Assembly: GCA_036268875.1 (NCBI GenBank)
Contig: DATATI010000036.1
Coordinates: 62,001 to 126,000, forward strand
Length of the DNA stretch: 64,000 bases
Origin: Polyangia bacterium
GTDB taxonomy: Bacteria; Myxococcota_A; Polyangia; Fen-1088
Direction of reading: 5' to 3'
Part shown: one piece after another, positions 1 to 64,000 of the stretch
Numbering within the stretch: the stretch's first letter is position 1
How the letters are laid out: every line of letters starts with the position of its first letter
The notes under the pieces: model-generated
The model's input: the letters and a program-made list of their open reading frames with translations, nothing else
Database searches by the model: none
What the model was told of the DNA's origin: nothing
Translations under genes and position numbers: made by a program

Positions 1-319
1 CCATGGCGAACGGCTTCAGCAGGTAATCGGCCGCGCCCGCTTTCATGGCGGCGACCGCGTCGTCGGTGGTTCCAAAGGCGGTCATCATGATGACGTCGGG
101 CGGAAGCTCCTTCGCCCGCGCCGCGCGCAGCACGGTCATGCCGTCACCGTCGGGCATCTTCAGATCGGTGACCACCACGTCGAACGAATGCGCCGACAGT
201 TCGATGAGGGCGGTGCGCCCGCCTTCCGCGCGGTGGACCTGGTGACCGTCCAGCTCAAGCATTTCGGTGACCAGACGGCCCAGCTTCGCTTCATCGTCGA
301 CGACCAGCACAGTTGCCAT
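1..319 (-). CDS. NtrC-type response regulator, receiver domain (cut by left window edge)
   Basis: Only the first 106 residues lie in the window; the gene runs off the left edge. They form a complete receiver domain: acidic pair D8-D9, phosphoacceptor D52 in VVTDLKMP, the conserved Thr of MMTAF, and the LLKPF lysine near residue 102. The start is the ATG at 319, 11 nt after the stop of the sensor kinase at 331-1632, so the two are almost certainly a co-transcribed kinase/regulator pair. The receiver style and the NtrB-like partner suggest a sigma-54-dependent NtrC-family regulator, but the AAA+ and DNA-binding parts lie outside the window, so the output domain is inferred, not seen. Confidence 0.88.
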   Translation of the reverse strand, partial: MATVLVVDDEAKLGRLVTEMLELDGHQVHRAEGGRTALIELSAHSFDVVVTDLKMPDGDGMTVLRAARAKELPPDVIMMTAFGTTDDAVAAMKAGAADYLLKPFAM

Positions 320-330
320 GGGGAATTCCG

Positions 331-1632
331 TCAGCGATTGTCTGCGACAAAGGGGCGTCGAGGCAATGTCACAACGAAGGTGGCGCCCGGCCCGTCGCTT
401 CGGCCCAGAGTCAACGTGCCGCCATGTCGGTCGACAATGCGGCGGGCGATGGCCAGGCCGAGGCCCGTGCCGCCGGTCTTGGTGGTGAAGTAAAGCTCGA
501 ACACCCGCTGACCCAGATCAGCGGGAATGCCGGGGCCGCGATCGGCGACGGCGATCTCGACCGCGTCGGCGCGCGCCCCGGTGTGGACGGCGATCGCGCC
601 TGCGGCCTGCGCCTGGGCGGCGTTCGACAGCAGGTTGGCGAACACCTGGCGCAGCAGGGCCGGATCGACGTCGATGACGGGCAGGGCGTCGCCGCCGACG
701 AGAACCTGCACACCAGGAAACGCCGCCTCGGTTCCTCGCGCCGTCTCCGCCAGCAGCGCGCCGAGATCGCTGGGCGCCAGCGCCAGCGGCCGGTCGGACG
801 CCAGGCTCAGCAGATCTTGGGTGAGGCGGCGCAGGCGTTCGACCTCTTCGGCGATGTCATTCAATGATTGGCGGTCGCGCTCGCCCAGGGTGGCGCCGTT
901 GCGCTCGCGCATCAGGTCGATGGTGCCGCGGATGACGCCCAGCGGATTGCGGATCTCGTGCGCGGCCATCGCCGCCACTCGTGACAGCAACTCGCCGCGC
1001 GCCGCTGACGCTGCCGCTTGTTGCCGCGCGCGCTCGGCCCTGGCAAACCGGCCGGCCAGCACCGCCAGGGCCATCGCCGACAGCACCGCCAGCAGCACGG
1101 CGACGTCACGGGCCCGTCCCAGCCGGGTCTGCTCGGCGACGAATTGCTGACCGGCCTCCAGCACCAGCACGCTGCGCGCGCCGCCGGCGTCGCGGCCGAC
1201 CGGAAAATATCCGGTCATCACCGTCAGCGCGCCGAACGCGTAACCGGGCACCACGGTCGGCGCACCGCCCAGCGCGGCCGCCACCTGGCGGGCATCGACG
1301 CGCAGCAGATCCGCCCGTCGGCCCGCCGTCCCGGCGGCGTCGGCGGCGACCCGCAGCGCCGGCGTCACCACATACGCGGCTTCCAGCCTGTTCGAGCGCA
1401 TCACCGCTTGCAGATCGGCAGCGGTGGGCGCCTGGCGATCCAGCAGGGCCGCCGCCGATTCGCCGGCGCCGAACAGCCGTTCCTGCAGCACGCGCTCGAC
1501 CGCGCCCGCCGCCGCTCGGTGCAGGTACAGCGTCGCCCCCAGGGCGCCCAAAAGACCGAGGGCCGCGACGGCGATCGGCGCTGCCCGCCGGGCGCGCGGC
1601 TCCGCCTCCGTCGACGTCTCGCTCGTCTTCAT
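331..1632 (-). CDS. Membrane sensor histidine kinase (NtrB/ZraS-like)
   Basis: A 433-residue kinase predicted to autophosphorylate on His and pass phosphate to the regulator that follows it. Visible features: a short cytoplasmic N-terminus, a first membrane segment at about residues 19-38, a periplasmic sensor region of about 140 residues, a second membrane segment near 175-195, an H-box MAAHEIRNPLG with the catalytic His near residue 229, and a C-terminal HATPase domain with the N-box (NLLSNAAQA), G1 box (DRGPGIP) and G2 box (GGTGLGLAI). The start ATG at 1632 overlaps the stop of the upstream TPR gene (ATGA), showing translational coupling. The sensor region has no family I recognise, so the signal is unknown. 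Confidence 0.93.
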   Translation of the reverse strand: MKTSETSTEAEPRARRAAPIAVAALGLLGALGATLYLHRAAAGAVERVLQERLFGAGESAAALLDRQAPTAADLQAVMRSNRLEAAYVVTPALRVAADAAGTAGRRADLLRVDARQVAAALGGAPTVVPGYAFGALTVMTGYFPVGRDAGGARSVLVLEAGQQFVAEQTRLGRARDVAVLLAVLSAMALAVLAGRFARAERARQQAAASAARGELLSRVAAMAAHEIRNPLGVIRGTIDLMRERNGATLGERDRQSLNDIAEEVERLRRLTQDLLSLASDRPLALAPSDLGALLAETARGTEAAFPGVQVLVGGDALPVIDVDPALLRQVFANLLSNAAQAQAAGAIAVHTGARADAVEIAVADRGPGIPADLGQRVFELYFTTKTGGTGLGLAIARRIVDRHGGTLTLGRSDGPGATFVVTLPRRPFVADNR

Positions 1633-2276
1633 GGCCGGCGCCGTTCGGTCGCGGCGGCGGCCCGACGCGCGCGCGCCGCGCCGGCCTGGGCCTCGCCTCG
1701 TCGGTGTCCATCGCTGCGCAGAGCGGCCAGCGCTGCCGCCTCGTCGAAATAGGCCGCGGCCAGCGTCGCGCGCCCGGCCACCAGCGCCGCCTGTGCTTGG
1801 GTGTGATACCAGTCGATCGCCGCTGGTGCCGGCGCCGCGCTCAGAAGCGGCGCCAGGTCGCGCCGGATCTGGCGCGCCTGGGCGGCGATCTTGGGCGCGG
1901 GGTCGGCGCCCAGCGCGGCCAGCAGACGATCGGCGCAGGTGTAAAGGCGGGCGTCATAGCAAGCGAGCGCGTGGTAATAATCGAAGAGTCCGTCGCGCTC
2001 GCCCGGCGCCAGATCTTCCGCACGGGCAAAGGCCGTCAAGGCATCTTCGGCGCGGTTCAGTTTGACCAGGGCGGCGGCGACGTACCACGTGGCCCCCGGA
2101 TCACCAGGGCCGGTTTTTTCCGCCGCGCGAAACTCGACCAGAGCTTCGGGGTAACGTTCTTCGCGAAAGGCCTGCGCGCCGGCCAGCATGTGTTCGGCAG
2201 GGGAGGCGGCGCGCGCCGGTGACGGGCGGAGCAGCGTCGCCACCAGCAACAGGCTCGGCGCCAGCGTTGCTTTCAT
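1629..2276 (-). CDS. Secreted TPR-repeat protein upstream of a two-component system
   Basis: A 215-residue protein starting at the ATG at 2276 (MKATLAPSLL). The N-terminus is a Sec signal peptide with probable cleavage after ARA (about residue 24), so the protein is likely periplasmic. The rest is helical tetratricopeptide-like sequence, with pairs of helices such as AEHMLAGAQAFREERYPEAL and ATWYVAAALVKLNRAEDAL. An in-frame open extension continues upstream, but it is Pro/Arg-rich and overlaps the gene at 2299-2769, so the internal ATG is preferred. The stop overlaps the kinase start by 4 nt. An accessory role in signal sensing by the kinase is a reasonable guess from coupling alone. Confidence 0.82.
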   Translation of the reverse strand: MKATLAPSLLLVATLLRPSPARAASPAEHMLAGAQAFREERYPEALVEFRAAEKTGPGDPGATWYVAAALVKLNRAEDALTAFARAEDLAPGERDGLFDYYHALACYDARLYTCADRLLAALGADPAPKIAAQARQIRRDLAPLLSAAPAPAAIDWYHTQAQAALVAGRATLAAAYFDEAAALAALRSDGHRRGEAQAGAARARRAAAATERRRP

Positions 2277-2298
2277 CGAGCGAGCGGCGACGGCCGGG

Positions 2299-2769
2299 CT
2301 ATTTTTGCTTGCCGGGAGCGTTTCCGGAGTTGCCGGGGTTGGTGGGCTTGCCGGCGCGCGCGCGGGCGGCGGCGGCGCGCGCTTGACCGGCGGCCGCGCG
2401 TTCGTCGGCGTCGTTGTTATGGGCGGCAGCCGCGGCGCTGCCTTGCGCGGCGCGATTGGCGGCGTCGGCGCGCGCCCCGTGGGCGGCGTTGTCCACCTGT
2501 TCCTGCGCGTCCGCTTCGGCCTTGCGCTCGGCCTGGGCTTTCTTCCCGGGCGCGCCGTTGTCGCCGTGTCGGCGCGGCGGCTGGCCCAGGCCATCGGGTA
2601 AGCGCGGCGGCTCACGCGGGACGTCGGCGCGTTCCAGCAGCGAAGCATGAGCGGCGGCCTTGGCGGATCCCGCACTGCGGGCGTTCTCCTCGGTGGCTCC
2701 CACGGACGAGGCCAGCGCCAGACAACCGACGCTGATCGCCACGGAGAAGGTGATGGACAGTTTCATCAT
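2299..2769 (-). CDS. Secreted Ala/Gly-rich low-complexity protein of unknown function
   Basis: About 156 residues from the ATG at 2769; a TTG five codons upstream is also possible. The start is a signal peptide (hydrophobic TFSVAISVGCLALA, probable cut after VGA). The mature part is hydrophilic and rich in Ala, Glu, Arg and Asn, with a highly charged middle (KKAQAERKAEADAQEQ) likely to form a helix, ending in a Gly/Asn/Pro tail. It lies 22 nt before the TPR gene on the same strand, so it is probably the first gene of the four-gene signalling operon. I recognise no domain. It could be a small surface or periplasmic filler protein. Confidence 0.6.
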   Translation of the reverse strand: MMKLSITFSVAISVGCLALASSVGATEENARSAGSAKAAAHASLLERADVPREPPRLPDGLGQPPRRHGDNGAPGKKAQAERKAEADAQEQVDNAAHGARADAANRAAQGSAAAAAHNNDADERAAAGQARAAAARARAGKPTNPGNSGNAPGKQK

Positions 2770-2941
2770 CACGTTACCGATCAATCACAAGGCCTGCAAA
2801 ATCTTCACTGACGGCCACCTGCACTATAGCCAGCAAAAGCTGGACCGTCGCGGCCGGCGCTGGTTTTGGCGGACATTTGCCCGGCGGTGTTCCCGGATGG
2901 GCGCTTGGTTGTCCCGGATGGTTCAGCTGGTCGCGGCTGGT

Positions 2942-4372
2942 TCAAAAAAACGCCAGCGTATAGACGGCGCCGGCCATAGCGGTGAAATGGGTGTAGGTGT
3001 AATCAGGCACGGTGGAGGTGGCGCGGCGGACAGTCAGGGTAAGGCGCGCGGCCCAGCGCGGCGTCAACGACCATTCTGCGCCGCCGAGGCCGTCGAGAAA
3101 CCGGTCGCGTCGATCCACGCCCGACAGGGGATCGGGCGCGGCGTAACGCCGAAACGCCAGGTCGGCCTCGACGAACAAGCGCCCGCGGTCGTCGGCCACC
3201 GCCAGCCAGGCGTGGCAGCCGGGCCCGTGCTCCCAGTAGGTCAGCGACGCGGCCCGGGCGTCGTCGTGGGCGCCGTGATAGGCGCAGGCCGCGATGGTGC
3301 CACCGTCGCCGTGCGCCGCCGCCTCGGCCTGGGCGAAGAGCCGGGTGCCCGAGTATCCGGCTGTTTCCTCCTGCAGGAATGATTCGAAGCAGGCAAAGGC
3401 GGCGACGGCGAACGAGAACCTTGGCGTCGCGCGCCAGCGGCCCTCGGCGGCCAGGCGATGGGCGGACAGATAACGGGCCGCCCCCAATGTAAAAAAATCG
3501 TAAGCGTACTCTCCGGTGGCGAAGCTGGGCCCGGCCCCCTGACGCCAGCCCAGCGCGCCGCCGACGGCGCCGAGATCGTACGCCCCCAAAGTGAACTGCT
3601 TGCGGTACTGGCCGGCGGCCCGGGCGAAGGGACCGCTGCGACCGAACGGCTGCCCCAGGGCAGCGACGGTTTCGCTGGCGGCGCCGTCGCGGCTGCTGGG
3701 CACAATCAGACTGCCGTCGGGGGTGAGGGCGACATTGGAATCGTAGCCGGCCTCGGTGAGGAACGAAGCCACCGCGCGAGCGTCACCCTGAGCGGTGCGG
3801 ATGATCTCCGCCGCTGACCGGCGCAGCGGGCTGGTGGACGATGCGGCGATCGCGCGCAGGCGATCGGCGGCTTCGGTGTCTTCGTCGTCGCGCAGGGCGA
3901 TGAGGCCCAGGAAGACGGTCGCCGAATCGGCCAGCGCCGGATCGGCGGCCGCTTCGCGCAGCAGCGGGCGCGCGCGATCGAGGGCGCCGAGCTCGAACCA
4001 GCAGACACCCGCCAGCAAGCTGGCCGCGGTTTCGTGCTCGGCCAGCCGGATCGACTCGAACAGCGCGGCTGCTTCCCGTCGGCGGCCGGCCTTCATCAGG
4101 CCGAGCGCCGTGCTGAAGCGATCGGGCCCGGCGTGGTCGTCGGCCGGCGTCTCATGACAAAGGCGAGCCAGGGCAGCGCGAGCACGCGCGTTGGCCGGAT
4201 CGCGGCGGATCGCTTCCTGATACGCGACGGTGGCTGTGTCGCGGCGGCCGCCGGCCAGCTCGTCATCGGCGATGTTCAGATAAACCGCCGCCTGATCGCG
4301 GTCGCGCGCCGTCGCGCCCTCGGGAACCACCGCGCAGGGATCGACGGCCACCGCCCACATCAGGGCCAGCAT
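2942..4372 (-). CDS. TPR domain plus outer-membrane beta-barrel protein
   Basis: A 476-residue protein with an N-terminal TPR solenoid (about residues 25-210, with helices such as AVYLNIADDELAGGRRDTA and DPANARARAALARL) followed by a C-terminal half of alternating strands ending in aromatic Phe (MAGAVYTLAFF), as expected for an outer-membrane barrel. The TPR-then-barrel layout resembles surface lipoprotein assembly modifiers (Slam/DUF560-like) and similar TPR-porins. A transport or assembly role is inferred from layout only. The ATG at 4372 (MLALMWAVAV) opens a short signal-like segment. The gene diverges from the lipoprotein at 4501, and the 128-bp gap should hold both promoters. Confidence 0.75.
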   Translation of the reverse strand: MLALMWAVAVDPCAVVPEGATARDRDQAAVYLNIADDELAGGRRDTATVAYQEAIRRDPANARARAALARLCHETPADDHAGPDRFSTALGLMKAGRRREAAALFESIRLAEHETAASLLAGVCWFELGALDRARPLLREAAADPALADSATVFLGLIALRDDEDTEAADRLRAIAASSTSPLRRSAAEIIRTAQGDARAVASFLTEAGYDSNVALTPDGSLIVPSSRDGAASETVAALGQPFGRSGPFARAAGQYRKQFTLGAYDLGAVGGALGWRQGAGPSFATGEYAYDFFTLGAARYLSAHRLAAEGRWRATPRFSFAVAAFACFESFLQEETAGYSGTRLFAQAEAAAHGDGGTIAACAYHGAHDDARAASLTYWEHGPGCHAWLAVADDRGRLFVEADLAFRRYAAPDPLSGVDRRDRFLDGLGGAEWSLTPRWAARLTLTVRRATSTVPDYTYTHFTAMAGAVYTLAFF

Positions 4373-4500
4373 CGGCGTCAGCACACCGGACCCCGTACGT
4401 GGCGGGACAGCTCGTGTACCGATCCGGACAGCCCGGGCCCGACGGCCGGCGCAGAGCGGCGTCCACCCCCGGTCCGGCGATTGCAATCGCTCTTCTTCAC

Positions 4501-5433
4501 ATGAGCCACTCGATCCTGCGTCGCCTGATCCGCTGTTCCTTCGGCGGGATGTTGCTGCTGGCGGGCTGCCACGGCGACGGCCCAGAGCTGGCCGTCGACG
4601 CCGCCAACGGGGGCGGCGCCACGCGTGGCAACGGCGGCAACGCCGGGACCAACGGCAGCGACGCCGGCGGGACCGCGGGCAGCGGCGACGGCGGCGGGAA
4701 GATCCCGGTGGGCAGCACCCAGTGCAGCGACGGCATCGACAATGACGGCGATGGTCTGATCGACTATGACGATCCCGAATGCGTCGGCCCGCTGGACAAC
4801 GACGAAGGATCGTTCGCCACCGGCATCCCGGGCGACAACGTGGATCCGTGCAGGCAGGATTGCTTCTTCGACGGTAATTCTGGCATGGGCGACGATGGCT
4901 GCGATTGGCAGCTCAAATGCGATCCGCTGAACGTCGGCGCCACCGCCTCTCATCAGTGCGCCTATGACGCCAAGTATGTCCAGACCCACGCCATGGAGTG
5001 CTCGGTCAGCGCCTCGCAGTCCGCCGCTTGCATCAAGAATTGCCGGCCGCTGACGCCGAACGGCTGTGACTGCTTTGGTTGCTGTTTGATCCCCGGCGCG
5101 GCGACGGCGATTCGTCTGGCCGGCACGTGCACGGCCAAGGACTTTGGCGATCCCAGCAAGTGTCCGCCTTGCACCCAGGTCCAGCAGTGCAGCAATCCCT
5201 GCGATCATTGCGAGCTGTGCGTCGGCAAGACCACGCTGCCCGCCGATTGCGCCAACAACCCCGGCGACGGCGGCGCGCCCACCCCCGACGCCGGAACGAC
5301 CCCCACGCCGAGCTGCGGATCGTACGCCGTCTGCGCCCGCACGGCGCAAGGGAGCATCGATCCGGTCACCGCTTGTCCGCAGAACTACGGCTGCGTGCAA
5401 GGCTGCTGCATCCCGACCGTGATCATCCCATAA
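4501..5433 (+). CDS. Cys-rich lipoprotein with Gly/Asn linker
   Basis: A 310-residue predicted lipoprotein. The ATG at 4501 opens a signal peptide with lipobox LLAGC (Cys at about residue 23), then a Gly/Asn/Asp-rich linker, then [18 protein letters not shown], the Ca-binding-like DNDGDG motif common in myxobacterial surface proteins. The remaining 200 residues carry more than 25 cysteines ([31 protein letters not shown]), consistent with a disulfide-rich extracytoplasmic domain. No enzymatic family is recognised. A likely bidirectional hairpin separates it from the convergent sensor kinase at 5467. Confidence 0.85.
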
Positions 5434-5467
5434 GGCCGGCGGCGGCGTTGGCTTGGGCGGCCGGCCT
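5433..5467. terminator. Candidate bidirectional hairpin between convergent genes
   Basis: The arms aggccgg (5433-5439) and ccggcct (5461-5467) are perfect reverse complements (7 bp) around a 21-nt GC-rich loop, filling the gap between the lipoprotein stop and the convergent PAS-kinase stop. There is no T tract, so it may be a weak terminator or an RNA-stabilising 3' hairpin. Confidence 0.4.
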
Positions 5468-6948
5468 CATCCATGGCTCGGGCCGAAAGGAATTTCGAAC
5501 GCGAACATGGCGCCTTGTCCGGGGCGGCTGTCGACCCGGATGGTTCCTTCGTGGGCGTCGATGATCTGTTTGCTGATCCACAGACCCAGGCCGAAGCCGC
5601 CGAAGTGACGGCTGGAGACGCCGCGCTCGAAGCGTTCGAAGATGCGTTTTTGTTGCTCGCGCGGAATGCCGATGCCGCGATCGGCGACCGACAGGCGCGC
5701 CAGCGGGCCTTCGACGCTGACCACCACGTCGATGGGTTTGCCGGCGCCGAACTTGATCGCGTTGGCGAGGAGGTTGGTCAGCACTTGTTCCAGGCGCAGG
5801 CGATCCCAGCACCCCACCGCCGTCGCTGGGGCCGATAGCTGCAGCTCGCATCCGGCGGCGGTGGCGGCCGCGCGCATGGTTCGCACCACGTCCTGCACCA
5901 GCGTCACCAGGTCCATCTCTTTGCGCTCCAACTCCAGCCGGCCGGCCGACAGGCGCGAGATGTCCAGCAAGGTGTCGACCAGGCGGGTCATGCGTCGCAC
6001 GTGGCCGCCGGCGCGTTCCAGATCGGCGGACAGCCGCCCGTTGGCCAGGTGTTCGGCGCCGCGCTTTTGCACCATGCGATCCATGTTCTCGACCTGCAGC
6101 TGCATCGCCGCCAGCGGCGTGCGCAGCTCGTGCGAGGCGATGGACAGGAATTCATCGCGCACCCGCACCGACGACAAAAGCTCAATCTCCAGGTTCTTGC
6201 GTTCGGTGATGTCGATGCAGGACCCGATGTATCCGGCGAAGCGGCCACTGGTGTCATAACGGGGCGTGCCGCGATCGAGGATCCAGCGGTACTCGCCGTC
6301 GGCGCGGCGCAGGCGATACTCCATCTCGAATAATTGTCGATGGCGGAAGGCGGTCATGTACGTGTCGACGCAGTCTTGAAAATCTTCGAAGTACACGCCC
6401 TCCGCCCAGCCCACGCCCCACTCCTGCTCCAGCGTGCGGCCGGTGAAGGTCAGCCAGGTCTGGTTGAAGAACGTGCACAGCGCGCTGGTGTCCGACATCC
6501 ACAGCAACACCGGCGCCACATCGGCCATGATCTTGAAACGCGACTCGCTCTCCTGGACGTGCTGCTGTATCTGCCGCTGCTCGGTCACGTCGCGCACGAT
6601 GGCGATGACACCGATGGTGTCGCCTTGATCGGATCGCCAGGGCGCGTAGCGGCGCTCGCAGTAACCGCTGCGGGCGGCGCCGGCGGCCAGGAAGGGTTGG
6701 TCGCGGGCGGCCACTTCTTCGCCGGCCAGGGCGCGGCGAATCGACGTCAGCTCCTGGTTCTCGACCAGGAATGGCAACAGCTCGGGCGCTGGTTTTCCCA
6801 CCGCGTCGTCGGCGGTGGTGCCCAGCAATCGCTCCATGCCGCTGTTCCAGTAGCAACAGCGCAGCTCAGGATCGAAGACCGCCATGCCCTCGGCGCTGGC
6901 GATCACCAGCTGCCGGGCCAGATCAACGGGCAGGGGTGCCTGGCTCAT
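5467..6948 (-). CDS. Soluble PAS-domain sensor histidine kinase coupled to the monooxygenase operon
   Basis: A 493-residue kinase with no membrane segment. Two PAS-type sensor domains come first (about residues 10-125 and 135-260, the second with a PAC-like end containing GYIGSCIDITERK), then a HisKA domain with the H-box SIASHELRTPL, then a HATPase domain (NLLANAIKF, DRGIGIP, FGLGLWI). The ATG at 6948 overlaps the stop of the monooxygenase beta-subunit gene (ATGA), so it is probably translated with that operon. By analogy with TmoS/TodS, a PAS kinase next to a toluene monooxygenase may sense an aromatic inducer, but this protein is far smaller than TodS and no partner regulator is visible nearby. 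The real start is the coupled ATG; a longer in-frame extension lies inside the upstream gene. Confidence 0.92.
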   Translation of the reverse strand: MSQAPLPVDLARQLVIASAEGMAVFDPELRCCYWNSGMERLLGTTADDAVGKPAPELLPFLVENQELTSIRRALAGEEVAARDQPFLAAGAARSGYCERRYAPWRSDQGDTIGVIAIVRDVTEQRQIQQHVQESESRFKIMADVAPVLLWMSDTSALCTFFNQTWLTFTGRTLEQEWGVGWAEGVYFEDFQDCVDTYMTAFRHRQLFEMEYRLRRADGEYRWILDRGTPRYDTSGRFAGYIGSCIDITERKNLEIELLSSVRVRDEFLSIASHELRTPLAAMQLQVENMDRMVQKRGAEHLANGRLSADLERAGGHVRRMTRLVDTLLDISRLSAGRLELERKEMDLVTLVQDVVRTMRAAATAAGCELQLSAPATAVGCWDRLRLEQVLTNLLANAIKFGAGKPIDVVVSVEGPLARLSVADRGIGIPREQQKRIFERFERGVSSRHFGGFGLGLWISKQIIDAHEGTIRVDSRPGQGAMFAFEIPFGPSHG

Positions 6949-7925
6949 GAGGTCGGTCGCAGCTCCAGTCGATCGATGAAGCCCAGCGCGCGCTCGCGGC
7001 TGGCGGCGACCAACGCCGCGCCCCCGTCGCCTAGCAAGGGAACCAAGGCCTCCGCGGCCAGCAGCGCGCGCGGCCACCAGATCTCGCGCCAGCGTTCCAC
7101 CGCCGCGCGGTTGGCAGGTGACGCCCGCAACGCCACCGCCAGCAGCGACGCCGTCCACTGCCGATGCCAGTCGCAGTCACGGTTCAGCGACGAGGCGATC
7201 TGGCCCAGCAGGAAATCCCCGCGCTCCTTCGCCAGCAGCGGCAGCTGGACCATGAACAGATCATCCAGCAACGGCTTGGCGCAAACGTTGAGGGCCACGA
7301 ACGCCTCGCCCCAGTCATAGGCCACCAGCAGCCGCTCGACCAACTCGCGCAGCGGTTGCCACGTCGGATCTTCTTGCCAGGCCGCCAGGCTGCCATCGCC
7401 GAAGGACGGACGCTGCAGACGAACTTGGGCCATGCGATAGGCGATGCGCTGGATGCGCCGGGTCTCGTCGGCCGCCTGTAAAAGCGCGGCGATGGTGATG
7501 CGGCTGACCGGGGCCATCTGCCCGACGTACGCCGCCACCATCTGAAAGCCGTGAAAGACATACCGCAGCGGCGTCAGCGCCCGTTCCAGCAACGCGTGCG
7601 CGGCGGCCGGCTGGTCCTGGTCGTAGTGCGATTCCTCCATCGATCGCAGCACCCCGTCGACGTGCGCTTCCTGGGCCTGTTGCAGGCGCACGTACGCGGT
7701 GTAATCGGTCTGCCGGGGATCGGCGAAGGTGGCCCAGTCCGCCGTCGCCAGCGGCGATTCTTGCTGGTGCCGCCGATACCAATCGCCCAGCGGAACGTTG
7801 ACGGCGAACGGCCGGCTGCCGCGATAGTCCAGCGCCGAGGTGGCGATGTCATATCGGGATGGCTTGCGCGGCAGATCGGCCAGGTGCGCGTACGTCTTGA
7901 GCGGGCTTCCGGCCAGCCTGGCCAT
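6945..7925 (-). CDS. tmoE: Multicomponent monooxygenase hydroxylase, beta subunit (TmoE-like)
   Basis: A 326-residue helical protein matching the beta subunit of four-component aromatic/alkene monooxygenases in length (family about 310-330) and position. Recognisable pieces include the N-terminal KTYAHLADLPRKPSRYDI, typical of TmoE/TouE, and the helical core around YVFHGFQMVAAYVGQMAP. As in the family it has no iron ligands; it packs against the alpha subunit to form the (alpha-beta-gamma)2 hydroxylase. It starts at the ATG at 7925, directly abutting the effector-gene stop, and its own stop overlaps the PAS-kinase start. The gene symbol follows the toluene-4-monooxygenase operon; the true substrate is not known. 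Confidence 0.9.
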   Translation of the reverse strand: MARLAGSPLKTYAHLADLPRKPSRYDIATSALDYRGSRPFAVNVPLGDWYRRHQQESPLATADWATFADPRQTDYTAYVRLQQAQEAHVDGVLRSMEESHYDQDQPAAAHALLERALTPLRYVFHGFQMVAAYVGQMAPVSRITIAALLQAADETRRIQRIAYRMAQVRLQRPSFGDGSLAAWQEDPTWQPLRELVERLLVAYDWGEAFVALNVCAKPLLDDLFMVQLPLLAKERGDFLLGQIASSLNRDCDWHRQWTASLLAVALRASPANRAAVERWREIWWPRALLAAEALVPLLGDGGAALVAASRERALGFIDRLELRPTS

Positions 7926-8267
7926 TCAGCGCGCTCCTTTCGGCGGCGCCGATGGTGGAAGGTTGGCGTTGCCGCCAACCAGTTCCCAGCAGGCTTCGTC
8001 CTCGTCGACGTGAAAGTGGCCTTTGAACGACGACATCACCAGCTCCAGGTCGCCGGGCAAGACGAACCGGCGGCGCAAGATGGACTCGATGGCCGCGCGG
8101 CTGACGGCGCAGCGAGCGTGGCACGATACGCGCAAGTAAGCGCCGCGATCGACGACGCGCACGTCATCGTTCTGCTGGCGAATGGCCAGCACGATGGCGT
8201 TCGCCACCGGTCCCGCCTGTAGCACCGGCCCCACGCTTTGCCGATCATTTTCCCTCTGGGTCGTCAT
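7926..8267 (-). CDS. tmoD: Monooxygenase effector/coupling protein (TmoD/MmoB family)
   Basis: A 113-residue small protein of the MmoB/DmpM/TmoD family, which binds the hydroxylase and tunes electron transfer and substrate access. The family signature is visible in VGPVLQAGPVANAIVLAIRQ, then the VRVVDRGAYLRVSC strand and the FVLPGDLELVMSSF region. The ATG at 8267 was chosen because it matches the usual family length. It overlaps the end of the Rieske gene by 23 nt. A longer in-frame reading upstream lies wholly inside the Rieske gene and is rejected. Confidence 0.9.
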   Translation of the reverse strand: MTTQRENDRQSVGPVLQAGPVANAIVLAIRQQNDDVRVVDRGAYLRVSCHARCAVSRAAIESILRRRFVLPGDLELVMSSFKGHFHVDEDEACWELVGGNANLPPSAPPKGAR

Positions 8268-8589
8268 CGTCCACCACCCCTTCGTCAGAGGCATCCACCC
8301 AGATGCCGTCGTTGTCGACCGCCACCCGAAATTTCTGCAGCCGCACACCCGACGGATTGATCCCGCAGCCGGTGCGCGAGTCGTATTCCCAGTAGTGAAC
8401 GTCGCACAGCAGAACGTCGTCGATGAGCCGCCCGGTCGACAGCGGCACCCCTTTGTGCAGGCAGCGATCGGCGTAGGCGCAAACCTGGCCGGCCACGTTC
8501 AGCACCACCACCGGCTGTCCGTCGACCACCACGCCTTTCATTTCACCAGGGCGCAGATGGTCCAGCGCCGCCACCCGCCGCAGGGCCAT
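8245..8589 (-). CDS. tmoC: Rieske-type [2Fe-2S] ferredoxin of monooxygenase (TmoC-like)
   Basis: A 114-residue Rieske ferredoxin that should carry electrons from a reductase to the diiron hydroxylase. Both cluster-binding motifs are intact: C43-x-H45 (RCLHKG) and C62-x-x-H65 (LCDVHYWEYD), each two residues earlier than in T4moC as I recall its numbering (45/47/64/67). The C-terminus is strongly acidic (DEGVVDDDDPEGK). The ATG at 8589 shares one base with the stop of the gamma-subunit gene (TGATG), indicating coupled translation. No ferredoxin reductase gene (TmoF) follows in this operon. Confidence 0.94.
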   Translation of the reverse strand: MALRRVAALDHLRPGEMKGVVVDGQPVVVLNVAGQVCAYADRCLHKGVPLSTGRLIDDVLLCDVHYWEYDSRTGCGINPSGVRLQKFRVAVDNDGIWVDASDEGVVDDDDPEGK

Positions 8590-8825
8590 CAGCGGCCTCC
8601 CGTTACTTCAAACTTGTCCAGCGCCGACAGGCCAGCGGCGGCGACGGTCATCTCGGCGTCCAGGGCGCGGCCGGCGACGACGATGCGCAGCCTGCGCAGG
8701 GGCGCGACGCGCACGTCGGCCGCCGACTGCAGCTTCTCCGCCAGCCGCCCCAACGTGTCTTCCGCGCGGGCCAGGATCAAAAGCCCCATCGAATCGCCCT
8801 GCAAAAATCCGTAAAGCGGAATCAT
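8589..8825 (-). CDS. tmoB: Monooxygenase hydroxylase, gamma subunit (TmoB-like)
   Basis: A 78-residue ubiquitin-like small subunit of the hydroxylase. The start MIPLYGFLQGD resembles TmoB/TouB N-termini, the length is close to the family's 80-86, and the C-terminus GLSALDKFEVTGG fits as well. The ATG at 8825 overlaps the alpha-subunit stop by 4 nt, and the stop overlaps the Rieske start. The same reading frame is open for another 230 codons upstream, but that part is antisense-like sequence inside tmoA and is not coding. Confidence 0.88.
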   Translation of the reverse strand: MIPLYGFLQGDSMGLLILARAEDTLGRLAEKLQSAADVRVAPLRRLRIVVAGRALDAEMTVAAAGLSALDKFEVTGGR

Positions 8826-10297
8826 CGCGGTCGCTCCGCCCACGGGTAATGGCCCCCGTACGCGTCCTTCCCCCAGGTTTCGAAGCTGAGGCCGAAGTAT
8901 TCGCGCAGCAGCGCCACCAGGTTGGCGGGCGCCTCGCCGGCCAGCACCCGCTTCACCACGTCCTTGTGATCGGCATAGCGGCCGGTTTCCTGTTCGAAGA
9001 TCCAGCGGCACGGCTCGGAGCAGAAGATGTATTTCTGGCCGTTCGCCTGCACGGTGGTGGCGCCGTTGGCCCGCGGCGTCCCGTTGCACAGCACCAGCTG
9101 GCACAGGTGACAAAACCCGATGATCGCCGTGCCGTGCACGCCAAAGTCGTTGCTCGGATCCGTCTCTTTCCAGCGCTGGGTGATGCGTTCCCAGATCGGA
9201 TCCAGATCGTCCCACGACTCCGGATAGTGCGCGCGCAACCAGCGCCGTTCCTCCGGCCCTGGCACCACCAGATCGAACCAGACAGAAGCGCGATAGGTGT
9301 ACGCGCTGACGTAAACCATGTGGTGATAATTGTTCAGCGCCTGTTCGAACATCGGCCAGTACCAGGGACGCGACAGGCCGACGTCTTCCAACATGCGCAG
9401 GTACTGATCGACGATCCACTCCTGCACGAATTCTTTGAACGACGACGTCCGCTGGTGCAGCGGCGTCAGGTAATCCATGGCGAAGCCGGTGATCACGGCG
9501 AAAAGCAGCCAGCTGCGCCAGAACCATTTGTCCACCAGGTACTGGGCGTATTCGCGGTCGTGTTTGACCAGCGTGCGCAGCACGGGCTCGCCGATCTGGG
9601 CGTGGCGGGCCTCGTCGCTTTGAATGCTGCCCAGCATTTTTTCGAACAGGTGATCGCCCACCTGCCGGGCCAGCGCCGACAGCCCCACGAACTGAAGATT
9701 GGTGAAGCCGGTCTCGAAGACAAAGTTGGTGGCCACCGCGAATTCGATGGCGTTGGCGCCGGACAGAAGCTCGTCGCTGAGGTGGCGGGCGGCGATGGCC
9801 ACCCAGTTGTTCGAGTGATAAAGCCGGTGCGTCCAGTCAAACTGCGGATCGTGCGCCACCAGATCATGCATCAGCAAAAGCGGAATCTGGGTGTGGCGGA
9901 ATTCATCCAGGGCGCCGAACAGCGCGGTGGTTCGCCAGGCGCTGGTGCGGCCAAAGCGGGCGGCGCGCAGGTTGCCGATCACCGCGGCGAACTCGGCCAG
10001 GGGCAGACTGGCGGTGTGCAGTTTGACCGCGCTTAACCACTCGCGGGGCAGTTTGCGGAAATCATCGGGACGCCCCACCGCCTCTTGCACCGCGAACAAA
10101 GCCGATTCCTTTTCGTGCTGGGTGGCCACGTACTCGGCATAGGTGGTACGGAAAGGTTCGTCCCAGGCCGACCACTCTTCCCACGGCAGCCACGGCTGGC
10201 CAGCAGGGATAAGCGGGAAGGCCTCCGCTTCGGAGACGTAACTCGGCTGCCAGTCCAGGTGGCGGGCGAGATCGAACCACTGTGCGCGTTTGAGCAT
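8822..10297 (-). CDS. tmoA: Diiron monooxygenase hydroxylase, alpha subunit (TmoA-like)
   Basis: A 491-residue catalytic subunit of a soluble diiron monooxygenase (toluene-4-monooxygenase/alkene monooxygenase group). All six iron ligands are present: E102, E132 and H135 (in DEFRH), E195 (in FETGFTN), E229 and H232 (in SDEARH). Each is exactly two positions before the T4MO residues (104, 134, 137, 197, 231, 234) as I recall them, and T199 matches the active-site T201. A Cys-rich region near the C-terminus (FCHLCQ, FCSEPC) is also kept. The operon order alpha-gamma-Rieske-effector-beta matches tmoABCDE. The aromatic or alkene substrate cannot be read from the sequence. The promoter should lie in 10298-10402. 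Confidence 0.95.
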   Translation of the reverse strand: MLKRAQWFDLARHLDWQPSYVSEAEAFPLIPAGQPWLPWEEWSAWDEPFRTTYAEYVATQHEKESALFAVQEAVGRPDDFRKLPREWLSAVKLHTASLPLAEFAAVIGNLRAARFGRTSAWRTTALFGALDEFRHTQIPLLLMHDLVAHDPQFDWTHRLYHSNNWVAIAARHLSDELLSGANAIEFAVATNFVFETGFTNLQFVGLSALARQVGDHLFEKMLGSIQSDEARHAQIGEPVLRTLVKHDREYAQYLVDKWFWRSWLLFAVITGFAMDYLTPLHQRTSSFKEFVQEWIVDQYLRMLEDVGLSRPWYWPMFEQALNNYHHMVYVSAYTYRASVWFDLVVPGPEERRWLRAHYPESWDDLDPIWERITQRWKETDPSNDFGVHGTAIIGFCHLCQLVLCNGTPRANGATTVQANGQKYIFCSEPCRWIFEQETGRYADHKDVVKRVLAGEAPANLVALLREYFGLSFETWGKDAYGGHYPWAERPR

Positions 10298-10402
10298 GGC
10301 GCGCCAAAGATCAGCGTAACGCTTTTCCGGATTTTTCGCTCGCCTGGCGACCGCTTCGCTCGACGCCGAGAGTTTTCTTCAAGGAACCTGGAGGCCCGCT
10401 GC

Positions 10403-11410
10403 TTAAAGACGCCGGGCCGAGCGAAACGATCGGGCGTAAAGCCCTGTTCCGTCGAGCAGCGAAGCGCCGTGCTCGTCACCCAATGTAGGTCCGTTGGCGC
10501 CCTTGCGGCTGGAGATAAACCGAAGGTGCCCGCCGAGATCTTTGTCCAGGTAGATGCCCACGTGATCGATGGCGGTGCCGTCGGAGGGATCGGCGTCGAA
10601 AAACACCAGGTCGCCCGGCTGCAGCCGATCGAGGGGCGGTGGCGCTGTCGTGGTTCCCCTCGCTGCATGCCTGGCGATGATCACCACGCCGGGCGCCAGC
10701 GTGTTCATCTGCGCGGCCCGGCGCGGGATGGCGTCTCCGACGGTGACCGCCGCGTGCGCCATCGGCAGACCAGCGCGAAAACCCCAGATCATGCGGATGA
10801 ACCCAGAGCAATCCAGACTGTGCAACATGTCGCCGCGTGGTCGCCTTTTCTTCCCGTCGGCGAAGGACCACGGCTGGCCCAGGTAATCGTTGAAGTCGGC
10901 GCCTTCTCGGCGCGCGCCGCGAATTCCAGGCGGCCCATAGTCGGCGTCGCCGGCGATCTGCACCTGGTGGTCGTCGAACAGGGGCGGCGCGCCGGCGATG
11001 TATTGCATCGATAGCGCCAGAATGTCCGGACGGGCGTCGGCCAGCGCGGCGTTCAGCCAGGCGGTGGTGGCGACGTCGATCGTGCCGGCGAACGGCGCGG
11101 GCAGCACGCGAACCCAGGCCGTGGTGACCACGGCGGACTTGGCGGTGGCCTCTTCGAAGCGGCGTTTCGGCCCCACCAAGACGACGCTGCGGGCGTCGTC
11201 CGTCAGCATCGCGCGCGCCGTGCCGCAGGGTCGTTCCACCCGCGTACGCGGTGGATCAGCCAGGCGGGTCAGGCAGAACGCATCGACTGCCGGCGTCGGC
11301 GGCGGTGTTCGATCGACGGCGGTCGCACCGGCAGGCAGCAACCCCGTGCAGGCGCCGGCGATCAATCCAGCGCCGCACGCGACGATGGCCAAGCCGCGCA
11401 GTGAAATCAT
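10403..11410 (-). CDS. NlpC/P60-family cell-wall hydrolase lipoprotein
   Basis: A 335-residue predicted lipoprotein. The ATG at 11410 gives a signal peptide with lipobox LIAGAC. The C-terminal half is an NlpC/P60 papain-like domain: catalytic Cys in SLDCSGFIRMIWG, catalytic His in AIDHVGIYLD, and the conserved LQPGDLVFF before it. Such enzymes cut the D-Glu/diamino-acid bond in peptidoglycan stem peptides. The region between lipobox and catalytic domain (about 150 residues) is unassigned. The gene is divergent from the ThuA-like gene at 11490, with an 80-bp shared upstream region. An upstream in-frame extension runs into that region and is not used. Confidence 0.87.
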   Translation of the reverse strand: MISLRGLAIVACGAGLIAGACTGLLPAGATAVDRTPPPTPAVDAFCLTRLADPPRTRVERPCGTARAMLTDDARSVVLVGPKRRFEEATAKSAVVTTAWVRVLPAPFAGTIDVATTAWLNAALADARPDILALSMQYIAGAPPLFDDHQVQIAGDADYGPPGIRGARREGADFNDYLGQPWSFADGKKRRPRGDMLHSLDCSGFIRMIWGFRAGLPMAHAAVTVGDAIPRRAAQMNTLAPGVVIIARHAARGTTTAPPPLDRLQPGDLVFFDADPSDGTAIDHVGIYLDKDLGGHLRFISSRKGANGPTLGDEHGASLLDGTGLYARSFRSARRL

Positions 11411-11489
11411 CTGCCGCACCACCCTATCGAACCCGCTTGACCGTCGCCACCTTTCGACTAGCGTCGCACACAGAAGGTTTGGTGCGCTT

Positions 11490-12617
11490 TTGAAAACACG
11501 TTCAACTTGGGGGTTGGCCGTCGGGGCGCTGGTCGGCAGTCTGCTGGCCGCCCAATCGGCGTCGGCCGTGGCGCCGTTCAAGATCTTCATGATCGCCTCG
11601 ACCGCGCCCGATCATCTGGAGATGACCGCGGCGGCCCGCACCGCGCTGGCCCAGCTGGGACCGGCCAACGGTTTCACCGTCGATTTCACCACCGATCCGA
11701 CGCTGATCAACGACGCCAATCTGGCCCAGTATCAAGTCTTCCTGCAGATGCACCTGGCCCCGTTCGAGATCAACCTTGATCAACGCGGCCCGCTGGAGCG
11801 ATTTGTTCAATCGGGCAAGGGCTGGGTGGGCGTGCACGGCGCTGGACTTATCATTCCCTCGTCGTACGTGAAGCGGAACTATCCCAACTGGGATTTTTAT
11901 TCGACGCTGCTGGGCGGGATCGTCTGGGTGACGCACCCGGCGTTGCAGAACGGAACCGTGATCATCGAGGATCGCGCGCAGCCGATGACCAAGAACTTGC
12001 CGGCGACGTTCACCATCCGTGACGAGTGGTACGAATGGGACGCCAATCCTCGCACGAAGGTGCACGTCCTGGGCGATGCGGACGAGAAGACTTATCAGCA
12101 GGTGAAGCCGCAGGGCGACCACCCGATGATCTGGACCTGTCCGGCGTTCCAGCGCGCGATCTATATCGGCATTGGTCACGACGCCTCGGACTGGAACAAC
12201 AACAATTTTTCGATGCTGATTCGCGATTCGTTGTTGTGGGCGGCCAGCGGAACGCTAACGGCTCCGCCGACCGACGGCGGTGTCGACGGGAGCAGCGCTG
12301 ACGCGGCCAGCGCGGACGGCGACGTCACGAACGGCGGCGACGCGGCGGCTGACAGCCTCAGCGCCGACGGCGGAGGAAGCGGCGGCCAGGCGACGGGCGG
12401 CAGCGGCGGCGGGACGGCCGGCGGCGGAGCAGGCGGAGGCAAATTCGGAACCGGGGGCGCGGCGGGCGGAGCAGGGAGGTCCGGCAGTGCTGACCACGGT
12501 GGCTCTGGCGCTTGTTCTTATGGTGCTGGCGGCGGCGTCAGTGCCATGGGCGGCATTTTGTTTGTGACATTGATCGCGCACCGGCGCAGGCCGCAGAAAC
12601 GCCGGCCACGGGCCTGA
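11490..12617 (+). CDS. ThuA-like domain protein with MYXO-CTERM-like anchor
   Basis: A 375-residue exported protein. The best start is TTG 11490, preceded by agaagg (11472-11477), which gives a signal peptide (hydrophobic core LAVGALVGSLLA, cut after ASA). Residues about 30-260 form a ThuA-like class-I-amidotransferase-fold domain: GWVGVHGAG, LLGGIVWVTHPAL, IRDEWYEW, HPMIWTC and IGIGHDA are the usual ThuA landmarks. A long Gly/Ala/Asp-rich spacer follows, ending in GACSYGAGG, a hydrophobic stretch (GGILFVTLIA) and HRRRPQKRRPR: the Cys/hydrophobic/Arg pattern of MYXO-CTERM sorting tails. The ATP/sugar-related role of ThuA is not established; carbohydrate metabolism at the surface is the usual guess. 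Confidence 0.8.
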   Translation: MKTRSTWGLAVGALVGSLLAAQSASAVAPFKIFMIASTAPDHLEMTAAARTALAQLGPANGFTVDFTTDPTLINDANLAQYQVFLQMHLAPFEINLDQRGPLERFVQSGKGWVGVHGAGLIIPSSYVKRNYPNWDFYSTLLGGIVWVTHPALQNGTVIIEDRAQPMTKNLPATFTIRDEWYEWDANPRTKVHVLGDADEKTYQQVKPQGDHPMIWTCPAFQRAIYIGIGHDASDWNNNNFSMLIRDSLLWAASGTLTAPPTDGGVDGSSADAASADGDVTNGGDAAADSLSADGGGSGGQATGGSGGGTAGGGAGGGKFGTGGAAGGAGRSGSADHGGSGACSYGAGGGVSAMGGILFVTLIAHRRRPQKRRPRA

Positions 12618-12796
12618 AATCGTCCGATAAATAAACCGGCTCTCGGCGCCGTCCAAGCCGGCGAGGCCGAAGATTTGCCCTCACCCACTTCCGCCAGCCG
12701 ATTTCGTCGCAATATTTTCGGGGTGGGCGCAGTTTATCCGAAAGACACCACCAGCCATTCGTTAAGACGGTGCGTGAAAGTGAGGCGTTCGCGATC

Positions 12797-14710
12797 ATGA
12801 GCCACATCCCGGGAACAGAAGAGCAAAGTCCCTTTGTCCGCACGCTGCACGGAGGCTCGGGCATTCCGGGATCAGAGGTGGTGGCCGATCGCACCGGATC
12901 GATCTACAAGCTCGGCCGTCGGCTGGGAACAACGGGCGACGTCTTCGAGCTTGAGGACAGCGCCTTCGCCGAGCCGGCGGTGATCAAACTGTTTCCGCGC
13001 GCCGCCGGGCTGGACGCTTACGCGCTGGACGCGTTCGCGCGCGCCGCCGCGGCGGCGTCGGCCATCGGCCATCCGCAGATCGCGCGCACTCTCGACGCCG
13101 GCGTGCTGGAGAACGGCACGCCCTTCCTGGTGGTCGAAAGATTGACGGGCCAGACACTGAAAGAGCTCCTCGCGCATCGGGTGGCGCTGGCGCCGGCCGA
13201 TGGTTTGGCGCTGCTCCGTGCCGTCGGTGGCGCGTTATCCGCTGCGCACGAGGCCGGTCTGGTGCACGGCGAGCTTCGCCCCGACAATATCTTTGTCGTC
13301 GACAGCCAACGGCGCGCCGGGCCGGGCCGTGGACCGGCAGTCAAGGTTCTGGACTTCGGCGTCTCGTATCTGACCGCGCCGCTTCGGCAGATGGGACTGG
13401 CGGTCAGCGACGAGGCGCTGTCATTTCTCAGTCCCGAACAGATGCAGGTGCAGGTGCTGCCCGACGAGCTCGACGGCCGCACCGACGAATATGCTCTGGC
13501 GGTGGTGGCGCACCGTTTGCTGGCGCCGGCGCAAGCGCGGCGCTCACCGGCTTTGACGGCGGTGTTGAGCATGGCCCGCAGCGAGAAGGCCGCCGATCGT
13601 TTCGACAGCATCGAGCTTTTCCTGACCGCGCTCGGCGAGGTGGTGGGGGGCGCCGGTTCGACCGCCGCCTTCGGCGTGCGACGCGAAACGCTGAAGCCGT
13701 TGCCGGACACAGACATCACGCCCATCGGCGGCGGCACGCCGTCGCCGCGGCCCATGCCTCGCCACCTGGCCCGCGGTGGCCAGAGCGGCGGCTACGGGAC
13801 GATGACCCGGCAGTTTTTCGAGGAAGGCAACCGGATGGACGAAGAAGCGGTCGCCGCCGCGCGAAATCCGTCGCTGGCGGTGGCAACATCCGGGGCCTCG
13901 CTGTCGGCGCTGCGCATCCCCACCCACCGCGGTCGCAAGGTGGTGGCCGCGGTGGCCGTGCTTGCCGTGGCCGGTGTGGTGGCGATGGCGTGGTCGGGCA
14001 TGTGGGGTCCGCTGCTGGCGGTTCGGGAGAACGCTGGTGTCGTGTTCTCGAAATTGCAGCACCCGAACGGCTCGGAAGCGCGACCTCTGCCGCCAACCGG
14101 CGCATCCGCGCCGATCAAGCCTGCGATCCCGGTCGCGTCGGCGGCCGCCCCCGCCGCGCCAGGCGCAGCGATCGCCGCCGCGCCGATGCCGTCGCCGTCC
14201 GTGGTCACCGAGCAGCCAACGCCGCGGACGGAAAAAACCGCCGTGGCCGCCGCGCCAGTCGCTGCTTCACCGAAGCCCTCGCCCGAGCGGGCCACCGCCC
14301 CATCGCCGACCGCCCAGCGGCCGAAGGCGAATGAAACAATCGCGAACCCCGGCGACGATCTGGCGTCGTCTCGCCGCCCGGCGCCAGCTGTGCAGCGGGC
14401 GTCCGGCCGGCACGAGCCGCTGCGCGGGTACGTCTGGTCGCCGAAGGAACGTCGTCTGGTTCGATCGAATCGTTCGGACGCCGACGCGCCTCTCCCGCTC
14501 TCGCGGCAATCAACATCATCATTATCATCATCGCCCCCGTCATCGGCGCCTGCGCAATGGGCGGTCCCATCGCCGTCGGCGGCCTCCTTTTCATCCCTGC
14601 CGGTTCCCTCGCCGATCGAGCCGCCGCCCCAGGCGCCGCCCGTCCTCGATCCGGGAGCCCACGAACCCTCGCCGTCTCCGGCTCCGTCGCCCGCGCCCGT
14701 CGTTCCTTAG
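12797..14710 (+). CDS. Membrane-anchored serine/threonine kinase-like protein (probable pseudokinase)
   Basis: A 637-residue protein. The kinase fold spans about residues 35-290: degenerate Gly loop (GRRLGTTGD), ATP-site Lys K64 (AVIKLF), hinge LVVERL, catalytic loop HGELRPDN (157-164) and DFG at 186-188. The catalytic Asp of HRD/HGD is replaced by E159, and the alpha-C Glu position is in an Ala run (FARAAAAASA), so catalysis is doubtful. Next come a 100-residue linker, one membrane segment (about 380-400, VVAAVAVLAVAGVVAMAW) and a long Pro/Ala/Ser-rich tail. ATG 12797 is preferred; GTG 12770 is in frame. A scaffold or signalling role is inferred. Confidence 0.85.
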   Translation: MSHIPGTEEQSPFVRTLHGGSGIPGSEVVADRTGSIYKLGRRLGTTGDVFELEDSAFAEPAVIKLFPRAAGLDAYALDAFARAAAAASAIGHPQIARTLDAGVLENGTPFLVVERLTGQTLKELLAHRVALAPADGLALLRAVGGALSAAHEAGLVHGELRPDNIFVVDSQRRAGPGRGPAVKVLDFGVSYLTAPLRQMGLAVSDEALSFLSPEQMQVQVLPDELDGRTDEYALAVVAHRLLAPAQARRSPALTAVLSMARSEKAADRFDSIELFLTALGEVVGGAGSTAAFGVRRETLKPLPDTDITPIGGGTPSPRPMPRHLARGGQSGGYGTMTRQFFEEGNRMDEEAVAAARNPSLAVATSGASLSALRIPTHRGRKVVAAVAVLAVAGVVAMAWSGMWGPLLAVRENAGVVFSKLQHPNGSEARPLPPTGASAPIKPAIPVASAAAPAAPGAAIAAAPMPSPSVVTEQPTPRTEKTAVAAAPVAASPKPSPERATAPSPTAQRPKANETIANPGDDLASSRRPAPAVQRASGRHEPLRGYVWSPKERRLVRSNRSDADAPLPLSRQSTSSLSSSPPSSAPAQWAVPSPSAASFSSLPVPSPIEPPPQAPPVLDPGAHEPSPSPAPSPAPVVP

Positions 14711-14824
14711 TCCGGCCGCGCGGCCGTTCCATGGGGGGGGCCGCGCCGGCCGGTGGATTGGGCGTCAAAAAAATAGGCGCCCCGACTCATCGCCGTTCGT
14801 TCTCTTGCCGCCGTCCCGGGGGAA

Positions 14825-15157
14825 GTGGCCGGCGCGCTGGTCTTTCTAGCGGTACGCGAATTGCGTCCTTTGGCGGCAAATCGGATGCGGATTTTGGAGG
14901 CGCGGTTTCATCCCGACGCTCAGCTGACGGGCGAGGGCATCGTGGTCGGCCGGGTGCGTTGCACCGGCGGCAAGGCGACCGTTGAAGCTCAGCCCGGCGT
15001 CGCCACCTCCGGTCCACCCGCCACCATGTTGCACAAGCTACAGTACCTGGTGAGCATCTGCGTCCCGGGCCCTTTCGATCGGTTGCGCCGTCTGCGCAGC
15101 CGCTACTGGTCGTTTGTGGAGATCGCGCCTCCGGGCGCCGAAAAAGGAGAAGGGTGA
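14825..15157 (+). CDS. Small protein of unknown function upstream of Pal-like gene
   Basis: Up to 110 residues from GTG 14825 (preceded by a G-rich, SD-like stretch), or 90 from ATG 14885. The sequence is mixed and protein-like (RMRILEARFHPDAQL, YLVSICVPGPFDRLRRLRSRYW), with no signal peptide and no domain I recognise. The stop lies just before the Pal-like ATG at 15160, and the SD of that gene (aaaggagaaggg) lies within its last codons, suggesting an operon. The coding call rests on codon style and spacing, so it is tentative. Confidence 0.5.
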   Translation: MAGALVFLAVRELRPLAANRMRILEARFHPDAQLTGEGIVVGRVRCTGGKATVEAQPGVATSGPPATMLHKLQYLVSICVPGPFDRLRRLRSRYWSFVEIAPPGAEKGEG

Positions 15158-15159
15158 TC

Positions 15160-15666
15160 ATGAAACGTGGTGGTTGGTTCGTGTTGTCTGGTTTGGTCTC
15201 GGTCGTGGCGGCAGGTGGCTGTTCCCATCAGACGCCGCCGGCGCCGCAGCAACCCACGGCGGCAGAAATCCCCCCGGCGGTGAAGGCGGCACCTCGGGTG
15301 GCCCGCGTCGAAGCGCCGCCGGCGGCGATGCAGTCGACGGATCCGGCGTCGATTTACTTTGATTTTGATTCGTCGCTGCTGGGCGCCGACGCGCGCAACA
15401 CACTGGCCAAGGTGGCCACCAAGCTCAAGGACCAGGACGCCACCGCCATCTCCGTCGAGGGCAACTGCGACGAGCTCGGCACCGTCGAGTACAACCTGGC
15501 ACTGGGGCAGCAGCGCGCCGACGCCGCCAAACAATACCTGGTGCGCATGGGCGTCGACCCACGGAAGGTGCAGACCGCCAGCTATGGGTCACAACGCCCG
15601 CGCTATCCTGGCCACGACGACAGCGCGCGCGCCAAGAACCGTCGCGACGACATCGTCAATCGATGA
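15160..15666 (+). CDS. Peptidoglycan-associated lipoprotein (Pal/OmpA-C family)
   Basis: A 168-residue lipoprotein: signal peptide with lipobox AAGGC (Cys about residue 21), a Pro/Ala-rich linker, then an OmpA-C peptidoglycan-binding domain from about residue 65 (IYFDFDSSLL, VEGNCDELGTVEYN, LGQQRADAAKQYL, YGSQRP, RAKNRRDDIV). The GNCDELGTxEYN motif is the Pal signature for binding diaminopimelate and Tol partners. It anchors the outer membrane to the wall as part of the Tol-Pal complex. Other tol genes are not adjacent, so it may be one of several Pal paralogues. The ATG at 15160 follows a strong SD; GTG 15154 is also in frame. Confidence 0.9.
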   Translation: MKRGGWFVLSGLVSVVAAGGCSHQTPPAPQQPTAAEIPPAVKAAPRVARVEAPPAAMQSTDPASIYFDFDSSLLGADARNTLAKVATKLKDQDATAISVEGNCDELGTVEYNLALGQQRADAAKQYLVRMGVDPRKVQTASYGSQRPRYPGHDDSARAKNRRDDIVNR

Positions 15667-15718
15667 CGGTGCGCTGCGCGCGCGTCGCCGGCGAAAATGA
15701 TGTCTCATACTCGTCTCG

Positions 15719-17215
15719 ATGGCGCGCGCACGAAAATTGAGTCTGTCTGTCCGTCTGGCGTTGGCGTCGCTGGGGACGGCGGTGGCGATCGGAACGGTGT
15801 GCGCGGTGGGGATGTTCTCGCTGGACGACGTGTGGCGCACGTCCAGCGTGTCGGTGTCGCGGCACCTCGAGCTTTTGGACGACGCCGCCGCTTTCGGCGC
15901 GCTGCTTTACCAGAAAGGATTCGCCGCCGAGTACATGCTGACGCGCGATCGCCGCTGGCTGGCCGAGCTGGAGAGCAGCCGCGCGCCGTTCGAGCAGTGG
16001 CTGCGGCAGGCGCGCTCGACCGCCGGCAGCGCCGACGAAGGGCAACTGCTGGATCAGATCCAAAACGAATACAGCGCCTACGACCTGGGCCGCAACGAAG
16101 CGATCACCTTGTTCGACGCGGGCGAGCAGGACAAGGCGGTGCGTTCGCTGGCCGGCAATTACGCCCACCTGCAACGGCTGCTGGCGCTGTTCACCCAGTC
16201 GGGCCAGCTTGGCCGTCGTCAGCTGGCTGGTCAGTTTGGCGCCGCCGAAAAATCCGTCAGCCGGATGGCGCGCGTGCTGGTGGGCACCAGCATCGCCGGC
16301 GCGCTGGCCAGCCTGCTGGTTGGTTTCTGGTGGGCGCGGCGAATCACCCGCCCGATCTACGAGCTGCGGGTGATGGTCGATATGGCCGCCGAACGCACGC
16401 GCATCCAGGTCCGTTCCGGGCGGCAAGACGATCTCGAGAGCCTGGGCGAGCAGGTGGGCGCCCTGGTGAAGAAGCTGGAAGATACCGACGCTGCGCTGGT
16501 CGAGCACCGGCGCCGCCTGATTCAAAGCGAGAAGCTGTCTGCGGTGGGCGAGATCTCGGCCAAGCTGGCCCACGAGGTGCTAAACCCGCTGGCGGGGATG
16601 AAAGCCGCCGTGCAACTGCTGGCGCGTCCGGGGCATCCGCCTTCGCCGGGCCAGCTCGGCGAGACCGCCGAAGCGCTGAACCGGGAGATCACCCGCGTGG
16701 AGGCGTTACTGCGGCGGCTGACCAACTATGCGCGGCCGCTGGCTCCGCGCATCGAGGTGTGCACGGTGACCAGCCTGCTGGACGGCGCGGCCGACGCTGC
16801 GCGGGCCACCTTCGCCCGGCTGGGCGTGATGTTGTCCCGCGCCCAAGAATCGGAGCTGCCGCCGCTCGAGGTGGACCCGCTGCTTTTGACCCAGGCGCTG
16901 ACCAATCTTCTGATCAACGCCGCCGAAGCGTCACCCCTCGGATCGACGGTCACCGTCACCGCGGCCAGCCGGCCGTCGCTGGGACAGCCGTCAGTGGCGA
17001 TCAGCGTCGCCGACTGCGGCAGCGGGATCGCGCCGCCGCACCTGGCGCGCCTCTTTCAACCGTTCTTCACCACCAAGGCCAACGGTCATGGCCTGGGTCT
17101 GGCGGTCAGTCAGAACGTCCTGGCCGAACACGGCGGCCGCATCACCGCCGAGAACAAAGCGCCGCTGGTCGGCCCGGGCGCGGTCTTCACCGTGCACGTC
17201 CCCATCGTTCGGTGA
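15719..17215 (+). CDS. Membrane sensor histidine kinase (HAMP, NtrB-like)
   Basis: A 498-residue kinase starting at the ATG at 15719. Layout: membrane segment about residues 10-32; an extracytoplasmic helical sensor of about 150 residues (four-helix-bundle style, FAAEYMLTRDRRW, NEYSAYDLGRNEA); a second membrane segment about 185-205; HAMP linker (WWARRITRPIYELRVMVD); H-box AKLAHEVLNPLAGMKAAV; and a HATPase domain with NLLINAAEAS, DCGSGIAPPHL and GHGLGLAVS. The HEVLNPL form of the H-box resembles NtrB kinases. Its stop lies 7 nt before the NtrC-like gene, making an obvious kinase/regulator pair. The signal sensed is unknown. Confidence 0.94.
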   Translation: MARARKLSLSVRLALASLGTAVAIGTVCAVGMFSLDDVWRTSSVSVSRHLELLDDAAAFGALLYQKGFAAEYMLTRDRRWLAELESSRAPFEQWLRQARSTAGSADEGQLLDQIQNEYSAYDLGRNEAITLFDAGEQDKAVRSLAGNYAHLQRLLALFTQSGQLGRRQLAGQFGAAEKSVSRMARVLVGTSIAGALASLLVGFWWARRITRPIYELRVMVDMAAERTRIQVRSGRQDDLESLGEQVGALVKKLEDTDAALVEHRRRLIQSEKLSAVGEISAKLAHEVLNPLAGMKAAVQLLARPGHPPSPGQLGETAEALNREITRVEALLRRLTNYARPLAPRIEVCTVTSLLDGAADAARATFARLGVMLSRAQESELPPLEVDPLLLTQALTNLLINAAEASPLGSTVTVTAASRPSLGQPSVAISVADCGSGIAPPHLARLFQPFFTTKANGHGLGLAVSQNVLAEHGGRITAENKAPLVGPGAVFTVHVPIVR

Positions 17216-17222
17216 CACGCTG

Positions 17223-18617
<1,395 letters not shown>

Positions 18618-18741
18618 GCGAGCACCGTTGCGCCGCCCGGCCCGCAGTGCCAAGTTTGCCGGCGATCGTGTGCTATGACCTGTTTTTTACCGGCCGCCGG
18701 TGGCGATTCCGACGGAAGGTCGCGGAAATCCGGGAGCGGCG

Positions 18742-19455
18742 ATGAGGTATCGTTCTTGCGTAGACTCGGCGGCGACAGGGTGGCGCGCGAAAGCCAGCGC
18801 AACCTGGATTGTGGTGGGGATGTTGTGCTGGCCCTGGACAGCACGATCAGCAAACACGCCGACGCCCCTTCATTCTTCGTCCTCGCCGTCGCCGACGGAT
18901 CTGCGTGCCGCCGCCGGTCCGATGCAGGAGCTTCGCCGTGTCGACGCGTTGGTGCAGTCGCTGGGCAGTCGACGTCTGCCCGCCTGGTCGCCGGAGGCCG
19001 ACGCACGCCGAATGGCCATGCAGCGAGAGCTGGATCAGCTGATCGATTTTGAAGAGATCTGTCACCGCGCCCTCGGACCTTCGTGGAGCGGCGTTCCCGC
19101 GGACAAGCGCGGCGAATTCGTCAAGACGTTGCGGACGCTGGCCGGTCGCACCTATGTCGATGCGTTGACCAGCGGTCGCGATTATCGCGTGGTGCTGGAT
19201 CGCCAGATCATCAATGGCAGCGAGGCGCGGGTGACGGGCACCCGGACGCGGCGCTCGCCGGGAGCGGCACCTATCGCCGTCGAATATTGTCTGGTCCTAC
19301 GACAAGGCCGGTGGCGCGTGGCCGACGTGATCGTCGACGGCTCCAGTCTGGTGGCGAATTATCATCGCGAGTTCGCTCGCGTCATCAAGCGGGAGTCGTT
19401 TGACGGCCTGCTGGCGTCGATGAAAGAGCGCTTGCGTCGGTCTGATCCGAACTGA
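18742..19455 (+). CDS. MlaC/Ttg2D-family periplasmic phospholipid-binding protein
   Basis: A 237-residue exported protein starting at the ATG at 18742 (SD-like gggagcgg upstream), with a signal-type hydrophobic segment (ATWIVVGMLCWPW) at about residues 20-35. The mature part fits MlaC/Ttg2D: a helical start (IDFEEICHRALGPSWSGV), KRGEFVKTLRTLAGRTYVDAL, the strand YRVVLDRQIINGSEARV and the closing WRVADVIVDGSSLVANYHREFARVI, where the family normally has GVSLVxNYR. MlaC shuttles phospholipids between outer and inner membranes. No mlaDEFB genes are adjacent, so its partner complex is encoded elsewhere. A terminator hairpin follows at 19469. Confidence 0.85.
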   Translation: MRYRSCVDSAATGWRAKASATWIVVGMLCWPWTARSANTPTPLHSSSSPSPTDLRAAAGPMQELRRVDALVQSLGSRRLPAWSPEADARRMAMQRELDQLIDFEEICHRALGPSWSGVPADKRGEFVKTLRTLAGRTYVDALTSGRDYRVVLDRQIINGSEARVTGTRTRRSPGAAPIAVEYCLVLRQGRWRVADVIVDGSSLVANYHREFARVIKRESFDGLLASMKERLRRSDPN

Positions 19456-19815
19456 TCCGCTGTCGCGCATCGGTCAGACCGATTTTTCAAGGTGGCCGGT
19501 CCACCACGGAAAAAATCGTTGGAATCCGGGGAAGGAATTGGCCGCGACGGTCCTCAAAAAGAGGTCGACCAGATCCGTCGTCGACGGGAATGACTGCGTC
19601 GCAAGCGAATACAAATTCACAGTGCATTAAACTGGTTGGGTATAAGTAAATAGCCCATTGGCGTCCGTGCTTGCATTTTTCTTGGTGTGGGACTAGAGCA
19701 ACGCTTGTCAGGTCTTTGTATCCAAAGCTGGCGGACAGATCCCGTTAGGGACCTCACCGCATTAATGGCTCGGAACCGCTCGCGCTGGAGCGGTCGTATG
19801 AAGGAGGGGGTGCCT
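19456..19815 (+). other. 360-bp intergenic region before the GH3 gene
   Basis: No convincing gene. It holds the terminator at 19469, then a locally AT-richer patch around 19605-19680 (tataagtaaat near 19639) that could carry the promoter of the glycoside hydrolase gene. A 7-bp hairpin (accgctc 19775-19781 / gagcggt 19788-19794) sits just before the strong SD at 19801-19810, leaving a leader of 100 nt or more that might regulate translation. No riboswitch class is recognised. Confidence 0.45.
19469..19487 (+). terminator. Intrinsic terminator after the MlaC-family gene
   Basis: Inverted repeat atcggt (19469-19474) / accgat (19478-19483) with a 3-nt loop, immediately followed by a T run (19484-19487), 13 nt past the stop codon at 19455. 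The stem is short but the layout is classic. Confidence 0.55.
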
Positions 19816-22314
19816 ATGCGTCCGTTTTTTGCCCGTTATTCATCGGCCTTTGTTCTCGCCGGAGCTGTCGCCCTGGCGGCGACGTCGTGCGGCCACCCCG
19901 CCGTGACGGGAGGGCCCGGCAACCAAAGTGGCAGCGGCGGGGATTCGTCGTCTGGCAACGGGGGCAACGGACAGGGTGGGACGGTCAGCAGCGGCAGCGG
20001 CGGCAACGGCGGCAACACCGTCGGCAGCGGCAGCGGCGGTTCAAGCCCCTCCGGCATGGGCGGCAATGACGTCATCATCACCCCGACCGACGGCGGTGCG
20101 GACGCGCCACCGGTGGTGAAGATGTCCTGCATGGACACGACCTACAGTGACAAGTACACGCCCGGCTATTCGATCACTGCCGACGCGAAGTCGTCCGCCG
20201 CGACGACTCTCGCGTCGATGCAGATCGGGGAGAAGGCCGATCAAATGCGCGGGACGCAGCCGGGGCAGACGATCTTCAACCAGGCGGACAACACGACGCG
20301 TGGTATCAAGGGCTTCAAGTTCCGGGATGGGCCACGCGGCCTGTGTCTCGACGCCGAGAAGGTAGGCAACGGTTACTCGACGGCGTTCCCGGTGGCGCTG
20401 GCCCGCGGCGCGACCTTCGATCTCGATCTCGAATATCAGGTTGGTGACGCTGTGGGCGACGAGACGTTGGCCTCCGGACACACCATGCTGCTGTCACCGA
20501 CGGTCAATATCTTGCGCCACCCGTTCTGGGGCCGCGCGCAAGAGGTCTACGGCGAGGACAGTTATGCGCTCGGCCGTTTCGGCTCGGCGTTCACCGCTGG
20601 TCTGCAACAGTACGTCGCCGCCTGCGCCAAGCACTACGCCGCCAACAACATCGAAAACGGACGCGAGTCAGACACCGCCGCGATGGACGACCAGACCCTT
20701 CACGAGGTCTATGCCAATCACTTCGGGATGATCGTCAAGGACGGCGGCGTCGCTTGCATCATGGCGTCGTACAACCTTCTGCAGATGTCCGACGGACCGG
20801 CCAAGGGTGGTGCCGTTCACGCGACCCAGGACGGACACCTCCTCACCGACATTCTCCGCACCGAGTTCGGCTTCCAGGGCTTCGTCCTGTCCGACTGGTG
20901 GGCCATGCCGGGTGGCTCGAATCCGGCGCAGGGCGACCGGCCGAACAATGCCCGCGATGCGGTCAACGCCGGCCTGGACATGGAGCTGCCGAACGACCTC
21001 AACTACTCGGCGCTGGAGTCCCTGGTCTCGGGCGGCACTTTGAAAGAGTCGCAGATCAACGTCTCGGCGACGCGGATCCTCGAGCAAAAATTCCGCTTCA
21101 ACGTCGCCAAGACCAGCGGCGCCCTCGGCCTCAAGAAGCCGACCACCACGTACAACAATGGTTCGATCGGCAACGACCAGGCGCACCTGGATCTGGCCGA
21201 GAAAGCGGCCACCGAAGCGATGGTCCTGCTGAAGAACGACAAGAACACGCTGCCGATCAACCGAACCACGGTGAAGACCGTCGCCGTCCTCGGCATGACC
21301 GTTCCGTTCACGCTGGGCACGGAAGGCTCCAGCCAGGTGAACTTTGCCAGCGACGTGCGCACCGGCGACCGGGGCAGCAGCCGCGTGGACAATGATCCCG
21401 GCAAGTCCGTCGGTCCGCTGGCTGGTATCACCACGGCCGCGGGCGCCGGCATCAAGGTCGTGAGCGGCAACAGCGCCGCCGCCGCCGCTGGTGCCGACTT
21501 CATCGTCGTGGTGGCTGGGTTGACCCCGCAGGACGAAGGTGAGGAGTACACCGGCGCTGGCGACCGCGGCACGTTCAACCTGGATGGCAAGGCCGGCACG
21601 CCCCAGAACGCCTTGATAGCCGCAGCCGCGGCTCTGGGCAAGCCGATGGCGGTCGTCATCGAAGCCGGTGGGGTGGTTGATATCCAATCATATCTGACCA
21701 ATGCGAACGTCGGCGCCATCGTGATGGCCTGGTACCCGGGTCAGCGCGGCGGCTTGGCCCTGGGCAAGTTGCTGTTCGGCGACGCCAACTTCAGCGGCAA
21801 GCTCCCGGTCACCTGGGACTCGAAGAACGCCGACTGGCCGACCTTCAACGGCGGCAACAGCACGACGATGGACTACTACCTCGGGTACCAGTACTTCGAT
21901 AACAAGAACGTCCCCGCCGCCAACTACCTGCCGTTCGGGTACGGGATGAGCTATTCGAAGTTCTCCTACGCCAACCTTCAAGTCCCCTGCAGCGACGTGA
22001 CCAAGAACGGCGTGGTGAATGTGAAAGTCGAGATCTCGAACACGAGCGCCGTCCCTGGCGACGAGGTAGCGTTTCTGTTTGTCTCTTACCCGTCGACCCA
22101 GGTTCGCCGACACGCCAAAGAGCTGAAGGGCTTTGCCCGCGTCTCGCTAGCGGCGAATCAGACCAAACTAGTCACCATTCCGTTGCGTGTTTCTGATCTG
22201 AAGTACTACGACACGAACATGAAAGCGTGGGTGGTCGAGAGCGGTCCGGTGCAGGTCATGGTTGGACCGGATTCGCGAACCCTGGATCTCAAAGACACCT
22301 TCATGGTCAAGTGA
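19816..22314 (+). CDS. Glycoside hydrolase family 3 lipoprotein (beta-glucosidase-like)
   Basis: An 832-residue surface lipoprotein. The ATG at 19816 follows a very strong SD (aaggaggggg); the lipobox is ATSC near residue 25, followed by a long Gly/Ser/Asn linker. The GH3 N-terminal barrel shows FRDGPRGL, EVYGEDSYALGRF, CAKHYAANNIENGR and the nucleophile in FVLSDWW (D360). The GH3 C-terminal alpha/beta domain follows (TEAMVLLKND, GEEYTGAGDRG, VMAWYPGQRGG), ending with a fibronectin-III-like domain (VEISNTSAVPGDEVAFLFVSYP). It should release terminal beta-linked glucose or xylose from oligosaccharides outside the cell. The porin-like gene downstream suggests a saccharide uptake pair. Confidence 0.93.
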   Translation: MRPFFARYSSAFVLAGAVALAATSCGHPAVTGGPGNQSGSGGDSSSGNGGNGQGGTVSSGSGGNGGNTVGSGSGGSSPSGMGGNDVIITPTDGGADAPPVVKMSCMDTTYSDKYTPGYSITADAKSSAATTLASMQIGEKADQMRGTQPGQTIFNQADNTTRGIKGFKFRDGPRGLCLDAEKVGNGYSTAFPVALARGATFDLDLEYQVGDAVGDETLASGHTMLLSPTVNILRHPFWGRAQEVYGEDSYALGRFGSAFTAGLQQYVAACAKHYAANNIENGRESDTAAMDDQTLHEVYANHFGMIVKDGGVACIMASYNLLQMSDGPAKGGAVHATQDGHLLTDILRTEFGFQGFVLSDWWAMPGGSNPAQGDRPNNARDAVNAGLDMELPNDLNYSALESLVSGGTLKESQINVSATRILEQKFRFNVAKTSGALGLKKPTTTYNNGSIGNDQAHLDLAEKAATEAMVLLKNDKNTLPINRTTVKTVAVLGMTVPFTLGTEGSSQVNFASDVRTGDRGSSRVDNDPGKSVGPLAGITTAAGAGIKVVSGNSAAAAAGADFIVVVAGLTPQDEGEEYTGAGDRGTFNLDGKAGTPQNALIAAAAALGKPMAVVIEAGGVVDIQSYLTNANVGAIVMAWYPGQRGGLALGKLLFGDANFSGKLPVTWDSKNADWPTFNGGNSTTMDYYLGYQYFDNKNVPAANYLPFGYGMSYSKFSYANLQVPCSDVTKNGVVNVKVEISNTSAVPGDEVAFLFVSYPSTQVRRHAKELKGFARVSLAANQTKLVTIPLRVSDLKYYDTNMKAWVVESGPVQVMVGPDSRTLDLKDTFMVK

Positions 22315-22318
22315 CCCC

Positions 22319-22340
22319 GACGGCGGTACTCTCCGCCGTC
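22319..22340 (+). terminator. GC-rich hairpin between GH3 and porin-like genes
   Basis: A perfect 8-bp stem gacggcgg (22319-22326) / ccgccgtc (22333-22340) with a 6-nt loop starts 4 nt after the GH3 stop. A second 7-bp hairpin lies at 22373-22398. There is no T run, so attenuation or mRNA stabilisation fits as well as termination. Confidence 0.4.
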
Positions 22341-22477
22341 GATTCTCCTCCCCATCAATCTCGGCTGTGCTGCCAGCCCTCGGGTTCCCGGGGGCTGGTG
22401 TATGCGACGGGTGGTCATCCAACCTCCACCGCCGGCGTCCCCAACACTCGAAAAAACTTCCGGAGTGAACGACTGCT

Positions 22478-23824
22478 ATGACATCGACATCGACGAGCCT
22501 GCTTCGCCGTTTGGTCCTGGGATTTACCGGGCTGGCTGCTTTGATCCTGGCTGGCCCCGCTCTGGCGCAAGACGCGCCCGCGCCCGTTGAACCGAAAGCC
22601 AATCCCGTCGAGCCGCCGCTTCCGCCGCCGACGCCCGAGCAAACGCCGCCCGAGTCGTCACCGGTCACCGGGGTCGAGCGCATGCCGGCCGCGGCTTTCT
22701 GGCCACCGCCGTATTTACGTGGCCTTTACGGCGGCTCAGTGTGGCTGTCGACCGGCATCCACGGTTTGCAGTGGCCGTACTATCGCAAGACCGGGATCGG
22801 CATCTCCGGTGATCTGTGGGTCGACAACGCCTACGAGAAAGTCACCCGCGGCGACAAGACCGAACCCAACCAGAAGGCATGGATCCAGCAAGGCCGCGCC
22901 GTCCTGCGCATCACGCCGACGTACACCAGCGGCAACTTTTTCGCGCAGGTTCAGGCCGAGCTGGTGGCCAACAAGGATCAGACGCTCAAGCAGCCCGACG
23001 TGGCGGACACCGACGATCTGTGGGTGCGGATCGGACAGTGGAACAAATGGGACATCATGCTCGGTCGTTATCAGGCGTGGGAGGTTTACCACCTGGGCAT
23101 GGGTCTCGACCTCAACACCTTCGAACGGCAAGGCGCGACGGACGTCAATAACCCGCCGCCGGACATCTACGGCGTGACCTATGGTTTCTATCGGCCGTCA
23201 GGCGTGGGCAACGTGGGCTTTCACCTGTACCCAACCAATTTCCTGCGCTTCGAGCTGCTTGGCCAGCTGGGCAGCGAGCAGGGGCAAAACACCCTGGGCG
23301 GCCGCCCGGTGGGAATTCTGGATCTGGGCTGGCTGAAGTTCAAAATCGGCGGCGAGTACCGCAAGCAAACGCAGGTCGATCCCAACCTGAAAGAGACGTA
23401 CACCCGCCGGGGTTTTGGCGCCGGGCTGATCTTCATCTTCGACCCCTACGTCGAATTCGGCGTCAACGCCGCCCGCGGGCTGGTCGACCACATCGATCCG
23501 CGCGGCGATGTCGATCCCCCGGGCAGCTACACCGTCACCAGCGTCGGCGGCTTCGCCAACGGCCGCATCATCGAGGACCTCTTGGTGGGCGTGGGCTACA
23601 ACTACACCACCAAGGAAGACATCCACTACGACATGAGCACCGGCAAGTTCGGCGAGTTCAACCACAAGCAAGGCTTCCTGGCGATTCAGTACCTCATCTA
23701 CAAGCAGGTCTTCGTGAAGGCGGTCTTCGCCTATGCGACGGCGCACCTGGCGCCCACGTTCGGCAATGCCGCCTACGACAACACGATGTACAGCGCCCGT
23801 CTGCGCGTTCAATACCTGTTCTAG
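22478..23824 (+). CDS. Outer-membrane porin-like beta-barrel protein
   Basis: A 448-residue protein with a Sec signal peptide (hydrophobic GFTGLAALILAGPALA, cleavage before QDAP), then a Pro/Glu-rich periplasmic spacer (about residues 30-65) and a barrel of alternating strands (GISGDLWVDNAY, GNFFAQVQAELVANKD, DLWVRIGQWNKWDIMLGRYQ) ending in the aromatic C-terminal strand YSARLRVQYLF typical of BAM substrates. The WDIMLGRYQ style resembles phosphate- or carbohydrate-selective porins. It lies 163 nt after the GH3 gene on the same strand. Saccharide uptake is inferred from that neighbour only. Confidence 0.8.
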   Translation: MTSTSTSLLRRLVLGFTGLAALILAGPALAQDAPAPVEPKANPVEPPLPPPTPEQTPPESSPVTGVERMPAAAFWPPPYLRGLYGGSVWLSTGIHGLQWPYYRKTGIGISGDLWVDNAYEKVTRGDKTEPNQKAWIQQGRAVLRITPTYTSGNFFAQVQAELVANKDQTLKQPDVADTDDLWVRIGQWNKWDIMLGRYQAWEVYHLGMGLDLNTFERQGATDVNNPPPDIYGVTYGFYRPSGVGNVGFHLYPTNFLRFELLGQLGSEQGQNTLGGRPVGILDLGWLKFKIGGEYRKQTQVDPNLKETYTRRGFGAGLIFIFDPYVEFGVNAARGLVDHIDPRGDVDPPGSYTVTSVGGFANGRIIEDLLVGVGYNYTTKEDIHYDMSTGKFGEFNHKQGFLAIQYLIYKQVFVKAVFAYATAHLAPTFGNAAYDNTMYSARLRVQYLF

Positions 23825-23830
23825 CGGCCG

Positions 23831-24196
23831 TCAGGGAACCGGTTCCAGCAGTTCGATCCGGTTCCCGAACGGATCGTGGACGAAGATCCGATCGAAGCCG
23901 GGCAGCGAGCGATCGGTGGACAACGCCGCGCCGGCGGCGCGCAGGCGATCGGTCAGCAGCTTGAGATCGCGGACCACCAGCGCCGGGTGGGCTTTGCGCG
24001 CCGGGTGAAAGTCCGGGTCGACGCCGACGTGGATCTTCACGTGCTGGTTTTCGAACCAGGCGCCGCCTCGCCGGGCCAGCTCGGGCGGCCGCGGGGCTCC
24101 GGTCAGGCCCAGCAGGCCGGCGTAGAACGCGCGCGCCTCGGCCTCGCCTCCGACGGGCATGGCCAGCTGAACGTGGTCGATGGCGACGATGGTCAT
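23831..24196 (-). CDS. VOC (glyoxalase/bleomycin-resistance) superfamily protein
   Basis: A 121-residue single-module VOC protein: the opening strand IDHVQLAMP with a metal-ligand His, FYAGLLGLTG, and the closing HDPFGNRIELLEP with a Glu ligand. The family includes glyoxalases, dioxygenases and drug-binding proteins; nothing here decides which. It is convergent with the porin-like gene (6 nt apart) and its start is 35 nt from the divergent radical SAM gene. Confidence 0.85.
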   Translation of the reverse strand: MTIVAIDHVQLAMPVGGEAEARAFYAGLLGLTGAPRPPELARRGGAWFENQHVKIHVGVDPDFHPARKAHPALVVRDLKLLTDRLRAAGAALSTDRSLPGFDRIFVHDPFGNRIELLEPVP

Positions 24197-24230
24197 GTCC
24201 TCACTTTATCGCGATATGCTGATGGCTTCG

Positions 24231-26210
24231 ATGCGGGTTCTCCTGGTCACGCCTCCCATGACCCAGCTCAATACGCCGTACCCGGCTACGGCGTATTTGA
24301 CCGGGTGCTTGCGCGCGCATGCGCCGGCCGGCGTACAGGTGGCGCAAGCGGATCTTTCCCTGGCGTTGTTTCTGCGGCTGTTTTCGCGGGCGGGGCTGAC
24401 GGCGGTCGGCGATGAGCTCGCGGCTGGCGGCTCGTCGCCGCGGGCGAAGGCGCGGCGGGCGACGCTATCGCTGCCACCGTCGGTGGCGCATTTTGTCGCT
24501 CACCGTGACGCCAATGCGGCACTGATCGATCCCGTGATTCGCTTTCTGCAGGGGCGCGATCCGACGCTGGCCCTGCGCATCGTCGGCCGCGCCTTCCTGC
24601 CTGAAGGTCCGCGCTTCGCGGCGCTGGACGGTGGTGGCGACGCCGACGAGACCCTGGCCTGGGCCTTCGGCGAGCTGGGCACCACCGATCGCGCCCGCCA
24701 CCTGGCCAGCCTGTTCATCGACGATCTGGCCGATGCCATTCGCGACGGGATCGATCCGCGCTTCGAGCTGTCTCGTTACGCCGAAAAGCTGGCCGCCAGC
24801 GCGCCCACCTTCGACGATCTGGCGGCCGCCTTGGCGGCGCCGCCGACGCTGATCGATCGACTGCTCGATGACCTGACGCGCGAGGCGTCTCGCGCGCACG
24901 AACCCGACCTGGTGGGCCTGACGCTTCCATTCCCGGGCAACGTCTACGGCGCCTTGCGCGTCGCCCGCTTGATCAAAGCTGAACGCCCGCAGACCCGCGT
25001 GGTGCTGGGCGGCGGCTACGTCAACACAGAGCTGCGCGACCTTGCCGACCCGCGCGTCTTCGATCTTTGTGACTTCGTCACCCTGGACGACGGCGAACGG
25101 CCGCTGCTGGCGCTGATCGACCATTTGCGCGATCCGGCGCGGCCACTGTTTCGCACCTTCGTCCGCCACGCCGACATCGTGACGTTCGATACCACGCCGG
25201 CGCTGTCCGATCTGCACCACCGCGACACCGGCACGCCGACGTATGACGGGCTGCCGCTGGGCGATTACGTGTCGCTTTTCGAGATGCTGAACCCGATGCA
25301 CCGTCTGTGGTCAGACGGTCGCTGGAACAAGCTGACCATCGCCCGTGGTTGCTACTGGAAAAAGTGCACCTTCTGCGACGTGACGCTGGACTACATTGCC
25401 CGGTACGAAGGCGCCTCGGCCGATCTTACCGTTGATCGCATCGAAGCCCTGGTGCGCGAGACCGGGCAGACCGGTTTTCATTTCGTCGACGAGGCGGCGC
25501 CGCCCGCCGCCCTGCGCGCGATGGCTCAGCGCTTGATCGATCGCCACGTCGCCATCACCTGGTGGGGCAACATTCGCTTCGAAAAAAGCTTCACCCCCGA
25601 ATTGGTCGACGTGCTGGCGCGTTCGGGCTGCGTGGCCATCAGCGGCGGTCTGGAGGTGGCCTCCGATCGCTTGCTAACGTTGATGAAGAAGGGCGTGACG
25701 GTGGCGCAGGTGGCGCGCGTGGCCCGCGCCTTCAGCGACGCCGGGATCTTGGTGCACGCCTATCTGATGTACGGTTTTCCCACCGAGACCGAACAGGAGA
25801 CCATCGATTCTTTGGAACGGGTCCGGCAACTGTTCGCCGAAGGCTGCATTCAATCGGGGTTCTGGCATCGTTTTGCCGCCACCGCGCACAGCCCGATCGG
25901 CCAGCGCCCCGATTTGTTCGGCATCCGCCTGGGCCCCGAACCCGCGGTGACCTTCGCCCGCAACGAGGTGCCTTTTGTCGATCCCACCGGCTGCGACCAC
26001 GAACGCCTGGGCCCGGGCCTGCGCAAGGCGCTGTACAACTTCATGCACGGCGTGGGGCTGGACGCCGACGTGCGCACCTGGTTCGCCGACGAAGCGCCGG
26101 CCACGCGCACGGCTGGCCGCGGTCGTGCGCGGACCGGATCGCGCCTGGTGCCGACGCCGCAGGTGAAGCCAGATCTGATCCGCCGCGCCCTGGCGCAAGG
26201 CGATCATTGA
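24231..26210 (+). CDS. B12-binding-domain radical SAM enzyme
   Basis: A 659-residue protein from ATG 24231 (MRVLLVTPPM, the usual family N-terminus); ATGs at 24216 and 24222 are in frame. A cobalamin-binding-like Rossmann domain lies at about residues 200-300 (DLVGLTLPFPGNVYGALRVA, RVVLGGGYVN), then a radical SAM barrel with the cluster motif RGCYWKKCTFC near residue 375 (CX4CX2C, one residue longer than the common CX3CX2C). Later landmarks are HFVDEAAPP, AISGGLEVASDRLL and AYLMYGFPTETEQE, shared with methylthiotransferase/BchE-like enzymes. Substrate unknown. No precursor peptide or obvious pathway partner is adjacent. Confidence 0.87.
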   Translation: MRVLLVTPPMTQLNTPYPATAYLTGCLRAHAPAGVQVAQADLSLALFLRLFSRAGLTAVGDELAAGGSSPRAKARRATLSLPPSVAHFVAHRDANAALIDPVIRFLQGRDPTLALRIVGRAFLPEGPRFAALDGGGDADETLAWAFGELGTTDRARHLASLFIDDLADAIRDGIDPRFELSRYAEKLAASAPTFDDLAAALAAPPTLIDRLLDDLTREASRAHEPDLVGLTLPFPGNVYGALRVARLIKAERPQTRVVLGGGYVNTELRDLADPRVFDLCDFVTLDDGERPLLALIDHLRDPARPLFRTFVRHADIVTFDTTPALSDLHHRDTGTPTYDGLPLGDYVSLFEMLNPMHRLWSDGRWNKLTIARGCYWKKCTFCDVTLDYIARYEGASADLTVDRIEALVRETGQTGFHFVDEAAPPAALRAMAQRLIDRHVAITWWGNIRFEKSFTPELVDVLARSGCVAISGGLEVASDRLLTLMKKGVTVAQVARVARAFSDAGILVHAYLMYGFPTETEQETIDSLERVRQLFAEGCIQSGFWHRFAATAHSPIGQRPDLFGIRLGPEPAVTFARNEVPFVDPTGCDHERLGPGLRKALYNFMHGVGLDADVRTWFADEAPATRTAGRGRARTGSRLVPTPQVKPDLIRRALAQGDH

Positions 26211-26230
26211 GCGCGCGCGAGCCGGCGCCG

Positions 26231-27367
26231 CTAGCTGATGGTCAGGTAGCCGGCGGCGTGACAGGCGTGCAGCCAGTCGACGGTGGCGGCGGGAACGGCG
26301 ATCGGCAGCGGCAGCGCGCGATCTTGGAACAGGCGCAGCAGCAGGCGTGACGCCGTTGGTCCGGGCGTGAAGGCCTGGCCGTTCAGGAACAGCCGACCTT
26401 TGTACCCCAGGCCGCGGCTGGGCAAGGCCAGCGACAGTGTCCCGCGGCGGCTCAGGCGGCGGGCGAAGGCGCGTTCGTCGATCGGCGGCGGCACGGCAAA
26501 GCGGACCTGCGCCTTGGGTCTGGTGAGAAAACGCCCGAGGAAATCGCTGAATGTGGCCTTCGGGATGCGAACGCGGCCGAGAACGCCGGCGACGGTCGAC
26601 ATCATCGCAGCGCCGATCTCTTGCGGAGTGAGCGTCGGGCGCAGGTCGGGATCTTGATACTGCGCGGCGGGCGACATGCGTTCGCCCAAGGTTGCGCCCA
26701 GATACTCGAGGAAGTTCTGCACCAGCTCGGCGTGCGACGGCGCCAGAAAGCCGATCGAATAGGTGAAGCACGGCCCTTCGGCGACGCCGTGGTGGGCCAC
26801 GCTGGGCGGCAGGTAGAGCATGTCGCCGGGTTCCAGCAGCCATTCGTCCTCGGGCACGAACGAACGCAGCACGTTGATGGCGGCGTGGGGATCGACGGCT
26901 CTGTCGCGCTGCCGGCTGACCTGCCATCGTCGTTTGCCCGGGCCCTGCAGCAAGAAGACGTCATAGCGATCGTCGTGCGGACCGACCGTGCCGCCGTCGG
27001 CGGCATAGCTGACCATCAGATCGTCGATGCGGGCCGCCGGTAAGAACGAGAACGCGCGCAGGATCTCCCAGCCGCCCGGCACCAGGCTCTCGATCCCGTG
27101 TACCAGCAGCGTCCAGTGCGACGCCGGTAGCATGCTGGCGTCGAGACCGGCGAACGGCCCGTCGTGGCGCTCCCAGCGGTTTCGCCGCCGGCGCGGGTGC
27201 TGAATCACCAGGCGCGAAGAAGCGTCCGGGCGCGTGGCCAGCCGGAGAAGCGCGTCGCGGCTGACGATGCCGGCGAAACCCGGGAACGCCTGACGGATCA
27301 GCAGCGGGCGTTTTTGCCAGTGACGCCGAAGGAACGCGGCTGGCGAGAGACCTCCAAGAACGGACAT
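26231..27367 (-). CDS. roxA: JmjC-fold 2OG-Fe(II) oxygenase, uL16 arginine hydroxylase (RoxA/YcfD-like)
   Basis: A 378-residue protein close in length to E. coli YcfD (373). Iron ligands are H131 and D133 (GPHDDRYDVFLLQ) and H192 in PPSVAHHG. The surrounding GKRRWQV, LEPGDMLYLPP and TYSIGFLAP match the ROX family. The C-terminal third is the winged-helix part, with an acid-poor end. RoxA hydroxylates an Arg of ribosomal protein uL16 using 2-oxoglutarate and O2. It is convergent with the radical SAM gene (20 nt). The gene-family call is strong; the substrate is by homology. Confidence 0.88.
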   Translation of the reverse strand: MSVLGGLSPAAFLRRHWQKRPLLIRQAFPGFAGIVSRDALLRLATRPDASSRLVIQHPRRRRNRWERHDGPFAGLDASMLPASHWTLLVHGIESLVPGGWEILRAFSFLPAARIDDLMVSYAADGGTVGPHDDRYDVFLLQGPGKRRWQVSRQRDRAVDPHAAINVLRSFVPEDEWLLEPGDMLYLPPSVAHHGVAEGPCFTYSIGFLAPSHAELVQNFLEYLGATLGERMSPAAQYQDPDLRPTLTPQEIGAAMMSTVAGVLGRVRIPKATFSDFLGRFLTRPKAQVRFAVPPPIDERAFARRLSRRGTLSLALPSRGLGYKGRLFLNGQAFTPGPTASRLLLRLFQDRALPLPIAVPAATVDWLHACHAAGYLTIS

Positions 27368-27450
27368 CGCCCCATCATCGGCGATTTCACGTCACCGTGC
27401 GATTGGCGACGACGAGCACAAAGCATGCGCTGCTCAGCGCCTGAAATGAA

Positions 27451-28266
27451 CTAGTTGCAGGCGCCGCCGTTCGGTCCGAGGTCCGCGAATTGAATCGGTC
27501 CGTCGTCAACACCGAAGCGCTGGTCGGTGTACTTCTCGACGTCGATCAGGTCGTAGGCGCTGCCAAGGTTCTGAGTGCAGCAACCATCGCAGTCGCTGTC
27601 GCGGCAGGTGTCGATGGCCGAGACTCGAAGCACATGCGAGCCGGATTTGATACACAGATCGTGGCCTCTCAAATCGGAATGCCCTGGCGCCGGCTTTGCG
27701 CCGTCCGACGGATCACTAAAGTCCGGGAAGACAGACACGATGTTGTGCGCCATGACCCAACTCTCCAATTTGGTGTCGTTACAACCGGCGAATTGACCTT
27801 CGTAGTCGCATCCGCTGTTTTGGATGCACTCCTCGCTGCCCTGCGCTGGGTAGGACTCGAAGTTCGTCTTGTTGCCCGTATGCCAAACCAGACCAGGCAA
27901 CGTGTCGCAGCCATTGCCGGACGTGCCGCCCGATCCCGACGCGCCACCAGAGCCGGCTTTAACACCGCCGGTGCCCGGATGCGTGTCGGCCATGGGCACG
28001 TCCATCCCGCCGTCCTTGGCCGTCGAACCGCCGCTGCCCGAACCACCACTGCCGTTCATCACTGCGCCACCGCTGCCTGAGTGGCCTCCGCTCGCCTCCG
28101 AACCACCGCTGCCGGAGCCGCTGCTGCCGCCGCTGTTTACACTTCCACCCGACCCGTTGCTTCCGCCCGACCCGTTGGGGCCGCCGGTGTCACTGGCCGT
28201 GCACGCCAGCACGAACAGGGGAGCGAGGGCCATCGAGACAAACCAGCCGCGCGTAATCGGTGTCAT
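27451..28266 (-). CDS. Gly/Ser-rich lipoprotein of unknown function
   Basis: A 271-residue lipoprotein: ATG 28266, signal peptide with lipobox FVLAC (Cys about residue 20), then about 110 residues of GSGG/GGSG low complexity typical of myxobacterial surface lipoproteins, then a C-terminal domain of about 130 residues with paired cysteines (CDTLPG, CIQNSGCDYEGQFAGC, CRDSDCDGCC) and a jelly-roll-like ending (VEKYTDQRFGVDDGPIQFADL). The domain is unassigned; carbohydrate binding would fit the style but is not shown. The 355-bp upstream gap separates it from the divergent PEGA/TPR gene. Confidence 0.78.
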   Translation of the reverse strand: MTPITRGWFVSMALAPLFVLACTASDTGGPNGSGGSNGSGGSVNSGGSSGSGSGGSEASGGHSGSGGAVMNGSGGSGSGGSTAKDGGMDVPMADTHPGTGGVKAGSGGASGSGGTSGNGCDTLPGLVWHTGNKTNFESYPAQGSEECIQNSGCDYEGQFAGCNDTKLESWVMAHNIVSVFPDFSDPSDGAKPAPGHSDLRGHDLCIKSGSHVLRVSAIDTCRDSDCDGCCTQNLGSAYDLIDVEKYTDQRFGVDDGPIQFADLGPNGGACN

Positions 28267-28621
28267 GTTTAAAGGGTCCTTCCGGTTGCGAGAAACGAGT
28301 CGAATTTTACCCCCGACGCCCCGGCCCGACCCACTCAAGGTTACGACGAGCCGCCGGCGATAGACAGCGACCAGTCGAAAGAACCTTTCAACCATCGAGA
28401 ATCAAAAAAGTCTCGCTCGTTGCCATTTTGAATCAAGGCGGATTTCGGTACGAGTGGTGTTGGATTCGTACGCCGCGACAGGTTCGTATTAACGGAAAGA
28501 TTTTACGCAACCGGACGCCTTTCGATCCGAACTCCCACGGACGATGGTGCCCGTCCACGTAAAATACTTCTGGCGCCGGATGCGCACCCAGGCCATCTCC
28601 GGTTCCGCGGGGTGGGCGAAT
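28267..28621. other. 355-bp intergenic region between divergent genes
   Basis: No convincing ORF or RNA gene. It is more AT-rich than its surroundings (notably 28376-28505) and must hold the promoters of the lipoprotein (-) and the PEGA/TPR protein (+). In-frame ATGs at 28544 and 28577 could extend the + gene, but the extension lacks a signal peptide start and looks non-coding. Confidence 0.4.
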
Positions 28622-29680
28622 ATGCGATGGTCCGGACGCGTGCGTTCCTTGATCGGATCGAATTTGGGCACTTGGATTGTCCGCCTGGCGACTGTCGGGG
28701 CGATGGCGTTAACCGCGCAGCCGGCGTTGGCCGATCAGGCAGACGATCTGATTCACAGCGGCTTGGAACTTCGCCGACAAGGGCGCGACCAGGAAGCCCT
28801 TCAGATCTTTCGCAAGGCTCAGGCACTGTCGCCGACGCCGCGGGCTCAGGCCCAGATTGGCCTCGCTGAGCAGGCCGTTGGCCAATGGGTCGATGCCTTT
28901 GACGATCTCGGCGCGGCCTTGCGAGTCAAGAGCGACCCGTGGATCACCAAGAACCGCGCGGTGCTGGAGTCGGCCGTGGTCAGCATCGAAACCCACGTCG
29001 GCGAACTGGAGATCTTGGGCGGACCCTCGGGCGCCGAAGTGACCGTCGAAGGCAAGCCACAGGGAACACTGCCATTACCCTCGCGGCTGCATGCGGTCGC
29101 GGGAACAGCGTCCGTCGAAGTGCGGGCGTCCGGCTTTCTGCCCGCCACCCGAACGGTGGTCATCGTCCCTGGCCAGTTGACCCGCGAGACCATCAACCTG
29201 CGGCCGGTATCCGCGCTACCGTTGCCTTCCGGCGGCGGCTCATTTGAATCGGCGCAAGAGTCCGCGCCATCCACCGGTAACGGTGAGGTCGGCCGTTCAG
29301 CAGAGACTGAGACATCGCCCTGGCCGCGACGAGCAGCCTGGATTGGTGTGGCTGGCGCCGGCGCGTTCGCGATTGGCGGCACCGCGGCTTTGCTGGTTCG
29401 ACAATCAAAAGCGCACTGGTTCGAGGACAAGGCGCATGCGTGCGATGAGAACGCTCCCAACAAGGGAGGCGCTGGCTGTCAAAGCGACTACGACGACGGT
29501 CAGACTGCGACCAAAATGGCGGTCATAGGCTATGTGGCTGCAGGCGCCTTCGCGGCGGGCGCCGCCGTGTTGTTTCTGACGGCGCATTCTGCGGCGGACG
29601 CGCCGAAGAGCACCGCCGTGGGGCTTGCCTGCCTGCCTTCTGTTGGAGGGCTGGGCGTCGCCTGCGCCGCGTGGTTCTGA
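28622..29680 (+). CDS. TPR plus PEGA-domain membrane protein
   Basis: About 352 residues from ATG 28622. A signal peptide (LATVGAMALTAQPALA, cut before DQAD) is followed by a TPR pair (SGLELRRQGRDQEALQIFRKAQ, QAQIGLAEQAVGQWVDAFDDL), then a PEGA domain (GPSGAEVTVEGKPQGTLPLPSRLHAVAG), the beta-sandwich found in many surface proteins, then a Ser/Pro linker and two membrane segments near the C-terminus (AAWIGVAGAGAFAIGGTAALL and MAVIGYVAAGAFAAGAAVLFL). This TPR-PEGA-TM layout is common in myxobacteria; the function is unknown. It lies 29 nt before the Cys-rich lipoprotein and is probably co-transcribed with it. Confidence 0.84.
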   Translation: MRWSGRVRSLIGSNLGTWIVRLATVGAMALTAQPALADQADDLIHSGLELRRQGRDQEALQIFRKAQALSPTPRAQAQIGLAEQAVGQWVDAFDDLGAALRVKSDPWITKNRAVLESAVVSIETHVGELEILGGPSGAEVTVEGKPQGTLPLPSRLHAVAGTASVEVRASGFLPATRTVVIVPGQLTRETINLRPVSALPLPSGGGSFESAQESAPSTGNGEVGRSAETETSPWPRRAAWIGVAGAGAFAIGGTAALLVRQSKAHWFEDKAHACDENAPNKGGAGCQSDYDDGQTATKMAVIGYVAAGAFAAGAAVLFLTAHSAADAPKSTAVGLACLPSVGGLGVACAAWF

Positions 29681-29709
29681 TCGCACGTTGGTTTTCGGGG
29701 AGGACGACG

Positions 29710-30687
29710 ATGTTTAGCAACAGAAGTTGGGTTCGGTCGGCGGTCATTCTGACTGGCACCGCTTGTCTTGTCGGATGCGCGCCGTTTCATGGCACGGGCC
29801 AGGATGCCGGAACCGACACTCGTAAGGATGCTCCCGCAGACTTTCCTGGTCCGTTTGACGGCGGTTCTGAACTTCACGCCGAAACCGGCGGCAACCCACC
29901 GGGTGACGGGCCAGGCAATCTGGAAGTAGGGCCAACAGCAGACGGCGGCCCCACTTCGGACGGCGGGCCCACAAGCCAACAGTGTTCCGGCATAGCCGCG
30001 CAAGCGTGCGGCAACTGTGGGACGCAAACCCGTACTTGCGACACCAGCACAGGAACGTGGTCGGATTGGTCCTCGTGCACCGGGGGCGGCGAGTGCGCTC
30101 CTGGCGCCTCTCAGAATTGTGGCAGCGGCGGAAAACAATCCTGCGGGGGCGATTGCAAGTGGAGCGCTTGCGGCAATCAAACGTGTACAGGCTCAGCCTC
30201 GCAGGGTTGTGGCAAATGCGGCACGCAGACGCGCACCTGCGACAATGCGAACGGAACCTGGTCAGCCTGGTCAGCTTGCGGCAGTGAAGGCGATTGCACG
30301 CCTAGCTCGACACAGGCCTGCGGCAGCGGCGGACAACAATCGTGCGGCGGCGATTGCAAGTGGTCATCCACGTGCAGCGGGCAGACGTGTCCAGGTCCGG
30401 CATCGCAGGCCTGTGGCAACTGCGGCACTCAGAGCCACACGTGCAACAGCAACAGCGGCATGTGGTCCGCTTGGTCGGCGTGCGCGGGCCAAGGCGCTTG
30501 CACCCCCGGCAACTCCCAAGGTTGCGGCAGCGGCGGCACCCAAACATGTGGCGCCAGCTGCACCTGGGGCAACTGCGGCAGCCAGACTTGTAGCGGATTG
30601 CCCAGCATGGCGTGCGGGAAGTGCGGAACCGAAACCCACACGTGCGATAGCAGCACCGGCAGTGGTCGGCTTGGTCCGCCTGCATGA
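29710..30687 (+). CDS. Cys-rich repeat lipoprotein, N-terminal part (frameshifted)
   Basis: 325 residues as read. Lipobox LVGC (Cys about residue 23), an Asp/Gly-rich linker, then about four tandem repeats of 67-68 residues (starts near 30007, 30208, 30412, 30613), each with CGxCGTQTxTCD, a TW-SxWSxC thrombospondin-type-1-like segment, and CGSGGxQxCGxxCxW. In the fourth repeat the expected WSAWSAC reappears in the +1-shifted frame at 30663-30683, so the reading stops early at 30687 after the aberrant GSGRLGPPA. The missing part continues in the ORF starting 30684. A one-base deletion near 30660-30663 explains everything seen. Confidence 0.82.
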   Translation: MFSNRSWVRSAVILTGTACLVGCAPFHGTGQDAGTDTRKDAPADFPGPFDGGSELHAETGGNPPGDGPGNLEVGPTADGGPTSDGGPTSQQCSGIAAQACGNCGTQTRTCDTSTGTWSDWSSCTGGGECAPGASQNCGSGGKQSCGGDCKWSACGNQTCTGSASQGCGKCGTQTRTCDNANGTWSAWSACGSEGDCTPSSTQACGSGGQQSCGGDCKWSSTCSGQTCPGPASQACGNCGTQSHTCNSNSGMWSAWSACAGQGACTPGNSQGCGSGGTQTCGASCTWGNCGSQTCSGLPSMACGKCGTETHTCDSSTGSGRLGPPA

Positions 30688-31526
30688 ATGAAGGGCCGTG
30701 CGTTCCGAACACAACCCAGAACTGCGGCACCGCCGGCGGTTCGCAGAGTTGCGGGTCAGATTGCAACTGGGGAACATGTTCTTGCGTCGGCCCGACGTCG
30801 CAGACGTGCAATTGCACGGGCACGCAGACACGCTCGTGCAACAACGGAAACTGGTCAGGGTGGTCTGCGTGCTCTGGTGGAACCAACACAGGTTCCGATC
30901 CCCAGAATTGCGGCTCGTGCGGTCATTCGTGTACGAGCGGAATTTGTAATGGTGGAACGTGTGGCTGTGGCACCTGCTCGGCCTGCCAGAAATGCGACAC
31001 CACCAGCGGCAGTTGCGTCGCTGCGACCGGCGTTCCCTGCACGGTCGCGAACGGAGGTGGCGCGTGCGACGCCCAGGGCAACTGTACGGCACGTAGCTGC
31101 AATCCGTCGTACGTTCTCTGTTCGGGTACTTGTATTTTGGAAGGCGACCACGTGTGCGGACCTTCCTGCAGCGACTGTTACCTGCCGCCGAACACGACGA
31201 CGCCTCACATCGACATCGCTGCATGTCTGAATCACGCGTGCAAAATTCTCCAGTGCAACAGCGAAGGACCGTTCTGCTCGGGTTGCGGCAAGGTTGCCGA
31301 TTGGGGCGATTGTAACAATGACTGGAAAGATGGCTGCGAGATCGATGTCACGACGGATGCCAACAACTGTAGTGCCTGCGGCGGCTCCTGTTCCTTGTGT
31401 CAGCCCGGTGATTCCACCAACCCGAATCCAGCGAGATTCCAATGTGAACACTGCGAGCCACCTTGTACCGCCTGCAGGAAACATCCTCATTCGGGCGGTC
31501 CCGGCATTTGGTGTGATCCCAGCTAG
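30684..31526 (+). CDS. Cys-rich repeat lipoprotein, C-terminal part (after frameshift)
   Basis: 280 residues with no signal peptide of its own. It resumes the repeat of the preceding ORF exactly in register (the codons before its ATG read WSAWSAC), adds a divergent fifth repeat (NCTGTQTRSCNNGNWSGWSAC) and a Cys-rich C-terminal domain (CGCGTCSACQKCD, CGSCGHSC, DWGDCNNDWKDGCEIDV, CSACGGSCSLC). GDCNNxxxDGCE is a recurrent myxobacterial surface motif. Its ATG overlaps the upstream stop (ATGA), so independent translation is possible, but it is most simply the second half of one gene. Confidence 0.78.
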   Translation: MNEGPCVPNTTQNCGTAGGSQSCGSDCNWGTCSCVGPTSQTCNCTGTQTRSCNNGNWSGWSACSGGTNTGSDPQNCGSCGHSCTSGICNGGTCGCGTCSACQKCDTTSGSCVAATGVPCTVANGGGACDAQGNCTARSCNPSYVLCSGTCILEGDHVCGPSCSDCYLPPNTTTPHIDIAACLNHACKILQCNSEGPFCSGCGKVADWGDCNNDWKDGCEIDVTTDANNCSACGGSCSLCQPGDSTNPNPARFQCEHCEPPCTACRKHPHSGGPGIWCDPS

Positions 31527-31617
31527 CGTACAGGCGCGTTTCGCCCAGAACCGAAAACCACGGCCAAAACGGAAGACTGGGCGATCACCACCATCGTCGA
31601 CGTGGTAGCAATTCCGC

Positions 31618-32358
31618 ATGAAACGATTTGCGGGCGTGGCTATCGCCGGCCTTTTGGGTTTGGAGGCGTGCTGTGGATCGGTCGCCAAGACGACGCGAAC
31701 GCCATCGACGACGGATGCGCTTCTTTGGTCGCCGCATTTGAACCCGGCGTCGGCTGCGGAGGCTCGGGCGCTGCAGGTGCCGTTCACCTCACCGTTTGAC
31801 GTCGTCCTACTTCAGGCCGGTGGTTCACCAAAGCAAGCGACGATCAGTGACTGCAATACCTATTTCGAACTGCGACCCAAGGGCTATGAGCCACTGAGCC
31901 AACCCGATCTCGCCGCGATGAAGATCGAAGGCGCCAACTGTTTCGCCGTCCGGGCGGTTCAAAACGGTCGACCTTCGAACGCGCGGCCCATTCGGCCTTT
32001 TCTGGTTGGCCAGAGGACATTGGCGCGGTTGCCGCCAGCGCTTGGTCCGCAGCCAAATCCGACGGACGCCGCACGCCGCAAACGGGCGACTGCGTCCGGC
32101 ATGTCATGGGCGACAACCGATCCGGCCGCCATTTTGACCGTCACCGACGAGTGGACCGCGCGCGTGAAGGGACCGGATTGGATCACCGACCTTAGTGTCC
32201 TCGTTCAGGGTGATCTGAACGGTGACGGTGTCGACGACGTCTTAGTAGAGACCATCTCGGCCGGCATGGAAGGGAGTTGGAGCGAGGTGCGTCTGCGGTT
32301 GCTCACGAGCGTCCCCAACCAGGACGTCCTCGAGATCCTCGAGGAGTTTGCGCTCTGA
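31618..32358 (+). CDS. Putative lipoprotein of unknown function
   Basis: A 246-residue protein with a signal peptide and possible lipobox LEAC (Cys about residue 18). The body is an unassigned mixed domain; near the end GDLNGDGVDDVLVETISAG resembles a Ca-binding integrin-like (FG-GAP/dockerin-type) loop. The stop is 2 nt from the stop of the convergent T4-type lysozyme gene. An immunity-type role against that lysozyme can be imagined for an envelope protein here, but nothing in the sequence proves it. Confidence 0.72.
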   Translation: MKRFAGVAIAGLLGLEACCGSVAKTTRTPSTTDALLWSPHLNPASAAEARALQVPFTSPFDVVLLQAGGSPKQATISDCNTYFELRPKGYEPLSQPDLAAMKIEGANCFAVRAVQNGRPSNARPIRPFLVGQRTLARLPPALGPQPNPTDAARRKRATASGMSWATTDPAAILTVTDEWTARVKGPDWITDLSVLVQGDLNGDGVDDVLVETISAGMEGSWSEVRLRLLTSVPNQDVLEILEEFAL

Positions 32359-32360
32359 GC

Positions 32361-32927
32361 TCACGGACTGCCCCCCGACGCTTTTAGGAAGAGCGCCTTC
32401 GTCGCCGCGTTCCGTACGGCACTGGCGTCCGGCCTGTTGCTCTGGTCAGCGGCGGTCTTCCAGTCTTGTTTTTCGATCGCCTCATTCAGCTTGGGCCATT
32501 TATTCTTGAGGGCACTGGTGCCAAGGTTGAAAGCCATGTCGAGCATCGCCAGTTGGGCGGGATCTGGATAGGAGTCGTAGCGCGGATATACCTTGCCAAG
32601 CTGCACCTGAAATTCTTGGACCCGTTTCTGAAAGAGGCGGTTCACCTCAACGTCGGGTAGGTCCAGGTTGGTGAACGGCCGGTACCAGCGCGCAGCCTTC
32701 CCTTTGGGCTGTTTCGACACCGTCGCGAAATCGACGGAGATCTCCGCCGCTGTCGCTGCGTTTTTGGTCGTCCTGTTCACGAACGCCAACCGCTGCGCCG
32801 CGGTCACATCCGGAAGCATATTGCCGATGCCCACGGTCACGTAGCCGATGGTGTCGACATACATGTGTGAAATATTGCCTTCAAAGGGCCCTGTTAGCAG
32901 TTTGATTTCATCGAACGCGGGAGCCAT
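32361..32927 (-). CDS. T4-type lysozyme (muramidase) without signal peptide
   Basis: 188 residues from ATG 32927. The catalytic triad of T4 lysozyme is recognisable with identical spacing: E16, then D25 nine residues on, then T31, inside FEGNISHMYVDTIGYVTVGIGN, the counterpart of T4 E11/D20/T26. The later LAMLDMAFNLGTSAL matches the phage-lysozyme C-lobe. It should cut MurNAc-GlcNAc bonds. No signal peptide, holin or other phage gene is near, so delivery would need another route (type VI secretion, lysis or a tailocin). A longer in-frame N-terminus from 33107 overlaps the divergent gene and is rejected. Confidence 0.83.
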   Translation of the reverse strand: MAPAFDEIKLLTGPFEGNISHMYVDTIGYVTVGIGNMLPDVTAAQRLAFVNRTTKNAATAAEISVDFATVSKQPKGKAARWYRPFTNLDLPDVEVNRLFQKRVQEFQVQLGKVYPRYDSYPDPAQLAMLDMAFNLGTSALKNKWPKLNEAIEKQDWKTAADQSNRPDASAVRNAATKALFLKASGGSP

Positions 32928-33074
32928 GAAGCCGACTATAGCTGTGTCGCGCGTATCGAAAACAACACTCTGCGAGAAGCCGCGTCGATAGGGAAGAAGC
33001 GTCGGTGGCCTTGCGCGGCCGGTATTGCCCTTTCTCAATTTTGCTCTGGCATCTGCCGAACCCTGACGACGCGA

Positions 33075-33845
33075 GTGCAACCCTTGACCGCTCGGAATCA
33101 CAAACACGCGCGCCCCATTTTCGTCGTCGCTCTGGCGTTGGCCGGGCTGGCGCTCGTCGGCTGCAAGAAAAGCGGCGGTTCCCCCGCCGACGCTGGCGGC
33201 GACGTCGCCGGCGACAGCAAGGACGCTGGTCTTCCCGCCTGCGCCGACCCCCCGGCGGCGTCGGACGTGGCGGCGTCGGACGACTTTGGGCCCGATTCGA
33301 AGGCGGTGATGCCGTCAGCGCTGGGGCGCTTCAATGTGTACGAGGTGACGACGTCGCGGCTGCTGGAACGGGTGGATGTCTACGTGCGGTCTGATTTGAT
33401 GGGCAGCCGGGTCACCATCTCGGTCTTCGAGGCGCTGTCGATGGCCAAACCGTTCAACAAGGTGACGGATTTGCAGGTCGATGTTCCGCAATGCCAGGGC
33501 TGGGCTTCCAGCGGCGCGCTGACGATTCCGTTGCACGCCGGGCGCTTCTACGCGGTCGGGTTCGATCCCAATCAGCTCATCACCACGTACGTGAACGCCG
33601 ACATGAGCAGCCTGCCCATCGACGGCACCTTCGGACGGCTGATCGGATCCAAGACGGTCACCAGCGTGTCGGTGACGACGCAGACCTGGGACAAGGTCGA
33701 GGACAAGGACTTCATGCGCCAGCGCCTGCTGACGTCGCCGCGCGAAGAAGACGACGGTGGTGACGACGCCGCTGACGACACCGCCGCCGACGATGCCGGC
33801 AGCGACGGCGGATCGCCGGACGCGGTCGACGCAATCGGCTCTTGA
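33075..33845 (+). CDS. Acidic-tailed lipoprotein of unknown function
   Basis: A 256-residue lipoprotein. Start GTG 33075 (TTG 33084 also possible); signal core IFVVALALAGLALVGC provides the lipobox LVGC. An Asp/Gly/Ala linker is followed by a beta-rich domain of about 150 residues (GRFNVYEVTTSRLLERVDVYVRS, ALTIPLHAGRFYAVGFDP) and a very acidic Asp-rich tail (about residues 225-256). The beta domain resembles the discoidin/peptidase-associated folds of surface proteins but I cannot assign it. The next gene starts 31 nt downstream. Confidence 0.75.
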   Translation: MQPLTARNHKHARPIFVVALALAGLALVGCKKSGGSPADAGGDVAGDSKDAGLPACADPPAASDVAASDDFGPDSKAVMPSALGRFNVYEVTTSRLLERVDVYVRSDLMGSRVTISVFEALSMAKPFNKVTDLQVDVPQCQGWASSGALTIPLHAGRFYAVGFDPNQLITTYVNADMSSLPIDGTFGRLIGSKTVTSVSVTTQTWDKVEDKDFMRQRLLTSPREEDDGGDDAADDTAADDAGSDGGSPDAVDAIGS

Positions 33846-33876
33846 TTCCCGCCCGCGCCGCGGTCAGCATCTGGCC

Positions 33877-34236
33877 ATGCCCGATGCGAAGACCTATCAA
33901 GGCGGATGCCACTGCGGAAAAGTCCGCTATCAGGTCACTGCCGATCTGGCCCAGGTGATCAGCTGCAATTGCTCGATCTGTTCGAAGAAGGCGTCCCTTC
34001 TGACCTTCGTCGGAACGGACGCCTTCCAGTTGCTGCAAGGCGAGGACAACCTGACCGACTATCAGTTCAACACCAAGAACATCCACCACGTCTTTTGCCG
34101 CACGTGCGGCATCCAGTCGTTCGCCCGCGGCACCGACCGCCAGGGCCAGGCGATGTTCTCGGTGAACGTGCGCTGCCTGGACGACGTCGATCCGACGACG
34201 CTGGCTGTGACCGCGGTTGACGGGCGCAGCCGCTAA
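33877..34236 (+). CDS. GFA/CENP-V-family zinc-binding protein
   Basis: A 119-residue protein of the glutathione-dependent formaldehyde-activating (GFA) family: Zn-ligand motifs GGCHCGKV, SCNCSIC and CRTCGI in the usual order and spacing, plus FSVNVRCLDDVD near the end. Family members were described as assisting glutathione-formaldehyde conjugation, though many have unknown roles. The ATG at 33877 was chosen because upstream in-frame sequence lies in the preceding gene's tail. It is convergent with the ArsC/Spx-like gene. Confidence 0.88.
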   Translation: MPDAKTYQGGCHCGKVRYQVTADLAQVISCNCSICSKKASLLTFVGTDAFQLLQGEDNLTDYQFNTKNIHHVFCRTCGIQSFARGTDRQGQAMFSVNVRCLDDVDPTTLAVTAVDGRSR

Positions 34237-34269
34237 AGGCGGAACGCCGCCCGTCGCCGGTCGCGCCGC

Positions 34270-34635
34270 CTAGGTCTTGCGGCGGGCGGCGGCGGTGTAC
34301 GCCTTCTCGTCGAAGCCGACCACCACCGTGCGGCCGTTGTCCAGGATCGGTCGCTTGATCAGCTTGCCGTCCTTGGCCAGCGCGGCCAGCGCCTCCGCCT
34401 GCGACATGCTCTTCAGTTTTTCTTTGAAATTGCCCAGGCGGTAACTTTCGCCCGATGTGTTGAATAGCCGGGTGATGGGCAGGCCGGAACGTTGGTGCAA
34501 ATCGCGCAACGTGGCCACCGAGGGAGGCGACGCCACCAGATCGGTTTTCTGATAATCCACTTCGTGCTCGTCTAGCCACTTCAACGCGGTTCGACACGTG
34601 CTGCACTTCGGATACTGGTAGACCATCGCTGCCAT
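34270..34635 (-). CDS. ArsC/Spx-family thioredoxin-fold protein
   Basis: A 121-residue protein with the N-terminal redox motif YPKCSTCR (C11, C14), the KTDLVASPPS segment, LPITRLFNTSG, and KRPILDNGRTVVVGF, a clear match to the ArsC/Spx/MgsR group (arsenate reductase-like, YffB/Spx). The CxxC form and short length favour an Spx/YffB-like protein over a true arsenate reductase; no ars genes are near. The ATG at 34635 is the natural start. Confidence 0.88.
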   Translation of the reverse strand: MAAMVYQYPKCSTCRTALKWLDEHEVDYQKTDLVASPPSVATLRDLHQRSGLPITRLFNTSGESYRLGNFKEKLKSMSQAEALAALAKDGKLIKRPILDNGRTVVVGFDEKAYTAAARRKT

Positions 34636-34670
34636 GGGCGCGCATATTGCCACGCCCTGGGTCGCGCGGG

Positions 34671-36305
34671 TCAGTGAACCAGCAGCCAATCGAACGTCGC
34701 GCTGCCGGGGGCGGGAGTGGCGAAGGTGATGGTGAAGCCTTCGGCGGTCTTTTCGGCGATGGCGGACGTGGTGGCCCACGACGGCGTGACGGTGACGCCG
34801 TAGGCGCCGTCGGGCTCGGGCGTGGGGAAGGTGACATGCAGGGTTGTCGCGCCCAGCTCGACGGCCACGTTGATGCCGCGGAGGTTGGCGCTGGCGGCGC
34901 CGATGAGGCCGGTCAGCCCGGTCAATTTTGCGCCGCCGAGATCCAGCGAGGCCACCCCGCTGAGCTTGTACTGCCTGGTCGCCGGATCAAAAGCCAGCGG
35001 CGCCACCGGCCGTGGTCGCCGGATCACCCGACGGGCAGGCGTGGGGCTGCGCCCGATGGTCGGCACGGCGGTGGCCGTCGCCGTCGCTGACGAAGCGGGC
35101 GGCGTCTTTGCTTCGGTCGTGGCCGGATGCAGATCGACAATGGTCGGCGCGATTGGCGCCGTCGCTGGCGTGGCCGCGGCGGGGCGGCTGGCAGCGCTGG
35201 TTTCGCGTGCGCTGGTGGTCGCCGCCGGCATCGACAGGCCGGACCGAACCAGGAACGCGCCCAGGGCCAACCCCAAGGCGCCGACCAGGCACAGAAGGGC
35301 GACTGGCCGCGCCCTGGAAGCCGTCGTCGCGCCCTCTGCCGCGCGCCGGTCGCCGGCCTGGCGGCGGCGATCGGCGATCGCGCCGGTGTCTTCCCATTCA
35401 GCATTTCGGCTGCGCGCCTGTGGCGCGCCGGTGTCGTTGGCGGCCACTGCCTCCGTCGGCGGATCGCCCGACAGCAAGGCGCCGGCGTCGATCGCCGGCG
35501 CTTCGAACTCCTCGGTGCGGGTGCGCGGGCGCTGGTTCAGCTCGCCCGAGACCATCACTGACGGGCGATCATCGTCGATCAGCTGTGGCCGCGGTGTCTT
35601 CGGGATCTGCAAAGGGACGGGCGTCGGGGTGGGCGTGTTGGTGTTGACGGGAGACGACACGCAGCTGGCGATGGCTTGCTCCAGCGGGGTGGAGCCGGTG
35701 GGAACATCGCCCTCGATCTCCGAACGCGTGACGTCCAGATCAATCGACAGCCGCGGGACGCCGTCGATGGGCGATGCCTTCAACGCCACCGCCGACAGGG
35801 TGCCGGTCATGTCGGCGCTGGCCGGCAGCTCGGCGTGGTTGCCGTCCATCGACACCTGCACGTTCGAGCCCACGCGCAAAAACGGCAGCTTGGTACGCAG
35901 GCGCAGCTTGTCGTCGAAGAAAACACCGCGACATTGGATGGGCGAGGCGATTCCTTCAAAGCGAACCGCCAGCGGGATCGACGGCTCGCGGCTGCGATCG
36001 ATGAGATCGTTCAGCAAGGTCTGCTGATAAGACGAAAGGTCAACGAACTGGATGGCCATGCCGGTGGCTTCCGGCAGGCGCTGGACGCGCGTGACCCGAC
36101 CTTTGACCTGGCACATGCCGGTCGGCAATGGCATGTCGCACAGGACGTCGCTGCCCAGCGCGCACGAGCCGGCGGCGTGAACGAACATGCCCGCCACGCT
36201 GAGGTTCAGCGCCTGGCCGGCGATGCGCATCTGCCCGCCCGGCTCGGCCAGGGAGACCCGCGCTCGGTAGCTCACCCGCCGCTGTACCCGCGATAGTCTC
36301 GCCAT
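34671..36305 (-). CDS. PilZ-domain membrane protein
   Basis: 544 residues from ATG 36305 (a TTG four codons upstream is possible). An N-terminal PilZ domain (about residues 1-105; RRVSYRARVSLAEPGG, NLSVAGMFVHAAG, GMAIQFVDLS) is expected to bind c-di-GMP, although the arginine motif is RRVSYR rather than RxxxR in textbook form. A second PilZ-like beta domain follows (110-200), then a Thr/Pro-rich linker, one membrane segment about 340-360 (VALLCLVGALGLALGAFLV), and an extracytoplasmic C-terminal beta domain of about 100 residues. An AT-rich promoter region lies upstream at 36340-36420. Confidence 0.78.
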   Translation of the reverse strand: MARLSRVQRRVSYRARVSLAEPGGQMRIAGQALNLSVAGMFVHAAGSCALGSDVLCDMPLPTGMCQVKGRVTRVQRLPEATGMAIQFVDLSSYQQTLLNDLIDRSREPSIPLAVRFEGIASPIQCRGVFFDDKLRLRTKLPFLRVGSNVQVSMDGNHAELPASADMTGTLSAVALKASPIDGVPRLSIDLDVTRSEIEGDVPTGSTPLEQAIASCVSSPVNTNTPTPTPVPLQIPKTPRPQLIDDDRPSVMVSGELNQRPRTRTEEFEAPAIDAGALLSGDPPTEAVAANDTGAPQARSRNAEWEDTGAIADRRRQAGDRRAAEGATTASRARPVALLCLVGALGLALGAFLVRSGLSMPAATTSARETSAASRPAAATPATAPIAPTIVDLHPATTEAKTPPASSATATATAVPTIGRSPTPARRVIRRPRPVAPLAFDPATRQYKLSGVASLDLGGAKLTGLTGLIGAASANLRGINVAVELGATTLHVTFPTPEPDGAYGVTVTPSWATTSAIAEKTAEGFTITFATPAPGSATFDWLLVH

Positions 36306-36509
36306 AACGTGGTGCAACTTTTTCGCACAAAATTGACGTTTTAGGGAGTGCTATTTCCAGGCGGTTTTTTCGGCCTCCATTCTTTTTCTATCTAACTAAA
36401 ATTAATTAATAAAATACATGGCAGTGCTGGACCCAGATCGGCCGCGAATTACGACGCGCCACGAGAGGGTCAGCCGCGCTGCACAAAGCGCGTGATGAAA
36501 AATTGGACG
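36306..36509. promoter_or_regulatory. AT-rich promoter region of the PilZ gene
   Basis: About 200 bp without a gene. Positions 36378-36420 are strongly AT-rich (aattaattaataaaata) against a GC-rich background, 75-115 bp upstream of the PilZ start on its strand, which would suit an UP element or promoter. No exact -35/-10 pair can be assigned. Confidence 0.35.
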
Positions 36510-37757
36510 CTATGGTCCGAGCTGGATTTTTCGGATGCGGTTGAAGTGGTTGTCGTCGCCGGCCGTGCCGTCCGCGACGAACAGGGTGGTCCCGTCCGCC
36601 GTGAGGGCCAGCCCTTCCTGACCGAAGAACTGCGCCTGGGAACCGGCGCCGTCTTTCCAGCCAGCGGTGCCGGTGCCGGCGATGGTGGTGACCATTCCGT
36701 CTGCGCCGACGCGGCGGACGCGATAGCCGAGGTCGTCGGAGACGAAAATGTTGTCTTGCGCGTCGACGGCCAGCGCCTTCGGGCCATTGAACCGCGCCTG
36801 CAGAAGGGGGCCGTCAATGGCGCCGACGCCGCCGTCGCCGGCGAAGGTGGTGACCACGCCATCCACTGTCACCTGGCGCAGCCGATGGTTGCCGCGGTCG
36901 GCGACGATGATCCGTCCGTCGCTGAGCACGACGATTCCGTACGGCGCCGAGAACGCCGCCTGCATGCCGGTGCCGTCCGCGAACGAGCCCGAGCAGCCGA
37001 CCAGCCCGCCGCCGGCCACATTGCTGATCGCTCCCGAGGTCGGGTCGAAAAGAGAGACGCGGTTGTCCTCGTAGTTCGAGAACAGGAGGCGGCCGTCGGT
37101 CATGCCGACGAAGGATCGGGCGCGGCCCATGTCGGCCTTCAGCACCGTCGCCGTTCCAGTCATTGGATCCAGCGTCCACAGCGTGCCCGACTGCGGGTTC
37201 TTCTGGCCGGCGGGGTCGTAATCCGTGCTGACGTAAAGCGTTCCGTTCTTACCGTAGCCGAGGCCAAACGGCTGCTGGAAACCATCCTGGTCCGTGACCG
37301 TGGTGACCGACCCATCGGCCGCCACCCGCCGGATCCGGTTGTTGTCGTAGTCGCTGACCAGCAGGGTGCCGGCCGCTTCGATCAGCACGCCGACGGGATT
37401 TTCGAACGACGCGCTGGCAGCGTCGCCGTCCATGTTGCCGTAGTTCGTACTGCCCGAGAACGTCGAGACCGTGACGTTCGGTTGGAAGGTGACCATGTCC
37501 GCCGTGGTTGCCGGCGTGGTGCTGCCGCCAAACGTTGGGCAGGGATCGCCATCGCTGGAAAATCCGGCGTCCTTCGATGCGTCGCCGCCGGTCGTTCCGC
37601 TGGTGGCGCCGCCGCCTCCTTGGCCGACGCCGTTTCCACCAGAGCCGGTGGTGCCCGCGCTGTTGTTGCTGCTGCAGGCGGCACCCGCCGCGGTGAGCAA
37701 GAGGGCAAGAAAGCCAAGACGAAGAGCGATAGGTTCAGGGTTTCCGTGGGCTCGCAT
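36510..37757 (-). CDS. NHL-repeat lipoprotein (beta-propeller)
   Basis: A 415-residue lipoprotein: ATG 37757, lipobox GAAC (Cys about residue 28), Ser/Gly linker, then six or so NHL repeats from about residue 90 (NPVGVLIEAAGTLLVSDYDN-type, with NRIRRV; GIVVLSDGRIIVADRGNHRLRQV; KALAVDAQDNIFVSDD). NHL propellers bind proteins or ligands; a surface role is likely. The gene lies 63 nt after the flippase stop on the same strand and may be co-transcribed with it. Confidence 0.88.
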   Translation of the reverse strand: MRAHGNPEPIALRLGFLALLLTAAGAACSSNNSAGTTGSGGNGVGQGGGGATSGTTGGDASKDAGFSSDGDPCPTFGGSTTPATTADMVTFQPNVTVSTFSGSTNYGNMDGDAASASFENPVGVLIEAAGTLLVSDYDNNRIRRVAADGSVTTVTDQDGFQQPFGLGYGKNGTLYVSTDYDPAGQKNPQSGTLWTLDPMTGTATVLKADMGRARSFVGMTDGRLLFSNYEDNRVSLFDPTSGAISNVAGGGLVGCSGSFADGTGMQAAFSAPYGIVVLSDGRIIVADRGNHRLRQVTVDGVVTTFAGDGGVGAIDGPLLQARFNGPKALAVDAQDNIFVSDDLGYRVRRVGADGMVTTIAGTGTAGWKDGAGSQAQFFGQEGLALTADGTTLFVADGTAGDDNHFNRIRKIQLGP

Positions 37758-37820
37758 ACCGGAAACGTAAGTCGTCTCGGCGACGCGGTCGATTTTCTGC
37801 ACCGCTTTTTTCGCGGTCGT

Positions 37821-39317
37821 CTAACCGGCTGGCCGCCGGAACCCACCGTGCAACAACGACAGGAGATCCTTGGCCAACCCGCGCGCGAAGACCAGCACCG
37901 CGACCAGGTAGGCCAGGCCGCCGGCGGCAATTTCAGCGAATAACCCCAGCAGGTGCGAATGAATTCCGAGGGCCTGGATCCCTGACCGCGTCCCCAGAAC
38001 GGCGGCCACCAGCGGAATCGCGCACAGCACCGGCGGCACCAAGGGGCGCAAAAATTGCCCGGCCGGCACCTGATCGATCTTGTGCAGGATGTACGCGGTC
38101 AGCGGCAACCGCGCCATGAAGGCCAGCCCGACCGCCACGCACGCCCACAGCGGGCCCATGCGCCCGACGGTGAACAGCAGCGCCATCAGCAGCACGAAGG
38201 TGAAGATCTCGATCGCGGCCGCCATGCGCGGGCGCAGCTTGACCTGCAGGTACGCCACCACCACGCCGGTGATGGGACGCGGGAACGAGATCGCCGCCAG
38301 CACCAGCAGCATCGGGCCAACCTCGGCCCAGCGCTTGTCGAAGAAGACCTGGGCCAGCGTCGGGGCGATGACGCCCAGACCGACCGCCATCGGCACCATG
38401 ATCAGCGCCAGCAGCGGCAGCGAGCGGAGCATGGCCGCCCGTCTGTCACTGGCGCGCGAGCGGGCGAACGCCGCCTGCAAGACATCGGACACCTGCTCGC
38501 CGATCTGCACCGCGGGAACATCGGCCAGGTTGTAGGCCAGGTTGTAAGCGCCCAGGATCGCCGGCCCGAACAGATAGGACACCGCCAGGTTGTCCCAGCG
38601 GCGGCTGGCGAAGACCGCGAACGCGCCCAGCCACACCACCGACCCGAAGGCGGCGATGTCCCGCAGCACGCGGCGGTTCAAGCGATGCGGTTCGACCCAG
38701 TCGCGCCAGTGAATGCGCGCCACCAGCGCGGTCAGGCGCGCGCCGCTGCGAACCAGGTTGGCCACGACGATGGCCATCCCGCCCCATCCCAGCACGGCCA
38801 GCGACAGCGACATCACCGTGTAGATCAGCTCGCCGCCGCCGCGGATGACGGCCAGGGCGCCGAATTCCATCTTGCGCACCAGCACGCGTTCGGGCACGAA
38901 GGCCAGGCGATCGATGGCCACCGTCAGCACCATGCCCGGCAGGTACCGCACCAGCGTCGGCGCGCCCACCAGCGGGGCCAGGTTGTGCCCCAGCAGCAGC
39001 ACCAGGGCGAAGGCGGCGAAGCCCAGGATCACGTGCACCAGCGTGGCGTGGAACATCACCTCGCGGTCGGCTTCCGGGTGGGTGATGAGGTACGTGCCCA
39101 CGCCCAGCGTCGAAAATTGATTGGCGGTCATCGCCAGCACGGTCGCCGCCGACACCTCGCCGTATTCGTAGGGCGCCAGATACCGGGTCAAGATCAGGGT
39201 GCCGACCACGCCGAGAAAACGCGTGAACAGGCCGCTTAGCACCGTCCAGAAGCTGCCGCGCACGGTGGCGCGGCGGATGCTGCCGGGCGGGTTTCCGCCG
39301 GGGGGGGAGGCCGTCAC
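37821..39317 (-). CDS. Polysaccharide flippase (Wzx/MOP superfamily)
   Basis: A 498-residue membrane protein with about 12-14 hydrophobic segments, beginning with the family's GSFWTVLSGLFTRFLGVVGTLILTRYLAP (cytosolic helix then first TM) and AYNLAYNLADVPA in the middle, typical of O-antigen/capsule repeat-unit flippases (Polysacc_synt family). It should move lipid-linked sugar units across the inner membrane. No glycosyltransferases are adjacent; the nearest sugar genes are 20 kb away at the right end. It is divergent from asnS (95-bp gap). Confidence 0.9.
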   Translation of the reverse strand: MTASPPGGNPPGSIRRATVRGSFWTVLSGLFTRFLGVVGTLILTRYLAPYEYGEVSAATVLAMTANQFSTLGVGTYLITHPEADREVMFHATLVHVILGFAAFALVLLLGHNLAPLVGAPTLVRYLPGMVLTVAIDRLAFVPERVLVRKMEFGALAVIRGGGELIYTVMSLSLAVLGWGGMAIVVANLVRSGARLTALVARIHWRDWVEPHRLNRRVLRDIAAFGSVVWLGAFAVFASRRWDNLAVSYLFGPAILGAYNLAYNLADVPAVQIGEQVSDVLQAAFARSRASDRRAAMLRSLPLLALIMVPMAVGLGVIAPTLAQVFFDKRWAEVGPMLLVLAAISFPRPITGVVVAYLQVKLRPRMAAAIEIFTFVLLMALLFTVGRMGPLWACVAVGLAFMARLPLTAYILHKIDQVPAGQFLRPLVPPVLCAIPLVAAVLGTRSGIQALGIHSHLLGLFAEIAAGGLAYLVAVLVFARGLAKDLLSLLHGGFRRPAG

Positions 39318-39412
39318 GGCGCGCAGGTTAACATGCGCCGCGCGCGACGATCGCCTTCGCCACCGTCGCCGGCGTCTGTCGTCGCGCCGCGAACCGGTTT
39401 AAAACTAGAAGC

Positions 39413-40831
39413 ATGCAAGCAGCTCCGGTAGCCAGCGTGGCGGCAGCGATGAGCGGGCAGGTCGCGGTGGGCGCGAGCATCACCGTGCGCGGCTGGGTAC
39501 GCACGCGGCGCGACTCGAAGGCGGGCCTTTCGTTCATCCATCTGCACGATGGGTCGGGCTTCGAGCCGATCCAGGTCGTCGCTCCAAACACGCTGGCGAA
39601 CTATGAGGCGGAGATCGCCAAGCTGACCGCCGGCTGCGCCGTCATCGCCACCGGCGTCCTGGCCGCCAGCCAAGGCAAGGGGCAGGCGGTCGAGCTGCAG
39701 GCGACGGCCATTCAGGTGGTGGGCTGGGTCGACGATCCCGAGACCTACCCGATGCAGCAGAAGCGGCACTCGCTGGAGTACCTGCGCGAGGTGGCGCACC
39801 TGCGGCCGCGCACCAACACCATCGGCGCCCTGGCCCGGGTGCGCCACTGCCTGAGCATGGCCATCCACCGGTTTTTCCACCAGCACGGCTTCTTCTGGGT
39901 GCACACGCCGATCATCACCGCCAGCGACTGCGAAGGCGCCGGCGAGATGTTCCGGGTCAGCACGCTGGATCTGGCCAACCCGGATCGCATCCCGCGCGCT
40001 GCCGACGGCAGGCCCGATTTTGCCCAGGACTTCTTCGGCAAGGAAGCGTTCCTGACCGTCAGCGGCCAGCTGAACGTCGAGACCTACTGCCTGGCCCTGT
40101 CCAAGGTCTACACCTTCGGTCCCACCTTCCGCGCCGAGAACAGCAACACCAGCCGCCACCTGGCCGAGTTCTGGATGGTCGAGCCCGAGATCGCCTTCGC
40201 CGATCTGGCCGCCGATGCTGATCTGGCCGAAGAATTCTTAAAGTATATCTTGAAGGCTTTGCTGGACGAGCGCGGCGATGACATGAAGTTCTTCGCCGAG
40301 CGCATCGACAAGGATTGCGTTACGCGGGTGGAAAAATTTGTCGCCTCACGCTTTGAACGGATGAGCTACACCGACGCCATTGCCGCCCTGGAGAAGAGCG
40401 GGAAGGCGTTCGAGTTCCCGGTGCGCTGGGGAATGGACCTGCAGTCCGAACACGAACGCTGGCTGACCGAGGAGCACGTCAAGCGCCCGGTGGTGGTGAT
40501 GAACTATCCGAAGGAGATAAAGGCGTTCTACATGCGGGTGAACGACGACGGAAAGACCGTCGCCGCGATGGACGTGCTGGCCCCTGGCATCGGCGAGATC
40601 ATCGGCGGCTCGCAGCGCGAGGAGCGCCTGGACGTGCTGGACGCGCGCCTCGGCGATTTCAAGTTGGATCCCAAGACGTACTGGTGGTATCGCGACCTGC
40701 GCCGGTACGGCACCGTGCCGCACGCCGGGTTCGGCCTGGGCCTGGAACGCACGATCATCTATGCCACCGGGATGAACAACATCCGCGACGTCATTCCGTT
40801 TCCGCGGGCGCCCGGCCAGGCGGCGTTCTGA
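39413..40831 (+). CDS. asnS: Asparaginyl-tRNA synthetase
   Basis: A 472-residue class IIb synthetase charging tRNA-Asn. N-terminal OB-fold anticodon-binding domain (about residues 20-115; [23 protein letters not shown]), then a catalytic domain with motif 1 around [21 protein letters not shown], motif 2 [23 protein letters not shown]-type (positions 40120-40190) and motif 3 [10 protein letters not shown] near the end. EPE in motif 2 and SGQLNVE support Asn rather than Asp specificity. Length matches E. coli AsnS (466). It is a housekeeping gene. Confidence 0.97.
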
Positions 40832-41012
40832 ACCCGGCGCACCGGCGCCACAATCGGCCCAGGCGAATTGCCCGGGATCGTGTTTCCGTCTCCTCTCTGG
40901 TTCGGTAAACAATCGCCTTGCCGCCGTTTCTGCTTTTCTGGGCGGTAAATCGTGCATTAGTCTGGGTTCGCCCACCGCAGCGTCGACTGCCGCGGGTGAT
41001 GAGGAGATCGCT

Positions 41013-42695
41013 GTGAAATCGCAATCGCTGGCTTGGTCGGTCGTGCCCCTGTTTGCGCTGGGTGCTTGCGCGTCGGTCAAGCCGGGCGCCACCACCGGCA
41101 GCGACGCCGGTTCGACTGGCACCGGGGGCGGCAACGGCGGCGGCACAGGCGGCGTCAGCTCCACCGATGCCGGCAGCGGCACCGGCGGCACGCCGCTGCC
41201 GACGTCGTGCGCCCCCACCTGCACCGACTTTCCCGCCGACCCGATCATCGTCAGCGGCGCGCCCACCGACGCCCCGACCATGTTCGGCGCGCCCGGTGGC
41301 GACAGCGCGGGCGCGGGACCGTGCCTTTCCGATCCTCAGGACGGCACGCTGTTCCCGGGCAACTGGCTGCGCCCGCGCTTCGCCTTCACCGGCGGCGTCG
41401 GCCAGAACCTGTTCGAGCTGCGCCTGCACAGCGACAGCGAGAAGAACGATCTGGTCGTCTACACCACCACGTCGCCCTGGGCCATGCCCAAGGACATGTG
41501 GCAGGCGCTGGGCCGCAACGTGATCAACAAACCGATCACCGTCACCGTGCGCAGCCTGGCCACCGCCGGCGCGAACAAGACGGTGTCCGCCAGCGCGCCG
41601 TCGAGCTTTACCATCGCTCCGGTCGGCGTCAACGGATCGATCGTCTACTGGACCACCAGCATGACCTCGGGCGGGCTGTCGGCGTTGAAGGGCTTCAAGG
41701 TCGGCGACGAGACCGTCAGCACCGTGATGACGCCGGCGATGGTCGACCCGACCGTCCAGTGCATCGGTTGCCACGTCTCCACACCCGACGGCGCCTTCAT
41801 CGGCATGGCGGTGAACAAGGCGCCCGACCACGCCGATCCCGCCAGCCTGGCCATCCGTTCGGGGACCACCGGGCAAGAGCCGGCGTTCTTAAGCGCGTCG
41901 GCTCGGATGCTGCTGTCGCGGCCGGTGCAGCAGGTGGCGGCGTTCTCGGGTGGGCACTGGGCTCTGGGCGATCACGTGGGGCTGTCGATGTACCAGGACC
42001 GCGACATCATCTGGACCGATCTGGAAGCGACGTCGATGGCCCAGGACACGGCCTGGGGAGTCATCGCCCGCACCGGCGACACCGGCACGCCGGTCTCGCC
42101 GACCTGGAGCCACGACGGCATGACGGTGGCGTACACCTCGGTCAAGAACGGGACCACCGACACCGGCCTGCGCGTACTGTCGGGGCTGGGATCGCTTTAC
42201 ACAGTGCCCTACGGCGCTCGCAAGGGCGGCGCCGCGACCGTTCTCAAAGGCGGCGACGATCCGAGCTTCCACGCCTACTATCCAGCGTTCTCGCCCGACG
42301 ATCACTACCTGGCCTTCACCCGCGCCCCCAGCAGCGGCATCAGCTATGACATCCCGGCGGCCGAGGTGTTCTTGCTGCCGCGCGAAGGCGCCACCACGCC
42401 GACCCGCTTGGCGGCCAACGATCCGCCCAAGTGCTCGAACCGCACCAGCCCCGGCGTCACCAATAGCTGGCCCAAGTGGGCGCCGACCGTCGGACTGTCC
42501 AGCGGCACGTCGTACTACTGGCTGACGTTTTCCTCGCGGCGTCTGAACGGCAGCCCGCAGATCTTCATCACCGCCCTCACCGTCACCGAGACCGGCCTGG
42601 TGAACACCTACCCCGCGCTTTACGTGTGGAACCAGCCGGCGACGGAGTCGAACCACACGCCGGCCTGGGACGTGTTCCAGATTTCGGTGCAGTAG
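41013..42695 (+). CDS. TolB/PD40-like beta-propeller lipoprotein with one CxxCH motif
   Basis: A 560-residue lipoprotein. GTG 41013 follows aggaga; lipobox LGAC (Cys about residue 19), then a Gly/Thr/Ser linker to about residue 65. The C-terminal half has PD40/WD40-like strands (SPTWSHDGMTVAYTSV, AYYPAFSPDDHYLAFTRAP, FLTFSSRR-type), as in TolB-like and hydrazine-synthase-alpha-like proteins. A single haem-binding signature CIGCH lies near residue 251 (VQCIGCHVSTPDG), a combination seen in secreted multihaem-associated propellers. Electron transfer or surface binding is possible. Its stop is 12 nt from the convergent NRPS-B stop. Confidence 0.82.
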   Translation: MKSQSLAWSVVPLFALGACASVKPGATTGSDAGSTGTGGGNGGGTGGVSSTDAGSGTGGTPLPTSCAPTCTDFPADPIIVSGAPTDAPTMFGAPGGDSAGAGPCLSDPQDGTLFPGNWLRPRFAFTGGVGQNLFELRLHSDSEKNDLVVYTTTSPWAMPKDMWQALGRNVINKPITVTVRSLATAGANKTVSASAPSSFTIAPVGVNGSIVYWTTSMTSGGLSALKGFKVGDETVSTVMTPAMVDPTVQCIGCHVSTPDGAFIGMAVNKAPDHADPASLAIRSGTTGQEPAFLSASARMLLSRPVQQVAAFSGGHWALGDHVGLSMYQDRDIIWTDLEATSMAQDTAWGVIARTGDTGTPVSPTWSHDGMTVAYTSVKNGTTDTGLRVLSGLGSLYTVPYGARKGGAATVLKGGDDPSFHAYYPAFSPDDHYLAFTRAPSSGISYDIPAAEVFLLPREGATTPTRLAANDPPKCSNRTSPGVTNSWPKWAPTVGLSSGTSYYWLTFSSRRLNGSPQIFITALTVTETGLVNTYPALYVWNQPATESNHTPAWDVFQISVQ

Positions 42696-42707
42696 TTGCC
42701 GGCACGG

Positions 42708-45700
42708 TCAGCGCTTGCGACGCTGCAGGGCCGCGCGGCGCACCTGGGCGCGATCGACGCCAGCTTGACTGGCGACCGGCGGCGGGCCAGGCGTGGTGTC
42801 TGTCGGCGACGGCGCGCCCGGTGTGGCGCCCAGGTGGGCGGCCAGCGCGCTGATGGTGGGAAAGCGAAACAGATCCAGCAACGACACCGTTCGTCCCAGC
42901 GCCGCCCCCAGCAGGCCGCTGGCCCGCACCACCAAGAGCGAGTTCGCGCCCAGGTCGAAAAAATTGTCGCGCGTGCCGACCTCTTCCAGGCCGAGGAGCT
43001 GCTGCCAGCAGCGGGCGATCAGGCGTTCCAGCTCGTTGGCCGGCGGCGTGGCGGGTGTGGCGCTGACCGGGCGCTGCGGGCGCTCGGGCGCCGGCAAGGC
43101 CTGGCGATCGATCTTACCGTTCGGGGTCAGCGGTAACCGCGGCAGCACGACGAACGCCGCCGGCACCATGTAGTCGGGCAGGCGATCGGCCAGCTGCGCG
43201 CGCAAGGTGGCCATCAGGTCGTCGCCGGCAGCGGCGTTGGCGGCGCGCGCGGCGGCACCTGGACGGCGCACCAGCTCGTCGACGGTCGGCATCGCGGTGG
43301 GACGCGCGCCCGCCGCGGCCATCGAGAAAGCCGGCGTCGCGACAGTGGTGGCGCCGCGCGGCCGGAAAGTAGCATCGAAGGCGTCCAGCTTTCCCGAGGC
43401 GGCGAAGGTGAGGGCGACGTCGAAGGCCGACGCCAGCGACCACAACGCTTCGGGATCGAGGCCGCGCGGCTCCGCGAATGCCGGCGCGCGCAGATCGGCG
43501 GCGGTGAGGACGGCGGTGTCGCTGGTGCTGCCGGCCAGGCGCCGCTCGGCCTGCACGCTGTCGGTGACGCGAACGTTGGGCAGATCGACGAAGGTGAGCC
43601 CGGCCGGCGGGGCGCTCGCCAGGGCGGCGCGCACCGCTGCCAGCGTGGCGTCGTCGCCCAGCGCTTGCACCGCTGGCGCCGCTGCCGGCACCGGCGCCGG
43701 CGCGCGCGTGCCCAGGACGACGTCATAGCGAAAACGGTTCATCTCGTTGCCGGCGCGGCCGCGCTTGAGCGACAGCGCTGCCCATTTGATCGCCGGCAGC
43801 CGCGCACCCAGGATCTCCGGCGAGAAGAAGCGCGGGTCGATGGCCAGCTCGGCGTCCTGCAGGCGTCGGCGATCGATGCGGCGGCGCAGCTCGTCGGCGG
43901 TGGCGTCGTCGGCGGCGCGGCCGAGCTCGATCCAGGCGTGCTGGGCCGGCAGCAGGCCCAGGTGGCGCACGTCGCCGACGAAGATCGATCCGCCCGGGCC
44001 GAGCACGCGGATGGCGTGCTCCAGCACGCGCAGCAAATACCCTGCGTCCGGGAAATACTGCACCACCGAATTGATGACCACGGTGTCGAAGTGTCCGGCG
44101 GGCAGCGACGACAGCTCGGCGGCCTCGCCTTGCTTCAAGGTCACCTGCGCCAGCGCCCGCTGCTGCACCTTGCGCTGCAACCGCCCCAGCACCGTCGCAG
44201 AAAAATCGACGCCCACGTATTCCTCGCAGCCGGGCCCGAGGCGCAGCAGCAACAGGCCGGCCCCGCACCCGAGCTCCAGAATGCGCCGCGGTTTCAAGGC
44301 GGCGATGCAGGCCACGGTGTGCCCGACCCATTCGCGCATCTCCTCGGCGGGGATGGGCGCGCCGGTGACGCTGCTGGTCCACCCGGTGAAATCGTCGTCG
44401 GACGCCGCGGCGCCGGTGTGGTCGGTTGCTCCCTCGGCGATCTGGCCGTAGGTCTCGTCCCAGATGGCGCGCCAGCGCCGCACGTCGGCGCCGTCGTCGG
44501 CGGCGCGGGCGGCGGGCGCGGCGGCGGGCGCCTCGTCGCGCGGCACCACGTAGGCGCACAGGCGTTTGTCGCCCGGAAGATCTTCGCGCGCGAGCACCAC
44601 CACCTCGCGCACCGCCGGGTGGGCGCCGATGGCCGCCTCGATCTCGCCGAGCTCGATGCGGTAGCCGCGGATCTTCACCTGGTGATCGATGCGGCCGAGA
44701 AAGTCGATGGTGCCGTCGGGGCGATAGCGGGCCAGATCGCCGGTGCGGTACAGGCGCGCGCCGGGATCGGCGCCGGGAAAGGGATCAGCGACGAAGCGCT
44801 CGCGGGTGAGATCGGCGCGGCCGAGATAGCCGCGCACCACGCCGTGACCGCCGATGAGCAGCTCGCCGGCCACGCCCACCGGGCACGGCTGCATCTGCCC
44901 GTCGACGATGAAGATGCGGGTGTTGGCGATGGGCCGCCCGACGGTGATGCGGGCGCCGTCGCGCGGGACCAGCGCGGTTGTCGACCAGACGGTGGTCTCG
45001 GTGGGGCCGTACATGTTCAAGATCTGTCCGCGCACCAAGGTACCGAGACGCTGCGCCAGCGCCGATGACAGCGCCTCGCCGCCCAGCAGCAGCTTGTCCA
45101 GATGCCCCAGCGCATCGGCGGTGGCCGGATCGTCCAGCAGCACCTGGGCCAGCGACGGCGTGCACTGCAGGTGCGTGACCCCGTACCGGCGAATCAGCGC
45201 CGCCACCGACGGATCGTCGTCATCGTCGCCGACACTGCTGGCGCTGGTGATGGTCGCCGCCGGCGGTTGATTGGCCCGCGCCCGCACCTGGTCGAGAAAG
45301 CGCAGGCTGTCCAGCACCACGTCGGCGTCCACGCCAAAGTCGATCAAGCAGGCGATCTCGTCGACGCCGACGGCGCGCAGCTTGTCCACCATCCGCAGGC
45401 AGCGCTCGGGCGTGCCGAACAGGCCACTCGTTTCGAAATAGCGCTCGAAGGCGTGCGCCATCAGTGCTTCGTCTTCTTCGGCGGTCAGCTCGCGCAGGGG
45501 CGCGCCCTCGGCGGCGCCGTGGTTGGCCCCACCGGGCTGGGCGAAGGCGGGGAACTGCCAGCGGGTCTGCTTGATGAGATCGGTCGAGGTGGCCAGATAC
45601 GCCAGGAACGGCCCGCGCACACGCGCCCGCACCTCGGCCAGGTCGGCGCCGACGAAGGTGTGCAGCATCAGGCTGACGGTCCCTTGTCCCGGCCGCTGGG

Positions 45701-48700
45701 CGCGCGCGGTTCGGTACACCGCCAGTTTTTGCCGCAGATCCTCCAGCGACTGACCCAGCATGTTGGTCAGCACGTTGGCCCCCATCTCGCCGGCGGCGCG
45801 AAAAGTGTCAGGGCTGCCCGCCGCCGTCAGCCAGATGGGTGGATCGGTCTGCAGCGGCGGCGGAAGGATCTTTACGGTGATGGCGCTGCCGTTGCCGCTG
45901 CGGGCGGGGATCGATTCGCCCCGCCATAAGGCGCGGATGGTTTCCAGACTGCGCAGCATGATCGCCTTGCGATCGGCGTAGCGATCGGGCGCCAGCGCGA
46001 AGTCGTTGGCGTGCCAGCCCGAGGCGAACGACAGCCCGACCCGACCACCCGAAAGATTGTCGACCACCGACCACTCCTCGGCGACGCGAATCGGATCGTG
46101 CAGCGGCAACACCACGCTGCCGGCGCGCAGCTGGATGCGTGTGGTGATGGTGGCCAGGGCGGCGCTGGTGATCGCCGGGTTGGGATAAAGGCCGCCGAAG
46201 GCGTGAAAGTGCCGCTCGGGCGTCCACACGGCGGCGAAGTCGTGGGCGTCGGCGAAGCGCGCGCCTTCCAGCAACAACCGATAGCGATCGCGCGCCGACC
46301 CGCCGGCGTCGGCGGCGAAATAGAACAGGCTGAAGTCCATCTTGCGCGTCGGCGCGCCGGCGCTGATCGTCGGCGCGGTATCGGGTTGTGGTGGGGCTTG
46401 GGCTTGCGCCGAGGCGCGGGTCAGGGCCGCCCGATCGCGCTCGGGCGCGATCACCACTTGAAAGCCGCGAGCCAACGTCCACAGCAGCTCCAGCACCGAG
46501 ATGTCGAAAGACAGGCTGGTGACCGCCAGCCAGACACCGGGCCCGGCGGCCGGGTCCAGCACGGCGTCCATCCCGGCGAAGAAGTTGATGACGTTGCGGT
46601 GCTCGATCATCACCCCCTTGGGGCGGCCGGTGGAGCCCGATGTAAAAATAACGTAAGCCAGGTTCTCGGGCCGGGCGGTGGCCGCGGGCAGCGCCGGGCC
46701 GGGATCGCCGCCGGACGGCAGCTCATCCAGCGCGATGATGGTCGTGGTGGTGGCATGAGCGGGCAGGCGCGCGGTCAGCCGCGCTTGCGTCACCACCACC
46801 CGGGCGGCGCTGTCCTCCAGCATCATCGCCAGGCGTTCATCGGGATAGCTGGGATCCAGCGGCATGTAGGCCCCGCCCGCTTTCAAGATCGCCAGCAACG
46901 CCACCGCCAGCTCCAGCGAGCGTTCGACGAAGATGCCGGCCAGGACATCCGGTCCCACGCCCAGCACGCGCAGCCGCCGGGCCAGATCATCGGCGCGGCG
47001 CTCCAGCTCGGCGTAGGTCAGCGAGCGGCCGCCGAACACCACCGCGATTGCATCCGGGGTGCGCGCCGCTTGCTCGGCGATGACGTCGTGGACACAGCGA
47101 TCGGCGGGATAGCGAGTCTGCGTGGCGTTCCAGTCGACCAGCAGCCGCCGGCGATCGTCGGCGCTGAGCAACGGGTGTTCGCTGATCGGACGCGCCCGAT
47201 CGGCTAGCGCCGCAGTCAGCAATGAGCTGAGCTGCCGGCCCAGGCCGGCGACCAAGGCCGCGTCGACGACGTCGGGCGCGAAGACCCACTCGACCGAGTC
47301 GGAAGCGCCGGGGTCGATCACCAGCGCCAGGTCGAAGGCGCCCAGGGCGGCCGTCGGATCGCCGGCGGCGCTGTCGCCGTCACCCACGATCACGGCCACC
47401 GGGAACGCGCGTTGCTCGGCGGTGGTGGCGCGCAAGGCTGGCTGGCGCTGGTACAGGTCCGCGGTGTACGGGAGTCGGGCGCGGACCATCGTGCGTTCGG
47501 CGCGCACCGCCGCCAGCCAGGCGTCGAACGAAGCGTCGACCGTCGCCGTCAGGCGCAGCGGCACCGCGGGCGCGAACAGCCGCCCAGCATTGACGTCGCC
47601 GCCCAGCAGGCGCCCGAGCTCGGCATCGCGATAGGCCACGTCGAACGGGCCGTCCTGGCCCAGGCGCAACAGCAATGCTCCGGCGGCGGCGAGGATCAGC
47701 TCGACACGGTGGTCGGCGCCGCTCTCGGTCGCCACGGCCGGCGGCAGCGCCGTTCGCAGGCGGGCGCGTTCGTGCGACGGGGCGGCGGGGCCGTCGGGGC
47801 CGTCGGGGCCATTGGCGCGCACGCTGGCCGGAACGCCCGCGGGGTGCGCCGTCGTCAAGCGTTGGATCCAGAACGATTCGTGGCGCGCGGCTGCCGCGTC
47901 CAGATCACCCAGCCACTGGGCAGCGGCCGGAGCCAGCACCGACAGCGCATCGCCCTCGCGCATTCCCAGGGCGGCGGCCAGCGCGCGCGGGGTCAGCGGC
48001 TGTCCGTCGAGCGTGGCCGCCGATCGGATCGCCAGCGGGCCGGTCGCTGTTCCGACGGTGAACGCGTCGTCGGAGATGCGGCCCACCACACCGGGTGACA
48101 GGACGGCGGTTGCCTTGTTCGCCGCGGCCAGCGTCGTCACCACCGCCGCGCCGTCGCGCGAAATGATCTTCGGTAGACCCAGCGGGTTCGCCTCCGATCC
48201 GAACGACAGCGCGCGCACCAGCGCATCCAGCTCGGCCCCTGGACGATCCCAGGCCAGCACCGACGCCGCCGCCGGCCGCCGCTGGCGCGGAAAATAACTG
48301 CGCGCCGCCGCGTCCTGGGGGCGCGGCGACAGACGCCCCGAGGTGAGATCGCCCAGCAGCGCCTGGAACGACGCCAGCGCGGCGTCGTGGCACTTGGTGT
48401 TCAGGCTCAGCGCGGTCTCGTCGGCGGCGATGGCGATGGATTGCTGCGCCAGAATGTTGCCGCCGTCCACCCGCTCGGTCATCTCGTGCCAGGTGACGCC
48501 GTGGCTGCGTTCGCCGGCAATGATCGCCCACGACGTCACGTGAAAGCCGGCGTACCGGGGCAGGGGACTGTCGTGATAGTTGATGGCCGCGCGCCTGGCC
48601 AGCCGCAGGATCTCCGTCGGCGTGACGCGCGGGTTGACGATGCTGAACAGATAATCGAACGGCCGTTCGGCCAGCGCGGGCGCCAGCGCGGCGTCGGCCG

Positions 48701-48863
48701 GCAGACAATCGATGGCGGCGTCTTTCGCCCAGCGGGTCACGGCGTCGTTGCCGGTGACCACGGCGGCGACGCTGTGGCCGCGCGCGCGCCAGGCGTTGGC
48801 GCACGCCACCAGCAGGCCGCCTTCGCCGATGAACAGACCTCGCAGCGGGGTCGCGTCGATCAT
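42708..48863 (-). CDS. NRPS-B: formyltransferase - half C - A (luciferase-like monooxygenase and methyltransferase inserted) - PCP
   Basis: A 2051-residue synthetase from ATG 48863, which overlaps the PKS stop by 4 nt. Domains: formyltransferase about 1-330 (NYHDSPLPRYAG, ERVDGGNIL); C-terminal lobe only of a condensation domain about 330-610, with no HHxxxDG; an adenylation domain from about 625 with A3 TSGSTGRPKG and A4 FDISVLE. A MupA/Atu3671-type luciferase-like monooxygenase is inserted at about 842-1197 between A4 and A5; A5 NMYGPTETT and A8 RGYRIELGEIE follow; a SAM methyltransferase (ILELGCGAGLL) is inserted at about 1450-1870 between A8 and A10; A10 NGKIDR; PCP with LGANSLL near 1973. 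The pocket residues read D-I-L-Q-L-G-M-V-W, glycine-like. There is no thioesterase. Confidence 0.93.
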   Translation of the reverse strand: MIDATPLRGLFIGEGGLLVACANAWRARGHSVAAVVTGNDAVTRWAKDAAIDCLPADAALAPALAERPFDYLFSIVNPRVTPTEILRLARRAAINYHDSPLPRYAGFHVTSWAIIAGERSHGVTWHEMTERVDGGNILAQQSIAIAADETALSLNTKCHDAALASFQALLGDLTSGRLSPRPQDAAARSYFPRQRRPAAASVLAWDRPGAELDALVRALSFGSEANPLGLPKIISRDGAAVVTTLAAANKATAVLSPGVVGRISDDAFTVGTATGPLAIRSAATLDGQPLTPRALAAALGMREGDALSVLAPAAAQWLGDLDAAAARHESFWIQRLTTAHPAGVPASVRANGPDGPDGPAAPSHERARLRTALPPAVATESGADHRVELILAAAGALLLRLGQDGPFDVAYRDAELGRLLGGDVNAGRLFAPAVPLRLTATVDASFDAWLAAVRAERTMVRARLPYTADLYQRQPALRATTAEQRAFPVAVIVGDGDSAAGDPTAALGAFDLALVIDPGASDSVEWVFAPDVVDAALVAGLGRQLSSLLTAALADRARPISEHPLLSADDRRRLLVDWNATQTRYPADRCVHDVIAEQAARTPDAIAVVFGGRSLTYAELERRADDLARRLRVLGVGPDVLAGIFVERSLELAVALLAILKAGGAYMPLDPSYPDERLAMMLEDSAARVVVTQARLTARLPAHATTTTIIALDELPSGGDPGPALPAATARPENLAYVIFTSGSTGRPKGVMIEHRNVINFFAGMDAVLDPAAGPGVWLAVTSLSFDISVLELLWTLARGFQVVIAPERDRAALTRASAQAQAPPQPDTAPTISAGAPTRKMDFSLFYFAADAGGSARDRYRLLLEGARFADAHDFAAVWTPERHFHAFGGLYPNPAITSAALATITTRIQLRAGSVVLPLHDPIRVAEEWSVVDNLSGGRVGLSFASGWHANDFALAPDRYADRKAIMLRSLETIRALWRGESIPARSGNGSAITVKILPPPLQTDPPIWLTAAGSPDTFRAAGEMGANVLTNMLGQSLEDLRQKLAVYRTARAQRPGQGTVSLMLHTFVGADLAEVRARVRGPFLAYLATSTDLIKQTRWQFPAFAQPGGANHGAAEGAPLRELTAEEDEALMAHAFERYFETSGLFGTPERCLRMVDKLRAVGVDEIACLIDFGVDADVVLDSLRFLDQVRARANQPPAATITSASSVGDDDDDPSVAALIRRYGVTHLQCTPSLAQVLLDDPATADALGHLDKLLLGGEALSSALAQRLGTLVRGQILNMYGPTETTVWSTTALVPRDGARITVGRPIANTRIFIVDGQMQPCPVGVAGELLIGGHGVVRGYLGRADLTRERFVADPFPGADPGARLYRTGDLARYRPDGTIDFLGRIDHQVKIRGYRIELGEIEAAIGAHPAVREVVVLAREDLPGDKRLCAYVVPRDEAPAAAPAARAADDGADVRRWRAIWDETYGQIAEGATDHTGAAASDDDFTGWTSSVTGAPIPAEEMREWVGHTVACIAALKPRRILELGCGAGLLLLRLGPGCEEYVGVDFSATVLGRLQRKVQQRALAQVTLKQGEAAELSSLPAGHFDTVVINSVVQYFPDAGYLLRVLEHAIRVLGPGGSIFVGDVRHLGLLPAQHAWIELGRAADDATADELRRRIDRRRLQDAELAIDPRFFSPEILGARLPAIKWAALSLKRGRAGNEMNRFRYDVVLGTRAPAPVPAAAPAVQALGDDATLAAVRAALASAPPAGLTFVDLPNVRVTDSVQAERRLAGSTSDTAVLTAADLRAPAFAEPRGLDPEALWSLASAFDVALTFAASGKLDAFDATFRPRGATTVATPAFSMAAAGARPTAMPTVDELVRRPGAAARAANAAAGDDLMATLRAQLADRLPDYMVPAAFVVLPRLPLTPNGKIDRQALPAPERPQRPVSATPATPPANELERLIARCWQQLLGLEEVGTRDNFFDLGANSLLVVRASGLLGAALGRTVSLLDLFRFPTISALAAHLGATPGAPSPTDTTPGPPPVASQAGVDRAQVRRAALQRRKR

Positions 48864-51800
48864 GAGGCCTCCGGCTTCTTTTCCGCGGGCGGGGTCGCCG
48901 TGCCGTCGGCCGGGCGGGCCGCCGTCGCGCCCTCCACCGCTGATCGCTTGGCCCGGTACGCATCGCGCGAGAGCGCGCGCAACGGCGCTGTCTTTGCGGT
49001 CTTGGTCGGCGCCGCCGCCGCTTCGCTGGCGCGCTTCAGATCGGCGGCCAGTTCGGCGATGGTCAGCTTGGAGAACAGCGTGGACAGCGGCAGATCCAGG
49101 GCGGCGGCCTTGCGCACGCGGGTGGCTGCCTGGGTCAGCAGCAGCGAGTGACCGCCGAGCTCGAAGAAGTTGTCGTGAATGCCGATGCGCCCGATGCCCA
49201 GGATCGGCTGCCACACGCCGGCCACCAGTCGCTGCCAGTCGTCCGACGGTTCGACGTACGCCGACGCCAGCGCGGGCCGATCGGAGACGGCGTCCGTCGC
49301 TGCCGCGTCGCCGGCCGCAGCGCCGCCGGTGTCGGCGCTGGCCTGCGCGGCGATGGCCGCTTGCCAGCGCGCGAGATCCAGCGACGACACCACCACCTGC
49401 GCTCCCGGGCGCGCGGCCAGCACGCGGATCAGCGCTTCGATGCCTTCGGGTGGGGTCATGCCTTCGCGCAGGGCGACCTCGCGCAGGCCGGCGGCGCCTT
49501 GCGACGGATGCGTGGCGCTGGTGGCGGCGCGGGCGCCGGCGAACCCGCCGGTCTTGGCGGCGACGCGCTTCATGACAAAGCGCTTCATGACAAAGTCAGT
49601 GATCATCACCAGCGGCGCGCCGGCCGCGTCGACGATGGCCACGTCAAACGCCGCGGTGTCGGGCGATGCTCCGGCGCCGGTCGGTTTGAAGCGGACGTGG
49701 CTGTGGACCCGCGCGCCCAGCGGACGGTGGACCGTCACCTCGCCGTAGGAGAACGGCACATAGAAATCGCGATGGCCGTCGAACCCCGGGATCAGCGACT
49801 GGGCCGCGCCGGTGGCCATGTCCAGCAGCGCCGGGTGTAGCGCCACGTCGTCCAGATCGCCGGCGAAGTCGTCGGCCAGCCGCAGATCCAGCAGCGCTTC
49901 GCCGGGGCCGATGGCGATGCGGACGATGTTGGCCCAGCGCGGGCCGAAGCGCATGAAGTCCTGCACCAGACATCCGTCCTGCACCGGTTGCTGGTCACCG
50001 CAGCGGGCGCGCACCGCGGCCAGGTCCAGCGACCCGAGCGTGGCCGCGCTGCGGTTGCCGTCGCCGCCGCCGGCAACGACGTCGACCCGGCCGACGACGT
50101 GGGTCTGCTCGGGCTCGGCGGCGGCGCTGCGGCTGGCGATGGTCAGCGCGCCGTCGCGGCGGTCGACGGTGACGGTCAGACGGCGCGCTTCGCCGGCCGC
50201 GACGAATGGCGCGACGAAGACCAGATCGCACAACACCGTCGGGCCGGCGCCGGGCGTCTTGGCGGCGCGCGCGGCGGCGGCGCGGGCCAGCTCGACAAAA
50301 CCGGTGCCGGGCATCACCGCGTGGTCGCCGTCGCGCACGACGTGTTCGCGCAGCACCCACTGGTGATCGCGTTGAAACGTTCCCGCCAGGATCAACCGGG
50401 CGTCGCTGTCTTCAATCACGTCGGGCAGCCAGGGGCCGCCCGGCCGATGATCGCCGACCGCTGCGTGCGTGCCGTCGCCCAGCCCGGACAGTTGCGCGGC
50501 CATGCCGATGTCGCGCCAGGCGCTGAAGTTGACCGCCACCGTGTACCCGGCGGTGGTGGCGTTGCGCTCGACCGCGTAGGCGTCCAGAAAGGCGTTGGCC
50601 GCGGCGTAGTCGATCTGTCCCTCGAACCCCATGAACGAGCTGACCGACGAGAACAGCACCAGCAGCGCGGGCGGATCGTCCGCCAGCGCCGCGTGCAACG
50701 CCTGCGCGCCGCGAATCTTGGTGGCGATGACGGCGTCTTCGTCGGCGCCTTGTTCCTTCAATTGCAAAAGGCCGTCGTCGATGGTTCCCGCGGCGTGAAA
50801 GACGCCGTCGATGCGGCCAAAACGCGTGCGCGCCTTCACCACCACCGCGCGCACGGCGGCGGCGTCGCGTACGTCGGCTTGCACGGCCAGGATCTGCACG
50901 CCGGGTGTTCGCTGCAGCTCTTGCAAGCGTTGGGCTACCGACGCGGAGACGGGCGAACGCCCGACCAGCACCAGCTTGCCGGCGGCGGCGCGCGCCAACC
51001 ATGCCGCCGTCTCCAGTCCCACGCCGCCCAGGCCGCCGGTGACCAGGTACGTGCCTCCGCGGCGAATCGCCGTTGGCAAGGCGGCGCTGGGCGGTTCCAG
51101 GCGCGCGCGTTCGAAGGTGCGGACGAACCGTTGCGTTCCCCGATGGGCGACCACGCGCTCCGCGTCGCGCTCGGTGCGGCGCAGATCGTCCAGCTCGGCC
51201 AGCAGGCGATCGATGGCCGCGTCGCGCTGCCAGGGGCCGGCGATGCCGCCATCAATGTCAGCGGCGAAGGCGGGTGGCAGATCGACGCTGCGGGTGCGCA
51301 GGTGCGGCAGCTCGCGCGGGGCCACCAGGCAGGGACCCAGCAACAGCGCCTTTTCCGCCGCCGGCGTGGTCTCGCCGGCGATGTCGTGCAGGCGCGACGA
51401 GACCACCGCCAGCGCGGTCGGGGCTTCTTCGCCGGCCAGGGACTGGATCAGCCACAGCAGGCTGTCATAGCTTTCCGCCGCCGTGGTCTCACCGACGGTG
51501 AAAAGGTGCACGATCGCCCGCGGCGGTGTCCCGCGCCGGCGCAGCGCCTGCCACAGACGATCGCTGTCGGCGCGCGATCCGGGGGCGATGGTGAAATCGC
51601 CGTCGGCGGTCTCGGCGAACGCCGCGCCCGCTTGCACGATCACCACCGACTCTGCGCGCGCGGTCAGCTTCTTCGCCAGCGCTGCGCCGACGCCACGATC
51701 GTCGGCGAACAGCAGCCAGCTTGGTTCGATGGCGGCGGCGCTGGCGGGCAGGGCGGCTGGCAGCGGTTGCGATCGCCAGGTCGGGCGCGAAAACCAATCG

Positions 51801-54610
51801 CCGAGGTCCGCCAGCTTGGCCAGTGGCCCGCGGGCTTGGTGGTCGGCAGCGACGGTGGTGTCGGCGGCGGCGCTGCGCGGGATCCAGTGTCGGCCGCGCT
51901 GAAACGGATAGCCGGGCAGCGCCACCTTGCGCCGCCGCTCGCCGACGAAGAAGGCCGGCCACTTCAACTCGCCGCCCGCCAGCCACAGCCGGCCGAGCGC
52001 GGTCAGCAAGAACGCGTCGGCCGGCTCGGGCTCGGTCGGGTGCGGCAGCGTGGGGATCGCTTCGGCCGCGGGCGTGATGCCTTGCTGGCGCGCCAGGCTG
52101 GCCAGCGTGCGGCCCGGGCCCACCTCGATTAGCACGGTCGCGCCACCGCCACCGCCGCCGCCGTCGCGCAACAAAGTCGACAGCCCTTCGGCGAAACGCA
52201 CCGGCTGGCGCAGGTGATTGACCCAATAGCGGGGATCGACGGCCTCGCCGGCGGTGATCCACTGGCCGGTCAAATTCGAGATGTACCGTCGCTGCGGCGG
52301 ACGCAGCGCGATCGATCGGCAGAAGGCTTCGAACGCCGGAAGGATCGGCGCCAGCATCGCCGAATGAGCGGGCACGGCGATGTGAATGCGGGTGCAGTCA
52401 ACGCCGCGGGCGCCGAGGTTCGTCTCCAGCGCGGTGATCGCCTCGCTGGCGCCCGAGGCCACGCACAGCGACGGGCCGTTGACGGCGGCAATGGAAAGCC
52501 CGCGCGTGACGGGCGTGCCCTCGATGGTCGCGCGCACCTCCGCCTCCGGCAGCGGCACGCCGAGCATCGATCCGGGCGCCAGCGTCTCGAACAGCTGCCC
52601 GCGCCGCGTGACCATGCCCAGGCCGTCGGCGAAGGTGACCACGCCGGCCAGGCAGGCCGCCACGTACTCGCCCATGCTGTGGCCGATCAGCGCCGCCGGT
52701 TCGATCCCCCGCGCCAGCAGCAGCGACGCCAGCGCGTACTCGGTGGCGAACAGCGCCGGCAGGGCCGCCGACGGCGCTTCCAGGCGTTTGCTGGCGGCGG
52801 CTTGTTCGTCGGGCGGCGGAAACAGCAGCGTGCGCAGATCGAATCCCAGCTTGGGCCGGGCCAGCGCCGCCGCTTCGTCGATGATGCGGCGATAGTCCGG
52901 TTCGCTGTGGTACAGCGCCTGGCCCATGCCGGCGTATTGCGCCCCGCCGCCGGGAAACATCAGGGCCACCGTCGGCGTTTGCTTGGGTCGGATGCGGGTG
53001 AGAAGACGCGCCGGCGCGTTTTCCAGGGCGTTTGCCGCGTCGGCCGCATCGCGCGCCACCAGGATGCGGCGGTGACTGAAGGCCTGTCGTCCCTCGGCCA
53101 GCGTGTACGCCACATCGCCGAGGTCGACGATGCCCGGTCCGTCGCCGCCCGACTGGCGCAGCGTCGTCGCCAGGTTCGTCGTCGCGGTTTGCAACGCTGC
53201 TTCCGACTTTGCCGACAGCGGCAGCAAACGCCAGGGGCGCGTCGGGCCTCCCGGTTTTTCCACCGCCGGTGATGCGGGCCCTTCCTCGATGATGACGTGG
53301 GCGTTGGTTCCGCCCGCGCCCAGCGCGGTGATGCCGGCGATCCGTCGTTCCGCCGCCCACGGCCGCGCCTCCGTCGGCACGTAGAACGGCCCGTGCACGA
53401 GATCGATCTCCGGGTTGGCGCGCGCGAAATTGATGGTCGGGGGAATCACTCGCGCCTGCAGCGCCATCACCATCTTGATCAGCGCGGCCATCCCGGCCGC
53501 CTCGCCCAGGTGGCCGACGTTCGCCTTCACCGATCCCAGCGCGCACCCGGCCCGTCGCGCCGCCGAACCGGCAAAGGCCTGGGCCAGCGCCTTCACTTCG
53601 ATCGGATCGCCGATGGCCGTGCCCGTGCCGTGCGCTTCGACGTACGAGATGGTGCCCGCGTCCAGGCCGGCGATGGCCAGCGTTTCGGCGATGACCTCGG
53701 TCTGTCCGTCGACGCTGGGGGCAAGAAAACCGACCTTCTGCGTGCCGTCGTTGTTGATGGCCGACCCGCGCAGCACCGCCAGCACGCGATCGCCCGCCGC
53801 CAGCGCGTCGTCCAGGCGGCGCAAGACCACGCAGCCCACGCCGCTGCCGAACAGCGTGCCGCGCGATTCGGCGTCGAACGGACGGCAATGGCCGTCGGGC
53901 GACAGGATCTCGCCTTCCTTGAATAAATATCCACGGTCCTGCGGCAGCACCACCGTCGATGCGCCGGCCAGGGCCAGGTCGCATTCGCCGCCCAGCAGGC
54001 TTTGCGCCGCCAGGTGCACTGCCACCAGCGATGACGAGCAGGCGGTCTGCACGTTCATGCTGGGCCCGCGCAGATTGAATTCGTACGATGCGCGGGTGGC
54101 CAGGAAGCTCGCGTCGTTGCCGGTGTGGCGCAGCAGCCATTCGCCGACGTTGTCCATCAGGTCACGGTTGGTGACCAGGTGGTGCATCAGGTAGCTCGGC
54201 ATTCCGCAGCTGGCGAAGACGCCGACGCTGCCGGGGAAACGCGCCGGATCGCAGCCGGCGTCTTCGAGGGCGTGCCAGGCGGTCTCCAGGAAGATTCGAT
54301 GTTGCGGATCGGTGATGGCTGCTTCGCGCGGGCTCCAGCCGAAGAAGCCGGCGTCGAAGGCCTCGACGTCGTCGAGAAACGGCGCCGCCGGGACGTACCC
54401 GGGATCGTCCAGGTGGTCGGCGCTCTCGCCGGCGGCCAGAAGTTCGTCGCGGGAAAAATGCCGGATGGACTCTGTCCCGTCGCGGACATTGCGCCAGAAG
54501 GCCGCCACGTCTGGCGCGCCGGGAAATCGTCCGGCCATGCCGATGATGGCCACCCGCGGCCCGTCGTCATCGGACGGATCGTCGTGGTCGTCGCGCCCGG
54601 CGCTGCTCAC
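48860..54610 (-). CDS. Type I polyketide synthase KS-AT-KR-DH-ACP
   Basis: 1916 residues. GTG 54610 overlaps the hydrolase stop (GTGA). KS at about 20-450 with active-site Cys in TACSSSLVAVH, HGTGT and KANVGHL; AT at about 545-870 with GHSMGEY (acyl specificity unclear, VPAHS replaces the usual HAFH/YASH); KR NADPH motif GGLGGVG near 1185 with SSVSSF and DYAAANAF, and an LDD-like IDD suggesting a B-type ketoreductase; DH at about 1415-1675 after the KR (REHVVRDGDHAVMPG, HPALLDMA), the reverse of the usual DH-KR order; a PCP-like ACP (LGGHSLLL) near 1819. One extension with reduction and dehydration is predicted. Confidence 0.93.
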   Translation of the reverse strand: MSSAGRDDHDDPSDDDGPRVAIIGMAGRFPGAPDVAAFWRNVRDGTESIRHFSRDELLAAGESADHLDDPGYVPAAPFLDDVEAFDAGFFGWSPREAAITDPQHRIFLETAWHALEDAGCDPARFPGSVGVFASCGMPSYLMHHLVTNRDLMDNVGEWLLRHTGNDASFLATRASYEFNLRGPSMNVQTACSSSLVAVHLAAQSLLGGECDLALAGASTVVLPQDRGYLFKEGEILSPDGHCRPFDAESRGTLFGSGVGCVVLRRLDDALAAGDRVLAVLRGSAINNDGTQKVGFLAPSVDGQTEVIAETLAIAGLDAGTISYVEAHGTGTAIGDPIEVKALAQAFAGSAARRAGCALGSVKANVGHLGEAAGMAALIKMVMALQARVIPPTINFARANPEIDLVHGPFYVPTEARPWAAERRIAGITALGAGGTNAHVIIEEGPASPAVEKPGGPTRPWRLLPLSAKSEAALQTATTNLATTLRQSGGDGPGIVDLGDVAYTLAEGRQAFSHRRILVARDAADAANALENAPARLLTRIRPKQTPTVALMFPGGGAQYAGMGQALYHSEPDYRRIIDEAAALARPKLGFDLRTLLFPPPDEQAAASKRLEAPSAALPALFATEYALASLLLARGIEPAALIGHSMGEYVAACLAGVVTFADGLGMVTRRGQLFETLAPGSMLGVPLPEAEVRATIEGTPVTRGLSIAAVNGPSLCVASGASEAITALETNLGARGVDCTRIHIAVPAHSAMLAPILPAFEAFCRSIALRPPQRRYISNLTGQWITAGEAVDPRYWVNHLRQPVRFAEGLSTLLRDGGGGGGGATVLIEVGPGRTLASLARQQGITPAAEAIPTLPHPTEPEPADAFLLTALGRLWLAGGELKWPAFFVGERRRKVALPGYPFQRGRHWIPRSAAADTTVAADHQARGPLAKLADLGDWFSRPTWRSQPLPAALPASAAAIEPSWLLFADDRGVGAALAKKLTARAESVVIVQAGAAFAETADGDFTIAPGSRADSDRLWQALRRRGTPPRAIVHLFTVGETTAAESYDSLLWLIQSLAGEEAPTALAVVSSRLHDIAGETTPAAEKALLLGPCLVAPRELPHLRTRSVDLPPAFAADIDGGIAGPWQRDAAIDRLLAELDDLRRTERDAERVVAHRGTQRFVRTFERARLEPPSAALPTAIRRGGTYLVTGGLGGVGLETAAWLARAAAGKLVLVGRSPVSASVAQRLQELQRTPGVQILAVQADVRDAAAVRAVVVKARTRFGRIDGVFHAAGTIDDGLLQLKEQGADEDAVIATKIRGAQALHAALADDPPALLVLFSSVSSFMGFEGQIDYAAANAFLDAYAVERNATTAGYTVAVNFSAWRDIGMAAQLSGLGDGTHAAVGDHRPGGPWLPDVIEDSDARLILAGTFQRDHQWVLREHVVRDGDHAVMPGTGFVELARAAAARAAKTPGAGPTVLCDLVFVAPFVAAGEARRLTVTVDRRDGALTIASRSAAAEPEQTHVVGRVDVVAGGGDGNRSAATLGSLDLAAVRARCGDQQPVQDGCLVQDFMRFGPRWANIVRIAIGPGEALLDLRLADDFAGDLDDVALHPALLDMATGAAQSLIPGFDGHRDFYVPFSYGEVTVHRPLGARVHSHVRFKPTGAGASPDTAAFDVAIVDAAGAPLVMITDFVMKRFVMKRVAAKTGGFAGARAATSATHPSQGAAGLREVALREGMTPPEGIEALIRVLAARPGAQVVVSSLDLARWQAAIAAQASADTGGAAAGDAAATDAVSDRPALASAYVEPSDDWQRLVAGVWQPILGIGRIGIHDNFFELGGHSLLLTQAATRVRKAAALDLPLSTLFSKLTIAELAADLKRASEAAAAPTKTAKTAPLRALSRDAYRAKRSAVEGATAARPADGTATPPAEKKPEAS

Positions 54611-55431
54611 GGGTCGGGCCTCGGCGCGTCCTTCGCCCCGCGCTCGCCGGACAGCCGGCCCACCATCGCCTGCAGCACGTCGCCGGGGATCAGCGCCGCG
54701 TCCAGCGCCCGGTCTGAACTCCACACCGCCGCCTGCGGACACGGCTGGCTGGTGAAGGCGGTTCCGCTGGCGGTCAGGCGAGCGGTCAGGCGCCGAAGAT
54801 CGTCGCTGGCCTCCGATGAGAAGAGCGCCACCTGCTTGGTCCGCCAGGGCGCCGCGGACCCGTCGCCGAGCTCAACCGCCGCCAGATCGTCGCGCAGAGC
54901 GGGCGGCAGCGGCATGCCCAGCGCTTCGTGATCGGTCGGCACGACCACCGAGCCTTCGGGCAGCTCGCCACGCAGGTAATCGACGTGCATCTGCGAAAGC
55001 TGGCGCAGGTACGCGGCGCCGCTGACCACGGGATCCCAGGCCAGCACGCCCTCGACGTCGCGGCGGCCTGGCGTGGCCAGCAGGGCCAGCGTGGCGCCAA
55101 AGCGCAGACCCAGAAGCCACACCTTGCTGACGCCGGTGGTGTCCTTCAGCTCGTCGGCGGCGCTGCCCACATCTTCGATCCAACCGGGCAGGCGCGCGTC
55201 GTCGCCGTCGCCGGCTGAGTCGCCGGTGCCGTAGTAGTCGAAGCGCATGACGTGGTAACGGGCCTGGGCCAGCAAATTCGCCAGCTGGCGAAAGGCGCGG
55301 TGAGCGCGCACGGCTTCGTGACCGAGCGGGTTGCACAGCACCACGCCAGCCGGGCGCGCGGGCGCCGCCGCCGGCGCGTGATAGAGGCCGAACAGCGTGC
55401 GCTGGCTGCTGCCGAAGTGCAGCGGGTTCAC
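54607..55431 (-). CDS. Alpha/beta-hydrolase-fold protein lacking the nucleophile serine
   Basis: A 274-residue protein from GTG 55431, overlapping the NRPS-A stop (GTGA). The fold is clear (GVVLCNPLGHEAVRAHRAF, VMRFDYYGTGDSAGD, KVWLLGLRFGATLAL, VLAWDPVVSGAAYLRQL), but the nucleophile elbow GxSxG reads GLRFG, with Arg where Ser belongs. From memory, hydrolases linked to the exosortase-A/EpsH exopolysaccharide system (hydrolase 2) share this GLR elbow and the following WxPVxSG segment, so it may belong there. It sits where a type II thioesterase might be expected in an NRPS/PKS operon, but hydrolysis by the normal Ser mechanism is unlikely. Confidence 0.82.
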   Translation of the reverse strand: MNPLHFGSSQRTLFGLYHAPAAAPARPAGVVLCNPLGHEAVRAHRAFRQLANLLAQARYHVMRFDYYGTGDSAGDGDDARLPGWIEDVGSAADELKDTTGVSKVWLLGLRFGATLALLATPGRRDVEGVLAWDPVVSGAAYLRQLSQMHVDYLRGELPEGSVVVPTDHEALGMPLPPALRDDLAAVELGDGSAAPWRTKQVALFSSEASDDLRRLTARLTASGTAFTSQPCPQAAVWSSDRALDAALIPGDVLQAMVGRLSGERGAKDAPRPDP

Positions 55432-58400
55432 GGCGGCGTTCCCGGTGCGGCGTCGCATTCCGCCGCCAGCTGCTCCAGATTCTGAAACGCCAGCGAACGC
55501 GGCCCCAGGCGCTTGCCCAGGCGGGCGTGGATGCGATGGATAACCTGCATCGACAGCAGCGAGTGCCCACCCACGTCGAAGAAATTGTCGGTCAACCCCA
55601 CCCGCGGCAGCGCGAGCGCCTCGGACCAGATCGCGGCGATGGCGATCTGGGTGGGGGTCTGCGGCGGCGGCGGTTCGGCGGGGGCGCGCGCGGTCTCGCG
55701 CAGCGGATCGGGAAGCTGGCGGCGATCGATCTTTCCATTGGCGGTCAGCGGCAGCGCCGGCAGATCGACGAACAGGTGCGGGATCATGTGATCGGGCAAT
55801 TCGCGGCGGGCGAACTTGCGCAGCTCGCTGGCGGTGGGTGATTCGCCGGGAGCGTGCACGACGTAGGCGACGATGCGGCGATCGCCGGCGGCGTCGTCCT
55901 TCACCGCCACCGCCACGCCGCCCACGCCGGGATGTCGTGACAGCGTCGCTTCGATCTCGCCGAGCTCGATGCGAAAGCCACGCACCTTCACCTGGGCGTC
56001 GGCGCGGCCCAAACATTCCAGCGTCCCGTCGCCGCGCTGGCGCGCCCGATCGCCGGTGCGGTACAGGCGTCCGCTGCCGGCGGGACCAAACGGATTGGCG
56101 ATGAATCTTTCCGCCGTCAGCTCGGGCCGGCCGCGGTAGCCGCGGGCCACGCCGGCGCCGCCGATCACCAGCTCGCCGATGGTGCCGGGCGGGACCAGCG
56201 CGTTGCCCGGACCCAAAATGAAGACCTGGGTGTTGGCGATGGGTCGTCCTATCACGATGTCGTCGGCGTCGGTGACCAGGGCGCACGTCGACCAGACGGT
56301 GGTCTCGGTCGGGCCGTACATGTTCCACAGCGAGGAGGTTCGTTCCAGCAGGGCGCGCGCCAGATCGGGCGCCAACGCCTCGCCGCCGCACAGGACTTTC
56401 AGGTGCGGCGTCTGTTCGGGCAGCCAGCCCGCAGCCAGCAGCAGACGAAACGTGGCCGGCGTCGCCTGCAGCACCGTGGCCCGCGAGGCGCGCAGCTTGT
56501 CCAGCAAAGCAGGCCCGTCGGCGGCCTCTTCGCGCGTGGCCAGAACGATCGTCGCGCCCAGCGACAGCGGCAGGAACATCTCCAGCGCGGCGATGTCGAA
56601 CGACAGCGTGGTCACCGCCAGCAAGCGATCCGCGGCGGTCATTCCCGGTTGCCGCTGCATGCTGGCGATGAAATTCGACAGCGCGCCGTGCGGAAGCTCC
56701 ACGCCCTTCGGCCGCCCGGTCGAGCCCGAGGTGTAAATGACGTACGCCAGATCGTCCGGGCGGGCGGCGGGCGCGGCCGCGTCGCTGCCGGGCGCGGCCT
56801 GCTCCCAGTTGTCACTTTCGTCAAGGCGCACCAGGCGCGCGCCGTTTTCCGGCAGATCCTCTGCCAGCGCGCGGCTGGTGATGATCACCGACGCGGCGGC
56901 GTCTTCCAGCATGAAGCGGATGCGTTCCGGTGGATAGGCCGGATCCAGCGGTAAGTACGCCGCGCCTGCCTTCAACGTGCCGAGCAGCGCCACCACCATC
57001 TCGGGCGAGCGTTCAACGAAGATGCCGACGACCGCGCTTGGCCCCGCGCCCAACCCTGACGTCCGCAGGTGGGCAGCCAGCGCCGAGGCGCGGCGGTCGA
57101 GTTCCCCGTAGGTCAGCGCGCGATCGTCCTGCGTGACGGCGACGGCTTCCGGCGTGCGCGCCGCTTGCGCCGCCACCCATTCGTGCAAGCAGCCGGCGGG
57201 GATGGGCGCGGCGGTGGCGTTCCAGTCGGTGACGATGGTGCGGCGCTGGTCAGCGGTCAGGATCGGCAGCGTGTCGATCGACCGATCCGGATCGTCGGCC
57301 GCCGCCTGCAGCAGCGTTTGATAGTGGCCGGCAAAGCGCGCCGCCGTGGCGTCGTCGAACAGATCGCCGGCGTATTCCAGCAGGCCTTGCATGCTGCCGT
57401 CGTCCAGCTCCTGCATGTCCAGCGTGAGATCGAACTTCGAGGTGCCGGCGTGCGCGGGCAGGGCGGTGACGCGCACGTCAGGCAAGGTCAGCGCGGAGGT
57501 GGGCGCCTTCTGCATCCCGAACATGGCCTGAAAGAGGGGGCTGGCGCTGGTGGCACGGGCCGGGTGAACCGCCTCCACCACTTTTTCGAACGGCATGTCC
57601 TGATTGGCCAGCACGCGCAGCGCCGCTTCCTTCACCCGCGACAGCAGGGCGCGGAAGGTTGGCGCGCCGGCCAGGCTGCTGCGAAAGACAACGGTGTTGG
57701 TGAAGAAGCCGACCGAGTTTTCGATCTCCGCGCTGTCGCGGTTGACGATCGGCGTTCCCACCAGCACGTCGTCCTGACCGCCCAGACGATAAAGCAGCAG
57801 CTGGTACGCCGCCAGCAAGGTCATGAACAGCGACGCGCCTTCACGCCGGCCGAGGGCGCCCAGCGCCGCGGTCAGCGGCGCCGACAGTGGGAAGGTGAGC
57901 TGCCCGCCCAGGTAACTGGCGGTCGGCGGGCGCGGGCGATCCGCCGGCAGCGCTAGCACCGGCAGCTCGCCGGACAGAAGGTGGCGCCAGAAAGTCAGCC
58001 GCTGTCCCAGCTCGCCACCTTGAAAGTGTTCGGTCTGCCAGACGGCGTAGTCAGCGTACTGCAAAGCCGGCGGCGGCAGCGGCGATTCGGCCGCTGGCGG
58101 CGTGGCGGTGAACGCGCCGTAGAGTTGACTGAGCTCGCCCAGCAGGATGCTCAGCGACGAACCGTCGCAGACGATGTGGTGCACGTTCAGCACCAGCACA
58201 AACGACCGCTCAGTCAGTTGCCCCAGCATCACCCGGAACAGCGGCCCGCGATCAAGGACGAACGCCCGCGCCGCCGCCGCCCGGACCATCCGCAGCGCCT
58301 CGCCCGCCTTGTCGTCGTCGGGCAGCGCGCGCAGATCGACAGTGTCGATGGCCAGCGGCTGGGCAGGGGCGACGATCTGCACCGGCACGCCCTCCGACGC

Positions 58401-58643
58401 GCCGAAGGTGGTGCGCAGCGATTCGTGACGATTGCCGAGCTCGCTCAGCGCCCGGGTCAGGGCCGGCACGTTCAGTGGGCCGTCGAGCCGGAACGCCAGC
58501 GGCACGTTGTAGACCGCGGCGCCCGGGTCCAGTTGATCCAGGAACCACAGGCGCTGCTGGGCGAATGACGCCGGAAAGACGAAGACGTCGTCTTCCGACC
58601 GTTCCGCCGCGGGCCCCTGCGATTCTCGCCGAAGCGTTTCCAT
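55428..58643 (-). CDS. NRPS-A: C - A - PCP module
   Basis: 1071 residues from ATG 58643 (gggg-type SD only 2-3 nt away). Condensation domain about 20-450 with intact HHIVCDG and the LCL-type start SFAQQRLWFLDQL; adenylation domain about 470-960 with A3 YTSGSTGRPKG, A4 FDIAALEMF, A5 NMYGPTETT, A8 RGFRIELGEIE and A10 NGKIDRRQL; PCP about 985-1060 with GGHSLLSM. The pocket reads D-I-L-Q-L-G-M-V-W, the same as NRPS-B, which I associate with glycine. It is the first gene of the biosynthetic operon, with a leader hairpin at 58659. A complete elongation module: it needs an upstream acyl or aminoacyl donor. Confidence 0.94.
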   Translation of the reverse strand: METLRRESQGPAAERSEDDVFVFPASFAQQRLWFLDQLDPGAAVYNVPLAFRLDGPLNVPALTRALSELGNRHESLRTTFGASEGVPVQIVAPAQPLAIDTVDLRALPDDDKAGEALRMVRAAAARAFVLDRGPLFRVMLGQLTERSFVLVLNVHHIVCDGSSLSILLGELSQLYGAFTATPPAAESPLPPPALQYADYAVWQTEHFQGGELGQRLTFWRHLLSGELPVLALPADRPRPPTASYLGGQLTFPLSAPLTAALGALGRREGASLFMTLLAAYQLLLYRLGGQDDVLVGTPIVNRDSAEIENSVGFFTNTVVFRSSLAGAPTFRALLSRVKEAALRVLANQDMPFEKVVEAVHPARATSASPLFQAMFGMQKAPTSALTLPDVRVTALPAHAGTSKFDLTLDMQELDDGSMQGLLEYAGDLFDDATAARFAGHYQTLLQAAADDPDRSIDTLPILTADQRRTIVTDWNATAAPIPAGCLHEWVAAQAARTPEAVAVTQDDRALTYGELDRRASALAAHLRTSGLGAGPSAVVGIFVERSPEMVVALLGTLKAGAAYLPLDPAYPPERIRFMLEDAAASVIITSRALAEDLPENGARLVRLDESDNWEQAAPGSDAAAPAARPDDLAYVIYTSGSTGRPKGVELPHGALSNFIASMQRQPGMTAADRLLAVTTLSFDIAALEMFLPLSLGATIVLATREEAADGPALLDKLRASRATVLQATPATFRLLLAAGWLPEQTPHLKVLCGGEALAPDLARALLERTSSLWNMYGPTETTVWSTCALVTDADDIVIGRPIANTQVFILGPGNALVPPGTIGELVIGGAGVARGYRGRPELTAERFIANPFGPAGSGRLYRTGDRARQRGDGTLECLGRADAQVKVRGFRIELGEIEATLSRHPGVGGVAVAVKDDAAGDRRIVAYVVHAPGESPTASELRKFARRELPDHMIPHLFVDLPALPLTANGKIDRRQLPDPLRETARAPAEPPPPQTPTQIAIAAIWSEALALPRVGLTDNFFDVGGHSLLSMQVIHRIHARLGKRLGPRSLAFQNLEQLAAECDAAPGTPP

Positions 58644-58658
58644 GTCCCCCTGGAGCGA

Positions 58659-58676
58659 GCGCAGCGAGCGCTGCGC
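58659..58676 (-). promoter_or_regulatory. Leader hairpin of the NRPS/PKS operon
   Basis: A perfect 7-bp GC stem gcgcagc (58659-58665) / gctgcgc (58670-58676) with a 4-nt loop lies 16-33 nt upstream of the NRPS-A ATG, next to a G-rich SD. It may modulate translation of the first gene. Confidence 0.4.
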
Positions 58677-58811
58677 CTAACAATGGTCGGCTGATGGACG
58701 ACCCCGATGAACGAACAATGATTAGAAGACCAAAAACTCCGGCGTTGAGCGTACCAAACCGAAGGCCAAAACACACTTGGCGGGAGATTTCAGGCACAAT
58801 GAAATCCGTCG

Positions 58812-59660
58812 ATGCGTGACAAGGTCGTTCTCATTACCGGCGCCAGCAATGGCATCGGCAAGGAGACGGCCATCGGGCTGGGCAAGCTGGGGGCGCGGTT
58901 GATCTTGGTCTGCCGCGACCGCGAGCGGGGCACGGCCGCCGTCGCCGAGATCGGGCGCAAGGCGCCGGACGCCGCCGGAATCTCGTTGCGGCTGGCCGAT
59001 CTGTCGTCGCAGGCGGCGGTGCGGGCGCTGGCCGCCGACGTGCTGGCCACGACGCCTCGACTGGATGTGCTGATCAACAACGCCGGCGTGATCCTGCAGA
59101 CGCGAACCCTGAGCCCCGACGGCATCGAGATGCAATTCGCCGTCAACCATCTGGCGCCGTTCCTGCTGACGAACCTGTTGCGCGAACGGCTGGTGCAAAG
59201 CGCGCCCGCCCGGGTGGTCACCGTCGCGTCGCAGGTCGAACGGAAGGGCCGCATCGACTTCGACGATTTGCAGGGCGCGCGACGATACCAGCCATTGACC
59301 GCGTACGGGCAGTCGAAGCTGGCCAATGTTCTTTTCACCTATGAGCTTGCCCGTCGGCTGGCCGGCACCGGCGTCACCGCCAACTGTCTGCACCCAGGCG
59401 TCATCGGGACCAAGCTGCTGGCTGATTACATGGGGCGCTCGGGCGTGACCGGCTGGGTGGCCAACCTGGCTTTTCCCAGCGCCGAGAAAGGCGCCCGGCC
59501 CAGCATCCGGGCGGCGTCGGATCCGGCGCTGGCCGGCGTGACCGGAAAATACTTTCAGGAGCTGCGCGAAGGGGAAAGCTCGCCGGCCTCGTATGACCAG
59601 GCGACGGCGCGCCGGCTGTGGGAGGTCAGCGCGGCGATGACCGGGTTGGAGGCCGGATGA
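58812..59660 (+). CDS. Short-chain dehydrogenase/reductase
   Basis: A 282-residue SDR of the retinol-dehydrogenase-like group: NAD(P) motif TGASNGIG (about 10-17), NNAG, catalytic Ser in VASQVER and YGQSK with the Tyr/Lys pair near residue 165, then CLHPGVIGTKLL. R at the end of the second strand (VCRDRERG) favours NADPH. It is divergent from the NRPS operon (168-bp gap) and its stop overlaps the next gene (ATGA). It may reduce a keto group in the product or act elsewhere; context alone suggests the former. Confidence 0.9.
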   Translation: MRDKVVLITGASNGIGKETAIGLGKLGARLILVCRDRERGTAAVAEIGRKAPDAAGISLRLADLSSQAAVRALAADVLATTPRLDVLINNAGVILQTRTLSPDGIEMQFAVNHLAPFLLTNLLRERLVQSAPARVVTVASQVERKGRIDFDDLQGARRYQPLTAYGQSKLANVLFTYELARRLAGTGVTANCLHPGVIGTKLLADYMGRSGVTGWVANLAFPSAEKGARPSIRAASDPALAGVTGKYFQELREGESSPASYDQATARRLWEVSAAMTGLEAG

Positions 59661-60277
59661 GCGCGCCCGATCCCGCTGCGCCCGCGGTCGCCGGCCTTTC
59701 CATCGACGCGCTTTATCCGTGGAAGGGCACGTCGCCCGCCGATCTGGAGTTGGCGTGTACGCAGATCGCGCGCCGGCTGATCGCCGCGGGAAAGAAATCG
59801 ATCGGGTTTCTGCCGGCGCCGGGCAGCGGGGATCTGTTGCCTTTGTTGGTGCGCGTGGGCGGGGCGCTTTATCCGTTTGCGCAACGGCAGGCGGCGGTGA
59901 TCCCGGCCTGGCAGCGATGGGACGCGCCACCGCCCGGCGCCGGCCGGCTGGGCGATGACGAGCACGGCCCGTCGCTGCGCCCGCTCGGCGGCGAGGCCGG
60001 GCCGACGCTGCTGGTGCCGCCGCTTTGTCCCGACGCTTCGACGGCGGCCCTGTCGTTGCAACTGGCCCTGCGACGAATGGACAAACTGTTCCCCCATGCC
60101 CTGGTCGATCTGTCGGGCCTTTCAGGGGCGGCGCCCGAAGATCGCCAGGCGACGTTGCGTCTGGTAGACGGGGTGACAGTGGTGGGGACGCGCAAACGCA
60201 CCACGGTCCATCAGCTGCGTCTCGCTTCGCAGCAGATCCCCAACGACAAAGATCTGGGCGCGGTGCTGATCGGCTGA
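59657..60277 (+). CDS. Degenerate BY-kinase/CpsD-like protein (no Walker A)
   Basis: 206 residues from ATG 59657, overlapping the SDR stop. The layout resembles bacterial tyrosine kinases of exopolysaccharide systems (CpsD/Wzc ATPase half): a first strand then loop KKSIGFLPAPGSGDLLPLLVRVGGAL where the P-loop would be, but GSGD replaces the GKS/T motif, and a closing segment LRLVDGVTVVGTRKRTTVHQL...DLGAVLIG that matches the usual ADGVLLVVRAGxT...LGVVLNG. ATP binding is doubtful. The family call is my inference from these two segments. It could be a regulatory pseudo-ATPase. Confidence 0.55.
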   Translation: MSAPDPAAPAVAGLSIDALYPWKGTSPADLELACTQIARRLIAAGKKSIGFLPAPGSGDLLPLLVRVGGALYPFAQRQAAVIPAWQRWDAPPPGAGRLGDDEHGPSLRPLGGEAGPTLLVPPLCPDASTAALSLQLALRRMDKLFPHALVDLSGLSGAAPEDRQATLRLVDGVTVVGTRKRTTVHQLRLASQQIPNDKDLGAVLIG

Positions 60278-60308
60278 GCGCCCGCGCAACGGCGGCGCGA
60301 CGAACCGC

Positions 60309-61781
60309 TTACCGTCGGCCGCGCTCGGGGAACGGCGTGGGTGGCTCGGCTTCCTCGCCGCCGCGCGGATCGATCGGCGTGGCGTCGTCTTCGATCATCG
60401 AACCGTCCTGGCCGGCGGCCCAGCGCAAGGCGCGGGCGAAGACGGCGGCGAATTCGCCGGCCAGGTGACGGCGGTGGTAGCGCTCGATGCCGACGGGCGC
60501 CGGGCGCGCCGGCAGCTCGCCGGCCTGAAACGCCGTCAGGAGCCTGGCCAGATACGCGGCGATCCCCGCTTCGTCGCGCGGGCCGATCAGCGCGCCGACT
60601 TTGTGGCGGGTGACCAGATCCGACAGCACCCCGGGCGGCGCCAGCGTCAGGCAGGGGCGCCCGAACTGCTGCGCCAGGTACATCAGCTCAAAAATCTTCG
60701 CCGGGTACACCCGCTCGATGAACGGGCATTCGTCGAGAATGCACAACGCCAGATCGGTGGCGCCGAGCTCGGTGATCACCTGCTCGTGCGGGACGTAGCC
60801 TTCGCGGCGCACGCCCAGGGCCTCCATGCCTTCGAAGGCGTCGGCTTCGGTGTCGACGATGCGGCCCAGGAAGCGCACTTCCAAAAGCTTGGCCAGCGTT
60901 GGATCGGCGGCGTGCAGGCGGCGCACAGCGCCCAGAAAACCGCGCGCGCTGGTCAGGCGAAAGATCGTGCCGGCGTAGGTGATGACGAACTTGCGGCCCG
61001 GCGAAAATCGCGGCGGCGGGCCGGCCAGCGTCTCGGGAAAATCGTCGGGATCGTATCCGTTGGGGATGGCGAAGACGCGGTCGGCTTTGAGAAAAGAAAA
61101 CCGTGACAGCAGATTCGCGCGGAAGGCTTCGGTGGCCGTGATGACGGCGTGGGCGCTGTGCAGGACGGCCTGCTCCAGCGCGGCGCCGGCGCGGGCCGGG
61201 ACGGTGGCGTTCATCTCGAAGACCTCGCGCACGGTGCTCCACTCGTCGCGATAGTCCAGCACCACGGCGACGCCCGGGCGCAGGCGGGCCAGCGGCGCCA
61301 GCATGAACTGCGAGAACGGCGGCGCGCTGATGCACACCACGTCGTCGAGGCCGCGGAGCAAGCGCCCGGCCAGCGCCGCCTGGGCGGCCGGCTGCCACAA
61401 CACTTGCGGATCGGGGATCAGCGCCTGCCGCGCCAAAGACATCCCGGCGGCGCGCAGCTTGGTTTTGATGCCGCTCAAATTCCACGACGAAGACGCGGTT
61501 TCCCCGCCGCCGTTGCCGTCGGCATTTTTCGCCGCCGCCGTCCAGGTCGCTTGCTTGACCTTGTAGCTCGGCTCGAAGGTTCGCACGCGCTGGATCTCCG
61601 TGCCGGGCGGAATGTCTCGTTCCAGCGAATGATCGATCACCGGCACCGACGGGTTGGCGGCGGTCAACACCGCGGGCGTGACGCTGTGGTGGCCCAGGTA
61701 CTTCACCAGCTTCAGCGGCCGCCCCACGCCGGCGCCGCCGGTGGGCGGAAACGCGTAAGCCACTATCAGCGCGCGCGTCAC
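60309..61781 (-). CDS. GT4-family glycosyltransferase
   Basis: A 490-residue GT-B glycosyltransferase starting at GTG 61781, 1 nt after the CapK-like stop. N-terminal acceptor domain with AYAFPPTGGAGVGRPLKLVKYL; DYRDEWS and IPNGYDPDDFPE at the domain border; C-terminal nucleotide-sugar domain (FVITYAGTIFR, EGYVPHEQVITELGATDLAL, PAKIFELMYLAQQFGRPCLTLAP), where the E of KIFE contacts the sugar donor in GT4 enzymes. The C-terminal tail is acidic and Pro-rich. It is probably involved in exopolysaccharide or glycolipid assembly with the neighbouring genes. Confidence 0.88.
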   Translation of the reverse strand: MTRALIVAYAFPPTGGAGVGRPLKLVKYLGHHSVTPAVLTAANPSVPVIDHSLERDIPPGTEIQRVRTFEPSYKVKQATWTAAAKNADGNGGGETASSSWNLSGIKTKLRAAGMSLARQALIPDPQVLWQPAAQAALAGRLLRGLDDVVCISAPPFSQFMLAPLARLRPGVAVVLDYRDEWSTVREVFEMNATVPARAGAALEQAVLHSAHAVITATEAFRANLLSRFSFLKADRVFAIPNGYDPDDFPETLAGPPPRFSPGRKFVITYAGTIFRLTSARGFLGAVRRLHAADPTLAKLLEVRFLGRIVDTEADAFEGMEALGVRREGYVPHEQVITELGATDLALCILDECPFIERVYPAKIFELMYLAQQFGRPCLTLAPPGVLSDLVTRHKVGALIGPRDEAGIAAYLARLLTAFQAGELPARPAPVGIERYHRRHLAGEFAAVFARALRWAAGQDGSMIEDDATPIDPRGGEEAEPPTPFPERGRR

Positions 61782-61782
61782 T

Positions 61783-63153
61783 TCAGCGCTCCACCGAGAC
61801 GACCTGGCGCTTTCCGCTTTTCGACAGCGGGATGTCTTCGACGCGCTCGATGGTCACGGCCACACCGGCCAGGTACCGCTGCCAGGTCTGGCGCAGGATG
61901 GTCTCGATCTCGGCGTCGAAGGTCGCTGTCGGGACGATGCGCAGGGTGATCGAACGATCGCGGTGCTGCACCACTTGGAAGCGGCGAATGGCGTGCGCCA
62001 GGTGCGCGATGACGACGTTGAAGACCAGGCCGTTGACCCGGTTGCCGGCGGCGTCCAGCAGCGTCTCGGTGACGCGGCCCTCGACGGTGGAGAGGCGCGG
62101 GTGGGCGCGGCCGCACGAGCAGGCGCCGGGCGGCGCGGCGATGGCCAGATCGCCGGTGGCGTAGCGAATGAACGGCATGCCGAAGTTGTGCAGATCGGTG
62201 ACCACCACCTCGCCCAGCTCGCCGGGCCTGGCGCTGCGGCCGGTGGGGCCTTCGCCCTCGCGTACCACCACCTCGACGATCAGGTTCTCCATCGAGACGT
62301 GCAGGCCGTCGTGGGCGGCGCACTCGGTGGCCATCAGCATCACCTCGCGCGAGCCGTAGGTCTCGAACACCTCGGGGCCGAAGGCTTCGTTCATCACCGC
62401 GCGGTCGGCCGGCAGCAAACGTTCGGCGCCGCAGATCACCGGGATGGTGTCCCACCGTCGGTGCTGGCCCGCCACCACGAAGCGGGCCAGGTCGGCGCCG
62501 GCCTGGCTGTAACAGAGGATGATCTGCGGTTTGGTGCTGACGATGGCCTCCACCACGCGCTGCAGATCCTCCGGCCCGCGGCGGCCGCAGTCGATGTAAT
62601 GCTCGCGGCGAATGGCGTGGTCGGCGTTGGCCTTGGCCCTTTTCAGCCGCGACGTGTTCGGCGCGCCCGCGCCCCAGTAGTGCAGCGATCGCAGCCCCGG
62701 GCGGTAACCGGCCCAGGCGTACCCGCGCAGCTTGATCGCCTGCCGCCAGTACTCCGATTCCAGGTCGTAGCCGAAGGTCAGGGGCGAACCCAGCGTGCCG
62801 CTGGTCGACTTGCGAATGTCGACGGTGGCGCCGGCGGTGGCGGCGCGCTCGTCCACGCCGGCCCGGGCGTCGTCGCGCGTGACGATGGGCAGCTTGCAAA
62901 GTTCCTCGGGGCCGTTGATTTGCTCCGGGCGCAGGCCGGCCGCTTCGAAGCGCCGGTGATAGAAAGGGACGTTGGCGTTCGCGTGGCGCAAAAGCCGCCG
63001 CAGATCGCCCGCCTGCACGGCCAGAAGTTCATCCAGCGATCGCCACTGCGTCTTTTCCAGATGGCGCAGGCGATCCAGCGTCGGCCGCTGGCGCACCACG
63101 CGCTCCCACAGCGGATAAAGAAGGTGCTGATAAAGACGCCCGTAGGTGTCCAT
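61783..63153 (-). CDS. CapK/PaaK-like AMP-dependent ligase
   Basis: 456 residues from ATG 63153. Adenylate-forming family of phenylacetate-CoA ligase/CapK: STSGTLGSPLTFGYD (P-loop-like), FETYGSREVMLMATEC, FIRYATGDLA, LSTVEGRVTETL and the final SKSGKRQVV lysine motif. CapK-like members are common in capsule and exopolysaccharide clusters, where they probably activate a carboxylic acid; the substrate is unknown. ACSCGRAHPRL carries two Cys and a His, perhaps a zinc site. It lies 35 nt after the asparagine synthase stop. An upstream in-frame extension lies inside that gene and is rejected. Confidence 0.88.
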   Translation of the reverse strand: MDTYGRLYQHLLYPLWERVVRQRPTLDRLRHLEKTQWRSLDELLAVQAGDLRRLLRHANANVPFYHRRFEAAGLRPEQINGPEELCKLPIVTRDDARAGVDERAATAGATVDIRKSTSGTLGSPLTFGYDLESEYWRQAIKLRGYAWAGYRPGLRSLHYWGAGAPNTSRLKRAKANADHAIRREHYIDCGRRGPEDLQRVVEAIVSTKPQIILCYSQAGADLARFVVAGQHRRWDTIPVICGAERLLPADRAVMNEAFGPEVFETYGSREVMLMATECAAHDGLHVSMENLIVEVVVREGEGPTGRSARPGELGEVVVTDLHNFGMPFIRYATGDLAIAAPPGACSCGRAHPRLSTVEGRVTETLLDAAGNRVNGLVFNVVIAHLAHAIRRFQVVQHRDRSITLRIVPTATFDAEIETILRQTWQRYLAGVAVTIERVEDIPLSKSGKRQVVSVER

Positions 63154-63188
63154 GTTTGCGACGGCACCGGCGAGAGAGGCCGCGCCGC

Positions 63189-64000
63189 TTAGGCCTCCGC
63201 GCGCGATTCCACCGTCGGCGTGCTGGCTGGCGCCGGGCGGCCCGACTGGATCCAGCGCCGGTGCCACAGGTTCAACACCAGCACCGTCCACAAACGGTTG
63301 CTGAAATCGGCGGCGCCGGACCTGTGATTTTGTAACAGCGTGGCGATCTGATCGCGGCGCAAGAAGCCGGTCTTGGTCAGGCCGTCGTCCAGCAGATACT
63401 CGCGGCCCCAGTCACCGAGGCGGCCGCGGAACAACTCGACCACCGGCGTGCGGAAACCTTGCTTGGGCCGGTAGATGATCGAATCGGGCAGGAGGCCCTC
63501 GATGGACTTCTTGAAGAAGTACTTCACCATCCCGTCCTTCTGTTTGAACCTGGCCGGGATGTTGTAAACGAAGTGGGCGTAGGCCGGTTCGGTGTACGGG
63601 CAGCGCGATTCCAGGCTGAGGTGCGACGACAGCAGGTCCAGCTTGCCCAGCATCAAATTGCCGAAGTAATAGTCCTGCATCATCCGGTAGATGATGTGGT
63701 TCAGGTAATCGCGGTTGCCGTGCGCGCTGTCTCTCAAGCGGGCGGCGTCGCGGGCCACCACGTTGTAAGGCAGCTCGCCGGCGGTGGCGCGCAAAGCCTG
63801 CGGGGACAAGATGGAATCGCGCTCGGACTCGGGCCAGCCGATCTCGAAGTTCCAGAAGTACTCTTCGCCGTTAGCCGCGCGCCGCAACAGATCGGTTCGC
63901 TTGGGGGCGATCATCGGCGCCGCTGCGGCGGCCAGCTTGCGCACCACCGACGGCAGCTTCAGGAACGGCAGCCACCGTTCATAATAGCGGGCGCGGATCT
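63189..64000 (-). CDS. Asparagine synthase-like protein, C-terminal part (cut by right window edge)
   Basis: The last 270 codons or so are in the window; the frame stays open to the right edge (xARYYERWLPFLKLPS precedes). The visible part is the C-terminal helical portion of a glutamine-hydrolysing asparagine synthase (AsnB family): DYLNHIIYRMMQDYYFGNLMLGKLDLLSSHLSLESRCPYTEP contains the LLxxxDxxSMxxSxExRxP-type element in altered form (DLLSSHLSLESRCP), then KQKDGMVKYFFKKSIEGLLPDSIIYRPKQGFRTPV. The glutaminase and ATP sites lie outside. Members of this type occur in exopolysaccharide clusters as amidotransferases. It is the first visible gene of an operon with the CapK-like and GT genes. Confidence 0.9.
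   Translation of the reverse strand, partial: IRARYYERWLPFLKLPSVVRKLAAAAAPMIAPKRTDLLRRAANGEEYFWNFEIGWPESERDSILSPQALRATAGELPYNVVARDAARLRDSAHGNRDYLNHIIYRMMQDYYFGNLMLGKLDLLSSHLSLESRCPYTEPAYAHFVYNIPARFKQKDGMVKYFFKKSIEGLLPDSIIYRPKQGFRTPVVELFRGRLGDWGREYLLDDGLTKTGFLRRDQIATLLQNHRSGAADFSNRLWTVLVLNLWHRRWIQSGRPAPASTPTVESRAEA

Follow-up and report, generated by a model that had tools for sequence, protein, structure and literature searches.

What is the function of a T4-type lysozyme gene that lies tail to tail with a gene for a small exported protein in the genome of a Polyangia bacterium? Both genes reside in the 64,000-nucleotide stretch of contig DATATI010000036.1 (assembly GCA_036268875.1, positions 62,001 to 126,000) that was analysed here and is referred to as the window. 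An earlier note on this DNA had suggested an effector/immunity pair, for example for type VI secretion (T6SS), and had considered the convergent orientation unusual for such pairs. Its description of the layout is confirmed, with stop codons 2 nt apart and no other bases between the two genes (Table 1), and the effector/immunity reading is supported by conserved pairing in the genome's own family as well as on plasmids elsewhere. We propose that the lysozyme and its partner are very probably a toxin and the corresponding immunity protein.

Table 1. Features of the lysozyme/partner locus in window coordinates.
Feature	Position	Strand	Remark
Lysozyme, 188 aa, T4-type (GH24, PF00959); proposed toxin/effector	32361..32927	-	no signal peptide visible
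Exported partner, 246 aa; proposed periplasmic immunity protein	31618..32358	+	family unnamed in libraries searched
Two-base gap, tail to tail	32359..32360	.	between the stops of lysozyme and partner
E16 codon (catalytic Glu position)	32880..32882	-	invariant, alignment A1, 6 rows
D25 codon (catalytic Asp position)	32853..32855	-	invariant, alignment A1, 6 rows
T31 codon (catalytic Thr position)	32835..32837	-	invariant, alignment A1, 6 rows
Partner signal sequence to L-E-A-C18	31618..31671	+	read by eye; probable lipobox
Partner D-L-N-G-D-G-V-D-D motif, FG-GAP-like (D199-D207)	32212..32238	+	below FG-GAP cut-off

The catalytic residues that the earlier note had assigned to the lysozyme at T4 spacing hold up on alignment. 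The spacings of 9 and 6 residues match those of E11, D20 and T26, which we take to be the catalytic residues of T4 lysozyme, and none of the three varies among the aligned homologues. The protein scores 34 bits against PF00959 (curated cut-off 22.3); the same profile found nothing at E 0.001 in a six-frame search of the complete genome, and the assignment comes from hmmscan and phmmer of the protein itself. As predicted by AF2 (mean pLDDT 90.1), the fold is that of T4 lysozyme, with the model matching T4 lysozyme chains and fusions at Z 13-14 over 131-150 residues (rmsd 2.3-3.6), and the enzyme is presumably a muramidase. Inspection by eye revealed no hydrophobic N-terminus, in line with the claim that a signal peptide is lacking. 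ATG 32927 is the best start, because the in-frame extension upstream displays a G+C profile of the non-coding type (0.60/0.57/0.55 versus 0.58/0.43/0.72) and because a decayed lysozyme copy in the relative G011 aligns from residue 4 of the window protein (67% over 33 residues). The lysozyme is a bare 188-residue domain devoid of any Pfam delivery domain; the Gly/Pro-rich N-terminal part present in the G005 and G013 lysozymes is missing. This lack tells against the effector reading, as do lysozyme trees of 28 and 21 rows, which did not resolve the window row or place it with the other paired lysozymes.

The partner had been taken for a lipoprotein. Its hydrophobic N-terminus does resemble an export signal, but the lipobox L-E-A-C18 bears an unusual Glu at -2, so that lipidation is probable rather than certain. 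Related partners show LFAC at this site in G003 and signal-like N-termini that lack the lipobox Cys in G005 and G013; judged by eye, export-signal-like N-termini are found in the partners of the window, G003, G005, G013, G229 and the Pseudoalteromonas plasmid THAF3. Identities of the other partners to the window row are only 20-27%, a point against the pair reading. Two cysteines (C79 and C108) are conserved in seven rows, and D199, D203, G204 and D207 are invariant in seven rows. Searches of Pfam, NCBIfam and PHROGs returned no family above threshold for the partner: FG-GAP matches below its Pfam cut-off, LprI (PF07007) does not appear among the Pfam matches at E up to 1, and comparison with PDB sequences gave no significant match, only short FG-GAP/integrin-type or chance stretches. 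A known lysozyme inhibitor, LprI or other, was rejected as the identity of the partner for want of a match above threshold in these libraries. Its structural model is weak (pLDDT 65.7; best Foldseek E 0.46) and unusable for fold assignment.

Co-occurrence of the two genes, which the earlier note had named as a check and whose absence would have refuted its idea, is found. Among 59 genomes, the window's own included, seven have lysozyme matches and six have the partner, and all six partner-bearing genomes encode a GH24 lysozyme beside it. In G008 the lysozyme is interrupted by an assembly gap; over its final 53 residues it shares 75% identity with the G003 lysozyme. The two genes are separated by 2 nt in the window and by 47 nt in G003, overlap by 1 nt in G005 and G013, and also overlap in G011. 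The pairs of G003, G005, G008, G011 and G013 are co-directional, with the lysozyme first and the partner second in G003, G005, G011 and G013, whereas the window alone among the six is convergent. Five different surroundings accommodate the six pairs. Only G003 and G008 are alike, with FKBP- and ThyX-like genes (named by eye) around the pair, and in G005 the pair neighbours a gene for a 1433-residue protein; the pair thus seems to be kept together while moving. Decayed copies occur as well: G005 has a partner remnant, broken by stops, immediately ahead of a VgrG gene, and G011 has a partner piece with one stop plus a separate lysozyme piece. With the PilZ neighbour as anchor, no orthologous site was found in the 18 family genomes, and insertion of the pair is thus not demonstrable; this anchor matched in 9 of the 18, and its best foreign match covers only residues 8-234 of 548.

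Profile searches over the class (317 genomes) detected the partner in 10 genomes and the lysozyme in 20. The pair is present in six of these 20, and in one, G002, the lysozyme neighbours LprI. A partner-profile match is absent from the lysozyme loci of G119, G252, G260, G226, G282, G284, G285, G263 and G184, and the lysozyme matches in G018, G303 and G020 are weak; loci that repeat others (L001-L007, L009-L014, L035-L039, L048-L054 and L062) were left out of the partner-profile listing. G117, G123 and G138 were dropped from the partner hits, as they matched at E 1e-4 to 7e-4 over positions 136-241 only. G229 (83% complete) encodes two partner homologues, neither with a lysozyme seen, one full-length (L069 9226-9924, 19 kb inspected) and one truncated at a contig end (L068 9741-10166); this genome gave no match to the lysozyme profile and none to TssC. 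These homologues count against a strict pairing of lysozyme and partner, and may be orphan immunity genes or reflect another use of the partner family. A phylum-wide partner search of 377 genomes matched 23. In all but the window's own genome the match was confined to profile positions 143-237, the FG-GAP-like C-terminal region, within a longer frame, and these 22 were dropped as motif matches. Some of the long frames dropped in these searches scored better when the wider profile A4 was run on a small locus set (L041 of G117, 840 residues, E 7e-20; L153, 546 residues, E 6e-19), which we attribute to repeats of the FG-GAP motif. A lysozyme relative in G019 (L006 1105-2136) has Gln at the catalytic Glu position and a long C-terminal part, and no partner was seen at its locus. 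Frames of 1250-1727 residues with a lysozyme domain near the N-terminus occur at L074 6451-10203, L075 9272-13066 and L077 9026-14209, in genomes that have several TssC matches.

Type VI secretion, proposed in the earlier note as an example of a delivery route, is encoded in the genome. Contig C29 carries TssF, TssE (gp25), ImpE, Hcp, TssC, TssB, TssA and FHA, together with an AAA ATPase gene that is truncated where the stretch ends. The three VgrG genes of this genome lie on C50 and C84, and a VgrG search of the 169-kb contig that holds the pair (C36) found none. In G013, by contrast with the window contig, lysozyme, partner, VgrG, TPR, PAAR and Rhs form a same-strand series in which about 410 bp separate the partner from VgrG, and in G011 the pair is flanked by two VgrG genes. 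Hence two of the six pairs are located less than 500 bp from VgrG, for which a simple model that assumes three VgrG genes per 6 Mb and treats the genomes as unrelated gives a chance of about 1e-4. TssC is not associated with the pair, being present in four of the six family genomes with it versus nine of the 12 without, and was not found in the pair-bearing G003 (92% complete) or G008 (70%). The T6SS idea thus gains from the T6SS genes in the genome and loses from the lack of VgrG on the pair's contig and from a TssC distribution that does not track the pair.

Further lysozyme relatives are encoded close to T6SS-type genes. A Verrucomicrobia MAG (L103) has one between the TssF and TssB/TssC genes. 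The one in Psychrobacter (L100) is separated by three frames from a Tle1-type lipase gene upstream of it, and the gene that comes immediately after it is lipoprotein-like. In G002 a longer lysozyme protein, just under the PF00959 cut-off (21.9 versus 22.3), adjoins LprI (PF07007) in an island that also encodes DUF2169 and VgrG. This arrangement looks like the T6SS hydrolase effectors beside secreted LprI/DUF1311 inhibitors described in the available parts of PMC12135965 and PMC8867033; the window partner differs from these systems in not being LprI. If lysozyme and partner are toxin and antidote, the T6SS is probably the delivery route, which for the window copy itself is inferred.

To look beyond the phylum, the lysozyme was compared by tblastn with 72,556 plasmids, of which 75 records matched and 15 were opened. 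The plasmid of Pseudoalteromonas sp. THAF3 carries, in this order, an Rhs gene, an SMI1/KNR4 gene, a lysozyme 41% identical to that of the window, and a secreted-looking protein whose gene overlaps the lysozyme by 4 nt. In a single BLASTP comparison the latter matched the window partner at E 4e-8 (22% over 176 residues). A tblastn search of the same plasmids with the partner itself found nothing at E 0.01, and THAF3 was reached via its lysozyme. In eight of the 15 opened plasmids, all enterobacterial, the lysozyme gene converges, at gaps of 26-66 nt, on a gene whose product looks secreted and has 199-213 residues; these eight comprise four closely similar copies of a ColE1-type plasmid, one 6-kb Enterobacter plasmid and three of 135-468 kb. 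In another three, a co-directional unrelated partner follows, and then a colicin release lysis gene. Three showed no partner in the stretch inspected, one of them being a fragment among insertion sequences.

When a profile of five convergent plasmid partners was aligned to the family of the window partner, the alignment spanned 152 columns and included both cysteines (hhalign score 36.2, probability 54%, E 1.3e-4); the narrower five-row alignment A2 scored 39.8 against the plasmid partners (probability 72%). None of 400 shuffled controls (200 by column, 200 by block) reached 36.2, the best being 22.4, and a reversed control scored 15.6. Because no shuffled control attains the score, homology of the plasmid partners to the window partner family is well supported at the level of sequence profiles, with a moderate hhalign probability. 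One enterobacterial plasmid lysozyme matches PF16754 weakly and under the cut-off; this is the pesticin family, 'bacterial toxin homologue of phage lysozyme'. The enterobacterial loci L156, L157, L159, L160, L163-L168 and L170 hold bacteriocin-like lysozyme-domain genes annotated as hypothetical, and in CP057811 an in-frame start 68 codons ahead of the annotated one yields a protein of 253 residues. A lone lysozyme occurs in Pseudoalteromonas luteoviolacea and relatives (L085-L090, L092-L095 and L097, at about 5282-6597). In L085 and L086 it is overlapped by an upstream gene for a membrane-anchored protein, and no T6SS gene was recognised by eye within 12 kb; the other loci have the lysozyme frame in the same position.

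These plasmid loci bear on the chief alternative, namely that the two genes are a toxin/immunity pair that uses another route: a diffusible bacteriocin set free when cells lyse, a contact system (Rhs or another), or outer-membrane exchange. The homologous convergent pairs on enterobacterial plasmids are consistent with such a route, as are the Gly-rich N-terminus of the L157 lysozyme (the only plasmid lysozyme inspected in full) and the release lysis gene behind the lysozyme in three opened plasmids, where the partner is unrelated. An Rhs gene ahead of the THAF3 lysozyme and the VgrG-free window contig point the same way. Against this, the bare window lysozyme offers no space for a translocation or receptor part, no Rhs family matched among the ten window neighbours scanned, and two relatives encode the pair beside VgrG. 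We regard another route as a minority possibility, somewhat unlikely yet by no means negligible. A tentative view that we hold at a little below even chance would unite the two settings: the bacteriocin-like genes of enterobacterial plasmids, the Rhs-linked Pseudoalteromonas locus and the T6SS islands of Myxococcota might all carry one exchangeable lysozyme/immunity cassette, whose secreted immunity proteins would form a family not described before; the window copy would have the convergent arrangement of the bacteriocin type, but on a large contig. Two weapon classes would then be joined by a shared toxin together with its antidote, beyond a shared toxin.

How does the convergent orientation compare with known weapons? 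Tse3/Tsi3 is reportedly a T6SS muramidase effector/immunity pair. In contrast to T6SS muramidase pairs, the putative immunity gene of the window is convergent instead of lying downstream on the same strand, and VgrG is neither fused nor adjacent. VgrG3cp/TsiV3cp of Vibrio cholerae, as the available text of PMC9927483 describes it, likewise combines a lysozyme/pesticin-like hydrolase with an adjacent immunity gene in a genome that has a T6SS. The convergent orientation that the earlier note had considered unusual is no objection to immunity, because opposite-strand colicin immunity genes are known. Such genes accompany pore-forming colicins, colicin M and colicin Z, and in the excerpts available to us from PMC6668396, PMC9517006 and PMC5821083 they are typical of colicins that act on the membrane or, as colicin M, hit wall synthesis; the portions of PMC9677677 and PMC5358913 at hand state generally that immunity genes may sit on the same or the opposite strand. 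As in the window layout, colicin M and colicin Z are envelope-acting toxins with a downstream immunity gene on the opposite strand (PMC5821083 and PMC6668396, in the parts available), and colicin Z degrades peptidoglycan, as predicted for the window lysozyme (PMC6668396, same part). Unlike colicins, the window protein has no translocation or receptor part and is encoded on a non-enterobacterial contig of 169 kb. The immunity protein of colicin Z, a four-helix membrane protein without signal peptide in the accessible text of PMC6668396, also differs from the window partner. A further parallel is the X-Tfe XAC2609/X-Tfi XAC2610 pair of the Xanthomonas killing T4SS, in which, according to the available section of PMC10933484, a lysozyme-like effector remains cytoplasmic until transfer and the inhibitor carries a lipoprotein box. 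That pair depends on another delivery system, and PDB 4QTQ is absent from the window partner's matches up to E 10.

Taken together, we consider it likely that the locus encodes a muramidase toxin and a periplasmic immunity protein, with the T6SS as the most likely means of delivery. The lysozyme, made without a signal peptide, would be harmless in the cytoplasm of its producer. As a cargo effector, most likely of the T6SS, it would reach the periplasm of an adjacent cell and there cut the glycan strands of peptidoglycan. The partner, probably lipid-anchored, would be sent to the periplasm of the producer itself, and by binding the lysozyme would protect the producer and its siblings. The muramidase activity, this binding and the delivery route are inferred, and the partner is a candidate immunity protein. 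Such a model may also explain the orientation. A toxin that lacks an export signal and is inactive in the cytoplasm would allow its antidote to be expressed separately, with no need for a shared mRNA, and the convergent layout would be permitted, as in envelope-acting colicins.

A prophage remnant, that is, a leftover endolysin beside an unrelated lipoprotein gene, is a much weaker alternative. The enzyme domain is shared with GH24 phage endolysins: the closest lysozyme by identity is that of the phage contig L108 (48%), PHROG 7 (endolysin) matches at E 1.2e-10, one phage record matches at 28%, and the missing signal peptide resembles holin-dependent endolysins. The 48% identity would fit repeated domain exchange among phages, plasmids and chromosomes. 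The surroundings and the partner tell against a relic. The earlier note's claim of a phage-free context is upheld in that no phage family occurs among the ten neighbours scanned, which include radical SAM, JmjC, GFA and ArsC genes, with the qualification that three of the ten match no family at all. A partner search of 50,697 phage records returned nothing at E up to 0.01, as did one scan of IMG/VR with a single peptide pattern, and the partner has been kept beside such lysozymes in six genomes and on plasmids. With no phage-family neighbours and a partner not found in phages, we judge a prophage relic highly unlikely. Upstream of the pair, the window also encodes a Cys-rich repeat protein (29671-31526, + strand) split over two overlapping frames of 338 and 280 residues; its repeats seem continuous across the junction, indicating either an assembly error or a true frame break.

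A housekeeping role, as a wall-remodelling enzyme with its regulator or as unrelated genes adjacent by chance, would suit a window that itself shows no sign of antagonism and a partner of no known family, and is still less probable, as the patchy spread (seven of 59 genomes for the lysozyme, six for the partner), the decayed copies, VgrG beside two relatives' pairs and the lack of a visible export signal on the enzyme all fit a mobile toxin cassette better. Anti-phage defence was rejected, PADLOC giving no match for four proteins, the window pair and the G013 pair.

Several elements of this reading are established: T6SS effectors of the lysozyme type that have immunity proteins, similar effectors in other systems, and colicins that degrade peptidoglycan are all reported in the available parts of PMC9927483, PMC12135965, PMC8867033, PMC10933484 and PMC6668396. 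In the open-access literature we found no description of the partner family, of its presence in both settings, or of a tail-to-tail pair of the T6SS type. If correct, the toxin/immunity reading would define a new family of immunity proteins against phage-type lysozymes that spans two phyla and two kinds of weapon, and would imply that effector/immunity pairs escape searches that demand operon order, as the antidote here faces its toxin. The enterobacterial versions reside on plasmids of tractable species under hypothetical annotations, which makes the claim quickly testable. In Myxococcus xanthus, T6SS effector/immunity loci are scattered round the chromosome, as the accessible text of PMC10433427 has it, and the window pair would be a candidate for a scattered locus of this type in a relative. 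Separately, two VgrG genes of the window's genome (L081 8394-11697, a locus at 38000-57900 of C50, and L082 7554-10818, at 85000-98688 of C50) have head-to-head neighbours whose products start with a Gly/Pro-rich part (PGPLGR, PGPL). One of these neighbours is a VanY-type carboxypeptidase that looks like a second peptidoglycan effector, and a lipoprotein resembling the neighbour of the VanY gene is, by eye, also found near VgrG in L025 and L071.
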